Positions 1 through 64,000 of a DNA stretch of 64,000 nt are shown in pieces. The translations under genes were made by a program, and so were the position numbers. Under the pieces are notes generated by a model. That model did not search any database. It had not been told where the DNA came from and saw nothing but the letters and a program-made list of their open reading frames with translations. The number at the start of each line of letters is the position of its first letter. The stretch's first letter is position 1. The DNA comes from Georgfuchsia toluolica (lineage in GTDB: Bacteria; Pseudomonadota; Gammaproteobacteria; Burkholderiales; Rhodocyclaceae): contig NZ_CAJQUM010000001.1 in NCBI RefSeq assembly GCF_907163265.1, positions 2,170,001-2,234,000 of the forward strand, in the 5' to 3' direction.

Positions 1-443
1 CCAAGCTCACCTCCCTGTTCGACCGCATCATCGTCGCCAGCGGCGACTCGACGCGCCAGGTCAAGGCGCTGGCGCGCAGCGTCCATGACAAGGTCAAGGA
101 AGCCGGCGGCGGCGTGATCGGCCTCGAAGGCGAGGACGGTGGCGAGTGGGTGCTGATCGATCTCGGCGACATCGTTGTGCATGTGATGCAGCCCGCCGTA
201 CGCGCCTATTACAACCTCGAAGAGCTCTGGGCTGGGGCCAGGCCCCAGCCCAAGGGGGAATCAAAGCGCACTTCCTCCCGGCATCCCTCGCCAAGCGAGG
301 GACGGGCTGTGCCCGCCCCTAAAGGGAAAAGGCAGAACACCCCCTCCCAGCCTCCCCCGCCAGGCGGAGGAGGTGACTGTTTGGCGCCTTCCGGCGCAAG
401 GGCGAAGAGAGTCCGGTCCCCTGCAAAAGCGAAGGTCGTGTGA
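1..443 (+). CDS. rsfS: Ribosomal silencing factor RsfS (5' end outside window)
   Basis: RsfS binds ribosomal protein L14 and blocks subunit joining when nutrients run short. The reading frame is open from base 3 and shows the conserved family core ending in YYNLEELW. Family members normally stop just after this motif. Here the frame continues for about 65 further residues of low-complexity, Pro/Gly/Arg/Lys-rich sequence encoded by DNA full of short palindromes (around 229-251 and 283-303), which looks like intergenic repeat DNA captured into the frame. The TGA at 441-443 overlaps the GTG start of rlmH, the usual neighbour. The start codon lies upstream of the window. Confidence 0.9.
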
Positions 444-910
444 AACTCGTGATTGCGGCTGTAGGTACCCGCATGCCAAACTGGGTGGAAGAAGGCTTCG
501 CCGACTATTCCAAACGCATGCCGCGCGAACTGCCGCTGGAACTGGCGGCGGTCAAGGCCGAGCCGCGCAGCGAAGGCAAGACCGTCGCTGGCATGATGGC
601 CGCCGAGGCGCAGCGTTTGCGTGGTGCGTTACCGCCGCGCTGCCGTACCATCGTCCTTGACGAGCGCGGCGCGGAACTGACCACGCAGAATCTCGCGCAA
701 CGCCTGCAACGCTGGATGAATGAAGGCGGCGACACCGCCTTCCTGATCGGCGGTCCGGACGGACTCGATCCCGCGCTCAAGCAGGAAGCCGCCGAACGGG
801 TGCGGCTCTCCGGCCTCACCCTGCCCCACGCCATGGTGCGCGTCATGCTCGCCGAAGCGCTGTATCGCGCCAGCAGCGTGATTCGCGGCCACCCTTATCA
901 TCGCGAGTAG
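440..910 (+). CDS. rlmH: 23S rRNA (pseudouridine1915-N3)-methyltransferase RlmH
   Basis: SPOUT-class methyltransferase that methylates pseudouridine 1915 in helix 69 of 23S rRNA using S-adenosylmethionine. The 156-residue product has the usual family length, starts [13 protein letters not shown] and contains the SAM-binding loop region [11 protein letters not shown] at about residues 101-111 and the C-terminal [17 protein letters not shown] typical of RlmH. It starts at GTG 440 inside the rsfS stop (GTGA overlap), implying translational coupling. maf follows 2 bases after the stop. The rsfS-rlmH-maf-rng order is standard for betaproteobacteria. Confidence 0.97.
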
Positions 911-912
911 CC

Positions 913-1526
913 ATGGCCGCCTTTGATTCGCGCATCTATCTCGCTTCACGCAGCCCGCGCCGCCGCGATTTGCTGGCGCAGATCGGCGTTCGCTTCGACC
1001 TGCTGCTGTTCCGTGCCGCGCCGCGCGCCGATGTCGAAGTGGATGAAACACCGCTGCCGCAGGAACACGTCGAAGACTATGTGGTGCGCGTGGCACGCGC
1101 CAAAGCCGAGTTTGCCGCGCGCCTGCTTCGGGTACGCCAACTGCTGCCACGCCCGGTGCTGGCGGCCGACACCACGCTTGAACTCGATGGCGAAATCATC
1201 GGCAAACCCACCGATAACGCCGATGCGCAACGCATCCTCGCCCGCCTTTCCGGACGCCGGCACCGCGTGCTCACCGCGATTGCCGTTACCGACCAGATTC
1301 GACTCGAACACCGTCTCAACATCAGCGAGGTGTCGTTCCGCAGCCTCGATGCCGACGAGATCCGGCGCTATGTGCTGAGCGGCGAAGCCAACGACAAGGC
1401 CGGCGCATATGGGATACAGGGCCGCGCCGCTGCTTTCATCGAAGAGATACGCGGTTCGCATTCCGGCATCGTCGGCCTGCCGCTGTGCGACACCGTACTG
1501 CTGCTGAAGCAATTCGGGATAGTTGT

Positions 1527-1530
<4 letters not shown>
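913..1530 (+). CDS. maf: Maf family nucleotide pyrophosphatase (YhdE type, dTTP/UTP)
   Basis: Maf proteins hydrolyse non-canonical or excess nucleoside triphosphates to monophosphates; the YhdE branch prefers dTTP/UTP. The 205-residue product begins with the family signature LASRSPRRRDLL (residues 10-21), carries the catalytic ADTTLELDGEIIGKP region and the DKAGAYGIQG motif near residue 160, all diagnostic of the YhdE branch. Its TGA overlaps the ATG of rng (ATGA at 1527-1530), so the two are probably co-translated. No truncation or odd residue is seen. Confidence 0.95.
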
Positions 1531-2990
<1,460 letters not shown>

Positions 2991-2999
2991 CGCGACAGG

Positions 3000-3028
3000 T
3001 TCCAAAGCAATGACAGCGATGGTAGAAT
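3000..3028 (+). promoter_or_regulatory. Promoter of tRNA-Lys
   Basis: A TTCCAA (-35-like, 3000-3005) and a TAGAAT (-10, 3023-3028) are separated by 17 bases and end 16 bases before the mature tRNA. The GC-rich stretch after the -10 resembles the discriminator of stable-RNA promoters. Inferred from pattern only. Confidence 0.5.
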
Positions 3029-3044
3029 CGCCGCCTGTTTTTCG

Positions 3045-3120
3045 GGGTTGTTAGCTCAGTTGGTAGAGCAGCGGACTCTTAATCCGTAGGTCGAGTGTTC
3101 GAGCCACTCACAACCCACCA
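3045..3120 (+). tRNA. tRNA-Lys (anticodon CTT), integration target
   Basis: A complete 76-nt cloverleaf can be drawn: acceptor GGGTTGT pairs with ACAACCC, the D arm is GCTC/GAGC-like, the anticodon loop CTCTTAA gives CTT (Lys), the T arm is GAGTG-TTCGAGC-CACTC, and CCA is encoded at 3118-3120. The T-arm sequence differs from that in the duplicated 3' half at 10531-10575 (CGGAG-TTCGAAT-CTCCG), yet pairing is conserved. This implies that the 3' half here was supplied by the integrated element. Confidence 0.95.
3076..3092 (+). other. attL core in tRNA-Lys
   Basis: The 17 bases CTCTTAATCCGTAGGTC, spanning the anticodon loop and 3' anticodon stem, recur exactly at 10531-10547. Outside this core the two sites diverge until ACAACCCACCA. 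This is the expected crossover segment for the integrase encoded at 3279. Confidence 0.85.
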
Positions 3121-3128
3121 AATAATAA

Positions 3129-3169
3129 GCCCAATCAGGTAGTTAGCCTGGTTGGGCTTTTTCTTTTTA
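3129..3169 (+). terminator. Rho-independent terminator after tRNA-Lys
   Basis: The 12-bp arms AGCCCAATCAGG (3129-3140) and CCTGGTTGGGCT (3148-3159) pair with a single mismatch around a short loop, followed by a T-rich tract. It lies inside the left end of the integrated element, so the element supplies the tRNA terminator as well as its 3' half. Confidence 0.85.
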
Positions 3170-3278
3170 ATCTTTTTGTCATATCCACTCTTACCCCACT
3201 TTTCATTTGGCGAGAGCGAAAACTATGGTGGATTGTCTGCCACCGCGATGACAGCGAACGGCGGCGCGGGGTGATAGC

Positions 3279-4574
3279 ATGATTGATTGTCCATGCTGTG
3301 CCACTAAGATCGAGGGCTATGCCTTGCCAGACCAGCTACACAAGCTCAGAGATGGCGAGGTTGTCCTCTACAAGCGGCCTGAAAGTAGTCGCTGGCAGGC
3401 CAGGTTCAAACTCCCCGATGGTGCATGGCATAACTTATCCACCAAACGCGCCAGCCTTGACGAGGCGAGGCGAATTGCAGGCGAGGCATACGATGAGGCT
3501 AGGTTCAGATTTAAAACCGGCCAGAGCCCCGTATCGCGGCGTTTCAAGGATGTTGCTAGGCTGACCATCGCAGAACTTGAAAACGCCAAGGCTGCGGGTC
3601 ATGGAAAGGCGATTCACAAGGACTACAAGCAGGCGTTAGAGAAATATTTCATTCCATACTTTGGCAGCAAGCACATTGATCTAATCAACGACGCAGACAT
3701 GATGCAGTTTGAGGCATGGCGAGCACAGCAGATGAAACGATCGCCAGCGGCCAGCACACTGCTCAATCACAATGCAGCATTGCGGAGAGTATTTGAAACA
3801 GCAATTGCCAATGGCTGGATATTGCACGCCAAGGTTCCTGCCATGCGGGCTGTTGGCAGAAAGAGTGAACGCCGTCCAAGTTTCAGCTACGACGAATGGC
3901 GGAAGATTGGTAACACCCTATGGCGCTGGGTGGATAAAGCGACAAGTGAAAGAAGCAAGCAAATCCGCGAATTGCTTTGGGATTATGTGATGATCCTTGC
4001 CAATACTGGCATGCGAACAGGTACAGAAGCATACAACCTGAAATGGAAGCACATCAGTTGGGCAAAGGACAGGAACGGCGACCCTTATCTGAGTGTTGCA
4101 GTGGATGGTAAAACAGGCAAGCGTGAATTTGTCGCCCGTCATCGATGCGAGACTTTCTTCAAGCGCAATCAGAGCCGCTTTCCAGAATTGGCAAAGATGA
4201 GTTTTGATGAACTGTTGAAGGCAAAGCTTGATGTGTATGTGTTCAGGATGCGCAACGGCAAACGGTCAGAGAATCTCTACAAGGTCTTCAATGACTATCT
4301 GGTGGAGCATGGGTTATTGAAGGATAAGCAAGGCGACAGTCGCTCGCTATACAGCCTCCGCCATATGTACGCCACCACCAGGATAGTGATTGACAAATTA
4401 GACATTCACACACTGGCAGTGCAAATGGGAACCTCGGTTGCCATGATTGAAAAACATTACAGTCATCTAACCGCCGCCATGGCCGCTGACGTGTTGGCTG
4501 GTCGCCGCCATGATCCAGAAAAAGCGGCGGAGGGTCGCAAGGCCAAGGCAGCGGCAAACAAGCCTCCAGCCTAG
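3279..4574 (+). CDS. Tyrosine integrase of the tRNA-Lys element
   Basis: Site-specific recombinase that would integrate and excise the element at tRNA-Lys. The 431-residue product has a core-binding region (about 90-190) and a catalytic domain with R246 (NTGMRTGTE), K278 (DGKTGKREF), R361/H362 in LYSLRHMYAT, and nucleophile Y394 in IEKHYSHL. The first residue of the usual HxxR box is Tyr and the second His is Thr (QMGTS), a variation I recall from related integrases. The N-terminus holds a CPCC pair. The start has GGGGTGA 5 bases upstream. The gene begins 158 bp from the attL half-site, the usual place for such an integrase. Confidence 0.93.
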   Translation: MIDCPCCATKIEGYALPDQLHKLRDGEVVLYKRPESSRWQARFKLPDGAWHNLSTKRASLDEARRIAGEAYDEARFRFKTGQSPVSRRFKDVARLTIAELENAKAAGHGKAIHKDYKQALEKYFIPYFGSKHIDLINDADMMQFEAWRAQQMKRSPAASTLLNHNAALRRVFETAIANGWILHAKVPAMRAVGRKSERRPSFSYDEWRKIGNTLWRWVDKATSERSKQIRELLWDYVMILANTGMRTGTEAYNLKWKHISWAKDRNGDPYLSVAVDGKTGKREFVARHRCETFFKRNQSRFPELAKMSFDELLKAKLDVYVFRMRNGKRSENLYKVFNDYLVEHGLLKDKQGDSRSLYSLRHMYATTRIVIDKLDIHTLAVQMGTSVAMIEKHYSHLTAAMAADVLAGRRHDPEKAAEGRKAKAAANKPPA

Positions 4575-4581
4575 CTATCGG

Positions 4582-4827
4582 TCAGTGATTCTCGCTAACC
4601 TTCACCTTGCCCTTGCGGGTGTGTTGTGCGGGTATCATGTAAAGCATCTCGCCCAACTTCTGCACGATCTCCCGCGTGCGCTTGTGCTTGTGTGACATGT
4701 TGGTAAGTGAAGTAAGCCAATCCACCGCAACGGCAGTATCGCGGAAAGCAAGCAGGTAGTTTTTATCGTCCTCTTGGTGGAGCACGATGGAGTTGTCCGG
4801 GTGTTGTGGGCTGCTTGTGAAATGCAT
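4582..4827 (-). CDS. Small hypothetical protein of the element
   Basis: An 81-residue protein that I do not recognise. It is hydrophilic with a KHKRTREIV basic patch, no signal peptide and no membrane segment. I chose the ATG at 4825-4827 because AAGGAG lies 6 bases upstream; the frame is open further upstream. It ends 7 bases from the convergent integrase stop and is the last gene of a minus-strand run that begins with the Rep gene, so it is probably an element maintenance or control gene. Function unknown. Confidence 0.55.
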   Translation of the reverse strand: MHFTSSPQHPDNSIVLHQEDDKNYLLAFRDTAVAVDWLTSLTNMSHKHKRTREIVQKLGEMLYMIPAQHTRKGKVKVSENH

Positions 4828-4876
4828 GTTTTTCTCCTTACTATTGTGGTTGTGGATCGTCTGCGGAGTTGCTGGA

Positions 4877-5053
4877 CTACTTTCCATTAGAGGCATGTTC
4901 TGGCTTTCGCACGCGCAGGAAATGCTGGACTGCCTGCCGATAAATCTCTGAATGCGAGATGCCAAACTTTTTGGCGATTTCTGTCATGTTGGTATGCCAG
5001 TTCCAAGGCATTCTGATGCTGGTGCAGTGATCATGGACAAGTTGTCTAGGCAT
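4877..5053 (-). CDS. Ribbon-helix-helix-like small DNA-binding protein
   Basis: A 58-residue protein with a pattern fitting the MetJ/Arc/CopG fold: a short strand (TSIRMP), then two helices (NMTEIAKKFGISHSEIYRQ and AVQHFLRVRK region). Such proteins commonly repress the copy control, excision or toxin-antitoxin genes of mobile elements. The ATG at 5051-5053 has AGGAG 7 bases upstream. It overlaps the end of the preceding 97-residue gene by 8 bases, so the two are probably co-transcribed with rep. The fold is inferred from pattern only, and the DNA target is unknown; the palindrome at 6079-6134 is one candidate. Confidence 0.6.
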   Translation of the reverse strand: MPRQLVHDHCTSIRMPWNWHTNMTEIAKKFGISHSEIYRQAVQHFLRVRKPEHASNGK

Positions 5054-5339
5054 GGCTTTCTCCTGTTGGTTGATGATGCTGATCTTGAACGGGCTCTGAA
5101 TCCGATCGTGACGCAGCGGCCTTTGAATCGGTTGCCACTGCATCTTTATTTAGTTGATAGTCTGCGTACTTGGTAATGATGTTGAGCCAGTTCTGGGCAT
5201 ATTTCTTGAATGACATAAGCTTGCTGTCAAGCAGATTTTTCATGTTGTGATCTGTCGCGTCTGCCTGTACGACATTCTTTTTCATCAGGGACAGTCGCTC
5301 CTGTTCAGGTAGCTGGATGAATTTGATTAGTGTCAGCAT
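5046..5339 (-). CDS. Hypothetical protein of the element
   Basis: A 97-residue, highly charged protein with no recognised domain, signal peptide or membrane span. AGAGGA lies 6 bases before the ATG. It starts 155 bp after the end of the Rep-like gene and overlaps the ribbon-helix-helix gene by 8 bases. The C-terminal third (DSKAAASRSDSEPVQDQHHQ) looks disordered. Function unknown; position suggests an accessory replication or maintenance role. Confidence 0.55.
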   Translation of the reverse strand: MLTLIKFIQLPEQERLSLMKKNVVQADATDHNMKNLLDSKLMSFKKYAQNWLNIITKYADYQLNKDAVATDSKAAASRSDSEPVQDQHHQPTGESHA

Positions 5340-5494
5340 GTTTTTCCTCTGTTGTTGGTTGTGATTGATATTGCATTTGACAAAATAAATCCTGCGCCCT
5401 TTCGTCGCATGCCTTTCACTGATTCTTCATAACAAAAGGTGCCGCCGATCCACTGCCAGAAGGGCAATTTCTCTTAACTTGCAAGCGTCACAAA

Positions 5495-6052
5495 TCAGGC
5501 CAAATCAAGCGTGGATTCGCCATGCCAGCGCGACAGGAATCGCGATTGCTTAGTGACATACCAAACTCGATCTCTTAGAACGTCGATTGCTTCAACGTGG
5601 GCAAAGCCCTCATGATCGTCAATCTTCATGAGCTTTGCCCACTTGCGGCTCATGAACTTCTGCACATCGTCTGCTGTTCTGTTTGTAGTCCCATCATGTG
5701 CCCCAACCACATGGACATGAAGGCGCCCATTGTCCTGGCCGATCTCATAGGCTAGAACGCATTTAATCAGGCTCTCGTCACGGCTGCGGCGAAAGCCATT
5801 GCCATAGCAATACTCTTTCAAAAAACCGCAGAGCTTGGTGATCTTGGGCTGTAGCTTGAACATTTCATGCTCAAACCGAGAATCACTTGCGTCATTCAGC
5901 GTGACAAGAGAATTCAGGCTGATGAAATAGCCTTGATCATTTGGCGACAGCCAGCGAACTAGCTCGTTTGTCAGTCTGTTTCTGTCAGGTATGTAGTTGA
6001 ACGCCCTCATGGTGGCTTTGCCCTTCCAAATATATTTAGTATTTATGTCCAT
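5495..6052 (-). CDS. HUH-type rolling-circle Rep-like protein
   Basis: A 185-residue protein that carries the three motifs of rolling-circle initiators in order: a hydrophobic FISLNSLVTL strand resembling motif 1, HVHVV (HUH metal-binding motif 2) near residue 112, and YVTK (YxxK motif 3) near residue 164, where Tyr would attack DNA. This fits a nicking enzyme for replication or mobilisation of the excised element. ATG 6052 has no obvious ribosome site; an internal ATG 14 codons in has GGAAGGG upstream and may be the real start. It faces a symmetric palindrome 27 bp away. A relaxase-like role is the main alternative. Confidence 0.7.
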   Translation of the reverse strand: MDINTKYIWKGKATMRAFNYIPDRNRLTNELVRWLSPNDQGYFISLNSLVTLNDASDSRFEHEMFKLQPKITKLCGFLKEYCYGNGFRRSRDESLIKCVLAYEIGQDNGRLHVHVVGAHDGTTNRTADDVQKFMSRKWAKLMKIDDHEGFAHVEAIDVLRDRVWYVTKQSRFLSRWHGESTLDLA

Positions 6053-6078
6053 GGCAGGCTAGAAATTTCTCAGCAGGT

Positions 6079-6134
6079 GAAATAGACAGGAACTTTTCAT
6101 GCAAAATAATGCATGAATTTTTGTTGTCTATTTC
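6079..6134. promoter_or_regulatory. Symmetric nested palindrome (candidate origin or operator)
   Basis: GAAATAGACA (6079-6088) pairs with TGTCTATTTC (6125-6134), and inside it TTCATGCA (6096-6103) pairs with TGCATGAA (6110-6117). The two stems share one centre (6106.5) and have equal 7-base arms between them and a 6-base loop. It lies between the divergent Rep-like gene and the 215-residue gene, ending 3 bases before that ATG. Confidence 0.75.
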
Positions 6135-6137
6135 CCC

Positions 6138-6785
6138 ATGAACAAGAGCAAGCGACTGCGAAGGCTACAAACCCTGATCGGGTGGCTTGAAACAGGGAAG
6201 GACGTGGCGCGGCGTGACTTGCAGCTAGTCCTTACTGCTGACGAGTGGGACAGGTATGAGGCTGAGGTAGAGCAGCGTCGGGACTTGAAAGCCCAGCTTG
6301 TTGAGGTTCCAGCCACGCTCAGGCCATACATTGCCCGCCTGAAACGGGCAGATTTCCTCTACGTGCGCGCTGAGAGCATGGTTGTTGATGGCGATCCGCG
6401 AGTCAGGCAGGGGCTATATCATCAGTCAGAAAGTGCATATGAAGCTGCGCTTGTAGTACTGACTGAGGCTTTGGGCAATCAACCTGACTTGGTGATGTGG
6501 TTGGATCGGGAATTCAGTCTTTCGCCCGAAAAGGCTCCCACACCCGATCCTTTGGCGGTACCCAGGCTCAAGATGTCAAAGTCGGGGAATAGGGACCCGG
6601 ACGGTGGCGTTGAGTGGCTGACTGGAGTTCGGCGATCACTAAAGCTCGCGGCCCTCAAATCAAGTTTTGAAAATGTTCAGGTTGCTGATGGACGGGTCGG
6701 GGGGCAAATACGTTCTATAGCCAAGAATTCACCAAACAAGTCTGCGATCCAGAAGAAGATTGATGTGACAAGCTGGAAAGTGTGA
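6138..6785 (+). CDS. Hypothetical protein of the element
   Basis: A 215-residue protein without a domain I recognise. The first 60 residues are strongly charged and predicted helical (KSKRLRRLQTLIGWLETGKDV, then EWDRYEAEVEQRRDLKAQL), suggesting a coiled coil or nucleic-acid contact; the C-terminus is basic (PNKSAIQKKIDVTSWKV). ATG 6138 begins 4 bases after the nested palindrome, so expression is likely tied to that site. It is divergent from the Rep-like gene. A replication-accessory role is plausible but not shown. Confidence 0.65.
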   Translation: MNKSKRLRRLQTLIGWLETGKDVARRDLQLVLTADEWDRYEAEVEQRRDLKAQLVEVPATLRPYIARLKRADFLYVRAESMVVDGDPRVRQGLYHQSESAYEAALVVLTEALGNQPDLVMWLDREFSLSPEKAPTPDPLAVPRLKMSKSGNRDPDGGVEWLTGVRRSLKLAALKSSFENVQVADGRVGGQIRSIAKNSPNKSAIQKKIDVTSWKV

Positions 6786-6946
6786 GGAGGAGCGGTAGCG
6801 AACAGCCTTACATTGTAGACATGCGCCAAGTGGCTCAAGCCAAGTAGGAACACGGTATTGAGCATTACCCAAGTTGAACATCAATTCTATGCAGTATCCT
6901 TGTCGGTGCCCAGTAGATGTACCCATGGCGGATATAAAGGGAGTCC

Positions 6947-7399
6947 ATGCCAGTTAGTTACTATATTCTCGTGGCAAATGATGCCGAAGATATCCAAGGC
7001 AAGTTGGTTCCTGCGTTAGACGTGGTTCAAGCGCGCTTAGCGAGCAATCATTGGGATCTATATCAAGGGACGCGCAATCGCGCTGCAATAAATGTTGGCG
7101 ACCGCTGTTTGTTCTACCTAGCGGGAAGGCGAAGCAACGCACAACATGTTGTCGGCGAGGCGACAGTAATGACGGTTGCCCCGTTTAATGGAAGACTTTC
7201 AAATAATCTACTGACTGAACTTCCCGTGCGTTACCTTAGGTTTGATTCCATCATGATCTACCAATCGCCCGTGTCCTTCAGAGCGAAGCTTGATGAACTT
7301 TCGTTTGTCCCGCAGAACAGGCAGAAATGGGGCACGTCTCTTCAGTCTGGTTGCAGAAAAGTATCGCGGAAGGATTTCAATATTCTTCGCGAAAATTGA
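6947..7399 (+). CDS. EVE-domain (PUA/YTH-like) modified-base reader
   Basis: EVE domains bind modified bases such as 5-methylcytosine or its derivatives and occur with restriction systems. This 150-residue single-domain protein starts MPVSYYILVANDAEDIQ and has the family pattern WDLYQGTRNRAAINVGDRCLF-like strands, with GDRCLFYLAG at about residues 51-60. AAGGGAG stands 5 bases before the ATG. It is the first gene of a plus-strand run (32-bp and short gaps) leading to the HNH nuclease, opposite a C5-cytosine methyltransferase. The role is inferred: either a reader for the cognate methylation or a separate modified-DNA sensor. Confidence 0.75.
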   Translation: MPVSYYILVANDAEDIQGKLVPALDVVQARLASNHWDLYQGTRNRAAINVGDRCLFYLAGRRSNAQHVVGEATVMTVAPFNGRLSNNLLTELPVRYLRFDSIMIYQSPVSFRAKLDELSFVPQNRQKWGTSLQSGCRKVSRKDFNILREN

Positions 7400-7431
7400 T
7401 AGGCATGCATTGATTTGGATCGATAGCGACA

Positions 7432-7764
7432 ATGACGAAACCTACGTCCAGCACACTTGATATCGCAGCTATACGCCAACTAGTAAGAAAGAAGTGCGAA
7501 AAGCATTGGCAGTGGAAATCAACCACTAGCGCCCCTACGTCTAGAAATTATGCTTTGGATGTATGGCTTAGCGCAGAAGATCGAGGCAAAGGGAATTCCA
7601 TCCGAATTCTTGCATTGCGCGAGGGGAGCGGTGATGACGAAACATGGAACTGCGCTGTTGAACATAAAGGCGTGGTTGGTCCTCGGTCACCGTCAAATAA
7701 GGTTAGATCGCGTGCAGTAATGGAAGCGCTCAATTTATGGTGGGCAGCGCGTACAGGCTCTTAG
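7432..7764 (+). CDS. Hypothetical protein in the restriction-modification cassette
   Basis: A 110-residue protein of unknown family lying 32 bp after the EVE gene and 34 bp before the HNH nuclease gene on the same strand. It has a basic N-terminal helix (AIRQLVRKKCEKHWQWK) and a central strand-rich part (NYALDVWLSAEDRGKGNSIRI). There is no signal peptide or membrane span. Its place in the cassette suggests a controller, specificity or anti-toxicity role for the nuclease, but the sequence itself does not show this. No helix-turn-helix could be assigned. Confidence 0.55.
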   Translation: MTKPTSSTLDIAAIRQLVRKKCEKHWQWKSTTSAPTSRNYALDVWLSAEDRGKGNSIRILALREGSGDDETWNCAVEHKGVVGPRSPSNKVRSRAVMEALNLWWAARTGS

Positions 7765-7798
7765 CGACAAAACCAACTTGGACCTACTCGCCTTGAAT

Positions 7799-8596
7799 AT
7801 GAAAAGCCCAAAATACTTGACACTCAGCCAGATTCAGACAATCGGAAAGTCCGCCTCGGCTGATAGACCGGGTTATGAGATTAAATTCTTAGATGGAAGA
7901 ACGATTCATCTCACAAAGCGACGGACGATTGTTTCGTTGCTCGTTCTCATTCACAAAGGCGTAGGAGCCGAATCTGATATTGCTGCTGGCAATTCAACAA
8001 TCCCAGACATTCGCAAAATCCTTGGCGCAAAGCTCCCTGAGGGCCTTGTACAGGACTCGTACGGCGACGCTAATAAGCCTTTTAGCGAGTTGTGGAATGA
8101 AGAAGGCTTTACTTTCATCGATAACACGGGTGGAGACAAGGTTGGGCGGAGCCAAGGATACCGACTAGACCGTGAACATCATGATCGCCTGTTTGAAGTT
8201 AGGCATAAAGCACTCAGAAAAGCTCCAACCAAGGTTGATGCGGCTGATTTGTTACAGGCGCAGCATGGCCGCTGTAATTTTTGTGGATCGTTGCTCTTCA
8301 TTCGAACAAGCATAACTACAAACACTTTTGCACGGGATCATCGACGGGTAGTAGCAGATCATCGCCATCCCGTTGAGAAAGGTGGCGGCAGTGATTCATT
8401 GGACAATTACCAGCTTCTTTGCTTTTATTGCAACAAGTCCAAGTGGCAAATCTGCAATATCTGCACTGTAGCTGACTGCAAAAATTGTGCACTAGCCTTT
8501 CCCGAAACCACTTCCTTAATAAGCCCAACCAAGGAAGACGTTCGGGATCGAATGTCAGCTCATTTTGACAACCGAATTCCGTCCAAGCGAAAGTAA
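7799..8596 (+). CDS. HNH-family type II restriction endonuclease (putative)
   Basis: The C-terminal half holds a zinc-supported HNH nuclease: CNFCG, then ADHRHPVEKGGGSDSLDNYQ (catalytic D-H, then N), then CFYCNKSK and a further C-x2-C/C-x2-C cluster (CNICTVADCKNC). The N-terminal half (about 140 residues) is probably the target-recognition part. Pairing with a convergent C5 methyltransferase marks it as the restriction enzyme of a type II system. ATG 7799 gives 265 residues; an in-frame TTG at 7778 would add 7. Neither has a clear ribosome site. The 3' end overlaps the methyltransferase 3' end by 42 bp. Confidence 0.8.
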   Translation: MKSPKYLTLSQIQTIGKSASADRPGYEIKFLDGRTIHLTKRRTIVSLLVLIHKGVGAESDIAAGNSTIPDIRKILGAKLPEGLVQDSYGDANKPFSELWNEEGFTFIDNTGGDKVGRSQGYRLDREHHDRLFEVRHKALRKAPTKVDAADLLQAQHGRCNFCGSLLFIRTSITTNTFARDHRRVVADHRHPVEKGGGSDSLDNYQLLCFYCNKSKWQICNICTVADCKNCALAFPETTSLISPTKEDVRDRMSAHFDNRIPSKRK

Positions 8597-9586
8597 GCTT
8601 CTTTCGATGTCGTGAGCGATTGAGGTTATAACTTCCGGACAAACTGCATTGGAAAGTTGCTTTATTGCATTTGTTCTCGATACAGGGAATTTGAACGAAT
8701 CAGGGAACCCCATCAAGCGCGTCATCTCTGCTAAGGACAAGTGCCTGCGTTCCCCTGTAAAGACAGGGATCATCGCGCCACCACCACTGTGACTAACGGC
8801 AAATGTGGGAAATTGGCTAGATAGGGAAATTGCCCGTATTCCGCTTGACCGTATTTGTAGAACGCAATTGCCAAGGTCGGCAGTAGCATCACTCCGTTCT
8901 ATCGCAGTCCTAGTCTTGGGGATTGCAAAGCCAATATCTTTGCTAGTGATGTGCCCAAGGTAGTAGTCAATATAGCGCTGCCACTTCAGGGAGATCGGGA
9001 TAGAGTTGTCACCGGCGATCAGCACATCACTTAACTTTTTCCTTCGCCGCGTATCCTTCGTAAAGGAGAAGTGATGCGGTGTCGTTTTGTTACGGATACC
9101 GACAATAAAAATCCGCTCTCTGCTTTGGGGAATGCCAAAGTATTTTGCGTTGAGGAGCTCAAAGTGGACTTCGTACGAAAGTTCGGAAAGTGCCTTAACC
9201 AATGCCCGCATATGCTCACCACTGTGAAGTTTCGCAAAATGGGAGACATTCTCTAGGAGGACAACTCTTGGCTTTGTTTCGCCTATGATTTCTAGTAGCT
9301 TCGGCAAGACAGCTGAGCGCGGATCTTCTGTGGCTAGTCGTTTCCCAGCAATTGAAAACGGCTGACAAGGAAATCCAGCGCAAAGCAAATCAGCATAAGG
9401 CACTTGCTTAGCATTCAGTGTTAGGAGGTCTTTTGAGCTAAAGCCTGTTCCAAAATTGCTTGAGTAGGTGCGCTCGCACTCACTATCAACCTCGTTTGAG
9501 TAAATGCACTCCCATCCCGCAGCCTCAAGGCCGAGGCGAAACCCTCCAATTCCCGCGCAAAATTCTACAAATGTTCTTTTAGCCAT
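8555..9586 (-). CDS. DNA (cytosine-5) methyltransferase of type II system
   Basis: Transfers methyl from SAM to cytosine C5 and would protect host DNA from the HNH nuclease. The 343-residue product has the ordered C5 motifs: I FVEFCAGIGGFRLGLE (residues 6-21), IV GFPCQPFS with catalytic C74, VI ENV, VIII QSRERIFIVG, IX RHLSLAEMTRLMGFP and X KQLSNAVCPEV. The target-recognition stretch between VIII and IX is short. ATG 9586 follows GAGGTGG, preferred over an in-frame GTG two codons upstream. It is convergent with the nuclease, so its expression is independent of it. Confidence 0.95.
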   Translation of the reverse strand: MAKRTFVEFCAGIGGFRLGLEAAGWECIYSNEVDSECERTYSSNFGTGFSSKDLLTLNAKQVPYADLLCAGFPCQPFSIAGKRLATEDPRSAVLPKLLEIIGETKPRVVLLENVSHFAKLHSGEHMRALVKALSELSYEVHFELLNAKYFGIPQSRERIFIVGIRNKTTPHHFSFTKDTRRRKKLSDVLIAGDNSIPISLKWQRYIDYYLGHITSKDIGFAIPKTRTAIERSDATADLGNCVLQIRSSGIRAISLSSQFPTFAVSHSGGGAMIPVFTGERRHLSLAEMTRLMGFPDSFKFPVSRTNAIKQLSNAVCPEVITSIAHDIERSLLSLGRNSVVKMS

Positions 9587-9645
9587 TTCCACCTCGGTTT
9601 TCTGCGACGATTCTATCTTGTGCTTCCAGGCTTATTTGTCGGCTG

Positions 9646-10215
9646 CTAGACCAGATTTACTGCCACCTTGAGCATTTCGTCGTTCAAGTCGATATACCGC
9701 TGCGTGGTGCTCATGTGCCGATGTCCTGCCAGAGCCATCAACACCCGCACACCGACACCTTTGTTGGCAAGAGTTGTAATGAATGTGCGGCGGCCGCTGT
9801 GACTGCTGGCCCCTTGCACCCCTGCCGCCTCATAGATTTGCAGGAAAAGCTGGGCCACAGTGTTCGCAGATAACCCTGAGCGCATCACCTGGGAATAGAA
9901 AAATGGCCCGTCATCGGGCGGGTAGCCAAGGGATGCAAGATAGACTGCCATTTCCTTCCTGAGCTTGTCTCCAAGCATGACAACTCGCCCCCGCTGACCC
10001 TTGGTCTGATCTGCTTCCAGACGAATCTCTGCCTTGATTGTTCCATCTGGAACAACTACATCGCTCATTCTTAGGGCTGCTAACTCGCCAGCCCGCATGC
10101 CTGCCCAGAAGCTCATCAGCACCATTGCTCGATTTCTGGCGGCATGCCTGCCTTGTGCGACAGTAGAAAGCACGATTTTTAGCTCTCTGTCGCTGAGTGT
10201 TTTTGCCTGTGCCAT
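9646..10215 (-). CDS. Catalytic-domain-only tyrosine recombinase
   Basis: A 189-residue recombinase of FimB/FimE size that lacks a full core-binding domain. All catalytic residues are visible: R41 (WAGMRAGEL), K72 (DQTKGQRG), H139/R142 (HSGRR), H165 (AGHRHM) and Y174 (TTQRYIDL). It lies upstream of the methyltransferase on the same strand and about 320 bp from the right attachment site. Possible roles are inversion of a local segment, help with excision, or a relic of another element. Its sequence is unlike the large integrase at 3279, so it is not a simple duplicate. Confidence 0.85.
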   Translation of the reverse strand: MAQAKTLSDRELKIVLSTVAQGRHAARNRAMVLMSFWAGMRAGELAALRMSDVVVPDGTIKAEIRLEADQTKGQRGRVVMLGDKLRKEMAVYLASLGYPPDDGPFFYSQVMRSGLSANTVAQLFLQIYEAAGVQGASSHSGRRTFITTLANKGVGVRVLMALAGHRHMSTTQRYIDLNDEMLKVAVNLV

Positions 10216-10530
10216 TTCTGGAATCCCCCAAAAAAACGGTGATCCAAATATATGACATTATGATTTTTTCTCCTACCACTGTTTTGGTGGGTTGTAGGCC
10301 CACGGATCGCAAGGGTTTGGCAGGAGTGATAAGGAAATATGAAAACTATTAGGGATTTAGGTTAGACTTGAATTGTTCTAAAACACAGGTTGGCGATCAG
10401 CGGCTCAGTGCTTATTATTTACCTCGTTAAGTGGCAGTTTTATGGTGATTCTTGCATGTCCACTTTGTAGTCCAGTTTGAAAACGTCTTATAACGTTATG
10501 ATTATAAAGTGTAAAGATCACCGGCCGCCT
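10216..10530. other. Right end of the element, no gene
   Basis: AT-rich, no credible coding sequence. It contains an inverted tRNA-3'-end-like fragment at 10284-10306 (reverse complement ATCCGTGGGCC then TACAACCCACCA) and an AT-rich stretch (TAACGTTATGATTATAAAG, around 10490) just inside the right attachment site, which could hold integrase arm sites. Confidence 0.4.
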
Positions 10531-10575
10531 CTCTTAATCCGTAGGTCCGGAGTTCGAATCTCCGACAACCCACCA
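10531..10575 (+). other. attR: duplicated 3' half of tRNA-Lys
   Basis: 45 bases matching tRNA positions from the anticodon loop to CCA: the 17-base core, then a T arm CGGAG-TTCGAAT-CTCCG and ACAACCCACCA. Joined to the 5' half at 3045-3075 it would make a standard tRNA-Lys(CTT), so this is most likely the original host 3' half displaced by integration. Confidence 0.85.
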
Positions 10576-10841
10576 GAATTTCAAGGGCTTGGCCAAATGG
10601 TAAGGCGGCGGTACCGTGGAAAAGTCTCTTACCGCTTCAATTCAGACACCCCCGCTTGACACTTTACGACCCACTGCAGCCGTTGAATGTTTCAGACAAC
10701 TGCCATTCAGGAACGCCAGTGCTCACCTGCGTGGCACGTCAGGTGAAGCACATTGTTAGACAGTTTAGTTATGATTTGCAATTGTCCCATGCCTGCAGAA
10801 GCCACGAAACTGCAACGTACATACACACTCTCTACTCACCT

Positions 10842-11213
10842 TCACAAAGTTTGAGTAGCAGAATCGATAGTAACGGCCAAGGTGGCTCGCAGCCAACTAA
10901 ACGTTGCTTTCATGAAATCAAAATCAGGTCCAGATGTTATGAAGATGGCCTTACCCTTGATCAAAAAACCGGTACCTGCCCCATGCAAGCCCTCAACCTT
11001 GCTGCTCCCCAGCGTAATTAGCACATTGGGGTCGTGGGCAATATTAACCTCTGTCTGATGCATGTAACCTGCAGGAATGAACAATCGTTCGTCTGACGAT
11101 ATTCTGATGTAGCTATTCCAGGTGTTCACCATATGCGGCCCATCCTTCCCCAGTGTCGCAATGGCAACAACCCCATCCTGTTTCAAAATTTCCAGCAATT
11201 TTCCCGGGATCAT
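10842..11213 (-). CDS. Pyridoxamine 5'-phosphate oxidase-like FMN-binding protein
   Basis: A 123-residue split-barrel protein of the PNPOx-like superfamily, which bind FMN or F420 and act as small flavin reductases. The start MIPGKLLEILKQDGVVAIATLGKDGPHMVNTWNSY-like segment and the C-terminal WLRATLAVTIDSATQTL fit the family. AGGAGG is 8 bases before the ATG, an excellent ribosome site. It is the only intact gene between two tRNA-Lys 3'-half copies, so it is either cargo of a second, largely decayed element or a host gene trapped between them. Confidence 0.75.
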   Translation of the reverse strand: MIPGKLLEILKQDGVVAIATLGKDGPHMVNTWNSYIRISSDERLFIPAGYMHQTEVNIAHDPNVLITLGSSKVEGLHGAGTGFLIKGKAIFITSGPDFDFMKATFSWLRATLAVTIDSATQTL

Positions 11214-11598
11214 CGTAGTACCTCCTGTAGTTTGGTTTGTTGTTCTGTCTAATAGTGTTTACACGGCCCCATGGGTCTCTATAACAATTATTATTGATGG
11301 CAGCATTATCGTAATCTAATAGCATGAACTGCAATTGGATTATTTTTTTCTGTATCCGTATAACATCTCCAATATTTGGGGGCACCGACGTAGAGCTTTT
11401 GGCATTTCCAGATGATCTCCATGGAGAGAACTCCTAAAGGACCGTTCATGGCCGGATGCTGCCTGATGACGTATGATAGCAAGTGGAAGCTCATGGCAGA
11501 TAAATGAATAGTGCCAAGCGGCAAGTGTGGGACTACTCCATGAGCATTAGCGAGTGAAGGCGGGTCAAGACGTCGGTTTAATTACAGAAAATATAGCC
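11214..11598. other. No gene recognised
   Basis: AT-rich DNA between the flavin-binding gene and the third tRNA 3'-half copy. Short open frames on both strands lack a ribosome site and family resemblance. The promoter of the flavin-binding gene must lie at its left edge. Confidence 0.4.
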
Positions 11599-11641
11599 CT
11601 TAATCCGTAGGTCGACAGTTGGAATCTGTCACAACCCACCA
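11599..11641 (+). other. Third, decayed copy of tRNA-Lys 3' half
   Basis: CTTAATCCGTAGGTC is identical to the attachment core and is followed by a T arm GACAG-TTGGAAT-CTGTC and ACAACCCACCA. The T loop has G where the universally conserved C56 should be, so this copy is a relic, not part of a working tRNA. It marks the outer end of an older insertion. Confidence 0.75.
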
Positions 11642-11658
11642 ATTATCTTTTTGTTGCG

Positions 11659-11740
11659 TTTCTTCTACTTGGCCCGGCCAATGCGGTTGGGATTTTTGCA
11701 TTTTGGAGCCACTTCGGGATCGCAATTGCGAAAGTCCGGG
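11659..11740 (+). repeat. Imperfect dispersed repeat with terminator, copy A
   Basis: Matches 24580-24664 with scattered mismatches and small gaps. It contains a terminator-like hairpin (CCCGGCC/GGTTGGG then ATTTTTG) followed by a conserved tail, GATCGCAATTG.GAAAGTCCGG. It starts 17 bases after the CCA of the decayed tRNA 3' half, so it was probably the original downstream region of tRNA-Lys. Confidence 0.7.
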
Positions 11741-11741
11741 G

Positions 11742-12308
11742 ACGGGAAGCGTGGCTGGTGGGTGCAAGAGGGTATCACTGCGACCACACTGCACGAACCA
11801 ACACGACGGTGATGGCAAGAGGGTTTCACCGCCAGTGTCAGCCAGCTAACCGTCGCGTTGCTACTCGGCGAGGCAGGAAGAAGTTGGTCTCCCTGGTGAA
11901 TCACGAAAAGTGGCCCAAAAGTGACAAGCCCGACTGGGTTAAGGAGTATTCAAAGCCAAAGCCATTACTTTCGCTATATCAAGTTCTGGCTACGCGGCAA
12001 GGTGGCAGGGTTGTTTTGAAGAGTTTCCGGACGATAGAAGGGGCGCAAAATCCCTACCCCACCGTTCCGGAAAGCCTCTCATAGCACCGTGCCACCCTGC
12101 CGCTGTGCCTTTTCTTGATTGCTCGCCTTCGCACGATTACCAAATAGCATTTGCATTGGCGACATGTGGTAGCTGCTCGGCCATTGCCGGAATTGGCCTC
12201 TTGACGCACCAACGTCCGGTATGAACATACTCCGGCCGCAGGTAATAAATCATGACGAACCGCAGTGTGATCTTTTCGTTTCGTCACGACGCGACCGATT
12301 CCCGTCGT
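11742..12308. other. No gene recognised
   Basis: Open frames here are short, basic and without family resemblance. A small repeated phrase (GCAAGAGGGT.TCAC.GC) occurs near 11764 and 11815, and a TTTCCGGAC/GTTCCGGAAA inverted pair near 12025-12075. Nothing else could be supported. Confidence 0.4.
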
Positions 12309-13589
12309 TCAGTGCTTGCTCTCCGCAGGGATGCCGTTGTCTTCGACGCGAATGATCGTTCGGCGCACGTAATGTAGTCCGAGCGCCACCAGCAGGCCTA
12401 TGACTGGAATTGAGACACCCATCGCGATATCCGGATCGAGTGGCCAGTTGGCGTGGGTTAACGCTTTCGCGCCGTAGCCCACGAGGCCGACCGCATAGTA
12501 CGTAATGGCAATGACCGACAGCCCTTCGATGGTCTCCTGCAAACGCAGCTGCAATCGGCCGCGACGATTCATCGAAGCGAGCAGCTCGGAGTTCTGTTGC
12601 TCGCGTACGATGCCAACCTGGGTGGAAAGCAGGTTGCTCGCGCGTGCGATGCGCTCGGACAACTCAAGCTGGCGCCGCGTTACCGACTCGCAGGTAGCCA
12701 TGGCAGGGGCGAGGCGCCGCGCCATGAATTCACCAAGTGTTTCGGTTCCCGGAAGCCGACGCTCGCGCAACTCGGCGATGCGCGCGAGTACCAGGTCGTA
12801 ATAAGCTTGTGCCGCGCCGAAGCGGAAGCGCGACTCGGCAATGTCTCTTTCCAGGCGTGCTGCCATGCCAGTGAGAGCATCGAGCAACTGTTCGCTGGTA
12901 CTCGCCTGTCCGGCCATCAGAGCGGCGAGTGACGCGACTTCGCGCTCCATTTCGCGCAGTTGCGGGGCCATTGTGCGAGCCACCGGCAGCGCGAGCAATG
13001 CCATCATGCGATAGGTTTCAATCTCGAACAGCCGCTGCACCGTGCGTCCTGCCTGGCGTCGCGATAACCCGTGGTCGAATACCTCAAAGCGGAGATAGCC
13101 GTCAGGATGAATGCGAAAGTCACTGAATACATGAGCTACACCAGCGCCGATGTCGGCGCCGACCACATCGTTGTGCTCAAAGAGTGCTGCAATATGCGTC
13201 GCGTCCGGGTCGGACTGACTGCGCGCATGAACCTTGGCAATTGCCGACACCAAGGTTCGGCCCGGAATAGCGGCGAGCCATTCGGCGGATACCTCACCAT
13301 CGCCATGGAAGGCGTAACTTGAAAACTCGGCGTGTTTTTCCCAACGCAATCGGAGCGCGCCCAGGTTCACGCTGTAGTAAATCGCATCCACCGGCGGCGC
13401 AGCGGCGGCGTAGCTCTCGCACAGCAAGGTGAGCTGCGCGTGCTCGGCGGACCGCTCTGCAGGCTCGATTAGTACTGCGAGGTAAACCACGCGCCCCGGT
13501 ATTGACAGCGGTTCGAGTGGTCGCGCATGTACTTCGTTGGCAAGTACATGGCGTTGCGGATGATCAGGTGGAGTCAGCGGGCGCGGCAT
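12309..13589 (-). CDS. DUF3422 family membrane-anchored protein
   Basis: A 426-residue protein of the DUF3422 family, widespread in proteobacteria and of unknown function. It opens with the family signature HPQRHVLANEVHARPLEPL (about residues 10-28). A long helical, probably coiled-coil middle (about 230-340) leads to two C-terminal hydrophobic segments (IEGLSVIAITYYAVGLVGYG, about 355-375, and the IPVIGLLVALGLHYV region, about 395-410), so a cytoplasmic body anchored to the inner membrane is likely. It is on the same strand as the nitrate reductase operon but more than 130 bp downstream, beyond a hairpin. Confidence 0.9.
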   Translation of the reverse strand: MPRPLTPPDHPQRHVLANEVHARPLEPLSIPGRVVYLAVLIEPAERSAEHAQLTLLCESYAAAAPPVDAIYYSVNLGALRLRWEKHAEFSSYAFHGDGEVSAEWLAAIPGRTLVSAIAKVHARSQSDPDATHIAALFEHNDVVGADIGAGVAHVFSDFRIHPDGYLRFEVFDHGLSRRQAGRTVQRLFEIETYRMMALLALPVARTMAPQLREMEREVASLAALMAGQASTSEQLLDALTGMAARLERDIAESRFRFGAAQAYYDLVLARIAELRERRLPGTETLGEFMARRLAPAMATCESVTRRQLELSERIARASNLLSTQVGIVREQQNSELLASMNRRGRLQLRLQETIEGLSVIAITYYAVGLVGYGAKALTHANWPLDPDIAMGVSIPVIGLLVALGLHYVRRTIIRVEDNGIPAESKH

Positions 13590-13630
13590 GTTGAATAGGG
13601 GAGAAAACCACTATGGTCCCTATAAACTCT

Positions 13631-13649
13631 ATCCCGCCGAATGCGGGAT
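13631..13649. terminator. Hairpin between nitrate operon and DUF3422 gene
   Basis: Perfect 7-bp arms ATCCCGC and GCGGGAT around CGAAT, in the gap after the hemerythrin-like gene. No T-run follows on either strand, so it is at best a weak terminator or an mRNA-stabilising hairpin. Confidence 0.35.
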
Positions 13650-13727
13650 TGCAAACCAGTACCACAAGGAACTTGTCGCTCAAGGCGGGTGTCTCCACTT
13701 CAGTTACGGTGATCAAGCAGAGGGGGA

Positions 13728-14366
13728 TCACATCTGCTCGAACTCGGCTGGCATAATTAGCCGGTGCGCCAGCGGAAAGAGTACGTTGTCCTCGCGAAAG
13801 ACATGCAGGCGCAGCAATTCGACCAGAAATTTTCCCTGCTCAAGCGCAGCGTCGAGGATGATCAGGCGTGTCTGCTGATCCCGAAAGCGGAACGCCAGGC
13901 CAAGGAAATTGAGGATCACCGCGGCGAGCTGGATGGCTTTGACATGCTCGTCCTGCATCAGGTCAACCGGAGTCTGCGGGTCCGGACCGCCACCGTGTTC
14001 GCCGGTTTCAAGGAGACGCCGCTTGAGCAGGGGAAAGAGCGCGGCTTCCTCGTGCCGGTGATGGGCGATGAAATGCTCGTTGAAGAAATTCAGAAAGTGG
14101 CGCAATTGGGCATCCGCGACCCTGGTGTAGCCATTTTTCCGGATGTCCAGGATGGTTTCTTCGAAGGCGTCTAGTTCGCGCAGGAATGGCACGTGTTCCG
14201 CCGCCAGGTGCCGCAGGAAGGGGTGCATGTCCTCCAGCGCCGCCGGCTCGATGTTTGGTGGCGCGTAGGCGTTGGGTGGGTCCATGGGTGACAGCCCTTC
14301 GAATGCCGTCAGTCCATGCAGGCCTTGTTTGTTGACGGGGTCGACCCGATGCAGAACGAACTCCAT
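13728..14366 (-). CDS. Hemerythrin-domain protein, last gene of nar operon
   Basis: A 212-residue helical protein with the HHE cation-binding pattern: HFLNFFNEHFIAHHRHEE (about residues 89-106), then HVKAIQL and HVFREDNVLFPLAHRL near the C-terminus, giving the His/Glu ligands of a di-iron site. Such proteins bind O2 or NO or repair iron-sulfur clusters. The frame is open upstream into narI; I chose the ATG at 14364-14366, 6 bases after the narI stop. Placement directly behind narI suggests a role in protecting the reductase clusters or handling nitric oxide, which is inferred. Confidence 0.8.
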   Translation of the reverse strand: MEFVLHRVDPVNKQGLHGLTAFEGLSPMDPPNAYAPPNIEPAALEDMHPFLRHLAAEHVPFLRELDAFEETILDIRKNGYTRVADAQLRHFLNFFNEHFIAHHRHEEAALFPLLKRRLLETGEHGGGPDPQTPVDLMQDEHVKAIQLAAVILNFLGLAFRFRDQQTRLIILDAALEQGKFLVELLRLHVFREDNVLFPLAHRLIMPAEFEQM

Positions 14367-14371
14367 GGCGT

Positions 14372-15103
14372 TCAGTTGTTCTTCGGCCGCGTGTTGGACC
14401 ATGCCGTATTGGGATCGCGAATCCGCTTGCGGTCCCAGTTCCAGATGACCTGCTGATAGGGCCGCGCAATGTAGGTGAAGGGCGCCACAAGGAAATGCAC
14501 CAGGCGGCTGAAAGGGATCAGCGCCAGGATGACGAAAGCTGCCACGATGTGGATGAGTACCGGGGCGGGCAGGCTGACCACCGCGGCAGTCTGAGGATCG
14601 AGCTTGAAGAGGGACCAGAGATAGGGCGAGAGATTGCTGGCGAACCAGGTCGATCCCCAGCGATAGGCATAGGCGATCCAGCATCCAAGCGCAATCTGGA
14701 AGATGAGCAACACCTCGATGAAAATGTCCATGCGGCTGGTCACCACTCGCACGCGCTGGTTGCCCATGCGGCGAATGAAAAGCCAGACCAGGCCGAGCAG
14801 GGCGCCCAGGCCGAAGGTGAATCCGATCATTTCTTCGAAAATTACCAGGTTGGCATGACTGCTGTAGATGTGGAGCACCCAGCCGGGAAACAGGAAGGCC
14901 AGCAGATGACCGGCAAGGACGACCAGCAGGCCCCAGTGGAACAGCATGCTGCCGAAGAAGAGCTTGTCGCTGTCGAGGAATTGCGAGGACAGCGAAGAAA
15001 ACTTGAAACCGCTCACCCGGTAGCGGTAGATGCAGCCGATCACGCAAAGCACGACGGCCAGATAGGGCAGGGCGACGATGAGTAAATTAGTGAGTGCGCT
15101 CAT
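14372..15103 (-). CDS. narI: Respiratory nitrate reductase gamma subunit (cytochrome b)
   Basis: NarI oxidises quinol at the periplasmic side and passes electrons through two b hemes to NarH. The 243-residue product has five transmembrane segments and conserved His residues in FHWGLLVVLAGHLLAF (first helix pair) and in the APVLIHIVAAF helix, which ligate the hemes. Length and SMLFHWG signature match the family. It starts 22 bases after narJ and is followed at once by the hemerythrin gene. Confidence 0.96.
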   Translation of the reverse strand: MSALTNLLIVALPYLAVVLCVIGCIYRYRVSGFKFSSLSSQFLDSDKLFFGSMLFHWGLLVVLAGHLLAFLFPGWVLHIYSSHANLVIFEEMIGFTFGLGALLGLVWLFIRRMGNQRVRVVTSRMDIFIEVLLIFQIALGCWIAYAYRWGSTWFASNLSPYLWSLFKLDPQTAAVVSLPAPVLIHIVAAFVILALIPFSRLVHFLVAPFTYIARPYQQVIWNWDRKRIRDPNTAWSNTRPKNN

Positions 15104-15124
15104 GATTTGGCCTCTCTCCGGTAA

Positions 15125-15841
15125 TCAGTGGTCACAGCCGCTGTTGTTGTGCATGTTCGCGGTAGCTTCCACTTCCATTTCCTTCTCGATCATTCCAAGG
15201 AAGTCGGAACGCTGATGTCTGGCGATGATGTCCGCCAGGATGCCGCCGCCGGCGGCCTCGAAGTCCCGGTTCATCACCTGGAGCAGGGTCTTGAAGGCGC
15301 GACAGAAAATGTTCTTGTCGGCGACCGGCGTCTCGATCAGCGTCTTGTAATGCTTTTGGTAGTTCCTGTCTTTTCTTTGCACACGCTCAGGGTCGAACTC
15401 GCGGATCATCAGCGCGACGGCCGGCAGCAGCAGTTCAGCCACCATCTCCTCGCGGAGATCCGCATCCTGGAGCAGTGGGACCAGGCGCAACATGTTCGGC
15501 AAGTGATCGGCGAGTTCGCCACGGCAGTCGTTGCCGACCAGCATGTGCTCGCGGTTCAGGTTGGCGAGCAGGTCGCCGCGCTTGTAATCGTCACCGAACA
15601 GGATGTAGCCGACCGAAAGCGTGGTCAGCGACTGGATCTCGAAAGTGCGGGTGTACAGCTCCTGCAGATCGTTTGCCGAAGGGGGGATCACATCGAGGAA
15701 GAGTTGCAGCTCGGCTGCGGCCTGCGGATAGCGATCAAGGAGCAAGGCCGGCAACTGTCTGGCTCGGACCAGGTAATCGGCGTCGGGAAAATCGAACAGC
15801 TCGGCCAACCGGGTGTAGTGGGAATAGTTCATCGCGTTCAC
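15125..15841 (-). CDS. narJ: Nitrate reductase molybdenum cofactor assembly chaperone
   Basis: NarJ binds the N-terminus of apo-NarG and helps insert the molybdenum cofactor; it is not part of the final complex. The 238-residue protein has the DMSO-reductase chaperone pattern: LAELFDFPDADYL near the start, YTRTFEIQSLTTLSVGYILFGDDYKRG (split here as YTRTFEIQSL and GYILFGDDYKRG, about residues 64-90), and LPNMLRLVPLL. Its ATG overlaps the narH stop by 4 bases. Confidence 0.95.
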   Translation of the reverse strand: MNAMNYSHYTRLAELFDFPDADYLVRARQLPALLLDRYPQAAAELQLFLDVIPPSANDLQELYTRTFEIQSLTTLSVGYILFGDDYKRGDLLANLNREHMLVGNDCRGELADHLPNMLRLVPLLQDADLREEMVAELLLPAVALMIREFDPERVQRKDRNYQKHYKTLIETPVADKNIFCRAFKTLLQVMNRDFEAAGGGILADIIARHQRSDFLGMIEKEMEVEATANMHNNSGCDH

Positions 15842-17391
15842 ATCCCCCTCTGCATGGTGTCTTCCTTGAAGCCGAAGCCGGCATTGCCCTTGCGGTCGCC
15901 GGTAAATTCGAGCATCTCGATGGCCTGCTCGCGATGCGCGGCGGGAATCACGAAACGCTCATCGAACTTGGCCAGCGAAGTCAGGGCATAGACCCCGTCG
16001 GCGGCATCCACGCTGTAACCCACCTTGCCCAGTGCCGCCAGTGCCGCCTGCTCGGAAATATCGCCGACAGTCTTCCAGCGTCGGTAGATGCGGATCGCCA
16101 TCAGCTTCTTGAGGCGGTCCTTGACCTGCTCGAGATTGCCGGCGCTGAACATGTTGGCCAGATACTGAAGCGGAAAGCGGGCATCGTCGATGCCGCCGAA
16201 GAAGTCGGCGGTCGAAGTGTCGTAGAGCCAACTGTCCTCCCAGATCTTGGAGATGTCGTTGAGCTTGGCGTTTTGCGCGGTGTTATCCACCTGCTTGATG
16301 CTGGCCATCACCGGCAGCAGCGGCGGCACATAGAACAGCGAGGGCAGGGTGCGGTACTCCGGATGCAACGGCAAGGCCAGGCCCCATTCCTTGACGAACT
16401 TGTAGACCGGCGAGTTCTGTGCCGCGGCGATGGTCGAATCGGCGATGCCGTTGGCCTTGGCGGAGGCGATCACTTCCGGATCGAAGGGATCGAGCAGCAT
16501 TTCCAGATGCCGGTTGACCAGATCGCCTTCCGGCGCCGACGCCACCCGCTCGATGCGCTCGGCATCGTAGAGCAGGACACCGATGTAGCGGATGCGGCCG
16601 ACGCAGGTGTGCATGCAGGCCGGCGCCTGGCCGGATTCGATGCGCGGATAGCAGAGGATGCATTTCTCCGACTTGCCGGCATTCCAGTTGTAGTAGGTCT
16701 TCTTGTAGGGGCAGGCGGTGACGCACATGCGCCAGGCGCGGCAGACATTCTGGTTGATCAGCACCACGCCGTCCTCGCCGCGCTTGTAGATCGCGCCCGA
16801 GGGACAGGAGGCGACGCAGGCGGGATTCAGGCAGTGGTTGCAGACGCGCGGCAGGTAGAAGAAGGCCATCTTCTCCAACTGGAACATCGCCTCCTGCTCC
16901 GCCGGCGCCAGGCTGGCCAGGTTCGGGTCCTTGCGCGCGAAGTCGGGCGTGCCGGAGAGATCGTCGTCCCAGTTCGGCCCCATCTTGATGTCCATCGGTT
17001 TTCCGGTGATCAGCGATACCGGTCGGGCAACCGGCTGGCAGTCGTCCTCGGGCGACTCGATCAGATCGAGGTACTTGTACGTGAACGGTTCGAAGTAGTC
17101 GTCGATCACCGGCATGTTCGGATTGTGGAAGATGTTGAGCAAGCCCTTCTGCTTGCCGGCGCCTTTGAGTTGCAAGGAGCCGCCGACGCTCTCCCAGCCG
17201 CCCTTGTAAATGCCCTGGTCTTCCCACCTGGTCGGGAACCCGGTGCCCGGCTTGGTCTCCACGTTGTTCCAGTACATGTATTCGGCACCCTTGCGGTCGG
17301 TCCAGATGTTCTTGCAGGCGACCGAGCAGGTGTGGCAGCCGAGGCACTTGTCCAGGTGAAACACCATCGAAATCTGCGAACGGATATCCAT
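15838..17391 (-). CDS. narH: Respiratory nitrate reductase beta subunit (iron-sulfur)
   Basis: NarH carries three [4Fe-4S] and one [3Fe-4S] cluster that wire NarI to NarG. The 517-residue product has four Cys groups: CLGCHTCSVACKN (about residues 16-28), CNHCLNPACVASCP, CRAWRMCVTACP, in which Trp replaces one Cys as expected for the 3Fe cluster, and CILCYPRIESGQAPACMHTC. It starts MDIRSQISMVFHLDKC, 22 bases after narG, and overlaps narJ. Confidence 0.97.
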   Translation of the reverse strand: MDIRSQISMVFHLDKCLGCHTCSVACKNIWTDRKGAEYMYWNNVETKPGTGFPTRWEDQGIYKGGWESVGGSLQLKGAGKQKGLLNIFHNPNMPVIDDYFEPFTYKYLDLIESPEDDCQPVARPVSLITGKPMDIKMGPNWDDDLSGTPDFARKDPNLASLAPAEQEAMFQLEKMAFFYLPRVCNHCLNPACVASCPSGAIYKRGEDGVVLINQNVCRAWRMCVTACPYKKTYYNWNAGKSEKCILCYPRIESGQAPACMHTCVGRIRYIGVLLYDAERIERVASAPEGDLVNRHLEMLLDPFDPEVIASAKANGIADSTIAAAQNSPVYKFVKEWGLALPLHPEYRTLPSLFYVPPLLPVMASIKQVDNTAQNAKLNDISKIWEDSWLYDTSTADFFGGIDDARFPLQYLANMFSAGNLEQVKDRLKKLMAIRIYRRWKTVGDISEQAALAALGKVGYSVDAADGVYALTSLAKFDERFVIPAAHREQAIEMLEFTGDRKGNAGFGFKEDTMQRGM

Positions 17392-17412
17392 GTTTATCTC
17401 CTTGGCGCCGGC

Positions 17413-20400
17413 TCAGAATCGGACCTTGTCCATCTTGGTGATGGTCACGTGCGTGTCGCGGTTGCAGGCGACCGGCCCCCAGTAGTTGAAGTGATACGAG
17501 AACTGGGCGTAGCCACCGGCGAGCAGGTTGGGCTTGAGGTGCACGCGGGTGAAGCTGTTCAGGCCGCCGGCGCGTTTGTTGCCGCCGCGCACCTGCGACT
17601 TGGGTACGCCGATGGTGCGCTCGGTCGAGTGATAGACGATGCAGACGCCCTTCGGAATGCGCGAACTGACGATGGCGCGGCTGGCGAAGACGCCGTTGTC
17701 GTTGTGCACCTCGATCCAGTCGTTGTCCTTGATGTCCAGTTCCGCGGCATCCTGTTCGGAAACCCAGGTGGGGTAGCCGCCGCGCGACAAGGTCATCATG
17801 CGCAGGTTGTCGCCGTAGGTCGAGTGGATATGCCACTTGCCATGCGGAGTCAATACGTTCAACACCTTGGCCTTGCCGGCCTTCAGCGTCTCCTTCAGGT
17901 CGCCGAAGGCTTCCGGCTTGGGCGAAGGCTTGTAGGTGGGCAGATGCTCGCCGTAGGCGATGTACATGTCGTGGTCGAGGTAGAAGTGCTGGCGGCCGCT
18001 GAGGGTGCGGAAGGGCACCAGCTTCTCGATGTTGTAGGTGAATGCCGCATAGGCCCTGCCGTCGTTCATCAGGCCAGACCATAGCGGCGAAGAGTTGTAG
18101 CGGCGCGGTTGCGCCTGCAGGTCGCCATAGTTGATACGCACATCCTTGGCCCCTTCGGCGATATGCGTCAGTTCCAGGCCAGTTTTTTTCTCCATGTTGC
18201 GGTAGGCGCGCACCGCCAGCTCGCCGTTGGTCAGGGTGGACAGGTGCAGGATGGCGTTGCACACCGAGACGTCGTCCTTCAGCGATGGGTAGGTCCGGTC
18301 ATCTTGCTGCTCGGTGGCAAAGTGCCTGGAAGCCAGCATTTCGTCATACTGCTCGGCGCACATGTAGTGGTTGCCGTGACCGCCGAGGCCGGCGGTCCTG
18401 ACGTTCTCGCCGAGGCTGATGAACTTCTCGTAGAGCCTGGTGTAATCGCGCCGGATCACACCGAGCTTGTGCATGGTCTTGCCCGGAATGGCTTCGCAGT
18501 CGCCCTTGTACCAGTCCTGCAGGTGCGGCTGGGTGATCTCGTCGGCCGTGTCGTGCGATAGCGGCGCCATGGTGACGTCGACCTGCACTTCGGGCAGATA
18601 CTTCTTCGCCGCCTCGCTGGTCGCCCTGGCCAGATCGCGAAAGATGGCCCAGTCCGTTTTGGCTTCCCAGACCGGCGTGATCGCCGCCGAGAGCGGATGA
18701 ATGAAGGTGTGCAGGTCGGTGCTGTTGAGATCGGCCTTTTCGTACCAGGAAGCGGCTGGTAAAATGATGTCGGAATACAGCGCCGAGGAGTCCATGCGGA
18801 AGTTGAGATCGACCACCAAGTCCATCTTGCCGGTCGCCGCCATCTCGGGCCACTTGATCTCCCTTGGGCGTTCCCGCGAGTCCTTGGCAATGATGTTGTG
18901 ATGCGTGCCGAGATAGTGGTTGAGGCAGTATTCCATGCCCTTCATGCTGCCGCAGATGGCATTGCCGCGCCAGATGTACCACAGGCGAGGGTGATTCTCC
19001 GGCGCCTCCGGGTCGCCGACCGCGTACTCGAGCTTCCTGCTCTTGAGCTTTTCCAGCACGTGCTTCTTGATTCCGTCGTCGTCCCTGGCGCCTGCGGCGA
19101 TGGCTTCCTTGCCCAGTTCCAGCGGGTTCTGCTTGAACTGCGGGAAGAAGGGCATCCAGCCGTTGCGTACCGACATGAAGATCGAGTCGGCATTGTGCAT
19201 GTCGGTGAGCTTGTTCTTTGGCACGCTGTTGTAGTTGGCGAAGTGCCCGTCGTAGCGATACTGGCTGCTGTTGATGTAATGCCAGATCGGCGCCTGCTGC
19301 AGGCGATTGCCGGCCAGCCAGTCCTTGGCCAGGGCGATCGTCGCCCAGGAATCGGCCGGCGCCAGCTTTTCCTGGCCGACGTAGTGGTTGAGACCGCCGC
19401 CGTTCTTGCCGACGCAGCCGGAGAGCAGCAGCGCCATGGCGCCGGCGCGGTAGATCAGGTTGCCGTGGTACCACTGGTTGACGCCGGCGCCGATGATGAT
19501 CATGCACTTGCCTTCGGTGACCCTGGCGGTGTTGCCCCATTCGCGCGCGAACTGCAGGACGGTTTTGGCGTCGATGCCGGTGAAGATTTCCTGCCAGGCG
19601 GGTGTGTAGGCCGCATCCTTGTCGCTGTAGTCCGGCGGATAGTCGCCGGTCAGGCCGCGCCCGACGCCGTACTGGGCCATGATCAGGTCGTAGATGGTCG
19701 CCACCACCAGCCTACCCTCGGTACTGTCGAGGTGCTTTACCGGCACGCCACGCAGCGCCTTCTTGTCCAGCCCGAACTCGGTGAATTCGGTCTGCACCAC
19801 TTCGTCGTTCTGGCTGAGCAGGGTCAGCAGTGGCTCGAAGGCGGCATCGTCGATGCTGTTCTCATACTTCATGTTCCACTGGCCGCCCGCGCCGCCCTTG
19901 TCATACTTGTGGCCGATGGCGCCCTTGGGCACGACCAGCCTGCCGGTCCTGGCGTCGATATTGACGAACTTCCAGTCGCCGTTCTCGATGTCCTTGTACT
20001 GCGCCAGCTGGTTGGCGCGCAGCATGCGGCCGGGAATGTAGCGGTCGCCTTCCTTGTTGAGCACCACCAGCATCGGGCTGTCGGTGTAGCGTTTGGCGTA
20101 CTCGATGAAATACGGGGTCTGCTGTTCGTGGTGGAATTCCTTGAGCAGCACGTGGCCAACCGCCATCCAGAAGGCGCCGTCGCTACCGGCATGGAGCGGC
20201 ACCCACTGGTCGGCGAACTTGCTGATCATGGAAAAGTCGGGCGAGAAGACGACGGTCTTGGTGCCGTTGTGGCGCGACTCGGCGAAGAAATGGCAGTCCG
20301 GCGTGCGCGTCATGTTGAGGCAGGCGCCCATGTCGGCGATCATCTTGGCGTTGTACCAGTCGGCGCTTTCGCAGACGTCGGTCTGCTCGCCCCAGATTTC

Positions 20401-21036
20401 CGGCATGGCGTTGGGCAGATCGCAATACCAGTCGTAGAAGCTCAGATTGACGCCGCCGAACAGCTGGAGGAAGCGCGCTCCGGCCGCATAGCTGATCATC
20501 GACATGGCCGGGATCGGCGAGAAGCCGAAGACGCGGTCCGGGCCGTATTTCCTGGCGGTATAAATGTTGGCGACGGCCATGATTTCCATCACCTCGTCCC
20601 AGCTGGTACGGCGGAAGCCGCCCTTGCCGCGCGCGGTCTGGTAGGCCTGGCGCTTCTTCGGATCGCTTTGCAGCGCTTCCCACGCTTTCATCGGGTCGCC
20701 GGCTCGCTGCTTCTCGGAACGGTAGGCGTCGACCAGGGCGCCGCGGATCAGCGGGTACTTGATGCGCAGCGGGCTGTACAAATACCAGGAGAAGGAAATG
20801 CCGCGCTGGCAGCCGCGCGGTTCATAGGGCGGCAGCTTGTCCTCGAGCAGCGGGTAATCGAGCTGCTGCGTTTCCCAGACGACGATGCCTTCCTTGACGT
20901 GGATCTGCCAGGAACAGCCGCCCGTGCAATTGACGCCGTGGGTGCTGCGCACCACGCGATCATGCTGGAAGCGGTTGCGATAGAACTCTTCCCATTTGCG
21001 CGTATCCGGCGCGATGATGTCTTTGATCCAGCCCAT
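17413..21036 (-). CDS. narG: Respiratory nitrate reductase alpha subunit (molybdoenzyme)
   Basis: Catalytic subunit that reduces nitrate to nitrite on the cytoplasmic face using a bis-molybdopterin guanine dinucleotide cofactor. The 1207-residue length is typical. The FS0 [4Fe-4S] ligands are visible as H33, C37, C41 (HGVNCTGGCSW) and a Cys near residue 76 (RGCQRG). The WGEQTDVCESADWYN motif holds the Asp that ligates Mo. No twin-arginine signal is seen, consistent with the NarG (not NapA) class. AGGAG precedes the ATG by 6-8 bases. Long open frames on the opposite strand are codon-bias shadows. Confidence 0.98.
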   Translation of the reverse strand: MGWIKDIIAPDTRKWEEFYRNRFQHDRVVRSTHGVNCTGGCSWQIHVKEGIVVWETQQLDYPLLEDKLPPYEPRGCQRGISFSWYLYSPLRIKYPLIRGALVDAYRSEKQRAGDPMKAWEALQSDPKKRQAYQTARGKGGFRRTSWDEVMEIMAVANIYTARKYGPDRVFGFSPIPAMSMISYAAGARFLQLFGGVNLSFYDWYCDLPNAMPEIWGEQTDVCESADWYNAKMIADMGACLNMTRTPDCHFFAESRHNGTKTVVFSPDFSMISKFADQWVPLHAGSDGAFWMAVGHVLLKEFHHEQQTPYFIEYAKRYTDSPMLVVLNKEGDRYIPGRMLRANQLAQYKDIENGDWKFVNIDARTGRLVVPKGAIGHKYDKGGAGGQWNMKYENSIDDAAFEPLLTLLSQNDEVVQTEFTEFGLDKKALRGVPVKHLDSTEGRLVVATIYDLIMAQYGVGRGLTGDYPPDYSDKDAAYTPAWQEIFTGIDAKTVLQFAREWGNTARVTEGKCMIIIGAGVNQWYHGNLIYRAGAMALLLSGCVGKNGGGLNHYVGQEKLAPADSWATIALAKDWLAGNRLQQAPIWHYINSSQYRYDGHFANYNSVPKNKLTDMHNADSIFMSVRNGWMPFFPQFKQNPLELGKEAIAAGARDDDGIKKHVLEKLKSRKLEYAVGDPEAPENHPRLWYIWRGNAICGSMKGMEYCLNHYLGTHHNIIAKDSRERPREIKWPEMAATGKMDLVVDLNFRMDSSALYSDIILPAASWYEKADLNSTDLHTFIHPLSAAITPVWEAKTDWAIFRDLARATSEAAKKYLPEVQVDVTMAPLSHDTADEITQPHLQDWYKGDCEAIPGKTMHKLGVIRRDYTRLYEKFISLGENVRTAGLGGHGNHYMCAEQYDEMLASRHFATEQQDDRTYPSLKDDVSVCNAILHLSTLTNGELAVRAYRNMEKKTGLELTHIAEGAKDVRINYGDLQAQPRRYNSSPLWSGLMNDGRAYAAFTYNIEKLVPFRTLSGRQHFYLDHDMYIAYGEHLPTYKPSPKPEAFGDLKETLKAGKAKVLNVLTPHGKWHIHSTYGDNLRMMTLSRGGYPTWVSEQDAAELDIKDNDWIEVHNDNGVFASRAIVSSRIPKGVCIVYHSTERTIGVPKSQVRGGNKRAGGLNSFTRVHLKPNLLAGGYAQFSYHFNYWGPVACNRDTHVTITKMDKVRF

Positions 21037-21082
21037 GTGCGTCTCCTACGTAAATCCCTCGACTGTTGCGCAATTCGAGCAG

Positions 21083-21673
21083 TCATTCCGTCTTGATCTG
21101 CCGGTCGAACATCTCCTGGTTCAACGAGCGCCGCTTGCGTCCTTTCCCGATCAGGGAGAACAGCAACAACAGCATGATGACGCCGCCGATGCCGGCAAGC
21201 AGCATCTTGGTGCGGATATCGTTGGGTTGTTGCGTCGCGCGCTTGTCATAGACTTCTTGCAGGAAAGCCACCAGGGCATTGCCCTCTTCGGCCGTGATTT
21301 CGCGACCCTGGTAAGCTGCCTGCATGACCGGGAACGGCGACGGGGCGTCTTTGCGGGGCAAGGTTTCAATGATGCCTTCGGCACCAAAGCGCTCGAACGT
21401 CTCGGTCAGGTCCATGGCCAACGTACCGCCGCCGATGACCGCGTCATTGACAACATTGTGACAGGAATTGCAGGCAGGGCCGCCGGCACTAAAACGCCTG
21501 GCGCCGAGAAACAGGTCTTGTCCCTGGCGAACCATTCCATGTGCCGGTACCACAGCGGCGGCTGCCACGTTTGGTTCAGCGGTGTCCTGCGCCAACGCGC
21601 TGCACCCAGCAACCAGCAAAGCACCATAGATGAGACCATGGAGCAAGCCGCGCATGAATCGTCGATTGTTCAT
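21083..21673 (-). CDS. Membrane-anchored mono-heme cytochrome c at head of nar operon
   Basis: A 196-residue exported protein with one heme site, CNSCH, about one third of the way in and a C-terminal hydrophobic segment (MLLAGIGGVIMLLLLFSLI) followed by positive charges, giving a periplasmic heme domain anchored in the inner membrane. The N-terminus is a signal sequence; LLVAGC resembles a lipobox, so it may also be lipidated. I chose the ATG at 21671-21673 (AAGG 8 bases upstream) over an upstream one 14 codons earlier. It is first in the operon, 46 bp before narG, recalling NarC of other bacteria. It could feed or drain electrons at NarI. Confidence 0.85.
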   Translation of the reverse strand: MNNRRFMRGLLHGLIYGALLVAGCSALAQDTAEPNVAAAAVVPAHGMVRQGQDLFLGARRFSAGGPACNSCHNVVNDAVIGGGTLAMDLTETFERFGAEGIIETLPRKDAPSPFPVMQAAYQGREITAEEGNALVAFLQEVYDKRATQQPNDIRTKMLLAGIGGVIMLLLLFSLIGKGRKRRSLNQEMFDRQIKTE

Positions 21674-21807
21674 GGGAATGACCTTTCGCCAAGCGGCAAC
21701 AAATGAAACAAACATGCAACAGGCAAGTGCACACGCGGCATGGCGCCGACAGCGGTTTCATGCTTATCCGCCCAAAACTGCACTACATGCCGCGCTAAAC
21801 AACAGGT

Positions 21808-21857
21808 CTGTGAGAATGTACCCAAAATGCAGCGCAACAAGAAATGATTAAAATCAA
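21808..21857 (-). promoter_or_regulatory. FNR-type class II promoter of the nar operon
   Basis: ATGAT-TAAA-ATCAA (21844-21857) matches the FNR box TTGAT-N4-ATCAA at 9 of 10 defined positions. Reading toward the cytochrome gene, TACATT (21820-21815) is a good -10. A start near 21808 places the box centre about 42 bases upstream, the classic class II FNR position. A leader of about 135 bases precedes the cytochrome ATG. Confidence 0.75.
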
Positions 21858-21884
21858 GCTTCTACTGATTACTCATTAGGCACC

Positions 21885-22105
21885 GCAGCATGGTGAAGCG
21901 GCGAGGCGATGAGACGGGATGCTCCTCAACACCGATCCGGGAACGATGAACTGGTGTGGCATTGCACACAAAGAGCGACTTATGAACCAGGGTTTCGTCG
22001 CCTCCGTGCAAGCGGGAACCATGCGCCCGTGAGGGCACGCAAACAGCACAGCGGAGGTCCGTGTCGGGGCAAGCCATGACCGCGAAACTCAAAGTAACTG
22101 CGTCG
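21885..22105. other. Structured non-coding stretch (possible group II intron remnant)
   Basis: GC-rich DNA with several local hairpins, including GTGTG/CACAC (around 21954-21970) and GCCC-GTGA-GGGC with a GNRA loop (around 22025-22038). The phrase GCACGCAAACAGCACAGCGG followed by GTCCGTGTCGGGGCAAGC resembles, from memory, the region preceding intron-encoded proteins of group II introns. No ltrA-like gene is present. Confidence 0.3.
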
Positions 22106-22567
22106 CTGCGAGGCGGAGTGGAGAGCAGGCTTTTTTCATTTTGCCGTGACTTTCGCCATACTCAATAAAGAGTTGTGAAAACGTCATTTCAGCCTTAAGC
22201 GCTCGTTTGATTCCGGCAGTCGTTCCGACGGCACTGAATAAACCGGCCCATGAGCAAAGAGATGTTAAAAATCGTGAAATTCATCCTGTGTCATGAGAAC
22301 TGCTGTATGAACCGATATAATGATCTATTAATAATAATAAACGTCACTTCCTCTGATTAGCCAGCTCTTTCCGAAGAAGATGCGTCTGAACACCATCATT
22401 TCACAGTGGCATCGTTTTCACCACACACTACCTTAACTGCCAGACCCGGAAAATGCCTCAGCTTCAAAATACCTCACGAGGCATTCATGATGCCGCCACA
22501 TTTGCGGCATAACACCGTGCACTTCGGACTTGAATCTCCTCCCTTAAAAATTCTACAAGGAATTGAC
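22106..22567. other. Leader region of the lipoprotein gene
   Basis: No credible gene. AT-rich parts around 22180-22340 may hold the promoter of the lipoprotein gene at 22568, but no site is convincing enough to name. An in-frame open stretch from 22406 is not used because its start lacks a ribosome site. Confidence 0.4.
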
Positions 22568-24457
22568 ATGTTATCTTGCAACTTCAAGAAACTCGCATTG
22601 GCTGGCGCAATTGCTGGTATCTTATTAGCTGGTTGCGGTAGTGGTGGTGGTGGTGCCGCAACTCCTGCTGCCTCGACGACTCTCTCCGGCACGGTGGCTG
22701 GCGGGGCAGCCGTCATCGGCACCGTTCTTATCACCGACAGCAAAGGCGCAACCAAAGGCGCAACCATAGAAGCAAATGGCCACTACTCGATCGACGTCAG
22801 TGGCATGACCGGCCCCTTCGTGCTGAAGGCGGCAGGTACGGTGGGCAATACCAGCGTTACCTACTACTCCGCAGCAACGACGGCCGACGTGGGCGGTACC
22901 GTCAACGTCACGCCATTTACTGACCTGATGGTGTCGAACATTGCCGCCCAAATGGCTGAGACATATTTCAGCGACCCAGCCAATATTGCCAAGATTGGCG
23001 ACCTGATAACAGCAGACAAACTGGCTGCGGCCCAAAGCGCACTTCATGCCAAGCTGGAGCCGGTACTGACGACCATGGGCATCAGCGACAGTATCGACCT
23101 GCTGCGTACCTCGTTCGCGGCCGATCACTCCGGTATGGATGCGGTTCTTGACCTGGTCAAGGTCGAGACAGATACGGCAACGAATATTGTTACACTCAAA
23201 AATGCCCTGACCCAAGCCGTTATCGCCACAGACAATGCCGCCACATCAACGGATGATGCGACCCCGGTAGACAGCACCAAGTTGTCGGGCATGAACGCTG
23301 AGGGAGTGACCGATTTGCAGGCAGTAATTGCAAAACTCGATGGTTTCGCGGCCTTGTTTGCCACCAGCCTTCCCAGCATGACGACGTTGCAGAACAGCGG
23401 CGTTTTCGACACCTCCAGCAACTTCATGATGGATGGCCAGACGTTTGCCCAGTTTGCCAGCGAATTGTCTACAGATCCGGATGCAATCGGCTTGAAATTC
23501 AGCAATGTGGCTATCACGCTTGACCCTGGGAGCATCACCGGCACCCTGACGGCAGACATCACCTCCAACAATCCAGCCACGTTCACCGAAAAAATTCAAT
23601 TGAAGATGGCCAAGGTCAATGGTCTTTGGCTAGTACAAGGCGATGGACGGATTGCGGATGTTTCGATCACTGCCCAGGCGCAGCGCGATGAATGGACTAG
23701 CATGAATACTATGGGGGGAGGAACAACACAGGGTTCATCCATGACAAATGGGCTGTGGATGAATATTGATCCCCACTCCTACAACACCAACAACCCAGGC
23801 GCATTAGCTGTCAAGGCAGTGGTCACCGGGCCAGGTCTGCCTGCGGGTGGTGTGACCATGGTGCAGGACATTCAAAATACCTGGTTCGATGTGGAGCTGC
23901 CGAACTATAACAACAACGTGATCCCCGAATGCGGGTCAACCGTTAATGGTACTCAAGGGCCGTTTGTCGCGAATACCCAGTGCGTCATCATTGCCCAGGC
24001 GCTGGACAATAGCGTATATACCGCCATCCTGAAAGACAGCAACGGCAACAGTCTCAATGGTTCAGGCTACACGCTGACTTTGCCAAAACAGCCCTACATA
24101 ACCAGCACGCTTTCAGCGGCGGCGTTCCCGAGCATCACGGCCATCACGATTGACGGAGTAGACATCACCCCAAGCATGATGCAAAACGCGGTGGCGGCCG
24201 GCGGCAAGTCGGCCAATGTCACTTGGACTATGCCGACAGGGCTTATGTCCGAGCATCTGGATCTCTGGGCAAATACGACAACAGGTGCATCCTACATTCA
24301 CGTTGAGAAGGACCTGTTGTCCACAGCCACCAGTGCCTTGATGGGTTTGGGAACCGCGTTGACCACCGGAACGGTAACCAATGCAGGGATCTGGCTCAGT
24401 GGTGTTGACGCCTATGGCCGCAGACTGGCGGTTAGCAAATCGGTGTCGACCCAATAA
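22568..24457 (+). CDS. Large secreted lipoprotein of unknown function
   Basis: A 629-residue lipoprotein: MLSCNFKKLALAGAIAGILL then LAGC, where the lipid-carrying Cys is followed by a Gly/Ser/Ala linker (GSGGGG). The Ser after Cys+1 argues for outer-membrane sorting. The next part, LSGTVAGGAAVIGTVLITDSKG to VLKAAG, resembles a carboxypeptidase-regulatory or Ig-like beta sandwich. The middle is helical, the C-terminal third strand-rich with no catalytic motif I recognise. ATG 22568 has AAGGAAT upstream. Base composition is lower in GC than flanking housekeeping genes. It stands alone and may be a surface or adhesion protein. Confidence 0.8.
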   Translation: MLSCNFKKLALAGAIAGILLAGCGSGGGGAATPAASTTLSGTVAGGAAVIGTVLITDSKGATKGATIEANGHYSIDVSGMTGPFVLKAAGTVGNTSVTYYSAATTADVGGTVNVTPFTDLMVSNIAAQMAETYFSDPANIAKIGDLITADKLAAAQSALHAKLEPVLTTMGISDSIDLLRTSFAADHSGMDAVLDLVKVETDTATNIVTLKNALTQAVIATDNAATSTDDATPVDSTKLSGMNAEGVTDLQAVIAKLDGFAALFATSLPSMTTLQNSGVFDTSSNFMMDGQTFAQFASELSTDPDAIGLKFSNVAITLDPGSITGTLTADITSNNPATFTEKIQLKMAKVNGLWLVQGDGRIADVSITAQAQRDEWTSMNTMGGGTTQGSSMTNGLWMNIDPHSYNTNNPGALAVKAVVTGPGLPAGGVTMVQDIQNTWFDVELPNYNNNVIPECGSTVNGTQGPFVANTQCVIIAQALDNSVYTAILKDSNGNSLNGSGYTLTLPKQPYITSTLSAAAFPSITAITIDGVDITPSMMQNAVAAGGKSANVTWTMPTGLMSEHLDLWANTTTGASYIHVEKDLLSTATSALMGLGTALTTGTVTNAGIWLSGVDAYGRRLAVSKSVSTQ

Positions 24458-24485
24458 CAGCCGCTGCAATTTGACAGGTCACGCG

Positions 24486-24512
24486 CCCCGGAATACCTCA
24501 ACACTTCCGGGG
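24486..24512. terminator. Hairpin after the lipoprotein gene
   Basis: CCCCGGAA and TTCCGGGG form perfect 8-bp arms around an 11-base loop, 28 bases after the stop. There is no T-run, so termination efficiency is uncertain. Confidence 0.4.
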
Positions 24513-24579
24513 CAGCAAATAATTCAGAGGGTATCCTCGGCTGTTCCAGGAGACTCACCAAGGATTGGCCCTTGTACCG

Positions 24580-24664
24580 TTTCTTGTACTTAGCCCAGCC
24601 ACCGAGGTTGGGTTTTTTTGCATTTTGGGACCACTTCAGGTGATCGCAATTGTGAAAGTCCGGT
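24580..24664 (+). repeat. Imperfect dispersed repeat with terminator, copy B
   Basis: Counterpart of 11659-11740. It contains CCCAGCC/GGTTGGG arms followed by seven T, a good rho-independent terminator, and the GATCGCAATTGTGAAAGTCC tail. It is preceded at the same spacing (19 versus 17 bases) by CACCA (24556-24560), possibly an eroded tRNA 3' end. Confidence 0.7.
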
Positions 24665-24826
24665 GGTCGACAGTTCGTTCAGGTTCGCTTTACTATGTTG
24701 TTTCGCTCGACGCACTGCCTCTCTCGCACGGGGCTTCCATGCAATATTTATCCTATACGTCATCCCCTTTTAGCTGGCTATAAATCACACCAGCACACTC
24801 TGGGACTAAACAACCAGGGCCCCTAT

Positions 24827-25783
24827 TCAGCGCTCCGCGCTCTCAACCCGGTTGCGGCCGTTTTGCTTGGCGCGCAGCAGCGCGTCATCGGCGGCGGCGA
24901 GAAGGGTGTCGAGCGTATCGTTGGTGTCTATGCCGGCGACGCCGCAGGAGATGGTGATTGATTCGGTCGCATTGTCGCCGACCGGCACTGCCTGCCCTGC
25001 CACCGACAGCCGCAACCGTTCCGCGATCTGGCAACTCTTGTCGAGAGTGGTTTCCGGCAGCAACAGGGCGAACTTATCGACCCCGTAGCGCACCAGCAAA
25101 TCCTGCGAACGCAAGCCTTCGGACAGACTTTGCGCCATCCGGCGCAGTACATTGTCGCCAATGACGTGGCCATATTTGCCGTTGAAGTGGCGGAAATTGT
25201 CAATATCAACCAGAATCAGGCAAAGCGGCGTCACATCGCGCTCGCAGCGTTGCATGGCGCGAGTGAAGGCATCCTGCATCCAGTGCCGGTTGTGCAGACC
25301 GGTCAGCGCATCGACGCTTACGGCCGATTCGAATTCGAGGCTGCCTTCGTGGCTGGCGACCAGCGCCAGATTGTTGTTGCGCAAGCGTCCGGCAAGAATG
25401 CCGAGCAGGTTGCGCGCGATGACGTAAGAGCACTCAATCATGGTCCAGAGAACATCGTGGGGAATTACCAGCAGCCGTGTCGTACGCGAGGGAACGACGA
25501 GGGCGGAGACCCGCTGGCCGTCGATCAGCGACATTTCGCCGGCACAGTCGCCGCCCCTGAGCGCCACATGTTCGGGCAGACTGGTGCCACCGGGATAGAC
25601 CAGCAACTCGCCATCCAGCACCATGTAAAGATGGTGATTGGGAACCCCCGGTTCAAGCAGGTGCACACCCGCTTCGATGGTTTCGATGGTGCAGGTTTCG
25701 AGCAGATGCCCGACTTCCTCCATTCCGACCAGGCCGAACAGCTTGCCCGCCTCGAGTTGGGCACGATCCGCATTTGACAGCAT
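24827..25783 (-). CDS. Cyclic-nucleotide-binding/GGDEF protein with degenerate active site
   Basis: A 318-residue cytosolic signalling protein. Residues about 15-130 form a Crp-like cyclic-nucleotide-binding domain (YMVLDGELLVYPGG, then GGDCAGEMSLIDGQRVSALVV). Residues about 155-315 form a diguanylate cyclase-type domain (VDALTGLHNRHWM, LVDIDNFRHFNGKYGHVIGD). The signature GG(D/E)EF reads YGVDKF, lacking the second Gly and the catalytic acidic residue, so synthesis of c-di-GMP is unlikely. It may instead bind nucleotides or act by protein contact. It is divergent from aroG across 142 bp. Confidence 0.88.
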   Translation of the reverse strand: MLSNADRAQLEAGKLFGLVGMEEVGHLLETCTIETIEAGVHLLEPGVPNHHLYMVLDGELLVYPGGTSLPEHVALRGGDCAGEMSLIDGQRVSALVVPSRTTRLLVIPHDVLWTMIECSYVIARNLLGILAGRLRNNNLALVASHEGSLEFESAVSVDALTGLHNRHWMQDAFTRAMQRCERDVTPLCLILVDIDNFRHFNGKYGHVIGDNVLRRMAQSLSEGLRSQDLLVRYGVDKFALLLPETTLDKSCQIAERLRLSVAGQAVPVGDNATESITISCGVAGIDTNDTLDTLLAAADDALLRAKQNGRNRVESAER

Positions 25784-25925
25784 GTTGTTCCCTTGCCTCC
25801 TGTCTATTTTCTAGAGCATAGCCATTAGTGCAGGCCCAACGCAAGACAATTCCGTCACGCTGCGGCGGTGGCGGATTGCTGCCATGCGGTAAAATCCGAT
25901 TCTGATCCGGCCCACTTCCATCACC

Positions 25926-26993
25926 ATGAAACATGCTGTCGACGACCTCCGCATCAGGGAAATCAAGGAACTGGCTCCGCCCGACCATTTGCTGCGCGAA
26001 CTGCCGGACTGCGAAGCCACGGCGCAGACCACCTGGGAAGCGCGTCAGGCCATTCATCGCGTACTGCACGGCGCCGACGACCGGCTGGTGGTCGTCATTG
26101 GCCCCTGCTCGATCCACGATACCAAGGCGGCGCTGGAATATGCCACTCGTCTAAAGGCGGAGCGCGACCGCCTCGCTGCCGACCTGGTGATCGTGATGCG
26201 CGTCTATTTCGAAAAGCCGCGCACCACGGTGGGTTGGAAAGGCCTGATCAACGATCCGCACCTGGACGGCAGCTTCGCCATCAATGAAGGGCTGCACCTG
26301 GCGCGCAAGCTGCTCTGGGAAGTGAATGAAATGGGCCTTCCGGCGGGCACCGAATTTCTCGACATGATCACGCCGCAATACATTGCCGACCTTATCGGCT
26401 GGGGCGCCATCGGCGCGCGCACCACGGAGTCGCAAATCCACCGCGAACTGGCTTCGGGGCTGTCCTGTCCGGTCGGCTTCAAGAACGGCACCGACGGCAA
26501 CATCCGCATCGCCGTCGATGCGATCAAGGCGGCGGCGAGCCCGCACTATTTTCTCTCGGTGACCAAGGCCGGACACTCGGCTATCGTGTCGACCTCCGGC
26601 AATGAGGATTGCCACGTCATCCTGCGCGGCGGCAAAGAGACAAATTACGACGCAGCCAGCGTCGATACGGCCTGCCAGTATCTGGCCAAGTCCGGTCTCG
26701 CGGCACGCCTGATGATCGACTTCTCGCATGCCAACTGCAACAAGCAGTTCAAGCGCCAGATCGATGTCGCCCGCGATGTGGCGGACCAGATGGCCAATGG
26801 CGACGACCGCATCAGCGGCGTGATGATCGAGTCCCATCTCAAGGAGGGGCGCCAGGATCTGGCGCGGGGCAAACCGCTCGAATACGGACAAAGCATCACC
26901 GACCCCTGTCTCGGCTGGGAAGACAGCCTTGATGTGCTGAACCTGCTCGCCGAGGCGGTACGCAAGCGGCGTACCGTGCTGGAAACACGGTGA
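25926..26993 (+). CDS. aroG: 3-deoxy-7-phosphoheptulonate synthase (DAHP synthase, class I)
   Basis: Condenses phosphoenolpyruvate and erythrose 4-phosphate, the first step of the shikimate pathway. The 355-residue length and motifs match the AroF/G/H class: VVIGPCSIHD (about residues 56-65), RVYFEKPRTTVGWKG, IGARTTESQIHRELASG, GFKNGTDGN and SHANCNKQ. C61 in GPCSIHD is the expected metal-ligand Cys. Which amino acid feeds back cannot be told by eye. It stands alone between a divergent regulator and a GT39 gene. Confidence 0.96.
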   Translation: MKHAVDDLRIREIKELAPPDHLLRELPDCEATAQTTWEARQAIHRVLHGADDRLVVVIGPCSIHDTKAALEYATRLKAERDRLAADLVIVMRVYFEKPRTTVGWKGLINDPHLDGSFAINEGLHLARKLLWEVNEMGLPAGTEFLDMITPQYIADLIGWGAIGARTTESQIHRELASGLSCPVGFKNGTDGNIRIAVDAIKAAASPHYFLSVTKAGHSAIVSTSGNEDCHVILRGGKETNYDAASVDTACQYLAKSGLAARLMIDFSHANCNKQFKRQIDVARDVADQMANGDDRISGVMIESHLKEGRQDLARGKPLEYGQSITDPCLGWEDSLDVLNLLAEAVRKRRTVLETR

Positions 26994-27039
26994 ATTCAGG
27001 GTTCAAGATTCAAGGCTGGCACGGCGGTGCGCCGGCTGA

Positions 27040-28569
27040 ATGAGAACACGCCCTAGTCCGCGCAAAATATTTTTCTGGGCGCTGGCGCCGCTGCTGGTGT
27101 TCCGTCTCTGGCTCGCGGCGGCGCTGCCCATCACCGGCGACGAAGCCTATTTCATCTGGTGGGGAAAGATTCCCGACTGGGGCTTCTACGATCACCCGCC
27201 GATGATCGGCTGGTGGCTGGCGGCGCAATTGGCGCTTGGCGAAGCAGCCTGGTGGCTGCGCCTGACCTCGGTATTGCAGCCCTTTGTCATCGCCGGCGCG
27301 GTGGCCTTCATGCTGCCGCGCATCTGGCCGGAGATCGACGACGAACGGCGCTGGTGGGCCACGCTGTTCACCCTGCTGGCCCCGGCCGCGGTGTGGAATG
27401 TCCTCATCACCACCGATACGCCGCTGATCTATTTTTCGGTGTTCTCGGGGCTCGCCTGGCTGCGCGCAGGAAATGCAACTGCGCACGATGACAGTTATGG
27501 CTGGTACCTGCTGGCCGGTGTTTTCCTTGCCGGCGCGGTGCTATCGAAGTATTTCGTTGCCTTCCTCGGCTTCGCCTATCTCGTTGACGCCTTGTGGCGG
27601 CCAAGCCGGAGGAAACTGGCCGGCCTCATCCTCACTTATCTCTGCATCCTGCCCGCATTGGCGCTGATGGCGTGGTGGAATGCCGGCCACTGCTGGCCGA
27701 ACGTCATGTTCAATTTCATCAACCGCCACGGCGGTGCAGGGCTGTCGTGGCAGACCCCGCTGCTTTACCTCGTGACAATGGGATATCTGCTGACGCCGCC
27801 TGTTGTGTGGAGACTGGCGCGGGCGGTACGGACTTCGACCGGCTCAGCCCGAACGAAATCCCTCGTCGTCCTGGCCTTCGTCCCGCTCGCCTTGTTTGCG
27901 CTGCTTTCGCTGGTCAAGACCATCGGCCTGCACTGGGTGCTGTCCTTCCTGCCCTTCGTCTTCATGCTGCTGGCGCTCAAGCTGGAAAACCCGGCGCTGG
28001 CGCGGATCGGCAAGTTCATTCTCGGTTTCGCCGCGCTGCATGTCGTAGCGTTTATCGTCATGGCGCAACTGCCGCTGGAGACGTTGCAGCGCTCCAAGTG
28101 GTATAACAGCGCGGTACTGGCCTTCGAGGGCGAACGCATCGCGGCGCGGCTCAAGCCCTACGAAAAGGATTACGTCCTCGCCAGCGACGGCTATGCCGAT
28201 GCGGCGACGCAGGGCTGGAACAGCCGCCATTACTTCTTCGTCTTCGGCGAAGCGTCGAGCCATGCGCGGCATGACGATGTTCTCACCGATTTCCGCCCGC
28301 TGGAGGGCAGGAACATCCTGATCCTGAAGAAGAGCGCGCCGGAGCCCGGCGAATACGCGGAATATTTCCACGACGTGCGAGTGGAATCCTTTACCCTGCG
28401 CGGCACGAATTTTTATCTCGTGCTCGGACATGGCTTCAACTATCCGCGCTACCGCGCTAGCGTGCTGGCCACGGTGAAACGCAAATACTATGCGATACCC
28501 GCATGGCTGCCGCAAACGGCCTGCTATTTTTGCCAACGTTATTTCCCGGAGGCATCGTGCCGCCGCTGA
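27040..28569 (+). CDS. GT39-family (PMT/ArnT-like) membrane glycosyltransferase
   Basis: Polytopic inner-membrane enzyme expected to use a polyprenyl-phosphate sugar. The 509-residue product has the family N-terminus: a first membrane span, then ITGDEAYFIWWGKIPDWG, in which the D-E pair (about residues 33-34) is the catalytic acidic motif, then YDHPPM. About ten hydrophobic segments follow, with a soluble C-terminal periplasmic part. In one loop (about residues 268-275) RTSTGSARTK is encoded by a REP-like DNA piece. The 3' end overlaps the UbiA-family gene by 13 bp, suggesting that gene makes its lipid-linked substrate. Confidence 0.88.
   Translation: MRTRPSPRKIFFWALAPLLVFRLWLAAALPITGDEAYFIWWGKIPDWGFYDHPPMIGWWLAAQLALGEAAWWLRLTSVLQPFVIAGAVAFMLPRIWPEIDDERRWWATLFTLLAPAAVWNVLITTDTPLIYFSVFSGLAWLRAGNATAHDDSYGWYLLAGVFLAGAVLSKYFVAFLGFAYLVDALWRPSRRKLAGLILTYLCILPALALMAWWNAGHCWPNVMFNFINRHGGAGLSWQTPLLYLVTMGYLLTPPVVWRLARAVRTSTGSARTKSLVVLAFVPLALFALLSLVKTIGLHWVLSFLPFVFMLLALKLENPALARIGKFILGFAALHVVAFIVMAQLPLETLQRSKWYNSAVLAFEGERIAARLKPYEKDYVLASDGYADAATQGWNSRHYFFVFGEASSHARHDDVLTDFRPLEGRNILILKKSAPEPGEYAEYFHDVRVESFTLRGTNFYLVLGHGFNYPRYRASVLATVKRKYYAIPAWLPQTACYFCQRYFPEASCRR
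27831..27856. repeat. REP-like sequence inside GT39 coding region
   Basis: CTTCGACCGGCTCAGCCCGA followed by ACGA matches the CTTCGACAAGCTCAACACGAACGG core seen at 61847-61870 and 33479-33500. It is in frame and encodes an internal loop. Confidence 0.65.
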
Positions 28570-29426
28570 TCAAATTGCTGCGCCCGCACCAGTGGCTGAA
28601 GAACGGCTTCGTGCTGGTCGGATTGCTGTTTGCGCACGCCTGGAATGATGGCGCCAAGGTGGAACAGGCGCTGCTGTCCTTTGTCGCGTTCTGCCTGCTG
28701 TCGTCGGCGGTTTATATTTTCAACGACTTCCTCGACCGCGCTTCCGATCGCCTCCATCCGCTCAAGCGGCAGCGGCCGCTCGCCAGCGGCGCAGTGAGTG
28801 TCAATGCGGCGCTGGCCTTGATGGCGGTCTGCATGGCGGCCGGCCTGTGGCTGGCGTTTGGCGCATCCAGCGCGCCCTGGGTATTCCTCTTGTATATCGC
28901 AATCAACATCGCCTACACGCTGGGCCTCAAGCATGTCGTAGTGCTGGATGTCTTCCTCATTGCCAGCGGCTTCATGCTGCGCCTGCTCGCTGGCACCGTC
29001 GGCATCGGCATCGCCCCCTCGCAATGGCTGCTGCTGTGCGGCCTCATGCTCACGCTGTTTCTAGGATTCGCCAAGCGCCGCGCCGAACTTGCGGCACTGC
29101 CCGAAGACGCCGCCGGCCATCGGCGCGTGCTCGATCAATATTCGGAAGCGCTGCTCGACCAGTTTCTCGCCATTACCGCCGCATGCACCGTAGTGACCTA
29201 CAGCCTGTACACCGTGAGCAGCGAAACCATGTTCCTGCATGGCAGCAACCATCTGATACTGACCGTGCCTTTCGTGCTCTATGGATTGCTGCACTACCTG
29301 TTCCGCCTGCAACGACGCGGTGCTGGCGGCGACCCGGCGCGCGAACTGCTGTCCGACCCGCATCTGATTGCGGCGGTCGCCGGCTGGCTGGCAATGGTGC
29401 TGGCGGTTCTGGCTGGACGCCTGTAA
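28557..29426 (+). CDS. UbiA-family prenyl-phosphate phosphoribosyltransferase-like protein
   Basis: A 289-residue polytopic membrane protein of the UbiA superfamily. The signature NDFLDRASDRLHPLKRQRPL (about residues 60-79) with ASG after it is that of decaprenyl-phosphate 5-phosphoribosyltransferases (Rv3806c group) rather than of ubiquinone or heme enzymes; GFAKRRAEL later fits the same group. About eight to nine membrane spans. The start is GTG 28557 with GGAGG 4 bases upstream, overlapping the GT39 stop. The pair suggests a polyprenyl-phospho-pentose donor used by the GT39 enzyme; the substrate is inferred. Confidence 0.85.
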   Translation: MPPLIKLLRPHQWLKNGFVLVGLLFAHAWNDGAKVEQALLSFVAFCLLSSAVYIFNDFLDRASDRLHPLKRQRPLASGAVSVNAALALMAVCMAAGLWLAFGASSAPWVFLLYIAINIAYTLGLKHVVVLDVFLIASGFMLRLLAGTVGIGIAPSQWLLLCGLMLTLFLGFAKRRAELAALPEDAAGHRRVLDQYSEALLDQFLAITAACTVVTYSLYTVSSETMFLHGSNHLILTVPFVLYGLLHYLFRLQRRGAGGDPARELLSDPHLIAAVAGWLAMVLAVLAGRL

Positions 29427-29467
29427 TAAGCTTAGCGTGAAAAAGCAAAACGGCGCGCATTGTGACT

Positions 29468-29635
29468 ATCGAGCGCAGCGAGCCAATCAGTAGCCCCGCC
29501 CCGGGGGGTGAGGTGGGGTTTCGCAAAGCACTGCTTTGCGCCGCCGAGACGGACGAGCCATGCAGGGCAAGCCCTGGAGCAGGTATGGGGGTGGGGGTCT
29601 TCAATTTGCCTTTCGCGTATTTTCATCATCAAGGG
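29468..29635. repeat. Dispersed intergenic repeat, copy 1
   Basis: Begins ATCGAGCGCAGCGAG and ends GCGTATTTTCATCATCAAGG; both ends and the GTAGCCCCGCC/GGGGGTGGGGG middle recur at 59630-59724. This copy has about 70 bases of extra middle sequence. It lies in the convergent gap between the UbiA-family and adenosyltransferase genes. Confidence 0.7.
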
Positions 29636-29657
29636 ATGGCACTGGCGATCATGCGCG

Positions 29658-30209
29658 TTACCCGTTCTGGTTCTTCTGCCAGAGCACGTCGGTTCCGCCG
29701 GCCGCCTTGTTGAGCCAGCGGCCCAGCACGAACAGCAGATCCGAGAGACGATTCAGATAGCGGCGCGATGTCATTGTCACGACTTCGTTGCGCGCCAGCG
29801 TCACCAGTTTGCGTTCGGCACGGCGGCAGACGGCGCGTGCGAGATGGGTGATCGCCGCGGCGCGATTGCCACCGGGCAGGATGAATTCCTTGAGCGGCTG
29901 CAACTCGCCATTGAAGCGATCGATCGCCGCCTCAAGCCGGGCCGGCTGGTTTTCGCCGAGCAGGGCATGGCCGGGAATCGACACTTCGCCGCCCAGATCG
30001 AACAGGTCGTTCTGGATACCAGACAGCAGGGTGCGCACCTCGCCAGGCAGTTCCTCGCACAGGAGCAGACCCAGCAGCGAGTTGAGCTCATCCACGTCGC
30101 CCATGGCCGCAATGCGCAGGGCATCCTTGCCGGTGCGCGAGCCATCGCCCAGCCCGGTGCTGCCATCGTCGCCGGTGCGTGTGTAGATTTTCGAAAGCCG
30201 GTGTCCCAT
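29658..30209 (-). CDS. Cob(I)alamin adenosyltransferase, PduO type
   Basis: Transfers the adenosyl group of ATP to Co(I) corrinoids to make coenzyme B12. The 183-residue product starts MGHRLSKIYTRTGDDGSTGL, the ATP-binding signature at the N-terminus of PduO-type enzymes, and has FILPGGNRAAAITHLARAVC-like and RRAERKLVTL (helix with conserved Arg) and YLNRLSDLLFVLGR motifs. The frame is open upstream for 74 codons, but that part is encoded by a dispersed repeat; the ATG at 30207-30209 is the conserved start. Confidence 0.94.
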   Translation of the reverse strand: MGHRLSKIYTRTGDDGSTGLGDGSRTGKDALRIAAMGDVDELNSLLGLLLCEELPGEVRTLLSGIQNDLFDLGGEVSIPGHALLGENQPARLEAAIDRFNGELQPLKEFILPGGNRAAAITHLARAVCRRAERKLVTLARNEVVTMTSRRYLNRLSDLLFVLGRWLNKAAGGTDVLWQKNQNG

Positions 30210-30237
30210 GCGGAAATCATCCCACGAAAAACGGTTA

Positions 30238-30322
30238 GCCACAGAGGACACAGAGTTCACAGAGGAAAGGCAAAGGCAAAATCTGGTTTGTTCTTCTCTG
30301 TGTTCTCTGTGATCTCTGTGGC
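30238..30322. repeat. CCACAGAGG palindromic repeat, copy 1
   Basis: GCCACAGAGGACACAGAG (from 30238) is answered by an imperfect complement CTCTGTGATCTCTGTGGC ending at 30322, with repeated CACAGAG units in both arms. The element occupies most of the promoter gap between the divergent adenosyltransferase and pabB-pabC genes. A second copy is at 55072-55201. Confidence 0.8.
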
Positions 30323-30362
30323 TTGAATTGAGCTTTTCTGGATTATAGCTACACTCCCCACC

Positions 30363-32096
30363 ATGATTTGCGAAATCGACTTCCCCGACATCGACGGCGG
30401 GCGCTGGCGCATGCGCTTCGTCCAGCCGCACCGATTATTCATCACACATGTGCTGGACGAAGTGCCGACTGTGATTGCGCAGGCGGAAGCGGCGGCGCGC
30501 GATGAACATTGGGTCGTCGGCTTCGTTGCCTATGAAGCGGCACCGGCCTTCGACCCCGCCTTGCAAGTCAAGGCGGCTACAGCGGCGCTGCCGCTTGCCG
30601 CCTTTGCGGTGTACGGCAGTTATGACGAAGCGCTGACGACCGACGCAAAGGATCGCGACAGCTTTGCCTGCGGGCGCTGGTCGATGACGGCGTCACGCAG
30701 CGCCATCGATGCCGGTATCGCGGACATCCGTGCCGCCATCGGCAACGGCGACTACTATCAGGTAAATTACACGACACGGCTGGAGTCCAAGTTTTCCGGC
30801 AGCGCCGCGGCGCTGTATGCCGCGCTGTGCGAAGCCCAGCCCGACGGCTATGGCGCTTATCTCGACGGCGGCGAGTGGCAGATCGCCTCGGCGTCGCCCG
30901 AACTGTTCTTCGACTGGACGCCGGACCGCACCCTGACCACGCGGCCGATGAAGGGCACCGCACCGCGCACCGCATCGGTCGACGCGTTGCGCGATTCGGC
31001 GAAGGAACGGGCCGAAAACCTGATGATCGTCGATCTGCTGCGCAACGACCTGGCGCGTGTGGCCGAGACCGGTTCGGTCGCCGTGACACGACTGTTCGAC
31101 ATCGAACCGCTGCCGACGGCGTGGCAGATGACCTCGACCGTGCGCTGCAAGACCAGGACGGAGGTGACGCTGGTTGATGTGTTTCGCGCCCTGTTTCCCT
31201 GCGGCTCGGTGACCGGCGCACCCAAGGTGGCGGCCATGCAGGCAATTGCCGAACTGGAGTCGACACCGCGCGGCGTCTATTGCGGCGCCATCGGCCTGAT
31301 TCGTCCCAATGGCCACGCCACGTTCAATGTCGCCATCCGCACCGTGGCGGTGGACGCGAAGACCGGCACGGCACGCTGCGGCATCGGCAGCGGCATCACC
31401 CTCGATTCCACGGCTGCGGCGGAATATGCCGAATGGCTGGTGAAGCGCCGCTTCCTGCTGCACGCCACGGCCGCGTTCGACTTGATTGAAACCCTGCGCC
31501 TGGAGGCCGGGCACTATTGGCTGCTCGACCGGCACCTGCGTCGTCTACAGGACAGCGCGGAACATTTCGGCTTCGACTGCGATGTTGATGGGATACGGCG
31601 CAAACTGGAAGGCAACGTGCGGCAGCATTCGAAGAGCGCCTGGCGCGTCCGGCTGCTGCTGGGGCGCGACGGTAGCGTAAAGCTCGAAACCCATGCACTG
31701 GAAGCCAGTCCCGCTATCGTGCGCGTTGCCCTGGCGCTGACGCCCATCGACAGTGGCAGCGAAACCCTGCAGCACAAGACCAGCGAGCGCGCGATCTATG
31801 CGCCCCATGCGCCGGCCAGCGCGGACATTTTCGACACGCTGCTCTTCAATGAACGCGGCGAGGTCACCGAATTCACGCGCGGCAATGTCGTCGTCGAACT
31901 TGACGGTAAGCGCATTACCCCACCGCTGTCCTGCGGCCTGCTGCCGGGAGTGTTGCGCGCGGAACTGTTGGCAAGCGGCGAAGTCAGTGAAGCCATCGTC
32001 ATGCGCGCCGACCTGGCGCGCGCAACGCGGCTCTGGTTTATCAATAGTGTGCGCGGGGAGTTATTGGCGCAGATCGTCGGCCCCGTCATTCCATAG
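30363..32096 (+). CDS. pabB: Fused aminodeoxychorismate synthase component I / aminodeoxychorismate lyase
   Basis: Makes p-aminobenzoate for folate in one polypeptide. Residues 1 to about 365 are PabB (chorismate-binding enzyme: GDYYQVNYTTRLES, SPELFF, RPMKGTAPRT, LLRNDLARV, PCGSVTGAPKVAAM, YCGAIG, GIGSGIT). Residues about 375-577 are PabC, a PLP fold-type IV lyase (FDLIETLRLEAGHYWLLDRH, HKTSERAIY with the PLP Lys, NERGEVTEFTRGNVVVE). Fusions of this order are known in betaproteobacteria. The start ATG 30363 is close to a repeat, so the promoter may have been altered. Confidence 0.95.
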   Translation: MICEIDFPDIDGGRWRMRFVQPHRLFITHVLDEVPTVIAQAEAAARDEHWVVGFVAYEAAPAFDPALQVKAATAALPLAAFAVYGSYDEALTTDAKDRDSFACGRWSMTASRSAIDAGIADIRAAIGNGDYYQVNYTTRLESKFSGSAAALYAALCEAQPDGYGAYLDGGEWQIASASPELFFDWTPDRTLTTRPMKGTAPRTASVDALRDSAKERAENLMIVDLLRNDLARVAETGSVAVTRLFDIEPLPTAWQMTSTVRCKTRTEVTLVDVFRALFPCGSVTGAPKVAAMQAIAELESTPRGVYCGAIGLIRPNGHATFNVAIRTVAVDAKTGTARCGIGSGITLDSTAAAEYAEWLVKRRFLLHATAAFDLIETLRLEAGHYWLLDRHLRRLQDSAEHFGFDCDVDGIRRKLEGNVRQHSKSAWRVRLLLGRDGSVKLETHALEASPAIVRVALALTPIDSGSETLQHKTSERAIYAPHAPASADIFDTLLFNERGEVTEFTRGNVVVELDGKRITPPLSCGLLPGVLRAELLASGEVSEAIVMRADLARATRLWFINSVRGELLAQIVGPVIP

Positions 32097-32104
32097 GGAT
32101 TCCC

Positions 32105-32359
32105 TTCGGTCATTCCCGCGTAGGCGGGAATCCAGAGGTTTATTGACATCCGATGGCCGGGACTCGCCCCGGCGGGCGACCTACTTTCTTGCTCGTGCAA
32201 GAAAGTAGGCAAAGAAGCACTCCCCGCTGCACCGGCCCTTCGGGCTCCCCTCGCTGCGAAAGGCTCGCCGGGCCGGCATCGCAAACTTGCCTTCGGCTTC
32301 GGACAGCGACGCCGGACTTCCCCCGGCGAACCTTCCTCCACTCGGCGGCGCAGAAGGGG
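32105..32359 (+). repeat. Long inverted repeat, left copy
   Basis: About 255 bp that reappear in reverse complement at 33247-33551 with mismatches and one insertion. It contains an ATTCCCGCGTAGGCGGGAAT palindrome, a 13-bp-arm hairpin CCTACTTTCTTGC/GCAAGAAAGTAGG (32180-32209) and a long coding-like but frame-disrupted tail ending GGCGGCGCAGAAGGGG. Confidence 0.85.
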
Positions 32360-32517
32360 GCTTGTCCATGCTATCTCGACGAGTGCGCAAAGTAGAGCCA
32401 GAAATTCAATTCACACTAGTCCCAATAGTTTTCGGTTTCTACAGCCTCAACGTGGAAGTCACCGACGGATCACCGCAGGCGCGGAGTTCATATATGATGG
32501 ATTAGACCGCATTAACA

Positions 32518-33078
32518 TCACGAAGAGAGTCCAACGTTCGCATAGGTCAAACGGGTCGCCCGCGTAATCACTTCTAGCAGAAGGACAACTTCTGACGGAT
32601 TAGAGACCGGTTCAAGCAACGAGTCGGTACTGATATTTAGATGGGTGACGAGTCGGTCGTCACCAAGGAGGCAAAAGAATGGCGTTTCACTCTCGCTAGG
32701 GGCATCGCCGCGAGGCAGAGCAGTCGCTTCTCGTGGAACTCGCAGTGCGTCCAATAAGGTCTTTATCCGGTTATCAAGATCACCAGCATGGCTAACTAAC
32801 TCTCCTGGCGCGCCAGGCCGTAGCATCGTGATATTCAACTCAACCACCATGTGAATGCTCTCACTTACGAGTGGAGCGAACTGAAAACTTCCAATTTGCT
32901 CAATAAGTGTGATGTCACCCGGCTTTGGTTCTGGCTTGAGCCAGTCGGTAAAATCGGCCAGCGGCGGTTGCGCCCAAAGTTGCTTGAGTTGCGGATGAAA
33001 AGCGCGGCGAATTGCCTGCTTATCGTCGACGCCGCGATTCGACTTGAGAGGGCCGCGATAAAAAAGTGTAAAGCGCAT
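32518..33078 (-). CDS. RusA-like endonuclease-fold protein between inverted repeats
   Basis: A 186-residue protein of no named family that I can assign. Two segments match the active site of RusA Holliday-junction resolvases: GDLDNRIKTLLDAL (about residues 99-112; Asp, Asp, Lys spaced as D70, D72, K76 of RusA) and LLGDDRLV (about 138-145; the D90/D91 pair). It is longer than phage RusA (about 120) and has no phage genes nearby. AT-richer than its neighbours, without a clear ribosome site, and framed by long inverted repeats, it looks acquired. The function is inferred from motif spacing only. Confidence 0.6.
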   Translation of the reverse strand: MRFTLFYRGPLKSNRGVDDKQAIRRAFHPQLKQLWAQPPLADFTDWLKPEPKPGDITLIEQIGSFQFAPLVSESIHMVVELNITMLRPGAPGELVSHAGDLDNRIKTLLDALRVPREATALPRGDAPSESETPFFCLLGDDRLVTHLNISTDSLLEPVSNPSEVVLLLEVITRATRLTYANVGLSS

Positions 33079-33246
33079 GATTGGGGTTCTGCGGGCTAAC
33101 GTGAAGTAGATGTCGTCGAGAAATGGCGGGGCATGTCATCAAATAGCCATGTATGGCAATTGGTATCCATATCTAGGCATGGTGTTTTCATTTCGCCAAC
33201 AGCATACATATCAATAAAAGTGATGTCCATTGCTCGACACGTTAAA

Positions 33247-33551
33247 CCCCTTCTGCGCCGCCGAGTGGAGGAAGGTTCGCCGGGGGAAGTCCGGCGTCGC
33301 TGTCCGAGCCGCAGGCGAGTTTGCGACGCGGGTCTGGCGAATCTTCTGGAGCGAGGGCAGCCGAACGAAGTGAGGCCGGTGCAGCGGGGAGTGCTTCTTT
33401 GCCTACTTTCTTGCACGAGCAAGAAAGTAGGTCGTCTCCGGGGCGAGTCCCGGCTATCTCCCTTATGCCGTTCATGTTTCGGCAAGCTCAACACGAACGG
33501 ATATACAGGGAAGAAAGCCACTGGATTCCCGCCTGCGCGGGAACGACCGAA
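33247..33551 (-). repeat. Long inverted repeat, right copy
   Basis: Reverse-complement partner of 32105-32359. The hairpin block, the CACTCCCCGCTGCACCGGCC block and the final GAACCTTCCTCCACTCGGCG block are near identical; the middle is more diverged. A REP-like sequence at 33467-33500 is inserted in this copy only. Confidence 0.85.
33467..33500. repeat. REP-like palindrome in right inverted repeat
   Basis: CCGTTCATG at the left and CACGAACGG at the right frame a TTTCGGCAAGCTCAA core, the same family as 61814-61870. Confidence 0.7.
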
Positions 33552-33649
33552 GAAAGTCCCCGCGTGCACAAGAAAGGTTCCAGGTTCGAATTGTTTTCCG
33601 CATGCGGCATGGATCAGGCTCATCTGCGGCATGCGCGGCCTGCAAATGA

Positions 33650-34402
33650 CTAATTTCTCGTATAAGCCAACTGGTAGCTGGCGACGCCTTCGAACGCGGT
33701 AAGTTCGCTCGCCAGGCCGGATAGCGATAATCCGTATTTCCTGTTCAGCGCGACCGCCACGAAGCGCCATTCGGCACAATTTTCCTTGAGTCCGATGGAT
33801 AGCGTGCCCATCGCGATTTCATAGCCGCGTTGCAGCGCCATTTGGCGCAGGGCTGCTTCGCGTGGCTCAAAGCCGGGGCGGAAGTGCATCACAACCTGCA
33901 CGGCATGGTGTTGCGGCAGCCAGGTCTCGAGCCGCGATACCCACATCATGCAGGTGACCGAGAGCAGGGTCAGCAGAATGGCGGCGGAGTAAAGCTCGAC
34001 GCCGACCAGCACGCCGACGGCTGACGATGCCCAGATCGATGCTGCGGTGGTGAGTCCGCTGATCGAGAGACCCTCCTTCAATATGACACCAGCACCGAGG
34101 AAGCCAATACCCGTGACGATACCCTGGATCACGCGGGTCGGGTCAATGGCCCCGACTTGCTGCAGGCCATGTGCGCCGAACCAGAAGGCCGGGTAGCCGC
34201 AGATCGCTACCAGTCCGGCGGAGGCCGTACACACCAGGCCATAGGTGCGCATGCCCGCGGCGCGGCCGTGATAGGAGCGTTCATAGCCAAGTATCAGACC
34301 GAGCACAAAGGCGCCGGTGAGGTTCATAAACACCTCGATATTGATGGCGACCTCGGATACGGTCCAGAAACTTTTCAGATATTCCGGGGTGAACGGTTCC
34401 AT
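33650..34402 (-). CDS. MgtC/SapB family membrane protein
   Basis: A 250-residue inner-membrane protein. The N-terminal two thirds match MgtC: LTGAFVLGLILGYERSYHGRAAGMRT (read as FVLGLILGYERS and GRAAGMRT, about residues 30-55), then GIGFLGAGVILKEG and LTTAASIWASSAVGV, with four to five spans. The C-terminal 70 residues form a small ACT-like domain. MgtC proteins act in adaptation to low magnesium or acid, often by modulating other transporters. GAGGGGAG lies 7 bases before the ATG. It sits 16 bp after an AI-2E-family gene on the same strand. Confidence 0.92.
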   Translation of the reverse strand: MEPFTPEYLKSFWTVSEVAINIEVFMNLTGAFVLGLILGYERSYHGRAAGMRTYGLVCTASAGLVAICGYPAFWFGAHGLQQVGAIDPTRVIQGIVTGIGFLGAGVILKEGLSISGLTTAASIWASSAVGVLVGVELYSAAILLTLLSVTCMMWVSRLETWLPQHHAVQVVMHFRPGFEPREAALRQMALQRGYEIAMGTLSIGLKENCAEWRFVAVALNRKYGLSLSGLASELTAFEGVASYQLAYTRN

Positions 34403-34418
34403 GTCTGTCTCCCCTCGG

Positions 34419-35426
34419 TCAGATCAGTTCCACTGCGCGCAACTCGTTCTTGAGATAGGCGTAGTAGATCGGCGCTGCCACCAGTCCGGCCATGCCGAAC
34501 GCTGCCTCCATTGCCAGCATGGCGATCAGCAACTCCCATGCTCGCGCCGAAATGCGGCCACCGACAATGCGCGCATTGAGGAAGTATTCCAGCTTGTGTA
34601 TGACCACAAGATATGCCAGCGAGGCAATGGCGACGTTATGCGAATGGGCCAGGCTGATGATGACGATCAGCGTGTTCGAGATCAGGTTGCCGATTACCGG
34701 CAGCAGCCCGGCGATGAACGTCACCATGATCATGGTCTTGATCAGCGGCAGGTCGACGCCAAATGCCGGCAGCACGGCCAGGAGGTAGATGCTGGTGAAA
34801 ATCGTGTTCAGGGCCGAAATGCGCACCTGTGCGAACACGATCTGGCGAAACGAGTCGGCCAGGCGCCGGGCGCGCTCCATCAGCGCTTCGGCAAGCGGCC
34901 CCATCTGTTGCGGATGCAGTTCGGTACGCAGGGCGAGTATCGCGCCCACGACCAGTCCGATCAGGATATGCGCCAACGAGCGCACGGCTTCGATCCCAAC
35001 CAGTTGCAGTTCGCCGAGATGGGTGCGCAGCCAATCCACTATCGCATTCTTCAGGGCATCAGCATTGTCGGGCATGGATTGCACAGCCCAGGACGGCAGT
35101 TCCGTGCGTGCCCGCTCGATAATGTCGGCCAGCTTGCCGCCGAGCGCGGCGAATCCGCCGCCGTCGCCGCGGAACAGCGCCATCAGCAGTCCGCCCGCCG
35201 CGATCAAAGCGCCGATGATGACCGCGCTGAGCAGCACCAGCGCCACCTGCTTGGCGCGAGGACCGGACACCACGCGGACCAGTTTCGGCGCCAGCAAATG
35301 CACCAGTTCATACACCAGGAGACCGGATATCAGCGCGGGCAACAGATGGAGCTTTACCACCAGAAACAAAACCAGAGCAGCAATCAGCCAGGAAGCGATG
35401 CGAATGCGGGAAGCGGATATCGTCAT
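34419..35426 (-). CDS. AI-2E/PerM family transporter
   Basis: A 335-residue polytopic membrane protein of the UPF0118/AI-2E family, which includes TqsA and sodium-proton antiporters. Two N-terminal spans (IASWLIAALVLFLVVKL and ISGLLVYELVHLLAP), a soluble loop (about 85-150), then further spans with the family motif IVFAQVRISALNTIFTSIYL and GLLPVIGNLISNTLIVIIS near residues 190-250. The substrate cannot be assigned. It is upstream of and probably co-transcribed with the MgtC-like gene. Confidence 0.88.
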   Translation of the reverse strand: MTISASRIRIASWLIAALVLFLVVKLHLLPALISGLLVYELVHLLAPKLVRVVSGPRAKQVALVLLSAVIIGALIAAGGLLMALFRGDGGGFAALGGKLADIIERARTELPSWAVQSMPDNADALKNAIVDWLRTHLGELQLVGIEAVRSLAHILIGLVVGAILALRTELHPQQMGPLAEALMERARRLADSFRQIVFAQVRISALNTIFTSIYLLAVLPAFGVDLPLIKTMIMVTFIAGLLPVIGNLISNTLIVIISLAHSHNVAIASLAYLVVIHKLEYFLNARIVGGRISARAWELLIAMLAMEAAFGMAGLVAAPIYYAYLKNELRAVELI

Positions 35427-35778
35427 GTTGTTATAAGCCCGTTAATCCGATATGAGGATTCTCGCCTGTGCGGGGGATAAACTCAATGGGACGGGAGCCA
35501 GGCCTCAATACGGGATGCGATACCATTTGCAGCCGGCCGGAACTAATGCCGACAGCATGCGAAGCCTGTTGCGCTTTTATATTGGGGTGCCGAAGCGGCC
35601 ACAGCCAGCAATCTGGCCGGGCATGGCAATCTCTAACCGGATGAAGGATTCGTGCTTTCAGCGGACGCTGGACGGCAATGAACAGGAGGCGTTGGGGAAA
35701 CTCTTCCCCAATGGGGCTGATGGGGGCTTCACATCAGCACGATCGATAGAATGAAAGCAGGACGCAGCCCTTGCGCCC
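35427..35778. other. No gene recognised
   Basis: Gap between the divergently oriented ends of an AI-2E gene start and a CBS gene stop. A 100-residue open frame here has no family resemblance or ribosome site. GGGGAAACTCTTCCCC (around 35695) is a small hairpin. Confidence 0.35.
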
Positions 35779-36219
35779 TTAGCCCATGTCACCCGCAATG
35801 TAGTGTTTGAGCTGGTCGATGATGAATTTCTGTTCGGAGATGATGTCCTTCACCAGGTCACCGATGGAGATCAGGCCGATCAGCTTGCCGTTATCGAGGA
35901 CGGGCAAGTGACGCAGACGGTTATCGGTCATCAGCGCCATGCATTCCTCGTTGGTCTGGGTCGGGCGCACATACATGACTCTGGATATCATGATGTCGCG
36001 GACCAATGTCTCTCTCGACGACAGGCCCTTGAGGGCGATCTTCCGCGCATAGTCGCGCTCGGTGAAAATGCCGACGATCTTGCCGTCCTCCAACACCAGG
36101 AGCGCGCCGACGTTCTTCTCGGCCATCAGCTTGACGGCGTCGAATACCGACGTTGTCGGCGCGACATTGTGAATAGTCTGGTCGGCTTTCGACTTAAGAA
36201 TTTGAGCCACGCTTTTCAT
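35779..36219 (-). CDS. Tandem CBS-domain protein
   Basis: A 146-residue cytosolic protein made of two CBS motifs (about residues 12-65 and 75-130: VGALLVLEDGKIVGIFTERDYARKI read as VGALLVLEDGKIVGIFTERD, and LRHLPVLDNGKLIGLISIGD). Such stand-alone pairs bind adenosine nucleotides and act as energy sensors for partner proteins. GGAG lies 8 bases before the ATG. No operon partner is adjacent. Confidence 0.93.
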   Translation of the reverse strand: MKSVAQILKSKADQTIHNVAPTTSVFDAVKLMAEKNVGALLVLEDGKIVGIFTERDYARKIALKGLSSRETLVRDIMISRVMYVRPTQTNEECMALMTDNRLRHLPVLDNGKLIGLISIGDLVKDIISEQKFIIDQLKHYIAGDMG

Positions 36220-36521
36220 GAGCGATTCTCCGTATGGAAGTAATGCATATTATATCAGTCGCGTAGGGTACGCAGAGCAAGCAGCCTGAGTCCGGCCCGG
36301 GAAAGCCACACGCCAAGCCGCTGGCAAATATTGCGCTTGCATGATCGCCATTGTGGGCAGCGGGAATTTTGTTTGCAATTGCACCGGATACGGCGCATAG
36401 TGCGCACCTGCGATATTCGAGCAGTGCTGTTGCTGTCTGGTTCGGTACCCATTTTCACGGTATTCCTTCCTTCATCATCCCGTGCGGCCTTGAGCTTCGC
36501 CCCAACCCGGAGACAACGGCC
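36220..36521. other. Leader of the IF-1 gene, no gene recognised
   Basis: No coding sequence with a ribosome site. The frame of the IF-1 gene is open upstream to 36351, but that part has no IF-1 resemblance. The gap must hold divergent promoters for the CBS and IF-1 genes; I could not place them with confidence. Confidence 0.35.
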
Positions 36522-36785
36522 ATGGCCAAAGAAGAATTACTCGAAATGAATGGCGTGGTGATGGAAGTGCTGCCTGATTCGCGCTTTCGCGTTACGCTCG
36601 ACAACGGTCACGATCTCGTCGCATACAGCGCAGGCAAGATGCGCAAACACCATATCCGGATCCTCGCCGGCGACAAGGTGTCGCTGGAGCTTTCTCCCTA
36701 TGATTTGAGCAAGGGACGCATAACGTTCCGTCATATCGAAGGGCGCGGCGCTCCCGCCCCCTCTCCGCAGCGCCGCAGGGTTTGA
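36522..36785 (+). CDS. infA: Translation initiation factor IF-1
   Basis: IF-1 blocks the A site of the 30S subunit during initiation. The 87-residue product [20 protein letters not shown] has the OB fold with [31 protein letters not shown] and [15 protein letters not shown] (shortened), and an extra basic C-terminal tail (APSPQRRRV) beyond the usual 72 residues. Many betaproteobacteria carry two infA genes, one with ribosomal proteins and one isolated near a DEAD-box helicase; this is the isolated kind, tied in some species to cold response. GGAG is 10 bases before ATG 36522. Confidence 0.94.
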
Positions 36786-36799
36786 CGCATCGGCCTCCA

Positions 36800-37111
36800 C
36801 CGACCTTGCACAAACCCGCCCATTCCCAGTACTGCTCCCGCCGCCAGTAGTCACAGGGGGTTCAGCTTCGTGCGCCACACGGCGATGGCGCACGCGATCG
36901 CAATGGCGGACCCCGCCCCATGCCGGCCCGCGGCGCTGTTGGCGAGCAGTTAGGCGGAACCTTACCGTCGCCGGCAGCAGACCGCCGCCCTGGATGCGCT
37001 CGCGCCAGGGCGAATTGCGCACGCGCTGCCATAGATGCGCCATGGCGAAAGCGAGGGTTGCCCCGGGAGTGCAGAAGGCAAGGGTAGCCAGTGCGGTGCC
37101 TTTGATTCCGG
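36800..37111 (-). pseudogene. Chromate transporter (ChrA)-like C-terminal remnant
   Basis: Reading the minus strand, GTALATLAFCTPGATLAFAM, then LWQRVRNSPWRERIQGGGLL and PATV resemble a membrane segment and loop of ChrA transporters. A frameshift near 36945 is needed to continue as LLANSAAGRHGAGSAIAIA, then CAIAVWRTKLNPL; the next codon is TGA where the family would have Trp, and after it LLAAGAVLGMGGFVQG goes on. There is no start, so this is a broken 3' fragment. The family assignment rests on memory of ChrA sequences. Confidence 0.5.
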
Positions 37112-37212
37112 CTTGATGTATCGAATTATCCCTAAATGGCGCGGGATTGCGAGACAATAGCGCCCCTCCCCGCAGCACGTCCGCCCCGCGCTGCCATCCC
37201 GCGGTACCTGCC

Positions 37213-39174
37213 ATGTCAAATTCTATCGAACGCTTCGATCAACTCGCCCTGTCCACGCCGCTGCTGCAGGCGCTGGAGGCGCTCGGTTATGAAACGCCAT
37301 CGCCGATCCAGGCCGCCTGCATCCCGCACCTGCTCGCGGGCGATGACTTGCTCGGCGAGGCGCAGACCGGCACCGGCAAGACGGCGGCCTTCGCGCTGCC
37401 GCTGCTGCAACGCATCGAGGTCGCCGACAAGCGGCCCCAGGTACTGGTGTTGACGCCGACGCGCGAACTGGCGATCCAGGTCGCCGAGGCGTTTCAGAGC
37501 TACGCCCGCAATCTCGCCGGCTTCCATGTGCTGCCAGTGTATGGCGGACAGAGCATGGTGGTGCAATTGCGCGCGCTGTCGCGTGGCCCGCAAGTGATCG
37601 TCGGTACGCCGGGGCGCATCATGGATCACCTGGAGCGCAAGAGCCTCACCCTGGCGGGCCTGCGCACGCTGGTCCTCGACGAGGCCGACGAGATGCTGCG
37701 CATGGGCTTCATCGACGATGTCGAATGGATACTCGAACATACCCCCGCGGAGCGGCAGACGGCGCTTTTTTCGGCCACCATGCCGGAACCGATCCGGCGC
37801 GTGGCGAAGAAGTACATGCGCGAGCCGCGCGAAATCAAGATCAAGAACAGCACCGCGACGGTAACCGCGATCCGCCAGCGCTACTGGCAGGTGAGTGGTC
37901 TGCACAAGCTCGATGCCTTGACGCGGATTCTAGAAGTCGAAGAGGATTTTGATGCGGCCCTGGTTTTTGTGCGCACCAAGACCGCAACCGTGGAACTGGC
38001 GGAAAAGCTCGAAGCGCGCGGTTATGCCGCGGCGGCCTTGAACGGCGACATGGTGCAGGGCCTGCGCGAGCGCGTCGTCGAACAGCTCAAGAACAAGGCG
38101 CTCGATATCGTCATCGCCACCGATGTCGCCGCGCGCGGCCTCGACGTGTCGCGCATCAGCCATGTCATTAACTACGACATTCCCTACGACAGCGAGGCCT
38201 ACATCCATCGCATCGGCCGCACCGGCCGCGCCGGACGTACCGGCAACGCGATTCTGTTCGTCGCACCGCGCGAGATGCGCATGCTGCGGACCATCGAGCG
38301 CGCGACGCGTTCGCCAATCGAGCCAATGCAGCTGCCGAGCAAGGAGATGGTGGCCAATCGCCGCGTCGCCCAGTTCAAGCAGCAGGTGATGGATACCATC
38401 GCGACGCAGGAACTCGAATTTTTCGAGAACGTGGTGCGCCAGTTGATGCAGGAACAAAACCTCGGCGCGCGAGATGTCGCCGCCGCGCTGGTCTATCTGG
38501 CACAGGCCGAGCGCCCGTTGCAGATCGAGGAAAAATACGAAAAGCCAGAGAAGTTTTCCAAGCCGGAAAAGTCCGAGAAGTTCGACAAGGCAGACAAGTT
38601 CGAAAAGTTTGAAAAGCCCGCTGCCGGGCGCAAGCAGATCACCAAGCCGGTGAAGAGCGCCAAAGGTGCCGGCGGCACCGTTGGCAATAGCGGCGTGTGG
38701 GATCCGACAGGCCCCAGGCAGCGCTACCGGCTCGACGCCGGCCGCAACCACGGCGTGACGCCGAAAGACATCGTCGGCGCCATCGCCAACGAAGCCGGCA
38801 TCGAGAGCCGCTACATCGGCCAGATCGATCTGTTCGACGACTTCAGTACCGTGGAGTTGCCGACACTGCCTGAAGATACGCTTCAGTTGCTGCAAAAAAC
38901 CCGCCTGCGCGGTCGGCCGATGGATATCGCCGTTGACGACAGCAGCGCCACCGAGCGCCCTGCGCACAAGAAGTTCGGCAGATCCGATGCAGGAGAACGT
39001 CCGCCGCGTGTTCCAAGGTCGCCACAGACCTCGGTCTCGCCCTGGGCGGACAAGCCGCAAAAACCGTACAAGTCGTCCAAGCCCCCATTCGACAAAAAAC
39101 CGTCCTTCGACAAGAAGCCGCCCTTCGACAAGAAGCCGTTCAAGAAAAAAGCGTCACCGGGCTCGGCCCATTAA
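37213..39174 (+). CDS. deaD: DEAD-box ATP-dependent RNA helicase, DeaD/CsdA type
   Basis: Unwinds RNA in ribosome assembly and cold adaptation. The 653-residue product has all DEAD-box motifs: Q motif and I AQTGTGKTAAFALPLL (about residues 45-60), Ia PTRELAIQV, II VLDEADEML, III FSATMP, V IATDVAARGLD, VI HRIGRTGRAGR. A DbpA-type RNA-binding domain (about 495-570, RYRLDAGRNHGVTPKDIVGA) follows a Lys/Glu-rich linker of KPEKF-like repeats, and the C-terminus is a run of PPFDKKP-type repeats. ATG 37213 was chosen because homologous sequence starts there. It follows the IF-1 gene, a possible cold-response pair. Confidence 0.94.
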   Translation: MSNSIERFDQLALSTPLLQALEALGYETPSPIQAACIPHLLAGDDLLGEAQTGTGKTAAFALPLLQRIEVADKRPQVLVLTPTRELAIQVAEAFQSYARNLAGFHVLPVYGGQSMVVQLRALSRGPQVIVGTPGRIMDHLERKSLTLAGLRTLVLDEADEMLRMGFIDDVEWILEHTPAERQTALFSATMPEPIRRVAKKYMREPREIKIKNSTATVTAIRQRYWQVSGLHKLDALTRILEVEEDFDAALVFVRTKTATVELAEKLEARGYAAAALNGDMVQGLRERVVEQLKNKALDIVIATDVAARGLDVSRISHVINYDIPYDSEAYIHRIGRTGRAGRTGNAILFVAPREMRMLRTIERATRSPIEPMQLPSKEMVANRRVAQFKQQVMDTIATQELEFFENVVRQLMQEQNLGARDVAAALVYLAQAERPLQIEEKYEKPEKFSKPEKSEKFDKADKFEKFEKPAAGRKQITKPVKSAKGAGGTVGNSGVWDPTGPRQRYRLDAGRNHGVTPKDIVGAIANEAGIESRYIGQIDLFDDFSTVELPTLPEDTLQLLQKTRLRGRPMDIAVDDSSATERPAHKKFGRSDAGERPPRVPRSPQTSVSPWADKPQKPYKSSKPPFDKKPSFDKKPPFDKKPFKKKASPGSAH

Positions 39175-39204
39175 GCTGTTTGCTGCGCTGAAGGGTTATT
39201 GGCA

Positions 39205-39450
39205 ATGGATGAGCTGAACACGCCCGCATCGATGGGACTGACGCTGCCGAGCCCCGCCTATCTTGCCGGCATCGCTCTGTTCAGCATCATTGGCTATGCC
39301 GCCTATCGCTATGGCAAGAAGGCATCGCTCCCGATTCCGAAATGGATCGGCATCACCCTGATGCTCTACACCTACATAACGCCGGAGACCTGGATGATGT
39401 ATGTGGTCGGAGCCGGCCTTTGCACGGCGCTGTATGCATTTCGCAAATGA
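39205..39450 (+). CDS. Small two-span membrane protein
   Basis: An 81-residue protein starting MDELNTPASMGLTLPSPAYL, with two or three hydrophobic segments (YLAGIALFSIIGYAAYRYG, WIGITLMLYTYI, WMMYVVGAGLCTALYAF) and a short basic loop. I recall similar small proteins beside helicase genes in betaproteobacteria but no function. AAGGG is 9 bases before ATG 39205; a TTG two codons earlier is also possible. It follows the helicase gene by 30 bp and may be co-transcribed. Confidence 0.65.
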   Translation: MDELNTPASMGLTLPSPAYLAGIALFSIIGYAAYRYGKKASLPIPKWIGITLMLYTYITPETWMMYVVGAGLCTALYAFRK

Positions 39451-39556
39451 TGATCGCACCGCGCGCCACGCCCGAACTGATTGAAGGTGTCCGGTTGATC
39501 GTGGAGAGTTACTCGCGCTTGCTCCAGCGTCCTGAGAGTCGGCCGGATCAGGCATT

Positions 39557-40048
39557 TCAGAAAATGCCCATGGCGAGCCCCGCTGCTATCGTGGCGCCGA
39601 GATTCTTGCACTCTTCTAGGTGTGCCGCGTCGATTTGCTTTGGACGCAGGATTTCGGCCTTCGTCTGGGCGTGGGTGCAGATGATCAGGGGAGGCGCTAT
39701 GGACTTCAGCCGCCAGCCGGTTGCGATGCGCTCGATTTGCCGGGCAGCATTATGGCCGTCGCTGCCGGCACAGATCATGGCGGCGTAGGGCTTGCCGTTG
39801 ATCTGTTCCAGTACCTGGTAATACGTCCGATCGAAAAAGTGCTTCATGACACCGGAGATGGCAGCAAGATTTTCCGGGGTTGCAAAAATATAACCGTCGG
39901 CCGCCAGCAAATCGTCCGCGCCTGCGTCTGGCGCACGCAGCACCCTCACCTGTAGCGAAGTTTCGGTGGCCGCGCCGGCCGCTGCTGCTTGCACCATCTG
40001 GGCAGTACCACCGGTCATCGAGTGATAGACTACGAGCAAAATTTTCAT
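39557..40048 (-). CDS. Flavodoxin-like FMN reductase (WrbA-like)
   Basis: A 163-residue flavodoxin-fold protein. VVYHSMTGGTAQMVQAAAAG (residues 6-25) is the FMN phosphate-binding loop, ADGYIFATPENLAAISGVMK the segment around the flavin ring with the TPEN-type motif, and MICAGSDGHNAARQIE a second flavin loop. It probably reduces quinones or other small substrates with NAD(P)H. The frame is open far upstream, but ATG 40048 precedes the conserved start. Convergent to the small membrane gene. Confidence 0.88.
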   Translation of the reverse strand: MKILLVVYHSMTGGTAQMVQAAAAGAATETSLQVRVLRAPDAGADDLLAADGYIFATPENLAAISGVMKHFFDRTYYQVLEQINGKPYAAMICAGSDGHNAARQIERIATGWRLKSIAPPLIICTHAQTKAEILRPKQIDAAHLEECKNLGATIAAGLAMGIF

Positions 40049-40395
40049 TTGCAACCCTGATTGCCTCCCTAGGTATGCTGGCGCCGAAGCAGGCCGACAA
40101 GCCAGAGCGTACACCAGTCTTGCGCGCGAGACCTTCGCTTTTATATTGCCTACATTTCCGACGCCAAGGGCCATAACTCCGTTGCACTTCAGACTTGAAT
40201 AGCCCTTGAATTTCCGATCGGCCGCTTGAGGATCAGGTATGGTCGTATGCCCTGGCGTTCTTGGCTTTCCGGGAGCGACAGCACAACAGATTCGGGGTGA
40301 AAGAAGCGAGGCCAAAAATCTTTTCTGGCTTAAGATACGAATGGCCTTGACTAAAGGCGCCGCAAAAAAATTCGACTCCTGTAGCTTCAACCATT
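40049..40395. other. Divergent promoter gap, no gene recognised
   Basis: Lies between the divergent flavodoxin-like and TonB-like genes. Short open frames cover it but none resembles a protein family. No operator or hairpin stood out. Confidence 0.35.
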
Positions 40396-41952
40396 ATGGG
40401 TTCTCGCATTACCGGACACAGGTGGAACAATTTCGCAAAGGCTCTGCTGCTGAGCCTGGCGCTACATGCATTGGTTCTCTCTCTGCAGTTCGGCGACTCG
40501 GACAGTGGTTTGCCCAGGTTCGGGATGCCGGAAGAGTCCAAGACTGCCAGCATCCCAATGCTGAATGCGATCCTGCATAACCAGGAAGTGGTGGAAAAGT
40601 CGCTACCGGAATTGGCTACCCAGGCTGTTGTCGGCAGTAGCGAGCAGCACACTCCCGGTTCGCTGAACCGGGAACCTCCGCCGTCAAATCTGCCGCCCGA
40701 ACCTGTCACCGCCAGCATTGCCAAGCTTGAGACGCGCCCGCCAGAATCGGTGGAGAAGCGTCCTGTCGCAGGCGTGACGTCAGAAGCGCCGAAAATTGTT
40801 GCGCCCGCCGCTGATGTCGCCGTGTTGAGCACGGACAAGACAAGTACATGGAGCCGGCCTGTTGGAGGTGACGAAACGCTGAACAAGCAGGAAGGCGCTG
40901 AGCATAAAAAAGAAACCCCTGCTCCCGAACAGAAAACGGTTGAAGAACAGGTACGGATTGAAGGGGAGAAGGCAGCCCAGGCAGCGGCTGCGCAGGAGAA
41001 GGAGCTGGCCTTGGAGAGAAAGCGGGCCGAGGAACAGGCTGCTGAGGCCAGAGCGAGAGAGGAAGCTGCCCGGGCGCAGCAGGCCGCAGCCGAAGCCCTG
41101 GCACGCCAGCACGAAGTCGAAAAACTCGCCGCAGAAAAAGCCGCTAAAGAGACTGCGGAAAAAAAACTGGCAGAGCAACAGAAAATGGCTGAGGAACAGG
41201 CGCGGATTGAAAAGGAAAAAGCCGCCCAGGTAGCCGCTGCGCGGGAGAAGGAGCTGGCCTTGGAGAGAAAGCAGGCCGAGGAACAGGCTGCTGCGGCCAG
41301 AGCGAGAGAAGAAGCTGCCCTGGCGCAGCAGGCCGCAGCCAAAGCCCTGGCACACCAGCGCGAAGCCGAAAAACTCGCCACAGAAAAGGCCGCAAAAGAT
41401 GCGGCGGGAAAAATTCTGGCGGAACAACAGGACCGCCTTTCAAATATGGGGACAGGCAAACCCGATGGCGGCAAGGAAAGTGGAAGCGCGCCAACTGCGG
41501 GGAAAGGCAGCGATCTTGCGCGGCGGGCGATCGATGCGATCAGGGGCGGACAGATGGGCTTGCCGGGGATTGAAAGCGCAGAACCTGTCCGGCCACGGCA
41601 CGGCAGTATTCTGGGCAGAAACCCCAAAGAAATACAATTGGCCTTTTACGGCGAAGGCTGGCGGCAGAAGATAGAACGCATCGGCAGCCTGAATTATCCG
41701 ACGTTGTCGAAGAACCTTGTCTACGATCCCCTGGTGGCAACCGTGAGCATCAACAGCGATGGCACGCTTGCCGGCGTGCGCGTCGTGAAAAGCAGCGGAC
41801 ACAAGGATCTGGACGAAGCCGTGCTGCGGATTGTGACCATGAGTGCGCCGTTTGCGCCGTTCCCGCCTGACATGAAGCGAATGTATGACGTTGTTGATCT
41901 CACCCGCACCTGGGTTTTCCTGGATTACCGGCCAACAATTACCGGCGAGTGA
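40396..41952 (+). CDS. TonB/TolA-like energy transducer with duplicated coiled coil
   Basis: A 518-residue inner-membrane-anchored periplasm-spanning protein: one N-terminal span (FAKALLLSLALHALVLSLQF, about 13-32) with the SxxxH-type motif (SLALHALVL) expected of TonB-ExbBD contacts, a Pro-rich stretch, a long Ala/Glu/Lys coiled coil (about 180-350) and a C-terminal TonB domain (VATVSINSDGTLAGVRVVKS, SSGHKDLDEAVLRIV). The coiled coil holds two near-identical 83-residue units, so it has TolA-like reach with a TonB end. No exbB/exbD or receptor gene is adjacent; the start ATG has no strong ribosome site. Confidence 0.85.
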   Translation: MGSRITGHRWNNFAKALLLSLALHALVLSLQFGDSDSGLPRFGMPEESKTASIPMLNAILHNQEVVEKSLPELATQAVVGSSEQHTPGSLNREPPPSNLPPEPVTASIAKLETRPPESVEKRPVAGVTSEAPKIVAPAADVAVLSTDKTSTWSRPVGGDETLNKQEGAEHKKETPAPEQKTVEEQVRIEGEKAAQAAAAQEKELALERKRAEEQAAEARAREEAARAQQAAAEALARQHEVEKLAAEKAAKETAEKKLAEQQKMAEEQARIEKEKAAQVAAAREKELALERKQAEEQAAAARAREEAALAQQAAAKALAHQREAEKLATEKAAKDAAGKILAEQQDRLSNMGTGKPDGGKESGSAPTAGKGSDLARRAIDAIRGGQMGLPGIESAEPVRPRHGSILGRNPKEIQLAFYGEGWRQKIERIGSLNYPTLSKNLVYDPLVATVSINSDGTLAGVRVVKSSGHKDLDEAVLRIVTMSAPFAPFPPDMKRMYDVVDLTRTWVFLDYRPTITGE

Positions 41953-42016
41953 ACGGGGAATGGCGTCACCGGCGGCCGCTCCGTTACAGGCGGTCCGCCA
42001 GTGATCCCTACATAGG

Positions 42017-43698
<1,682 letters not shown>

Positions 43699-45306
43699 AT
43701 GCGCGCTAAATCGTCATTATCAATAGTGATGCATATCCAATTTAGACGGTATTTGCAGGCATTGGTGTTTGTTGCCATCTACGTCGCTATCGACGGGTTG
43801 ACTTACATGCATCCGATGCATGGACTCAACATCACGCCGTGGAATCCGCCTCCCGCGCTTGGCCTGGTGCTTTGGTTGCGATATGGCAGGATTGCTGCGC
43901 TCCCCTGGTTTGGTGCAATTCTGGTTTCCGAGCTGCTGATCCGGCATATGCCGGTACCGTTATTGTTTAACGTCGCGCTGTCCGCATTCATGGTGATTGG
44001 CTATGGTTCGATTGCGGAATTGTTGCGCATTCGCCTTGGCCGTAGCGAAGTCCTCCACGACCAGCGGAACCTGCTCTCCTGGCTGTTCATCATCGTCACA
44101 GCCACGCTTGTAACAAGCTGCCTGTATATCGCCATGGTGAGCCTTGCCGGTCTGATTCCGGCGCAGGAGTGGGCGATTGCATTTGCCCGTTTCTGGGTGG
44201 GCGATTGCGTTGGCATCATCGTGACGATGCCGTTTTTCTGGATGTTTTCCGAGCGCCTTGGCCGCGAGCGTTTGAAAAAAGCTCTTTCAAGCTGGGGAAC
44301 CCTTGGTTACGGTTTGCTCGGCATTGCAATGCTATGGCTTGCCTTTGGTTTCAGCGATAGCGGCAATTTCAAGTATTTCTACCTCCTCTTCCTGCCTGTT
44401 GTATGGGCTGCAGCAAGACAGGGGCTGGCCGGTGCAGCCATTGCGGCATTTGTGCTTCCCACCGGAGTTATCGTCGCCGCGCAGTGGGTCAATCTGGTCT
44501 CCATCACCATGTTTGAGCTGCAGATGCTGGGGGCCGTGCTGGCGTTTGTGGGTTTCTTTATCGGCGTGGTCGTGGATGAGAAACAACGCGTCAGCATGGA
44601 ACTGCAGCAAACCTTGCGCCTTGCGGCTGCGGGCGAGATGGCAGCTGCATTGGCACATGAACTCAATCAGCCGCTCAGCGCTCTCTCTGCCTATGGCAGC
44701 GCCAGTGAGGAACTGCTGGCCAAAGGTGAAACCGGCGCGCTGCTTCACGATACGATCCGCCGCATGGTTGTGGAGTCGCACCGTGCTGCCGATGTCGTGC
44801 GCCGGCTGCGGGATTTTTTTCGTACCGGCGCAACCAGGCTGGAGCGCATCAGTCTGGTTGAACTTATCGATGGCGCCACGGCCTCATTCTCGGTCAAAGC
44901 GGCGCAGCGCAGCATCGATCTGATGATCGATCAATTGCCGGATCGTACGCTGCTGGTGGATCGCCTGCAGATCGAGGTCGTTCTGCGCAATCTGTTATCC
45001 AACGCTTTTGATGCAGTCTGCGAGTGCCCGGTTAACAACCGCCAGATCCATATTTCTGCGTACATTGATGATGCGAACTGGTTGCGTATCCGCATCGAAG
45101 ACAGCGGCCCGGGCCTGACTGCCGCAATGGCTGAGCGCTTGTTTGAGGCATTCCACTCGTCCAAGACCAGCGGCCTTGGCCTTGGGCTGCCCATCAGCCG
45201 CGCAATCGTGGAAGCGCATGGCGGCAATCTGCTGGCCAAGGTCATCGGCCACGGCTTGTTCGAAGTTGTTCTTCCTGTCGAGGGGAAACCTGAAGATGCT
45301 TCCTAG
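43699..45306 (+). CDS. MASE1-type membrane sensor histidine kinase
   Basis: A 535-residue sensor kinase. About eight membrane segments (residues about 18-300) form a MASE1-like sensory region (ITPWNPPPALGLVLWLRYG is typical). The kinase core follows: H-box ALAHELNQPLSALSAYGSA (phospho-His in AHELNQPL), N-box LLSNAFDAV, G1 DSGPGL and G2 GLGLGLPIS. ATG 43699 has GGAGGA 5 bases upstream, clearly better than a GTG at 43648. It overlaps the FixJ-type regulator, forming a two-component pair. The signal is unknown. Confidence 0.93.
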   Translation: MRAKSSLSIVMHIQFRRYLQALVFVAIYVAIDGLTYMHPMHGLNITPWNPPPALGLVLWLRYGRIAALPWFGAILVSELLIRHMPVPLLFNVALSAFMVIGYGSIAELLRIRLGRSEVLHDQRNLLSWLFIIVTATLVTSCLYIAMVSLAGLIPAQEWAIAFARFWVGDCVGIIVTMPFFWMFSERLGRERLKKALSSWGTLGYGLLGIAMLWLAFGFSDSGNFKYFYLLFLPVVWAAARQGLAGAAIAAFVLPTGVIVAAQWVNLVSITMFELQMLGAVLAFVGFFIGVVVDEKQRVSMELQQTLRLAAAGEMAAALAHELNQPLSALSAYGSASEELLAKGETGALLHDTIRRMVVESHRAADVVRRLRDFFRTGATRLERISLVELIDGATASFSVKAAQRSIDLMIDQLPDRTLLVDRLQIEVVLRNLLSNAFDAVCECPVNNRQIHISAYIDDANWLRIRIEDSGPGLTAAMAERLFEAFHSSKTSGLGLGLPISRAIVEAHGGNLLAKVIGHGLFEVVLPVEGKPEDAS

Positions 45307-45919
45307 CGCCAAAACAGTTTTCATTGTCGAAGACGACCCGTCGGTACGCGACGCGCTTGGTCTGCTGCTTGGTTTGCGTGGATACTCGGTGGTTATCTTT
45401 GCCGACGCGGAAAGCTTTCTGGATGCGTATCGCCCCGAGTGGTTTGGTTGTCTGCTGATCGATATCCGAATGCCGGGAATGGATGGCCTTGCGCTACAAA
45501 AGCGGCTGCTGGAGCAAGGCAGCCATATCCCAATCATCATAATAACCGGGCATGGAGACGTGAATTCGGCCAGAGAGGCATTTCGTTCGCAGGCGGTCGA
45601 TTTCCTCGAGAAGCCGATCGACCACGCCAAGCTTATCAGCTCAATCGAAGAAGCGATGGCCGGACAAATTGCCGCACAAGATGTGGAGGCACGGCGCAGT
45701 GGTTTTCGCCGCATGCTTGAAACATTAACGCCACGAGAGGCGGAAGTAATGGAACTGGTAGTGGCAGGAAGGCATAACCGTGAAATTGCCGGAATCCTGC
45801 GGATTAGCGTCCGTACCGTCGAGGTGCACAAGGCGCACTTGATGGCTAAACTGAAAACCGACAGCGTGGCAGATCTGGTTCGCCAGTACTTGATACAGCG
45901 CGGAATTGAGGCGCATTGA
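45296..45919 (+). CDS. FixJ-family two-component response regulator
   Basis: A 207-residue regulator: receiver domain (about 6-120; EDDPSVRD acidic pocket, phospho-Asp in LLIDIRMPGMDG, Lys in FLEKPID) and a LuxR-type helix-turn-helix (about 140-200; LTPREAEVMELVVAGRHNRE, then IAGILRISVRTVEVHKAHLM). The MPGMDG and VDFLEKPI signatures are typical of FixJ/TodT. ATG 45296 overlaps the kinase stop, so the pair is co-translated. Targets are unknown; the divergent gdhA is one candidate by position only. Confidence 0.94.
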   Translation: MLPSAKTVFIVEDDPSVRDALGLLLGLRGYSVVIFADAESFLDAYRPEWFGCLLIDIRMPGMDGLALQKRLLEQGSHIPIIIITGHGDVNSAREAFRSQAVDFLEKPIDHAKLISSIEEAMAGQIAAQDVEARRSGFRRMLETLTPREAEVMELVVAGRHNREIAGILRISVRTVEVHKAHLMAKLKTDSVADLVRQYLIQRGIEAH

Positions 45920-45979
45920 ATCACTCCGGCTGTATTCGCGGCCAAGCCGCGGCCTTTGTTCGCTGGCAAGTGCTTTGAT

Positions 45980-46450
45980 CTAGCCCCGGCTCAGGATGTC
46001 GGCGAATGTCTCGGGCGTGATGCTCGTGGCCTGGCCAAAGCCGCCGACGAAGCGAATCGAACTCGGCTGAATAATGAACAGCGAGAAGTCGGCAAAGCCG
46101 AACATCTCGGCGCTGTGCGGGAAGCGCGACAGGTAGGCCGCCTTCGCTTCGGCATGGCAGGCGTCGGTACAGAGCAGGGCCTGGCCCTGCACGGTGATCC
46201 GCGCCAATGCCTGGGCGGTGATTCCGGAAGCCCTCGGTGCCACCACCAGCAGACTGGCATTCGGACTCGACAACATGTCCTTTGTATGCATCGCGAGCCG
46301 GCTGACATGAATGATGAAATTCGCATTGCCGGGAAGCAGCGCGAATGGCACCATGGAAACGAAGGGCTGGCCGTCATGCAACGTGCCGAGCGCGGCGATT
46401 TCCTGTGATCGCAGCAGTTCTCTGAGTATCTGGGCGTAGGCGGGGTTCAT
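45980..46450 (-). CDS. HugZ/PNPOx-like FMN-binding split-barrel protein
   Basis: A 156-residue protein of the pyridoxamine-phosphate-oxidase-like group: LLRSQEIAALGTLHDGQPFVSMVPFAL (start of the barrel, shown as LLRSQEIAALGTL and GQPFVSMVPFAL) and FIIHVSRLAMHTKDML, LARITVQGQAL, YLSRFPHSAEMFGFADFSLF. Related proteins bind FMN or heme. The ATG has no clear ribosome site. It lies convergent to the response regulator with 60 bp between them. Confidence 0.85.
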   Translation of the reverse strand: MNPAYAQILRELLRSQEIAALGTLHDGQPFVSMVPFALLPGNANFIIHVSRLAMHTKDMLSSPNASLLVVAPRASGITAQALARITVQGQALLCTDACHAEAKAAYLSRFPHSAEMFGFADFSLFIIQPSSIRFVGGFGQATSITPETFADILSRG

Positions 46451-46493
46451 CGGAGAATTATATGGGTTGGCGCGGGAGGGGATGCTGCCCGCG

Positions 46494-47255
46494 TTATCCC
46501 ACCATGTCGATGCCGAGCCTCAGGATCAGCGCACCGACCACCAGCAGAAAGATGACACGCACGAAGCCGCTGCCGTGCTTCAGCGCCAGCCGCGAGCCTA
46601 GCGTTGCGCCGCCAACATTGCATAGCGCCATGACCACTACCAGCGGCCAGACGATCTGGCCGTGCGGGATGAACCAGGCCAGTGCCGCGATGTTGGTCAA
46701 GGCATTTACGAATTTCGCGCTGGCGGAGGCGGCAAGAAAATCGAGGCCGAAGACGCGAACGAAGGCAAAGATCAGGAAGCTGCCCGTGCCCGGGCCGAAG
46801 AAGCCGTCGTAGAAGCCAAGCAGTCCGCCGACGGCCAGTGCGGGCAACAAGGGTCTTGTCGGCATGCGTCCGCTCGATTTACCGAAACCAGGACGCAGCC
46901 AGGTATAGAGCCATACCCCGAGCAACAGCAGCAGAACTAGAGGGCGCATCGCGGCCTTCGGTATCCATCCAACCGCCGCTGCTCCCATATAGCCGCAGAG
47001 CAGGGCCGCTGCCGAGGCGGGTAGCAACACGTGCCAGGACAGCGCGATGCGCCGGCTGTAGCGCCATGCCGCATTGAGCGTGCCGAACACACTGCTGCCC
47101 TTGTTGATGCCGAACAGCGTCGCGGGTACCTCACCCGGCAGCGTGACGAACAATGCCGGCAACTGGATCAATCCGCCGCCACCGGCAACCGCATCGACGA
47201 AGCCGGCGCCGAGCGCGGCGATAGCAAGGAAAATCAGGTCGGATGTTGCGGACAA
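46494..47255 (-). CDS. TSUP-family (TauE/SafE) anion transporter
   Basis: A 253-residue membrane protein with about eight spans, the TSUP family of sulfite, sulfonate or other organic anion exporters. LGAGFVDAVAGGGGLIQLPAL (shortened; about residues 15-35) and GFYDGFFGPGTGSFLIF are the two family repeats. The visible start is TTG 47255 with no ribosome site, because a MITE-like element ends 5 bases upstream. The native start or leader may have been lost. Confidence 0.9.
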   Translation of the reverse strand: MSATSDLIFLAIAALGAGFVDAVAGGGGLIQLPALFVTLPGEVPATLFGINKGSSVFGTLNAAWRYSRRIALSWHVLLPASAAALLCGYMGAAAVGWIPKAAMRPLVLLLLLGVWLYTWLRPGFGKSSGRMPTRPLLPALAVGGLLGFYDGFFGPGTGSFLIFAFVRVFGLDFLAASASAKFVNALTNIAALAWFIPHGQIVWPLVVVMALCNVGGATLGSRLALKHGSGFVRVIFLLVVGALILRLGIDMVG

Positions 47256-47260
47256 GAATT

Positions 47261-47530
47261 AGGGCCTGTTCACACTTGGCCGGCGTGATGCGTTGCTGGC
47301 GAAATGCGGATGGATGCAAGGCGGAGGGCGCAGCCAATGGCCATCCCCCTTGGCAAGCCCGACAACGCCGCAGACGCCGCATTTCGCTGCAACCCGGAGG
47401 GAACGGGCGAATCTGCCGCATGGCGGCGTTGCTCGTCGTTTATTTGGAACAACCAAATCGCACTCCTCGCGCCTTGCCCTGCAACAGATTCGCCTCGTTC
47501 GCACCAGCCGCCCAAGTGTGAGCAGGCCCT
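47261..47530. mobile_element. MITE-like element between pyrF and TSUP gene
   Basis: 270 bp framed by inverted ends AGGGCCTGTTCACACTTGG (47261-47279) and its complement AGGGCCTGCTCACACTTGG (47530-47512); the match continues to 24 bases with two mismatches. Both ends abut TA, fitting insertion by an IS630/Tc1-type transposase. No transposase is encoded. The right end supplies the last base pairs of the pyrF stop codon. Confidence 0.75.
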
Positions 47531-48341
47531 AGCGCCAGCGATTGATGTCGTCGCGGGTCTGCAATGCTGCCTTGCGTGCGACTGCGGCAAAATCAGCGCC
47601 CTTGCCGGCATAGAGGATGGCGCGCGAGGAATTGATCATCAGGCCGGTGCCATTTTTCGTCTTGCCCGCTTTCAACGTGGCTTCGATGTCGCCGCCCTGG
47701 GCACCGATGCCGGGCACTAGCAGCGGCAGTTCGCCGACGATTTCGCGCACGCGCGCGATTTCGGCGGGAAAGGTGGCGCCAACAACGAGAGCGCATTGCC
47801 CGCTCGTGTTCCATTCGTTGGCAACCAACCGCGCGACACGCTCATACAATTTTTCATCGCCAACATCGAGAAACTGCAAATCACTACCGCCGGGGTTGGA
47901 AGTGCGGCAGAGCAGGATCACGCCCTTGCCTGGCCAGGCCAGATAAGGCTCAACCGAATCGCGACCGAGATAGGGATTTACCGTCACCGCGTCGGCGCCG
48001 TAGCGCGCGAAGGCTTCCTTCGCATACTGTTCCGCCGTGCTGCCGATGTCGCCGCGCTTGGCGTCGAGGATCACCGGAATGCCGGGATGTGCGAGGTGGA
48101 TATGCGATATCAATTGTTCCAACTGTGCTTCGGCGCGCTGCGCGGCAAAGTAGGCGATCTGCGGCTTGAAGCAGCACACGGCATCGGCGGTGGCATCGAC
48201 GATGGCCTTGCAGAATTCGAAAATCATCTGCGGCCTGCCCTGCAGGTGCGCGGGGAACTTCGCCGGATCGGGATCGAGACCGACGCAGAGCAGGCTGTTG
48301 TGCGCGGACCATGCGGCACGCAGGGCGGCGTTGAAATTCAT
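47529..48341 (-). CDS. pyrF: Orotidine 5'-phosphate decarboxylase (type 2)
   Basis: Makes UMP, the last step of de novo pyrimidine synthesis. The 270-residue length and [20 protein letters not shown] (catalytic Asp-Lys-Asp, about residues 90-110) mark the longer bacterial type 2 class. [10 protein letters not shown] and [10 protein letters not shown] support it. The stop TAG at 47531-47529 overlaps the inverted end of the MITE-like element, so the native C-terminus may have been one or a few residues different. The start overlaps the small Cys-rich gene (ATGA). Confidence 0.95.
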
Positions 48342-48535
48342 GACGTGTTCTCGTCGTCGACGTCGTCGGTCTTTTCGCGGTCCTGCTTTTCCCGCAACCG
48401 GGTATTTTTATCCTTGTTGATGAAAACAAAACGACCGTGCAGGACGCAGCCTTTCATGCCCGGGTCGCAGGGCAGGTTGTTCACCCTGGTGCAGGTGTCA
48501 TTGACTTCGTGAGGGCAGCCCCATCCGCTTCCCAT
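48338..48535 (-). CDS. Small cysteine-rich conserved protein
   Basis: A 65-residue protein with four Cys in a compact N-terminal part ([20 protein letters not shown], then [13 protein letters not shown]) and a charged tail ([13 protein letters not shown]). The Cys spacing suggests a zinc or redox site. I recall similar small proteins in betaproteobacteria without known role. It overlaps the pyrF start by 4 bases and follows the DUF3617 gene by 5 bases, so translation is coupled to pyrF. Confidence 0.7.
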
Positions 48536-48540
48536 GATGT

Positions 48541-49053
48541 TTACCTGCCCTGCTTGCAGTTGGCGGCAACGAAAGTGCCGCTGAACTTGTTGTTCATTGT
48601 CATCGCTCCCTGCGGTCCGTCCTGCATGTTCATCGTGGTCTCGCCACTGAAGTGTTCGGGGCTGTCATAGGTGACGGAGCCGTTGCCGGTCATCTTGTGC
48701 TTGCCGCTGCAAACCATCTTCCAGCTCGTGGTCTTGCCGCTGGTCTTGACGTCGGTCTGCTCGCATTTTTCGCCATCTTTGTCGCTGTTGGGTGGCACGC
48801 CCTTCTTCGCCTGTTCAGGCGTGATGCAGACCTTGGTCGTGACGCCCATGCCGCCTCCGGCTTGCGGTATCTTGATGCCCATCGCCTCCATCTGCTTGCG
48901 CTGGGCTTCGGGAATCGCCGGCATTGCGGGCATGCCCGCGCCGCTCGTCTGGGTGGTGAATTCCCACAGGCCGGGCTTCATGCCTTCGGCATGGGCGGAG
49001 CTGGCGCAAACGACGCTGAAACAGGCAACCAGCAAAGTGAGCGACTTCTTCAT
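48541..49053 (-). CDS. DUF3617 family exported protein
   Basis: A 170-residue periplasmic protein with a signal peptide (MKKSLTLLVACFSVVCASSA, cleaved after AHA) and the DUF3617 signature MKPGLWEFTTQT directly after it. Two disulfide-forming Cys pairs are likely (VCITPEQAKKG; KMVCSGKHKMTG; ANCKQ). Function of the family is unknown. It lies 11 bp after glnS on the same strand. Confidence 0.9.
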   Translation of the reverse strand: MKKSLTLLVACFSVVCASSAHAEGMKPGLWEFTTQTSGAGMPAMPAIPEAQRKQMEAMGIKIPQAGGGMGVTTKVCITPEQAKKGVPPNSDKDGEKCEQTDVKTSGKTTSWKMVCSGKHKMTGNGSVTYDSPEHFSGETTMNMQDGPQGAMTMNNKFSGTFVAANCKQGR

Positions 49054-49064
49054 GACGGCTTCTC

Positions 49065-50837
49065 CTATTTGGCGGGTTTGGACCAGGAATCCTTCAGGGT
49101 GACGGCGCGGTTGAAGACCGGCGTGCCGGACTTCGAGTCTATCAAGTCGGCAACGAAGTAGCCATGGCGCTCGAACTGGAAGCGTTCTTCAGGCTTGGCA
49201 TTCTTGAGCGAAGGCTCGAGTTGTGCGGTGATGACGGTTTTTGCGTGCGGATTGAGGTCGAGCAGGAAATCGCGCTCGCCCGCGCCGGGATTCGGTACGG
49301 CGAACAGCCGGTCGTACAAGCGCACTTCGCAGGCGAGCGAGTGTCTGGCGCTGAGCCAGTGGATGTTGCCCTTGACTTTGTAGCTGTCAGCGCCGGGCGT
49401 GCCGGACTTCGAATCAGGCTGCAGCTCGGCATGCACGGCGCTGATGTTGCCATTACCGTCCTTGTCGCAGCCGGTGCATTTGACGACGAAGCCATAGCGC
49501 AGTCGCACCAGGTTGCCGGGGAACAATCTGAAGTAGCCCTTGGACGGCGCCTCGACGAAGTCCTCGCGTTCGATCCAGAGTTCGCGCGAGAAGGGTACTG
49601 GGCGTTTGCCCAACTCCGGCTTCTGCGGATGGTTGGGCGCTGCGCACAGTTCTTCCTGATCGGCCGGGTAGTTGTCGATGATCAGCTTCAATGGATCGAG
49701 TACGGCAATGCGGCGTGGCGCGGTTTCGTTGAGCACTTCGCGCTGGCATTCCTCGAACACACTCATGTCGATCCATGAATCCGATTTCGAGACCCCGATG
49801 CGCTCGGCGAACAACTGGAAGCCTTCGGGCGTGAAGCCGCGCCGGCGCGCGCCGACCAAGGTCGGCAGGCGCGGATCGTCCCAGCCGTCGACGTGCTTTT
49901 CCTCGACCAGCTGGATCAGCTTGCGCTTGGAGAGCACGACGTAAGTGAGATTGAGCCGAGCGAATTCGATTTGCTGCGGCAGCGGTTTCGCGAGCAGGCC
50001 GCCTTCGGCAAGCCGCTCCAGCAGCCAGTCGTAGAAGGGGCGCTGATCCTCGAACTCCAGCGTGCAGATCGAGTGGGTGATGTTCTCCAGCGCATCCTCG
50101 ATCGGATGGGCGAAGGTGTACATCGGATAGATGCACCAGCCCGTGGCGCGATGGTGCTCGGCATGGCGGATGCGGTAGATCGCCGGGTCGCGCAGGTTGA
50201 TGTTGGGCGAAGCCATATCGATTTTCGCGCGCAACACATGGGCACCGTCGACGAACTCACCGGCCTTCATGCGACGGAACAGGCCGAGGTTTTCCTCGGC
50301 GCTGCGCTGGCGAAACGGGCTGTCCTGGCCCGGCTTGCTGAACGAACCGCGCTGGCTGCGCATGTCTTCGGCGCTCTGGCTGTCGACGTAGGCATGGCCT
50401 TGTTTGATCAGGCACTCGGCGGCCTCGACCATGAAGTCAAAGTAGTCCGAGGCATGGTAGAGATGTTCGCCGTAGTTGCCGCCCAGCCATTGCACCGCGC
50501 CGATGATGGCGTCGACATATTCCTGTTCTTCCTTCTCCGGATTCGTATCGTCGAAACGCAGGTGGCAAATGCCGCCGAAATCGCGCGCCAGATCGAAGTT
50601 GAGCAGGATCGACTTGGCATGGCCGAAGTGCAGGTAGCCGTTTGGTTCGGGCGGGAAGCGGGTGCGGATCCTGGCCGGGTCCGGCGCACCTGCCTGCTGC
50701 TGCGGACCGGGGCCAGGCTTGCCCGACCAGCGCCGTGATGCGTACTTGCCGGCGGCAAGGTCGGCTTCGACAATATGACGAATAAAATTAGTGGCCGGGA
50801 CGGCGGTGGAGGCGTTGTGTTTTGCTGCGTCGGCCAT
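49065..50837 (-). CDS. glnS: Glutaminyl-tRNA synthetase
   Basis: Charges tRNA-Gln. The 590-residue product has the class I signatures PPEPNGYLHFGHAKS (HIGH-type, about residues 62-76) and VLSKRKL (KMSKS-type), plus RFDDTNPEKE and the beta-barrel anticodon-binding domain at the C-terminus. I chose the ATG at 50835-50837; the frame is open 63 codons further upstream without homology. It is divergent from crcB with 64 bp between. Presence of glnS shows tRNA-Gln is charged directly. Confidence 0.96.
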   Translation of the reverse strand: MADAAKHNASTAVPATNFIRHIVEADLAAGKYASRRWSGKPGPGPQQQAGAPDPARIRTRFPPEPNGYLHFGHAKSILLNFDLARDFGGICHLRFDDTNPEKEEQEYVDAIIGAVQWLGGNYGEHLYHASDYFDFMVEAAECLIKQGHAYVDSQSAEDMRSQRGSFSKPGQDSPFRQRSAEENLGLFRRMKAGEFVDGAHVLRAKIDMASPNINLRDPAIYRIRHAEHHRATGWCIYPMYTFAHPIEDALENITHSICTLEFEDQRPFYDWLLERLAEGGLLAKPLPQQIEFARLNLTYVVLSKRKLIQLVEEKHVDGWDDPRLPTLVGARRRGFTPEGFQLFAERIGVSKSDSWIDMSVFEECQREVLNETAPRRIAVLDPLKLIIDNYPADQEELCAAPNHPQKPELGKRPVPFSRELWIEREDFVEAPSKGYFRLFPGNLVRLRYGFVVKCTGCDKDGNGNISAVHAELQPDSKSGTPGADSYKVKGNIHWLSARHSLACEVRLYDRLFAVPNPGAGERDFLLDLNPHAKTVITAQLEPSLKNAKPEERFQFERHGYFVADLIDSKSGTPVFNRAVTLKDSWSKPAK

Positions 50838-50901
50838 GGTGGGCTTCAAGTAATGATTGGTGCGAAGCCGCAATTCTACCGGGTCGGATAAAATTGAGCC
50901 G

Positions 50902-51285
50902 ATGAACTGGATCGGACTATTGGCGGTTGGCATCGGCGCCTCGTTTGGCGCTTGGTTGCGCTGGGTGCTGGGCCTGTGGCTCAACCCGCTGTTTCCGGCG
51001 GTGCCGATGGGCACGCTGGCGGCCAATCTGGTCGGCGGTTATCTGGTTGGCGCCGCCGTCACGGTGTTTCACCTCAATGTCGAACTGTCGCCGGAGTTGC
51101 GCCTGTTCTTCATCACCGGCTTTCTCGGCGGACTGACGACGTTTTCCACCTTTTCGGCGGAAGTCGTTTCCCTGATCCAGCGCGCCGAATGGGGCTGGGC
51201 GTTCGGCGCCATCGGCCTGCATGTTGGCGGCTCGCTGCTGATGACCCTGCTCGGCATCTGGACCATCCACCGACTCGCGGCGTGA
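50902..51285 (+). CDS. crcB: Fluoride exporter CrcB/Fluc
   Basis: Small dual-topology channel that removes fluoride. The 127-residue protein has four spans and the family motifs [27 protein letters not shown] (conserved Asn) and [15 protein letters not shown] (pore Phe/Thr). No fluoride riboswitch could be drawn in the 64-bp gap to glnS. Its TGA overlaps the GTG start of hrpA. Confidence 0.95.
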
Positions 51286-54200
51286 ATCCCCGCGAAGAAC
51301 AAATTGCGGCGCGCCTGCGTTTGCGTCTTGGTGCGCGTCCGGCCATTGCCTACGACGAGGCACTGCCGGTCAATGTGCGGCGCGCCGAGATTGCCAAGGC
51401 GATCAACGAACATCAGGTCATCGTCGTCTGCGGCGAGACGGGTTCGGGCAAGACCACGCAACTGCCGAAGATCTGTCTCGAACTCGGGCGCGGCTGTGCC
51501 GGTCTGATCGGCCACACCCAGCCGCGCCGTATCGCGGCGCGCGCCACGGCTACGCGCATCGCGCAGGAACTGAAGAGCGAACCCGGCCGCTACGTCGGCT
51601 TCAAGATACGTTTTACCGACAAGGTTTCGCCTGACACCTATATCAAGCTGATGACGGACGGCATCCTGCTTGCCGAGACACAGCGCGACCCGCTGCTGCG
51701 GGCCTATGACACGATCCTTATCGACGAGGCACACGAGCGCAGCCTGAATATCGACTTTCTGCTCGGCTATCTCAAGCAGCTATTGCCGAAGCGCCCCGAC
51801 CTCAAGGTCATCGTGACCTCGGCAACGCTGGATGCGGAGCGATTTTCAAAACACTTCGACGGCGCACCCGTGATCGAGGTGTCGGGCCGCCTCTATCCGA
51901 TCGAAACCCGCTATTGCCCGTTTGACAATGACCGCGAGCGTGATCTCAACGACGCCATCGTCGATACGGTGAGCGAAGCGCACCGGGCGGGGCCCGGCGA
52001 TGCGCTGGTATTCCTGCCCGGCGAGCGCGAAATTCGCGAGGCGGCGGAAGCCTTGCGCAAACACTCATTTGGCAAAAGTGCGCCGGGACTCGAAATACTT
52101 CCCCTGTTCGCGCGACAGACGGCGCAGGAGCAGAGCCGTGTCTTTGCCCCACACCAAGGCCGCCGCGTGGTGCTGGCGACCAACGTCGCCGAAACCTCGC
52201 TCACCGTGCCCGGCATCCGTTATGTGATCGATAGCGGCCTGGCCCGCGTCAAACGCTATTCCCACCGCAACAAGGTCGAGCAGTTGCAGGTCGAGTCGAT
52301 ATCGCAGGCCGCGGCGAAGCAGCGTGCCGGACGCTGCGGGCGCGTGTCATCCGGCATTTGTTTTCGCCTTTATGATGAGGAAGACTTCAACAAGCGCGCG
52401 GCCTACACCGAACCGGAAATATTGCGTTCCTCGCTCGCGGGCGTGATCCTGCGCATGAAGTCGCTCAAGCTGGGCGATGTCGAGGATTTTCCCTTCCTCG
52501 AAGCGCCGGCACCGCGCATGATCGCGGATGGCTACCAACTCCTGGCCGAACTCGGTGCGGTCGATGACGACAAGCAATTGACCAAGGTCGGCAGCGAACT
52601 GGCCAAGCTTCCGCTCGATCCCAAGGTCGGAAGAATGATTCTGGCGGCGCGCGACCGAGGCTGCCTCAAGGAAATGCTGGTGATCGCGTCGGCCTTGTCG
52701 GTGCAGGATCCGCGCGACCGGCCGCAGGAGCAGGCCGGCAGCGCCGATCAGGCGCACGCCAGGTGGAAGGATGAAAAATCCGAATTCCTCTCCTGGCTGA
52801 AACTGTGGCAGGACAGTGAAGAAATCTGGAAGCACGAGAGCAGCAACAAGCAGCGCCAGTGGTGCCGGCAGAATTTTGTCTCATGGATGCGTTTGCGCGA
52901 ATGGCGCGATGTGCATGGACAACTGGCCACGCTATGCCATGAACATTCCTGGCGCGAGAACCAGTTGCCCGCTTCCTATGAGGCGATCCACAAGGCCTTG
53001 CTGACCGGCCTGCTCGGCAATATCGGCCTGAAGAGCGAGGACGAGCCGCATTACCTCGGTGCGCGCGGCATCAAGTTTTTTATCCACCCCGGATCCAGTC
53101 TGGTGAAAAAAGCCGGGCGCTGGATCGTCGTCGCCGAACTGGTCGAAACCTCGCGCCTGTTTGCGCGCTGCGTGGCGAAGATCGAGCCGGAATGGCTGGA
53201 GGAAGTCGGCACGCATCTGGTCAAGCGCCATGTCTTTGAACCGCACTGGGAGAAAGGGCCGGGTCAGGTCGCGGCCTGGGAACGCGCGACCCTGCATGGT
53301 CTTGTCATTTACGCGCGGCGGCGCATCCACTACGGTCCGCGCGATGTGAAGCTGTCGCGCGAGATATTGATCCGCTCCGCGCTGGTGAATGGCGAAGTCA
53401 ATGAGGACTGGTCGCGCAAATGGAAATTCTTTCAGCATAACCGCAAGCTGATGCGCGACATCGAACATCTCGAACACAAATCGCGCCGCCCCGATGTGCT
53501 GGTCGATGAAGAGCTAATCCACGCTTTCTACGACGCCAGGCTGCCGCAGGGCATCGTCACGCTTGCCGCCTTCGAACACTGGCGGCGCGAGGCCGAGCAG
53601 GCCGAGCCGAAGCTGCTCTATCTCGAACGCGAACAACTGATGCGGCACGAGGCGGCGGGCATCACCACCGACGCCTTTCCGCCCCATGTCGACGTCCGCG
53701 GACAGAAACTCGCGCTGGCCTACAAGCACGACCCCGGCGCGGCGGATGACGGCATTACCCTGTCGGTGCCGCTTGCCCTGTTGAATCAGGTACCGGCGAC
53801 GCGGTGCGAGTGGCTGGTGCCGGGGTTGCTGAAGGAGAAGGTGGTGGCGCTGTTGAAGACCCTGCCGCAAAAGTACCGCCATCGCCTGCAGCCGCTTGAT
53901 GCCTTTGCCGGAGAGTTTTGCGAAAATTCTCATGACAAGGACGAACCACTGGTTCGCGCGCTTGGCACTGCGGTGGAAGAAACGCTCGCAATGAAACTGC
54001 CGCTCGACGCCTTCCGGCCCGGCGAGTTGCGGCCGCATCTGGCCATGAACTTCCGCCTGCTCGATGAGCATGGCGGGACGCTGGGGTTCTCGCATTCCCT
54101 GAACGAACTAAGGAACCAATACGGCGAACGTGTGGCACAGAGTTATGCCGCTGCGGAAATGAGCATTCCCTCCGGCACCGAGAACGAAGGGGAGCTGTTG

Positions 54201-55052
54201 GAACTGACCGAATGGTCTTTCGGAGAGTTGCCTGATCTGCTCGAAATCAAGGTGGCGGGAAGGACGACCGTCGGTTTCCCGGCGCTGGTGGACGAGGGAA
54301 CGAGCGTCTCATTGCGCGCGTTCGACACTGAGGACAAGGCGCGCGCAATGCACCGTGCCGGACTGCGCCGTCTGTTCACGTTCGCGCTTAAGGAGCAGGT
54401 GAAGTACATCGAGAAGGGCCTGCCCGGCCTGCGCGATCTGGCCTTGCAGTTCATGGCCATGGGTTCCGAGAATGAGCTGAAGGAGCAGTTGCTGTTCGCG
54501 ACGCTCGACCGCGTCTGCATGACGCCGCCGCTACCGGTGAACCGCGCCGAATTCGATGCCCGCGTGTCCGCCGCGCGTTCGCGTTTCGTCTTGGTGGCAC
54601 AGGAAATCGCGCGCCTGATCGGTTCAATGCTGGCGGAATATCAGATATTGCAAAAGAAACTGGCCGCTGCGCAGAAAGCCTTCGGCCCGGCGTGCACCGA
54701 TATTTCGGCACAGATCGACCGACTGCTGGCGAAGGGTTTCATCATGACGACGGATTACGAGCGCCTCTCCCAGTTTCCGCGCTACCTCAAGGCCGTCAAC
54801 TTGCGCCTCGACAAGATGCGCACCGACCCCGCGCGTGATGTTCGCCTGATGGGCGAGTGGCGGGCCGTCGCCAGGGAGTTTGAGCGCGAGCACCTGCAAC
54901 TACTGCGCAGCGGTGGAGCGGATGCATTTATGCAAGAATTTCGCTGGTTGCTGGAAGAACTCCGCGTCATGCTGTTTGCGCAGGAATTACGGACACCGTC
55001 ACCGGTATCGGTAAAGCGGTTGCAGAAGATGTGGGATGGACGGCCGAGGTAG
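51282..55052 (+). CDS. hrpA: ATP-dependent RNA helicase HrpA
   Basis: DEAH-box helicase that processes mRNA and rescues stalled ribosomes. The 1256-residue length is normal. Motifs: [14 protein letters not shown] (about residues 47-59), Ia [35 protein letters not shown], then [19 protein letters not shown] and QRAGRCGR (VI), followed by the HA2/OB and DUF3418 domains at the C-terminus ([20 protein letters not shown]). GTG 51282 overlaps the crcB stop; the frame is open further upstream inside crcB. Confidence 0.96.
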
Positions 55053-55071
55053 GACAACGAAAAGGCAATTG

Positions 55072-55201
55072 GCCACAGAGGACACAGAGAACACAGAGGA
55101 AGTCAAAAACATCAGACAATGAATTGAGTCTGGCAAACGGAAAGCATGTCCTTTGGTTTTTTGATTTTGCTTTTCTCTGTGCACTCTGTGTCCTCTGTGG
55201 C
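55072..55201. repeat. CCACAGAGG palindromic repeat, copy 2
   Basis: GCCACAGAGGACACAGAG at 55072 and CTCTGTGTCCTCTGTGGC ending at 55201 are exact complements over 18 bases, with further CACAGAG units inside. The 130-bp element could fold as one long hairpin. It fills the gap between hrpA and the next gene. Confidence 0.85.
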
Positions 55202-55233
55202 TAAATGGTTTAGGGGTTTTTGTGGAGGCTTTT

Positions 55234-56019
55234 ATGGGATTCGCAGCGATCATCATCGGCGACGAAATCATTCGCGGCAAGCGCCAGGATAAACACTTCG
55301 CGAAAACCCGCGAGTTGCTGTCAGGGCGAGGATTGAGGCTCGATGTCGTAACCTACGTTGGCGATGATCCGGTCCGTCTTACCGAAGTCCTGCGGCAAAG
55401 TTTCGGTACGAACGACGTGGTGTTCAGCTTCGGCGGCATCGGCATTACGCCGGACGATCGCACGCGCCGATGCGCGGCAGATGCGGCGGGTTTGCCGCTG
55501 GAAGTGCATCCCGCTGCCGAGCGGGAGATACGTGCCATGAGCATCGAGCGAAAGCGCGAAGTGACGGACGAAATGCTCCAGTTCGGTGCTTTTCCTCAAG
55601 GCAGCCGGATAATACCGAATCCGGTTAATCGTATTCCCGGTTTCAGTTTGCGCGATCATCACTTCGTCCCCGGTTTTCCGGAGATGGCGTGGCCGATGAT
55701 CGAATGGGTGCTCGATACCTATTACCGCGATCTTTTTCATCGCAAGGCCGAGGCGGAAAAATCGATCATCATCCTGGGCGGCAATGAAGGCACACTGTTG
55801 CCCTTGATGAGGCGGCTGGAGCAGGATTATGCCGGGCTGCTGGTATTCAGCCTGCCGTCGTTTGGCGACGCAACGACGCCATCGCATGTCGAACTGGGGG
55901 TGCGCGGTGATCCCGCGCAAGTAGACTCGGCATTTGAGGATATGTGCAGGGAGGTCGCTACCCTCGGCTTCAGCTACACCGTAGATAAAAAAAACCCCAG
56001 TCCTAAGACTGGGGCTTAA
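55234..56019 (+). CDS. Molybdopterin-binding-domain protein (CinA N-terminal type)
   Basis: A 261-residue protein with a MoaB/CinA-like domain: GFAAIIIGDEIIRGKRQDKH (start), VFSFGGIGITPDDRT (the GG-x-GxTPDD loop, about 67-81) and a following region typical of stand-alone CinA-like proteins. It lacks the CinA amidohydrolase half. The exact reaction is unknown. ATG 55234 follows GGAGG by 5 bases. The last nine residues (KNPSPKTGA) are encoded by the stem of a terminator used by the opposite gene phaP. Confidence 0.88.
   Translation: MGFAAIIIGDEIIRGKRQDKHFAKTRELLSGRGLRLDVVTYVGDDPVRLTEVLRQSFGTNDVVFSFGGIGITPDDRTRRCAADAAGLPLEVHPAAEREIRAMSIERKREVTDEMLQFGAFPQGSRIIPNPVNRIPGFSLRDHHFVPGFPEMAWPMIEWVLDTYYRDLFHRKAEAEKSIIILGGNEGTLLPLMRRLEQDYAGLLVFSLPSFGDATTPSHVELGVRGDPAQVDSAFEDMCREVATLGFSYTVDKKNPSPKTGA
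55991..56014 (-). terminator. Terminator of phaP inside the opposite gene
   Basis: CCCCAGTC (55995-56002) and GACTGGGG (56007-56014) pair around CTAA; on the minus strand a run of T follows, a textbook intrinsic terminator 52 bp after the phaP stop. A second hairpin, CCAGTCC/GGACTGG (56022-56040), precedes it. Confidence 0.9.
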
Positions 56020-56065
56020 AACCAGTCCGTTGCGGACTGGAGGAGGAGACGGTTGATTCAGTAGT

Positions 56066-56629
56066 TCAGGCGGCGACCTTCTTCGACTTCGGCGTCGCGG
56101 CACCGGCAGCCTTGACCGTCGCGTTGGTAGCGGCGGCAACATTGGCTTCAGTCATTTCGGTCACTTGCTTCACGGCCTTGGCCACGCTGTCGTAAGCAGA
56201 GGTGGCGGCAGCCATGGCGGATTTCATGGCTGCAACGGCGACATCGGAACCGGCTGGGGCGTTCTTGGCGGCTTGCTCAAGCGCGGCGCTCACGGTCTTG
56301 TTCAGCTCGGCGAATTGGGCTTCAAAAACCTTGCCCACTTCTTCCTGTGTTTGCGAAGCGATTTCGTACAGGCTACGCGAATAGCTGACGGCCTTTTCAA
56401 CGGCGGGCTGGGTCAGCGAGGACTGGTAGCCGATCAGTTCCTGCGGATCCTTGACGCCGAACAGGCCCTTGGCGCTGGATACGGAATCCTCGATTGCCGA
56501 ACGGGCAACGTTGAGATTCAGCGCAGCCAGACGCTCGGTGCTGGCAAAAACGGTGTTGGCCAGGGTCAACAGGGTTTCGATGCCGGCCTTGTTGGCGGCG
56601 GTAATTTGGTCGGGAATTGCGTAGGCCAT
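56066..56629 (-). CDS. phaP: Phasin (PHA granule-associated protein)
   Basis: Small amphipathic protein that coats polyhydroxyalkanoate granules. The 187-residue product has the phasin signature from the N-terminus: IPDQITAANKAGIETLLTLA, then FASTERLAALNLNVARSAIE, and a long helical body, ending in an Ala/Lys-rich tail (AAGAATPKSKKVAA). Its presence implies PHA storage, although no phaC lies in the window. It is monocistronic, with its own terminator. Confidence 0.95.
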   Translation of the reverse strand: MAYAIPDQITAANKAGIETLLTLANTVFASTERLAALNLNVARSAIEDSVSSAKGLFGVKDPQELIGYQSSLTQPAVEKAVSYSRSLYEIASQTQEEVGKVFEAQFAELNKTVSAALEQAAKNAPAGSDVAVAAMKSAMAAATSAYDSVAKAVKQVTEMTEANVAAATNATVKAAGAATPKSKKVAA

Positions 56630-56832
56630 GATGTAATCTCCAATAAGATGTAGTCAGATGCTGTGGTTCTGAACAAAATCCGGTGATTCGATTATTGGGG
56701 CACCCTTCCGCTACTACCTCGTTCCGGGATGTTGCAATGCACCATTGATGCCAATTATAGGAGCGAAAATTGAGATGTCAACACTTTTTTGATGCGATGC
56801 AACAAAGAAGCGTAAAAAATATTTATCAATAT

Positions 56833-56850
56833 ATATCAATGTATTGATAT
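56833..56850. promoter_or_regulatory. 18-bp perfect palindrome upstream of phaP
   Basis: ATATCAATGTATTGATAT is a perfect inverted repeat in the AT-rich 281-bp gap before the lptA terminator, about 205 bp upstream of the phaP ATG. It has operator symmetry; the binding protein is unknown. Confidence 0.45.
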
Positions 56851-56910
56851 TCTAATTTCAAGAAGAAGCTACCCTTATGTGGCCACATTTTCGCGAATGC
56901 GGAAATTAAA

Positions 56911-56937
56911 AAGGCGCCAGCAGGCCGCTGGCGCCTT
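56911..56937 (-). terminator. Terminator of the kdsD-kdsC-lptC-lptA operon
   Basis: AAGGCGCCAGC and GCTGGCGCCTT form perfect 11-bp arms around AGGCC; on the minus strand TTTTTAATTT follows. It lies 21 bp after the lptA stop. Confidence 0.92.
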
Positions 56938-56957
56938 AAACGTGTGGAAGTCCTCGT

Positions 56958-57497
56958 TTATTGGGCAGGTTTGGCTCCATCCTTGTTTTTGGGTTGAATG
57001 ACCGCGTGTACTCGTCCGGCTTTGGGGCCTTGTGCCACCGTGCCGCCGGGACCGTTTGTGACAACGTAATTTTCCGTCCTGCCGTCATACGAAATGTATT
57101 CGCCACGCACCTCGTTGAGTCCACTACGTATCTTCGCATGGCCGAAGAGTTCCGATTTATCGGTTTTGGAATCGTTTTCGATACGGTCGGCTTCGCCCTC
57201 GATATAGTCGTCGCGGCCTTCGCGCTTCTGCCTGAACCGCGCCAAGCCGCCAGACCCGCCCGTGGCTACGCCGGCCTGATTGCCATTGGCATCCTGGGTA
57301 ACAATGATCTTGTCGGCCTTGATGACCAGGGTACCTTGGGTGAATTGCACGTTGCCTTCAAAGGCATGCACTTTGCGCGCGTCGTCGACAGTGATCTTGT
57401 CCGCATCGAGGTTGATGGGTTTGTCGCGGTCGGCACGTTCGGCATGCACGGTAGTGGAGATGATGAAGACAAACAACGGAAGAAGTTTCATGTTCAT
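56958..57497 (-). CDS. lptA: Lipopolysaccharide transport periplasmic protein LptA
   Basis: Forms the periplasmic bridge carrying LPS from LptC to LptD. The 179-residue product has a signal peptide (MNMKLLPLFVFIISTTVHAE) and the OstA-type beta-jellyroll repeats (INLDADKITVDDARKVHAFE, VQFTQGTLVIKADKIIV). The start overlaps the lptC stop by 4 bases. A terminator follows directly instead of the usual lptB. Confidence 0.94.
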   Translation of the reverse strand: MNMKLLPLFVFIISTTVHAERADRDKPINLDADKITVDDARKVHAFEGNVQFTQGTLVIKADKIIVTQDANGNQAGVATGGSGGLARFRQKREGRDDYIEGEADRIENDSKTDKSELFGHAKIRSGLNEVRGEYISYDGRTENYVVTNGPGGTVAQGPKAGRVHAVIQPKNKDGAKPAQ

Positions 57498-58069
57498 GAT
57501 TTTTTCACCCGGTAAAAGGTACCTTTGACTCGCCCCGAAAGGATGGTGATGCTGGTATTTCCATCGTAGCGGATGCTGTCGCCGCTGACGACGCTTTTTC
57601 CCTGCAATATGGTGGTGCGTGAATTGCCCTGTGCGATATTGTCGTCGGGAAATACCGTCAATGCCTCGGTTTGCATGACAGTCATGGGGCGATCATCAAT
57701 TGACGGCTTGATCAGGCGCACGTCGCCGCGCAACAATACCTGCTTGTTGTCATGGCTGACCTGGGCCGTGTTGGCGAGCAGTTGTGTCGTTTGCTGGCCC
57801 ATGAAGTAAGTCAGCTGCGGTTTGTCGACCCAGGTGCTGTTGTCATCCGGGTAATGGGTCATGCTGTCTGCCAGCATTGACTGCTTCAGCAAGCCACTGG
57901 CATCAAAATGGCGGACATCGATCTGGCTGACAATGGAATCCGGGTCGTGGCGTTTCTGCGCCTTGCGCACCGGGTCTTCCGGATTGGCCGCACGTTCCAG
58001 CCAGAAGGTCAGAGCTGCGAGCAAGGAAACCAGCGCAATGGGGAATGCGACAGTGCCGAGGCTTCTCAT
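57494..58069 (-). CDS. lptC: LPS export inner-membrane protein LptC
   Basis: Bitopic protein that passes LPS from LptBFG to LptA. The 191-residue product has one N-terminal span (VAFPIALVSLLAALTFWLE, about 7-25) and a periplasmic LptC domain with DVRHFDASGLLKQSMLADSM-like strands and DNKQVLLRGDVRLIKP. The ATG at 58067-58069 overlaps the kdsC stop (ATGA), preferred over a start 20 codons upstream inside kdsC. Confidence 0.92.
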   Translation of the reverse strand: MRSLGTVAFPIALVSLLAALTFWLERAANPEDPVRKAQKRHDPDSIVSQIDVRHFDASGLLKQSMLADSMTHYPDDNSTWVDKPQLTYFMGQQTTQLLANTAQVSHDNKQVLLRGDVRLIKPSIDDRPMTVMQTEALTVFPDDNIAQGNSRTTILQGKSVVSGDSIRYDGNTSITILSGRVKGTFYRVKKS

Positions 58070-58587
58070 GCGAGGTACCGGGCCAGGGCTGGGTCCAGCT
58101 TGTTCTGCGCGGCAAGCAGGTACTCGCACACTTCACGCACGGCGCCATGCCCGCCATTGAATGGGCTGACATGATCGACGCGATCCAGCAGCAGCGGATG
58201 CCCATCCGCAACCGTGGCCGAGAATCCGCAGGCGCGTAGCAAGGGCAGGTCGACCACATCATCGCCCATATAACCCGCCTGCTCGAAGCCAAGGCCAAGC
58301 CGTGCCAGCAGATTTTCCATCGCCGCGCGCTTGTCGTCGATCCCCTGCAGCACGAGACTGATGCCGAGGTTCCTGGCGCGCTGCGTCACGATGTCCGATT
58401 CGCGCCCGGTGATGATGGCGATTTGCACGCCGGCATCGGCCAGCATCCTGATGCCGTGGCCGTCGCGCGCCTGGAAACCTTTCATCTCGTCGCCACGTGC
58501 GGAATAGTAGAGTGTGCCATCGGTGAGAACACCATCGACATCGAAGCCCATGAACGCAACGCGCGCGGCTTTGGCTACGGCATTCAT
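58066..58587 (-). CDS. kdsC: 3-deoxy-D-manno-octulosonate 8-phosphate phosphatase
   Basis: HAD-family phosphatase giving free KDO for LPS core synthesis. The 173-residue product shows FDVDGVLTDGTLYYS (nucleophile Asp, motif I, about 15-29), IITGRES (motif II) and GYMGDDVVDLPLL (motif IV). The ATG at 58585-58587 overlaps the kdsD stop, and the stop overlaps lptC, giving a tight four-gene operon. Confidence 0.95.
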   Translation of the reverse strand: MNAVAKAARVAFMGFDVDGVLTDGTLYYSARGDEMKGFQARDGHGIRMLADAGVQIAIITGRESDIVTQRARNLGISLVLQGIDDKRAAMENLLARLGLGFEQAGYMGDDVVDLPLLRACGFSATVADGHPLLLDRVDHVSPFNGGHGAVREVCEYLLAAQNKLDPALARYLA

Positions 58588-59582
58588 CAGATGACTTTCG
58601 CCCTGAAGAGATCGTGCATGTTGAGCGCGCCGAGCAATCGGCCGCCGCCATCGAGCACCAGCAGCTGGTTGATCTTGAACTGTTCCATCATTTCCACGGC
58701 TTCGACCGCGAGCCGTTCCGGTGCAATGGACCGCGGTGTTGTGGTCATGATTTCGCCAACGCCAATCTGGCGCAGGTCGCCCCGCTTTTCCAGGGCACGG
58801 CGCAGGTCGCCATCTGTCAGTATGCCCGCCAGACAACCATCGGCATCGAGCACCACGGTCATGCCAAGGCCGCCGCGCGTGATGGAAAGCAGCGCCGCCG
58901 GAATCAGGGTATCGACTGTCACCGTCGGCACTTCGTCCACCGCCCGCATCACATCGCGCACGTGGGTGAGCAGTTTGCGGCCCAGGGCGCCGGCCGGGTG
59001 AGAGCGCGCAAAATCCTCGGGGCCGAAACCGCGCGCGTCGAGCAGTGCCACCGCGAGGGCATCGCCAAGCGCAAGGGCTGCCGTGGTGCTGGCGGTGGGG
59101 GCAAGGTTCAGCGAGCAGGCTTCTTCGGCAACACCGGCATCGAGATGCACATCTGCTTCCCTGGCCAGCGCCGAGTCCGGCTTGCCGGTAATCGCGATCA
59201 GGCGGCCGCCCTGGCGCTTGACCAGGGGAACAATCGTCAACAGTTCGTCGCCTTCACCCGAATTGGAAATGGCGATCAGCACATCGTCGCGGGTCAGCAT
59301 GCCCAGGTCGCCGTGTATCGCTTCGGCGGCATGCAGGAAATAAGCCGGGGTACCGGTACTCGCCATGGTGGCTGCGATCTTGCGCGCGACATGCCCCGAT
59401 TTGCCGATGCCGCTGACGATGACGCGCCCATGGCAGTGCAGGATCAACTCGGTGGCGCGGATGAAACTGGCATCCAGCCGCTGCGATAGCGCGGTGACCG
59501 CGTCGGCCTCGATACGGAGGACGCGGCGCGCCATCTCAAGCGCGCGATTCGCGTTCGGTTGTGGGGGCGTGCAGGTGGCCAT
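58587..59582 (-). CDS. kdsD: D-arabinose 5-phosphate isomerase
   Basis: Interconverts ribulose 5-phosphate and arabinose 5-phosphate, the first KDO step. The 331-residue product has an SIS domain (VIVSGIGKSGHVARKIAATM, about 51-70, and AISNSGEGDELL) and two C-terminal CBS motifs (TDGDLRRALEK). The active-site His is in LHAAEAIHGDLGML. ATG 59582 starts homology; a frame 15 codons upstream does not. It heads the operon kdsD-kdsC-lptC-lptA. Confidence 0.95.
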   Translation of the reverse strand: MATCTPPQPNANRALEMARRVLRIEADAVTALSQRLDASFIRATELILHCHGRVIVSGIGKSGHVARKIAATMASTGTPAYFLHAAEAIHGDLGMLTRDDVLIAISNSGEGDELLTIVPLVKRQGGRLIAITGKPDSALAREADVHLDAGVAEEACSLNLAPTASTTAALALGDALAVALLDARGFGPEDFARSHPAGALGRKLLTHVRDVMRAVDEVPTVTVDTLIPAALLSITRGGLGMTVVLDADGCLAGILTDGDLRRALEKRGDLRQIGVGEIMTTTPRSIAPERLAVEAVEMMEQFKINQLLVLDGGGRLLGALNMHDLFRAKVI

Positions 59583-59629
59583 GCTGAGCCTAGCGCGAAA
59601 GATATGTGGCCACGGAGCGCCCGGCAATA

Positions 59630-59724
59630 ATCGAGCGCAGCGAGCTGAATGGTAGCCCCGCCTTGGGGCGGGGACGGGGGTGGGGGGCGTTTAATTTGCC
59701 TTTGCGTATTTTCATCATCAAGGG
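59630..59724. repeat. Dispersed intergenic repeat, copy 2
   Basis: Shares its left end ATCGAGCGCAGCGAG, the GTAGCCCCGCC block and right end GCGTATTTTCATCATCAAGG with 29468-29635. It lies in the divergent gap between kdsD and the KefC-like gene, so it may separate or alter their promoters. Confidence 0.7.
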
Positions 59725-59814
59725 TGCCGTCACCGAGGCATAAGCGTTATGTATGGGCCGGAGGGCGGTTATGATGACGGTGATTATAACAATCTGCCAT
59801 TGTTGCTCCGCTCG

Positions 59815-61785
59815 ATGAACACATCGCTCGAATCCGTATTGTTCCTGCTCGCCGCCGCAGTGCTGGTGGTGGCGGTGTTTCGTTCGTTCAACCTGCCGCC
59901 GGTCATGGGTTATCTCATCGTCGGTGCGGTTATCGGCCCGCATGCGCTCAATCTCGTCGCCGATTCCGCGGGAACGCGCCAGCTCGCCGAATTCGGCGTG
60001 GTGTTCCTGATGTTCTCGATCGGCCTCGAATTTTCGCTAGCCCGCCTGCATACGATGAAGCGGCTGGTATTCGGCCTGGGCACGGTCCAGGTGGCGGCAA
60101 CGATAGCCATTACCATGCTGATCACCCGCTTTGCCGACTTCGACTGGCGCGCCGGTCTGGCCTTGGGCGGCGCGCTTTCCATGTCGTCGACCGCCGTCCT
60201 GTCGCGCCTGCTTGGCGACCGGCTGGAACTCGAATCGCGGCATGGACGCGAGGTGGTGGGCGTCCTGCTGTTTCAGGATCTGGCTGTCGTGCCGCTGCTC
60301 ATTCTGGTGCCCGCTATTTCCCAGCCGGGAGGCGAATGGCTTGGGGCGCTCGGCCTGGCCGTGCTCAAGGCCGCCGCTGTGCTGGGCATTGTGATTTTCT
60401 TCGGCCCCCGGCTCATGCATGGCTGGTTCTTCATGATGGCACGGCAGAAGTCGTCCGAACTTTTCGTGCTGAACGTATTGTTCATCACCCTCGGCCTGGC
60501 CTGGCTGACCGAACTGGCCGGCCTCTCGCTGGCATTGGGCGCCTTCCTGGCCGGCATGCTGATTTCCGAAACCGAATATCGCTATCGCGTCGAAGAAGAC
60601 ATCAAACCCTTCCGCGATATCCTGCTCGGCCTGTTCTTCATCACCATCGGCATGCTGCTCGACCTGCGCGTCGTGCTGCACAACCTGCCATGGGTGCTGC
60701 TGCTGCTGGCGGGGTTGCTGCTGGTCAAACTTGTCCTCGCCGGGCTTCTGTCACGCGTACTGGGCAGTTCGTCCGGAACAGCGCTGCGTACCGGCTTGTG
60801 GCTATGCGCCGGAGGTGAATTCGGCTTCGTGCTGCTGGCGCAGATTCGGCAACTTGATCTGGTCACGAGCGAACTCTTGCAACTGGTGCTGGCGGCAGTA
60901 GTGTTGTCGCTGCTGCTGGCGCCATTGATCGTGCATTATTCTGATCGCATTGTATTGCGCTTCGTCGCCTCGGAATGGTTGTCGCGCTCGATGCAGTTGA
61001 CCGAGATTGCCGCCCTTTCGATGGGCGCCGAAAAACATGCGATTCTTTGCGGCTACGGGCGCACCGGGCAACATCTGGCGCGCTTCCTGGACCAGTCAGG
61101 AATTTCTACGATTGGGCTCGATCTCGATCCGGAGCGCGTCCGCGATGCCGCTTTGGCCGGCGAAGCGGTGAGCTACGGCGATTGCGCGCGACGCGAAACC
61201 CTGATCGCGGCAGGCCTTGCCAGAGCGCATATCGTTGTGATTACCTTCGCCGATTGCGAAGCTGCACTGCGAGTGCTGTCGCACGTGCGCGAACTGCGGC
61301 CGGAAATTCCTGTGGTCGCGCGGGCGGCCGAAGAGCGCGATGTCGCGCGTCTCACCGCCGCCGGGGCGACCGAGGTGGTGCCGGAGGCCCTTGAGTCCAG
61401 CATCATGCTGGCGACACATACACAAGCCCTGCTCGGCATTCCCATGCACAAGGTCATCCGTCGCCTGCGCGAGGTTCGAGAACAACAGTATGGCCTGCTG
61501 CGTGGCTTCTTCCACGGCGCCAGCGATACCGGAGAGCATCTGTCCGATGACGATCAGCCGCGTTTGCATTCGATCATCCTCGGTCAGGGCGCCCATGCCA
61601 TCGGCAAGAGCATGACGGAGTTGCAGCTTGATGCGCTGGGCTGCTCGATATCCGCGATACGCCGTCGCGGCGCCAGTGGCAGCCGCGGCATGAATGAGAT
61701 TCTTATCGAAGGCGACGTGGTGGTGCTGCTGGGCGTCCCGACCGCGCTGACGGCGAGTGAAGAGAGATTGCTGACGGGGAAATAA
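59815..61785 (+). CDS. KefC/YbaL-type monovalent cation:proton antiporter (CPA2)
   Basis: A 656-residue inner-membrane antiporter with about 12 spans (FNLPPVMGYLIVGAVIGPHAL, FSIGLEFS, SMSSTAVLSRLL, FQDLAVVPLLILVPA are family signatures), a cytosolic RCK domain with nucleotide loop GYGRTGQHLARFL (about 413-425) and a C-terminal TrkA-C domain (about 575-656). It would exchange K+ or Na+ for protons under nucleotide or thiol control. ATG 59815 precedes the conserved start. It is divergent from kdsD, a common arrangement in betaproteobacteria. Confidence 0.93.
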   Translation: MNTSLESVLFLLAAAVLVVAVFRSFNLPPVMGYLIVGAVIGPHALNLVADSAGTRQLAEFGVVFLMFSIGLEFSLARLHTMKRLVFGLGTVQVAATIAITMLITRFADFDWRAGLALGGALSMSSTAVLSRLLGDRLELESRHGREVVGVLLFQDLAVVPLLILVPAISQPGGEWLGALGLAVLKAAAVLGIVIFFGPRLMHGWFFMMARQKSSELFVLNVLFITLGLAWLTELAGLSLALGAFLAGMLISETEYRYRVEEDIKPFRDILLGLFFITIGMLLDLRVVLHNLPWVLLLLAGLLLVKLVLAGLLSRVLGSSSGTALRTGLWLCAGGEFGFVLLAQIRQLDLVTSELLQLVLAAVVLSLLLAPLIVHYSDRIVLRFVASEWLSRSMQLTEIAALSMGAEKHAILCGYGRTGQHLARFLDQSGISTIGLDLDPERVRDAALAGEAVSYGDCARRETLIAAGLARAHIVVITFADCEAALRVLSHVRELRPEIPVVARAAEERDVARLTAAGATEVVPEALESSIMLATHTQALLGIPMHKVIRRLREVREQQYGLLRGFFHGASDTGEHLSDDDQPRLHSIILGQGAHAIGKSMTELQLDALGCSISAIRRRGASGSRGMNEILIEGDVVVLLGVPTALTASEERLLTGK

Positions 61786-61813
61786 TAAGGTCCGCAAGTC
61801 CAAAGCATAAATT

Positions 61814-61870
61814 CCGTTCCGCCTGAGCTTGTCGAAGGCCATTGTGCTTCGACAAGCTCAACACGAACGG
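61814..61870. repeat. Paired REP-like palindrome
   Basis: CCGTTCCGCCTGAGCTTGTC (61814-61833) with GAAG and the inverted CTTCGACAAGCTCAACACGA (61847-61866) with ACGG form a 57-bp imperfect palindrome. It touches the 3' end of a broken REP-associated transposase gene. Related sequences are at 27831 and 33467. Confidence 0.8.
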
Positions 61871-62114
61871 TATGAACGTAGCGCTGCCCCAGGCATTTCA
61901 TCAACAGCCCGGCGCTGTTGTGCGTTCGGGAGTCATGAGCAAATGAACATGATTGGTCATCAGCATATAGGCGTGCAGCTCGCAGCATTGTCGGCAAACT
62001 CCTTGAGGGTGTTCAGGTAGAACTGGTAGTTTCCTTCGGAGTAAAAGCAGACCGAACGATTGTTGCCGCGCTGAATGATGTGCCAGGGAGAGATAGCCGT
62101 GTGCGGCGGGGCAT
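61871..62114 (-). pseudogene. REP-associated tyrosine transposase (RAYT) fragment
   Basis: Across three minus-strand frames the sequence reads MPRRTRLSLPG, WHIIQRGNNRSVCFYSEGNY, LNTLKEFADNAAS, ELHAYMLMTNHVHLLMTPE and SAGLLMKCLGQRYVHTV, the ordered start of IS200-like Y1 transposases, with HVH as the metal site. At least three frameshifts separate these pieces, and the catalytic Tyr region is missing because the gene ends at the REP palindrome. It cannot encode a working enzyme. Confidence 0.85.
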
Positions 62115-62183
62115 GGCGGAACCCCTGAGAATTTCAAATTATCAGAAAATAATCGTGGTCTGTCCCCTATTTCTCTTGGAAAT

Positions 62184-62209
62184 AAAAAAGCCCGCCGGAG
62201 CGGGCTTTT
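62184..62209 (-). terminator. Terminator of the prepilin gene
   Basis: AAGCCCGC (62188-62195) and GCGGGCTT (62200-62207) pair around CGGA; on the minus strand the stem is followed by a T-run. It lies 16 bp after the prepilin stop. Confidence 0.92.
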
Positions 62210-62224
62210 GAACATTGTTCCGTT

Positions 62225-62926
62225 TTACAGGGATTTACATATTGTGTAATAGTTCGTTCCCTTTTCATCGTACGCTGCAGGAGCGGCTACCCCATTTATC
62301 TGAGCCAGTGTAGCTGGCGTTGTAGCCCCGGTCTGCAATACTGCCCTGATGCTGCCTGTAGATGGATTACCGTCATCGAGTTGGTTGTCTATGGCAATCG
62401 CGGCTTTGTCCGGAATATTGGACTCGCAAATAATGGGGCCCTTGAAGCCAGTGCCGGCACCGGCCGCCGATTGGAATGCATCTTGACCGTTCATGATTCC
62501 CAATACGCCGCTATAGGCGTTTTGCGGCGGTCCATCCAGCAAATTACCGGTGATGAATCCCGCTTGCCGCAAATCGACCCAAAACGTATAGCATTCATTA
62601 GTGTCGCCAGAGTTAGAGGTAAACACACAATCTGCCCCGGCGGTGTTTATGACTCCATCATGGTCACCGATGATTTTCCCTGTTCCAAAAGCGGCGTTGC
62701 TGGTGGTCCAACGCGTCGTTCCTTCATCATCTCCTGGGAGTCTTTTATATCTATCCTGATACCCATAGATGGCAGTTGTAGTCGAAGTGAAATCATTGAT
62801 CACGTTCTTGATCTTGGCGCTATTGATCAGCTCCTGCCCCTTGAGCACCCCGCCCAGCAGCAGGCCGATGATGACCAGCACGATGGCGATTTCGACCAGG
62901 GTAAAACCAGCTTGTTTGCGAGGCAT
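62225..62926 (-). CDS. Type IV prepilin-like protein
   Basis: A 233-residue prepilin. MPRKQAG then FTLVEIAIVLVIIGLLLGGV is a class III leader: peptidase would cut after Gly7, and Glu5 of the mature protein is present. The body has FTSTTTAIYGYQDRYKRLPG and a C-terminal Cys pair, as in pseudopilins or PilE/PilA-like minor pilins with a central strand-rich domain. The ATG at 62924-62926 follows AGGAG. A sigma-54-type promoter stands 37 bp upstream. Whether it is the major or a minor pilin is not clear. Confidence 0.88.
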   Translation of the reverse strand: MPRKQAGFTLVEIAIVLVIIGLLLGGVLKGQELINSAKIKNVINDFTSTTTAIYGYQDRYKRLPGDDEGTTRWTTSNAAFGTGKIIGDHDGVINTAGADCVFTSNSGDTNECYTFWVDLRQAGFITGNLLDGPPQNAYSGVLGIMNGQDAFQSAAGAGTGFKGPIICESNIPDKAAIAIDNQLDDGNPSTGSIRAVLQTGATTPATLAQINGVAAPAAYDEKGTNYYTICKSL

Positions 62927-62962
62927 CTTATTTCTCCTGTAGGTGTTGCCCGGCAGGAATAT

Positions 62963-62978
62963 AGCAGAATCCATGCCA
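62963..62978 (-). promoter_or_regulatory. Sigma-54 (RpoN) promoter of the prepilin gene
   Basis: On the minus strand TGGCATGGATTCTGCT matches the -24/-12 consensus TGGCAYR-N4-TTGCW at all but one defined position, with the required GG-to-GC spacing. The start would be near 62952, giving a short leader to the ATG at 62926. Pilin genes are classically RpoN-dependent. Confidence 0.75.
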
Positions 62979-63111
62979 CGCGGGAAATGCTGTTTAGGAT
63001 GGCGATTGGCCCGCTAATCCGCGTGAGTTGTCCGGTTTGTGGACGGTGGTGTCATGAATTTGGCCATACTCCGCTCAGGCGGGATTTCGGCCCCGCGATT
63101 AGAATCGGCCC

Positions 63112-64000
63112 ATGAATAGCGGCGGCGATCATTTTTCTTCTCCCAAGGCAGTGCAATGGCTCCTATCCCGCCGGCAATTCCTGCTGGTGTTGATGTTCGC
63201 CTTGTTGCATCTGCGCCTGATGCCCCTCATCCCGCCGCCCTATAACCGGGTGCCGCTGCTGCTGCATTTCGCACTGTTTCTGCTCTGGCAGCCCTTCATC
63301 AATGCCCAGTCGAGGGTGAGCGCGCTGCATCTGGTATGGATCGGCATCGGCATCGTCATCGCCCTGCTCGACGCGCCATCGGTACTGCTGGTCGTGTGGC
63401 TGATCCTGCTCGGCGGCATTGTCGGCGGGCGGATATTTTTCTTCAGCCAGGGCGGGGTCAAATGGTTCTATCTGATGTCCTTGTCTTATCTGATCGTGAT
63501 GCTCCTGTTTCATGTGCTGCCCCGCATCATTCCCGGGTCGGTGGCGAACGAAGCGCTGCTGTCGTGGTTGGCGGATTATGGTGGGGCGATGCTGCTGGTA
63601 TTCATGGTGTTGTTGCCGGAGGGAAGCGAGCAGGGTGCGCAACGTGAAGCCATCGATCTGGTGTACAGCCTGTTCGTCACCCTCATGTTGTCGGTACTGG
63701 TGCTGGGCAGCACATCATTGATGTTGCTGCGGCAGATCGACTACATCCAGGCACTGATAACCGTGATATTTACCGCCGCCGTCATGCTGTTGATAGCCAG
63801 CTGGCTGTGGAATCCGGTTGCCGGGTTTTCGCGCCTGGGCGCAATTGCCTCGCGTTACATGCTGTCCATCGGTTTGCCCTTCGAGAAATGGTTGCGCTCG
63901 CTGGCTGATCTGGCCGAAGAAGAAGAAGATCCGCATCGCTTCCTTGATCGCGCCTGCCATAGTCTGGTGGAGCAGCTGCCCTGGGTGGTGGCATGTTCGT
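63112..64000 (+). CDS. Polytopic sensor protein, N-terminal part (runs off window)
   Basis: The frame is open from ATG 63112 to the window end (296 codons). About eight hydrophobic segments (residues about 20-235) are followed by an acidic linker (LADLAEEEEDPHRF) and HRFLDRACHSLVEQLPWVVA, which looks like the start of a GAF domain, as in membrane sensor histidine kinases of Rhodocyclales. No kinase motif is inside the window. It is divergent from a sigma-54-dependent prepilin gene, so a PilS-like role is possible but inferred. Confidence 0.7.
   Translation, partial: MNSGGDHFSSPKAVQWLLSRRQFLLVLMFALLHLRLMPLIPPPYNRVPLLLHFALFLLWQPFINAQSRVSALHLVWIGIGIVIALLDAPSVLLVVWLILLGGIVGGRIFFFSQGGVKWFYLMSLSYLIVMLLFHVLPRIIPGSVANEALLSWLADYGGAMLLVFMVLLPEGSEQGAQREAIDLVYSLFVTLMLSVLVLGSTSLMLLRQIDYIQALITVIFTAAVMLLIASWLWNPVAGFSRLGAIASRYMLSIGLPFEKWLRSLADLAEEEEDPHRFLDRACHSLVEQLPWVVACS

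Follow-up and report, generated by a model that had tools for sequence, protein, structure and literature searches.

A RusA-like nuclease gene of Georgfuchsia toluolica in a dispersed, probably mobile family of cassettes framed by structured inverted repeats

Related systems and the present locus

In the minimal mobile elements of Neisseria, a fixed locus with conserved flanks can carry one or another whole gene. Integron gene cassettes are single, promoter-poor foreign genes that are mobilised by folded recombination sites. In TIMEs and their mosaic non-autonomous transposons, passenger genes are framed by miniature elements with 38-bp Tn3-type ends and target duplications of 5-6 bp (PMC4133298). 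Among the structured repeats, GGGGWSAS is the motif of TIRYT repeats, and CGTC-REP corresponds to dRS3 (PMC3733652).

We analysed a stretch of 64,000 nucleotides from Georgfuchsia toluolica (contig NZ_CAJQUM010000001.1, positions 2,170,001 to 2,234,000; termed the window here), in which two inverted arms enclose a RusA-like nuclease gene. With TIMEs and the Bacillus mobile insertion cassettes, this unit and its relatives share transposase-less passengers, miniature inverted elements as a frame and the inward orientation. Unlike in TIMEs, however, the arms are 210-300 bp long and structured, and terminal inverted ends, a duplication and a parental transposon were not recognised. Like the Neisseria minimal mobile elements, the units place different whole genes at one locus with conserved flanks, and the outer sequence in the window's genome is CGTC-REP/dRS3-like, recalling the Neisseria dRS3/NIME repeats. 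In contrast to minimal mobile elements, each cargo has its own pair of inverted arms as a frame, which is met again at unrelated loci and in many genera, and the sites can be wholly free of repeats; exchange through flank homology without dedicated repeats is therefore not what is seen, since dispersed arms at unrelated loci frame the cargo. With REP/RAYT and TIRYT elements (PMC3733652) the arms have in common that they are structured palindromic repeats in gene gaps. The likeness to integron cassettes is an analogy only, consisting of folded sites and single foreign genes; here there is neither an integrase nor an array, and each gene has two inverted arms instead of one attC.

The principle of passenger genes framed by miniature elements is thus already known from the TIMEs (PMC4133298). 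The combination of long covarying arms, strict orientation and cargo swapping at fixed loci is new as far as can be told. A literature search, whose coverage fell short of most subscription journals, found no description of these arms, these cassettes or an equivalent. Neither sequence nor keyword searches returned a name for the repeat, the betaproteobacterial BRE (PMC3110155) lying outside the sequence comparison.

The repeat pair and its passenger in the window

The unit lies between two convergent genes and consists of the following features.

30363-32096, plus strand: left flanking gene, pabB-like (chorismate-binding and aminotransferase IV), with its stop at 32096
32096-32141, plus strand: left outer end, a CGTC-REP/dRS3-like hairpin TCATTCCCGCG-TAG-GCGGGAATCCAG that pairs with 33515-33560
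32152-32359, plus strand: left arm core, inner end 32359 toward the gene; profile match over positions 2-208 of 210
32156-32173, plus strand: hairpin 1 of the left arm (GCCGGGACTCGCCCCGGC)
32180-32209, plus strand: hairpin 2 of the left arm, perfect 13-bp stem, with covariation over 71 arms
32518-33078, minus strand: RusA-like nuclease gene, the passenger, 186 aa
33247-33458, minus strand: right arm core, inner end 33247 toward the gene
33402-33431, minus strand: hairpin 2 of the right arm, with covariation over 71 arms
33437-33454, minus strand: hairpin 1 of the right arm
33468-33500, no strand: additional palindrome CCGTTCATGTTTCGGCAAGCTCAACACGAACGG in the outer part of the right arm, from the seed alignment
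33515-33560, minus strand: right outer end, CGTC-REP/dRS3-like, pairing with 32096-32141
33650-34402, minus strand: right flanking gene of the MgtC family, in convergent orientation to the left gene

The initial annotation, made from the letters alone, had described two long inverted repeats, each with a strong hairpin, around an AT-richer gene. This description was confirmed, and its positions were correct within about 10 bases. The two arms are 89% identical over 214 columns (E=6e-73), and no second inverted repeat near the size of this pair is present in the 64 kb window. Including the REP-like outer ends, the arms measure about 265 and 315 bp; the left outer end has about 40 other short copies in the genome. 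Hairpin 2 reads CCTACTTTCTTGC-4nt-GCAAGAAAGTAGG in both arms, with all 13 bp paired. In the seed alignment the palindrome CCGTTCATGTTTCGGCAAGCTCAACACGAACGG is missing from the left arm of the window, but the second unit of this genome has it in either arm. Between the arms the GC content is 50%, compared with 60-65% in the flanks.

Over 71 arms, 10 of the 13 pairs in the stem of hairpin 2 show changes on both sides, and covariation of the arm structure exceeds that of 500/500 shuffles and of every slid version by every measure, although template-switch correction of palindromes may add part of this signal and kinship inflates the counts. Covariation of the arm hairpin is hence established at the level of aligned sequences and suggests that the strand has a function in its folded form.

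The 186-aa protein carries the motif GDLDNRIKxxxDAL followed further on by DD, and GDLDNRIK, D109 and D140 are invariant across 11 homologues. This is the RusA motif pattern, in line with the active-site motifs of Holliday-junction resolvases noted initially. In Pfam the ORF stays below the threshold for RusA (PF05866; E=0.32, 12 bits vs a cut-off of 22.8). The top five PDB matches of an AlphaFold2 model (pLDDT 84) are all chains of E. coli RusA (best E 7e-3, probability 0.99), so that E. coli RusA is the best match of the predicted fold, though weakly. The modelled fold and the DxDN..K...D.L / DD pattern are those of the RusA resolvase, whereas the cargo protein is longer (186 aa vs about 120 aa) and its sequence similarity falls short of the Pfam cut-off.

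Homologues with 29-50% identity are found in Nitrosococcus, Nostoc, Acidobacteria and Alphaproteobacteria, and a broken homologue (54-64% identity) in another genome of the same order. A core arm was present at 0 of 13 homologue loci examined; the gene is thus not tied to these repeats. At 12 of these loci no inverted repeat spans the gene, and at the remaining one (L057) a 42-bp match lies far from it. On the Nitrosococcus halophilus plasmid pNHAL01 (L245, 4396-9301) the homologue stands within a run of single genes, where its neighbours are a CAP12/Pycsar TIR protein, an HNH nuclease and a borderline Mrr-like nuclease. Judging from these neighbours in another genome and from the other cargo described below, the RusA-like gene is plausibly a single-gene phage-defence nuclease.

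Recurrence of the unit and variation of its cargo

Among 150 relatives searched, the arm is present in 23 genomes. At 63 loci, neighbouring arms less than 4 kb apart face inward in 40 cases and outward in 0; the loci were selected for arm matches, which leaves this count unaffected but affects the frequency of single arms, which also exist among them. Neighbouring arms in the same direction number 12 and belong mostly to a tandem array (L072) and to split arms. The array, with four full arms as direct repeats at 3014-4985, is the one clear exception to inward pairing. Sequence comparison thus establishes a fixed inward orientation, and terminal inverted repeats of fixed orientation frame the unit as in MITE- or TIME-type elements. 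Three further units bring the total of inward-facing units to 43.

The window's genome contains a second inward-facing pair, framing a different gene of 307 aa, and three single arms. Directly at the inner side of one of these (L010, 3415-3954) lies a RiboL-PSP-HEPN gene; this single arm is perhaps a unit minus one arm. Other families of the order and class have compact inward pairs, whose arms are about 90-410 bp apart. Those with little between the arms in other families of the class are L248, L254, L255, L257-L260, L266 and L041. In two units of one genome (L060, 1682-2991; L061, 4553-5862) an insert of about 1.3 kb interrupts the arm at the same place, model positions 70-76, with a 7-base overlap, and is probably an insertion sequence targeting the repeat. 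Searches of plasmid and phage collections gave no more than two short matches to the arm, both on plasmids (Comamonas and Variovorax) and covering part of the arm; viral contigs gave three matches to the hairpin.

The cargo mostly comprises one or two genes per unit. In 40 of 40 units the cargo has a lower GC content than the flanks (means 52.3% vs 64.3%), which establishes its foreign character by composition. Most cargo is without recognised function. Recognised families include TIR, Mrr (two), HNH, HARE-HTH, DUF5131, DnaJ, TPR and PEP-CTERM proteins; SIR2-like and deoxyribosyltransferase-like matches are weaker. No RusA-like gene was found in the units examined other than that of the window. 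PADLOC matches in the cargo include PDC-M41A, PDC-S14, HEC-08, PDC-S02/type IV restriction and PDC-S66. At E<=1e-5 at least 7 of 40 cargo proteins match, vs 3-12 of 59 flanking controls; because the controls match PADLOC too, an enrichment of the cargo in defence genes is only suggestive.

The window's unit is absent from the sister species, represented by the other genome of the genus that was compared (G001). There the 3' end of the pabB-like gene abuts the mgtC-like gene, the stop codons overlapping in CTAG, while 1,553 bases separate the two stops in the window. This empty site contains no repeat whatsoever. In a related genus of 31 species (31 genomes) one locus with conserved flanks holds the unit, or pieces of it at contig ends, in about 11 species; in eleven others the flanks are 47-403 bp apart and arms are missing. 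Several of these arm-less sites retain short remnants of arm ends, and some of them are therefore losses or compact platforms. A site in G165, considered as a clean empty counterpart of the unit at L059, was discarded because hairpin remnants are present. No target-site duplication was recognised at occupied and empty sites, where the exact ends of the unit are undefined. A constant outer end was likewise not found, the outer ends differing among genera.

Occupied as well as empty loci are established in this way, and the content of occupied loci varies. Cargoes at the locus of the 31-genome genus have only short weak matches in common, and at a second locus shared flanks (91-93%) and arms enclose different cargo in G109 and G173. 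The reverse also occurs. Arms at two unrelated loci enclose the same cargo (87-90% identical DNA) in opposite orientation, and two genera have another cargo in common (80% amino acid identity), again between arms and with no flank similarity detected. These comparisons establish that one locus can hold unrelated cargo and that a given cargo can recur at another locus or in another genus. Arm identities group neither by locus nor by genome; for species with flanking genes about 87% alike, arm identity is as high as 97%. Vertically inherited arms that act as locus-bound frames in which the cargo alone changes were rejected on this ground.

Possible modes of movement

We propose that the arms, not the RusA-like gene, define the element and that this gene is a passenger. 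The unit in the window probably belongs to a dispersed family of mobile gene cassettes with inward-facing structured arms of about 210-300 bp and one or two foreign passengers. In the most likely reading, the units are mobile cassettes of the non-autonomous kind, whose inverted repeats are long and structured. They would move through a factor that acts in trans on the (folded) arms, and recombination between arms may additionally exchange or invert cargo. A bolder reading, which we regard as possible but rather doubtful, takes the arms as attC-like sites that recombine in folded form and belong to a gene-capture system not described so far. Its trans-acting enzyme would read the covarying hairpins and insert, swap or flip single foreign genes between two arms that face inward, and the compact arm pairs seen across the class would be empty acceptors.

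Somewhat more probable, though still less likely than not, is a model in which dispersed arms provide homology only and, after DNA uptake, whole genes are swapped between arms in the manner of the Neisseria minimal mobile elements, with no dedicated enzyme. Unrelated cargo between common arms at one locus, outer ends of the Neisseria dRS3 type, and arms ungrouped by locus or genome, as frequent exchange would predict, are all in its favour. However, the sister's empty site has no repeat, which argues that homology alone does not account for the arrival of the unit; in addition, this model does not demand the strict inward orientation and leaves the covarying hairpin unexplained. We consider it improbable that the arms are static, terminator- or insulator-like regulatory repeats that gather around foreign genes of weak expression and have nothing to do with mobility. 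Stable, covarying hairpins would suit such a role, as would the position of the arms in gene gaps, which by a rough ORF criterion are flanked by convergent genes in 15 of 36 units; REPs prefer gene gaps and convergent places as well (PMC3733652). Yet 16 of these units have co-directional and 5 divergent flanking genes, and the arms have no match in Rfam. The sister's empty site, the compact pairs with almost nothing inside, and the recurrence of a cargo between arms, be it at unrelated loci or in two genera, would all be left unexplained.

The initial annotation had suggested a self-related unit. In such a unit the RusA-like nuclease would cut the cruciforms of its own repeats and thereby mobilise or preserve the unit. 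A RusA-like fold and motifs between repeats able to form cruciforms speak for this, but it is very improbable. The distribution of gene and arms contradicts such an action, given the 13 homologue loci that lack these repeats and the dozens of unrelated genes framed by the same arms. Occurrence of the gene without the repeats and of the repeats without the gene breaks the link between nuclease and repeat, but not the unit itself. The alternative offered at the same time, a chance insertion between common dispersed repeats, came closer. Chance, however, fits neither the absence of outward pairs nor a cargo that is always low in GC, nor loci that are filled differently or left empty depending on the species.

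Against the preferred reading, non-autonomous cassettes moved in trans, stands that no transposase or recombinase was found with the units; the lack of a recognised target-site duplication, the outer ends that differ among genera, the single arms and the direct array also weigh against it. None of the 25 cargo Pfam families listed, out of 32 (40 cargo proteins), is a transposase, recombinase or mobility family. The Y1 transposase genes examined have no core arm in their surroundings (about 5 kb), and a RAYT/Y1 transposase was accordingly rejected as the mover. The arms frame no Y1 tyrosine transposase gene, in contrast to what RAYT/TIRYT elements require, and neither the listed cargo families nor the Y1 loci include an autonomous element whose transposase shares the ends. 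In the second unit of the window's genome, GGGGTCAG motifs face each other at both inner ends (L009, 3578-3597 and 4538-4557). GGGGTCAG fits GGGGWSAS and resembles TIRYT terminal repeats. As a general signal of inner ends GGGGWSAS was rejected, occurring at 4 of 80 inner ends vs a shuffle mean of 1.4 and maximum of 5.

The units suggest a route by which single foreign genes, some of them anti-phage-like, are kept and swapped at fixed chromosomal sites with no visible transposase. If the arms are the determinant, inward arm pairs would permit the discovery of accessory and defence genes from sequence only, and the missing enzyme would become a concrete target.

Two further repeats were noted in the window. 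A direct tandem repeat of 254 bases (40928-41181 and 41177-41430) is 87% identical between its copies. Inverted copies of 47 bases at 30235-30281 and 55159-55204 are 89% identical and probably represent another dispersed repeat.
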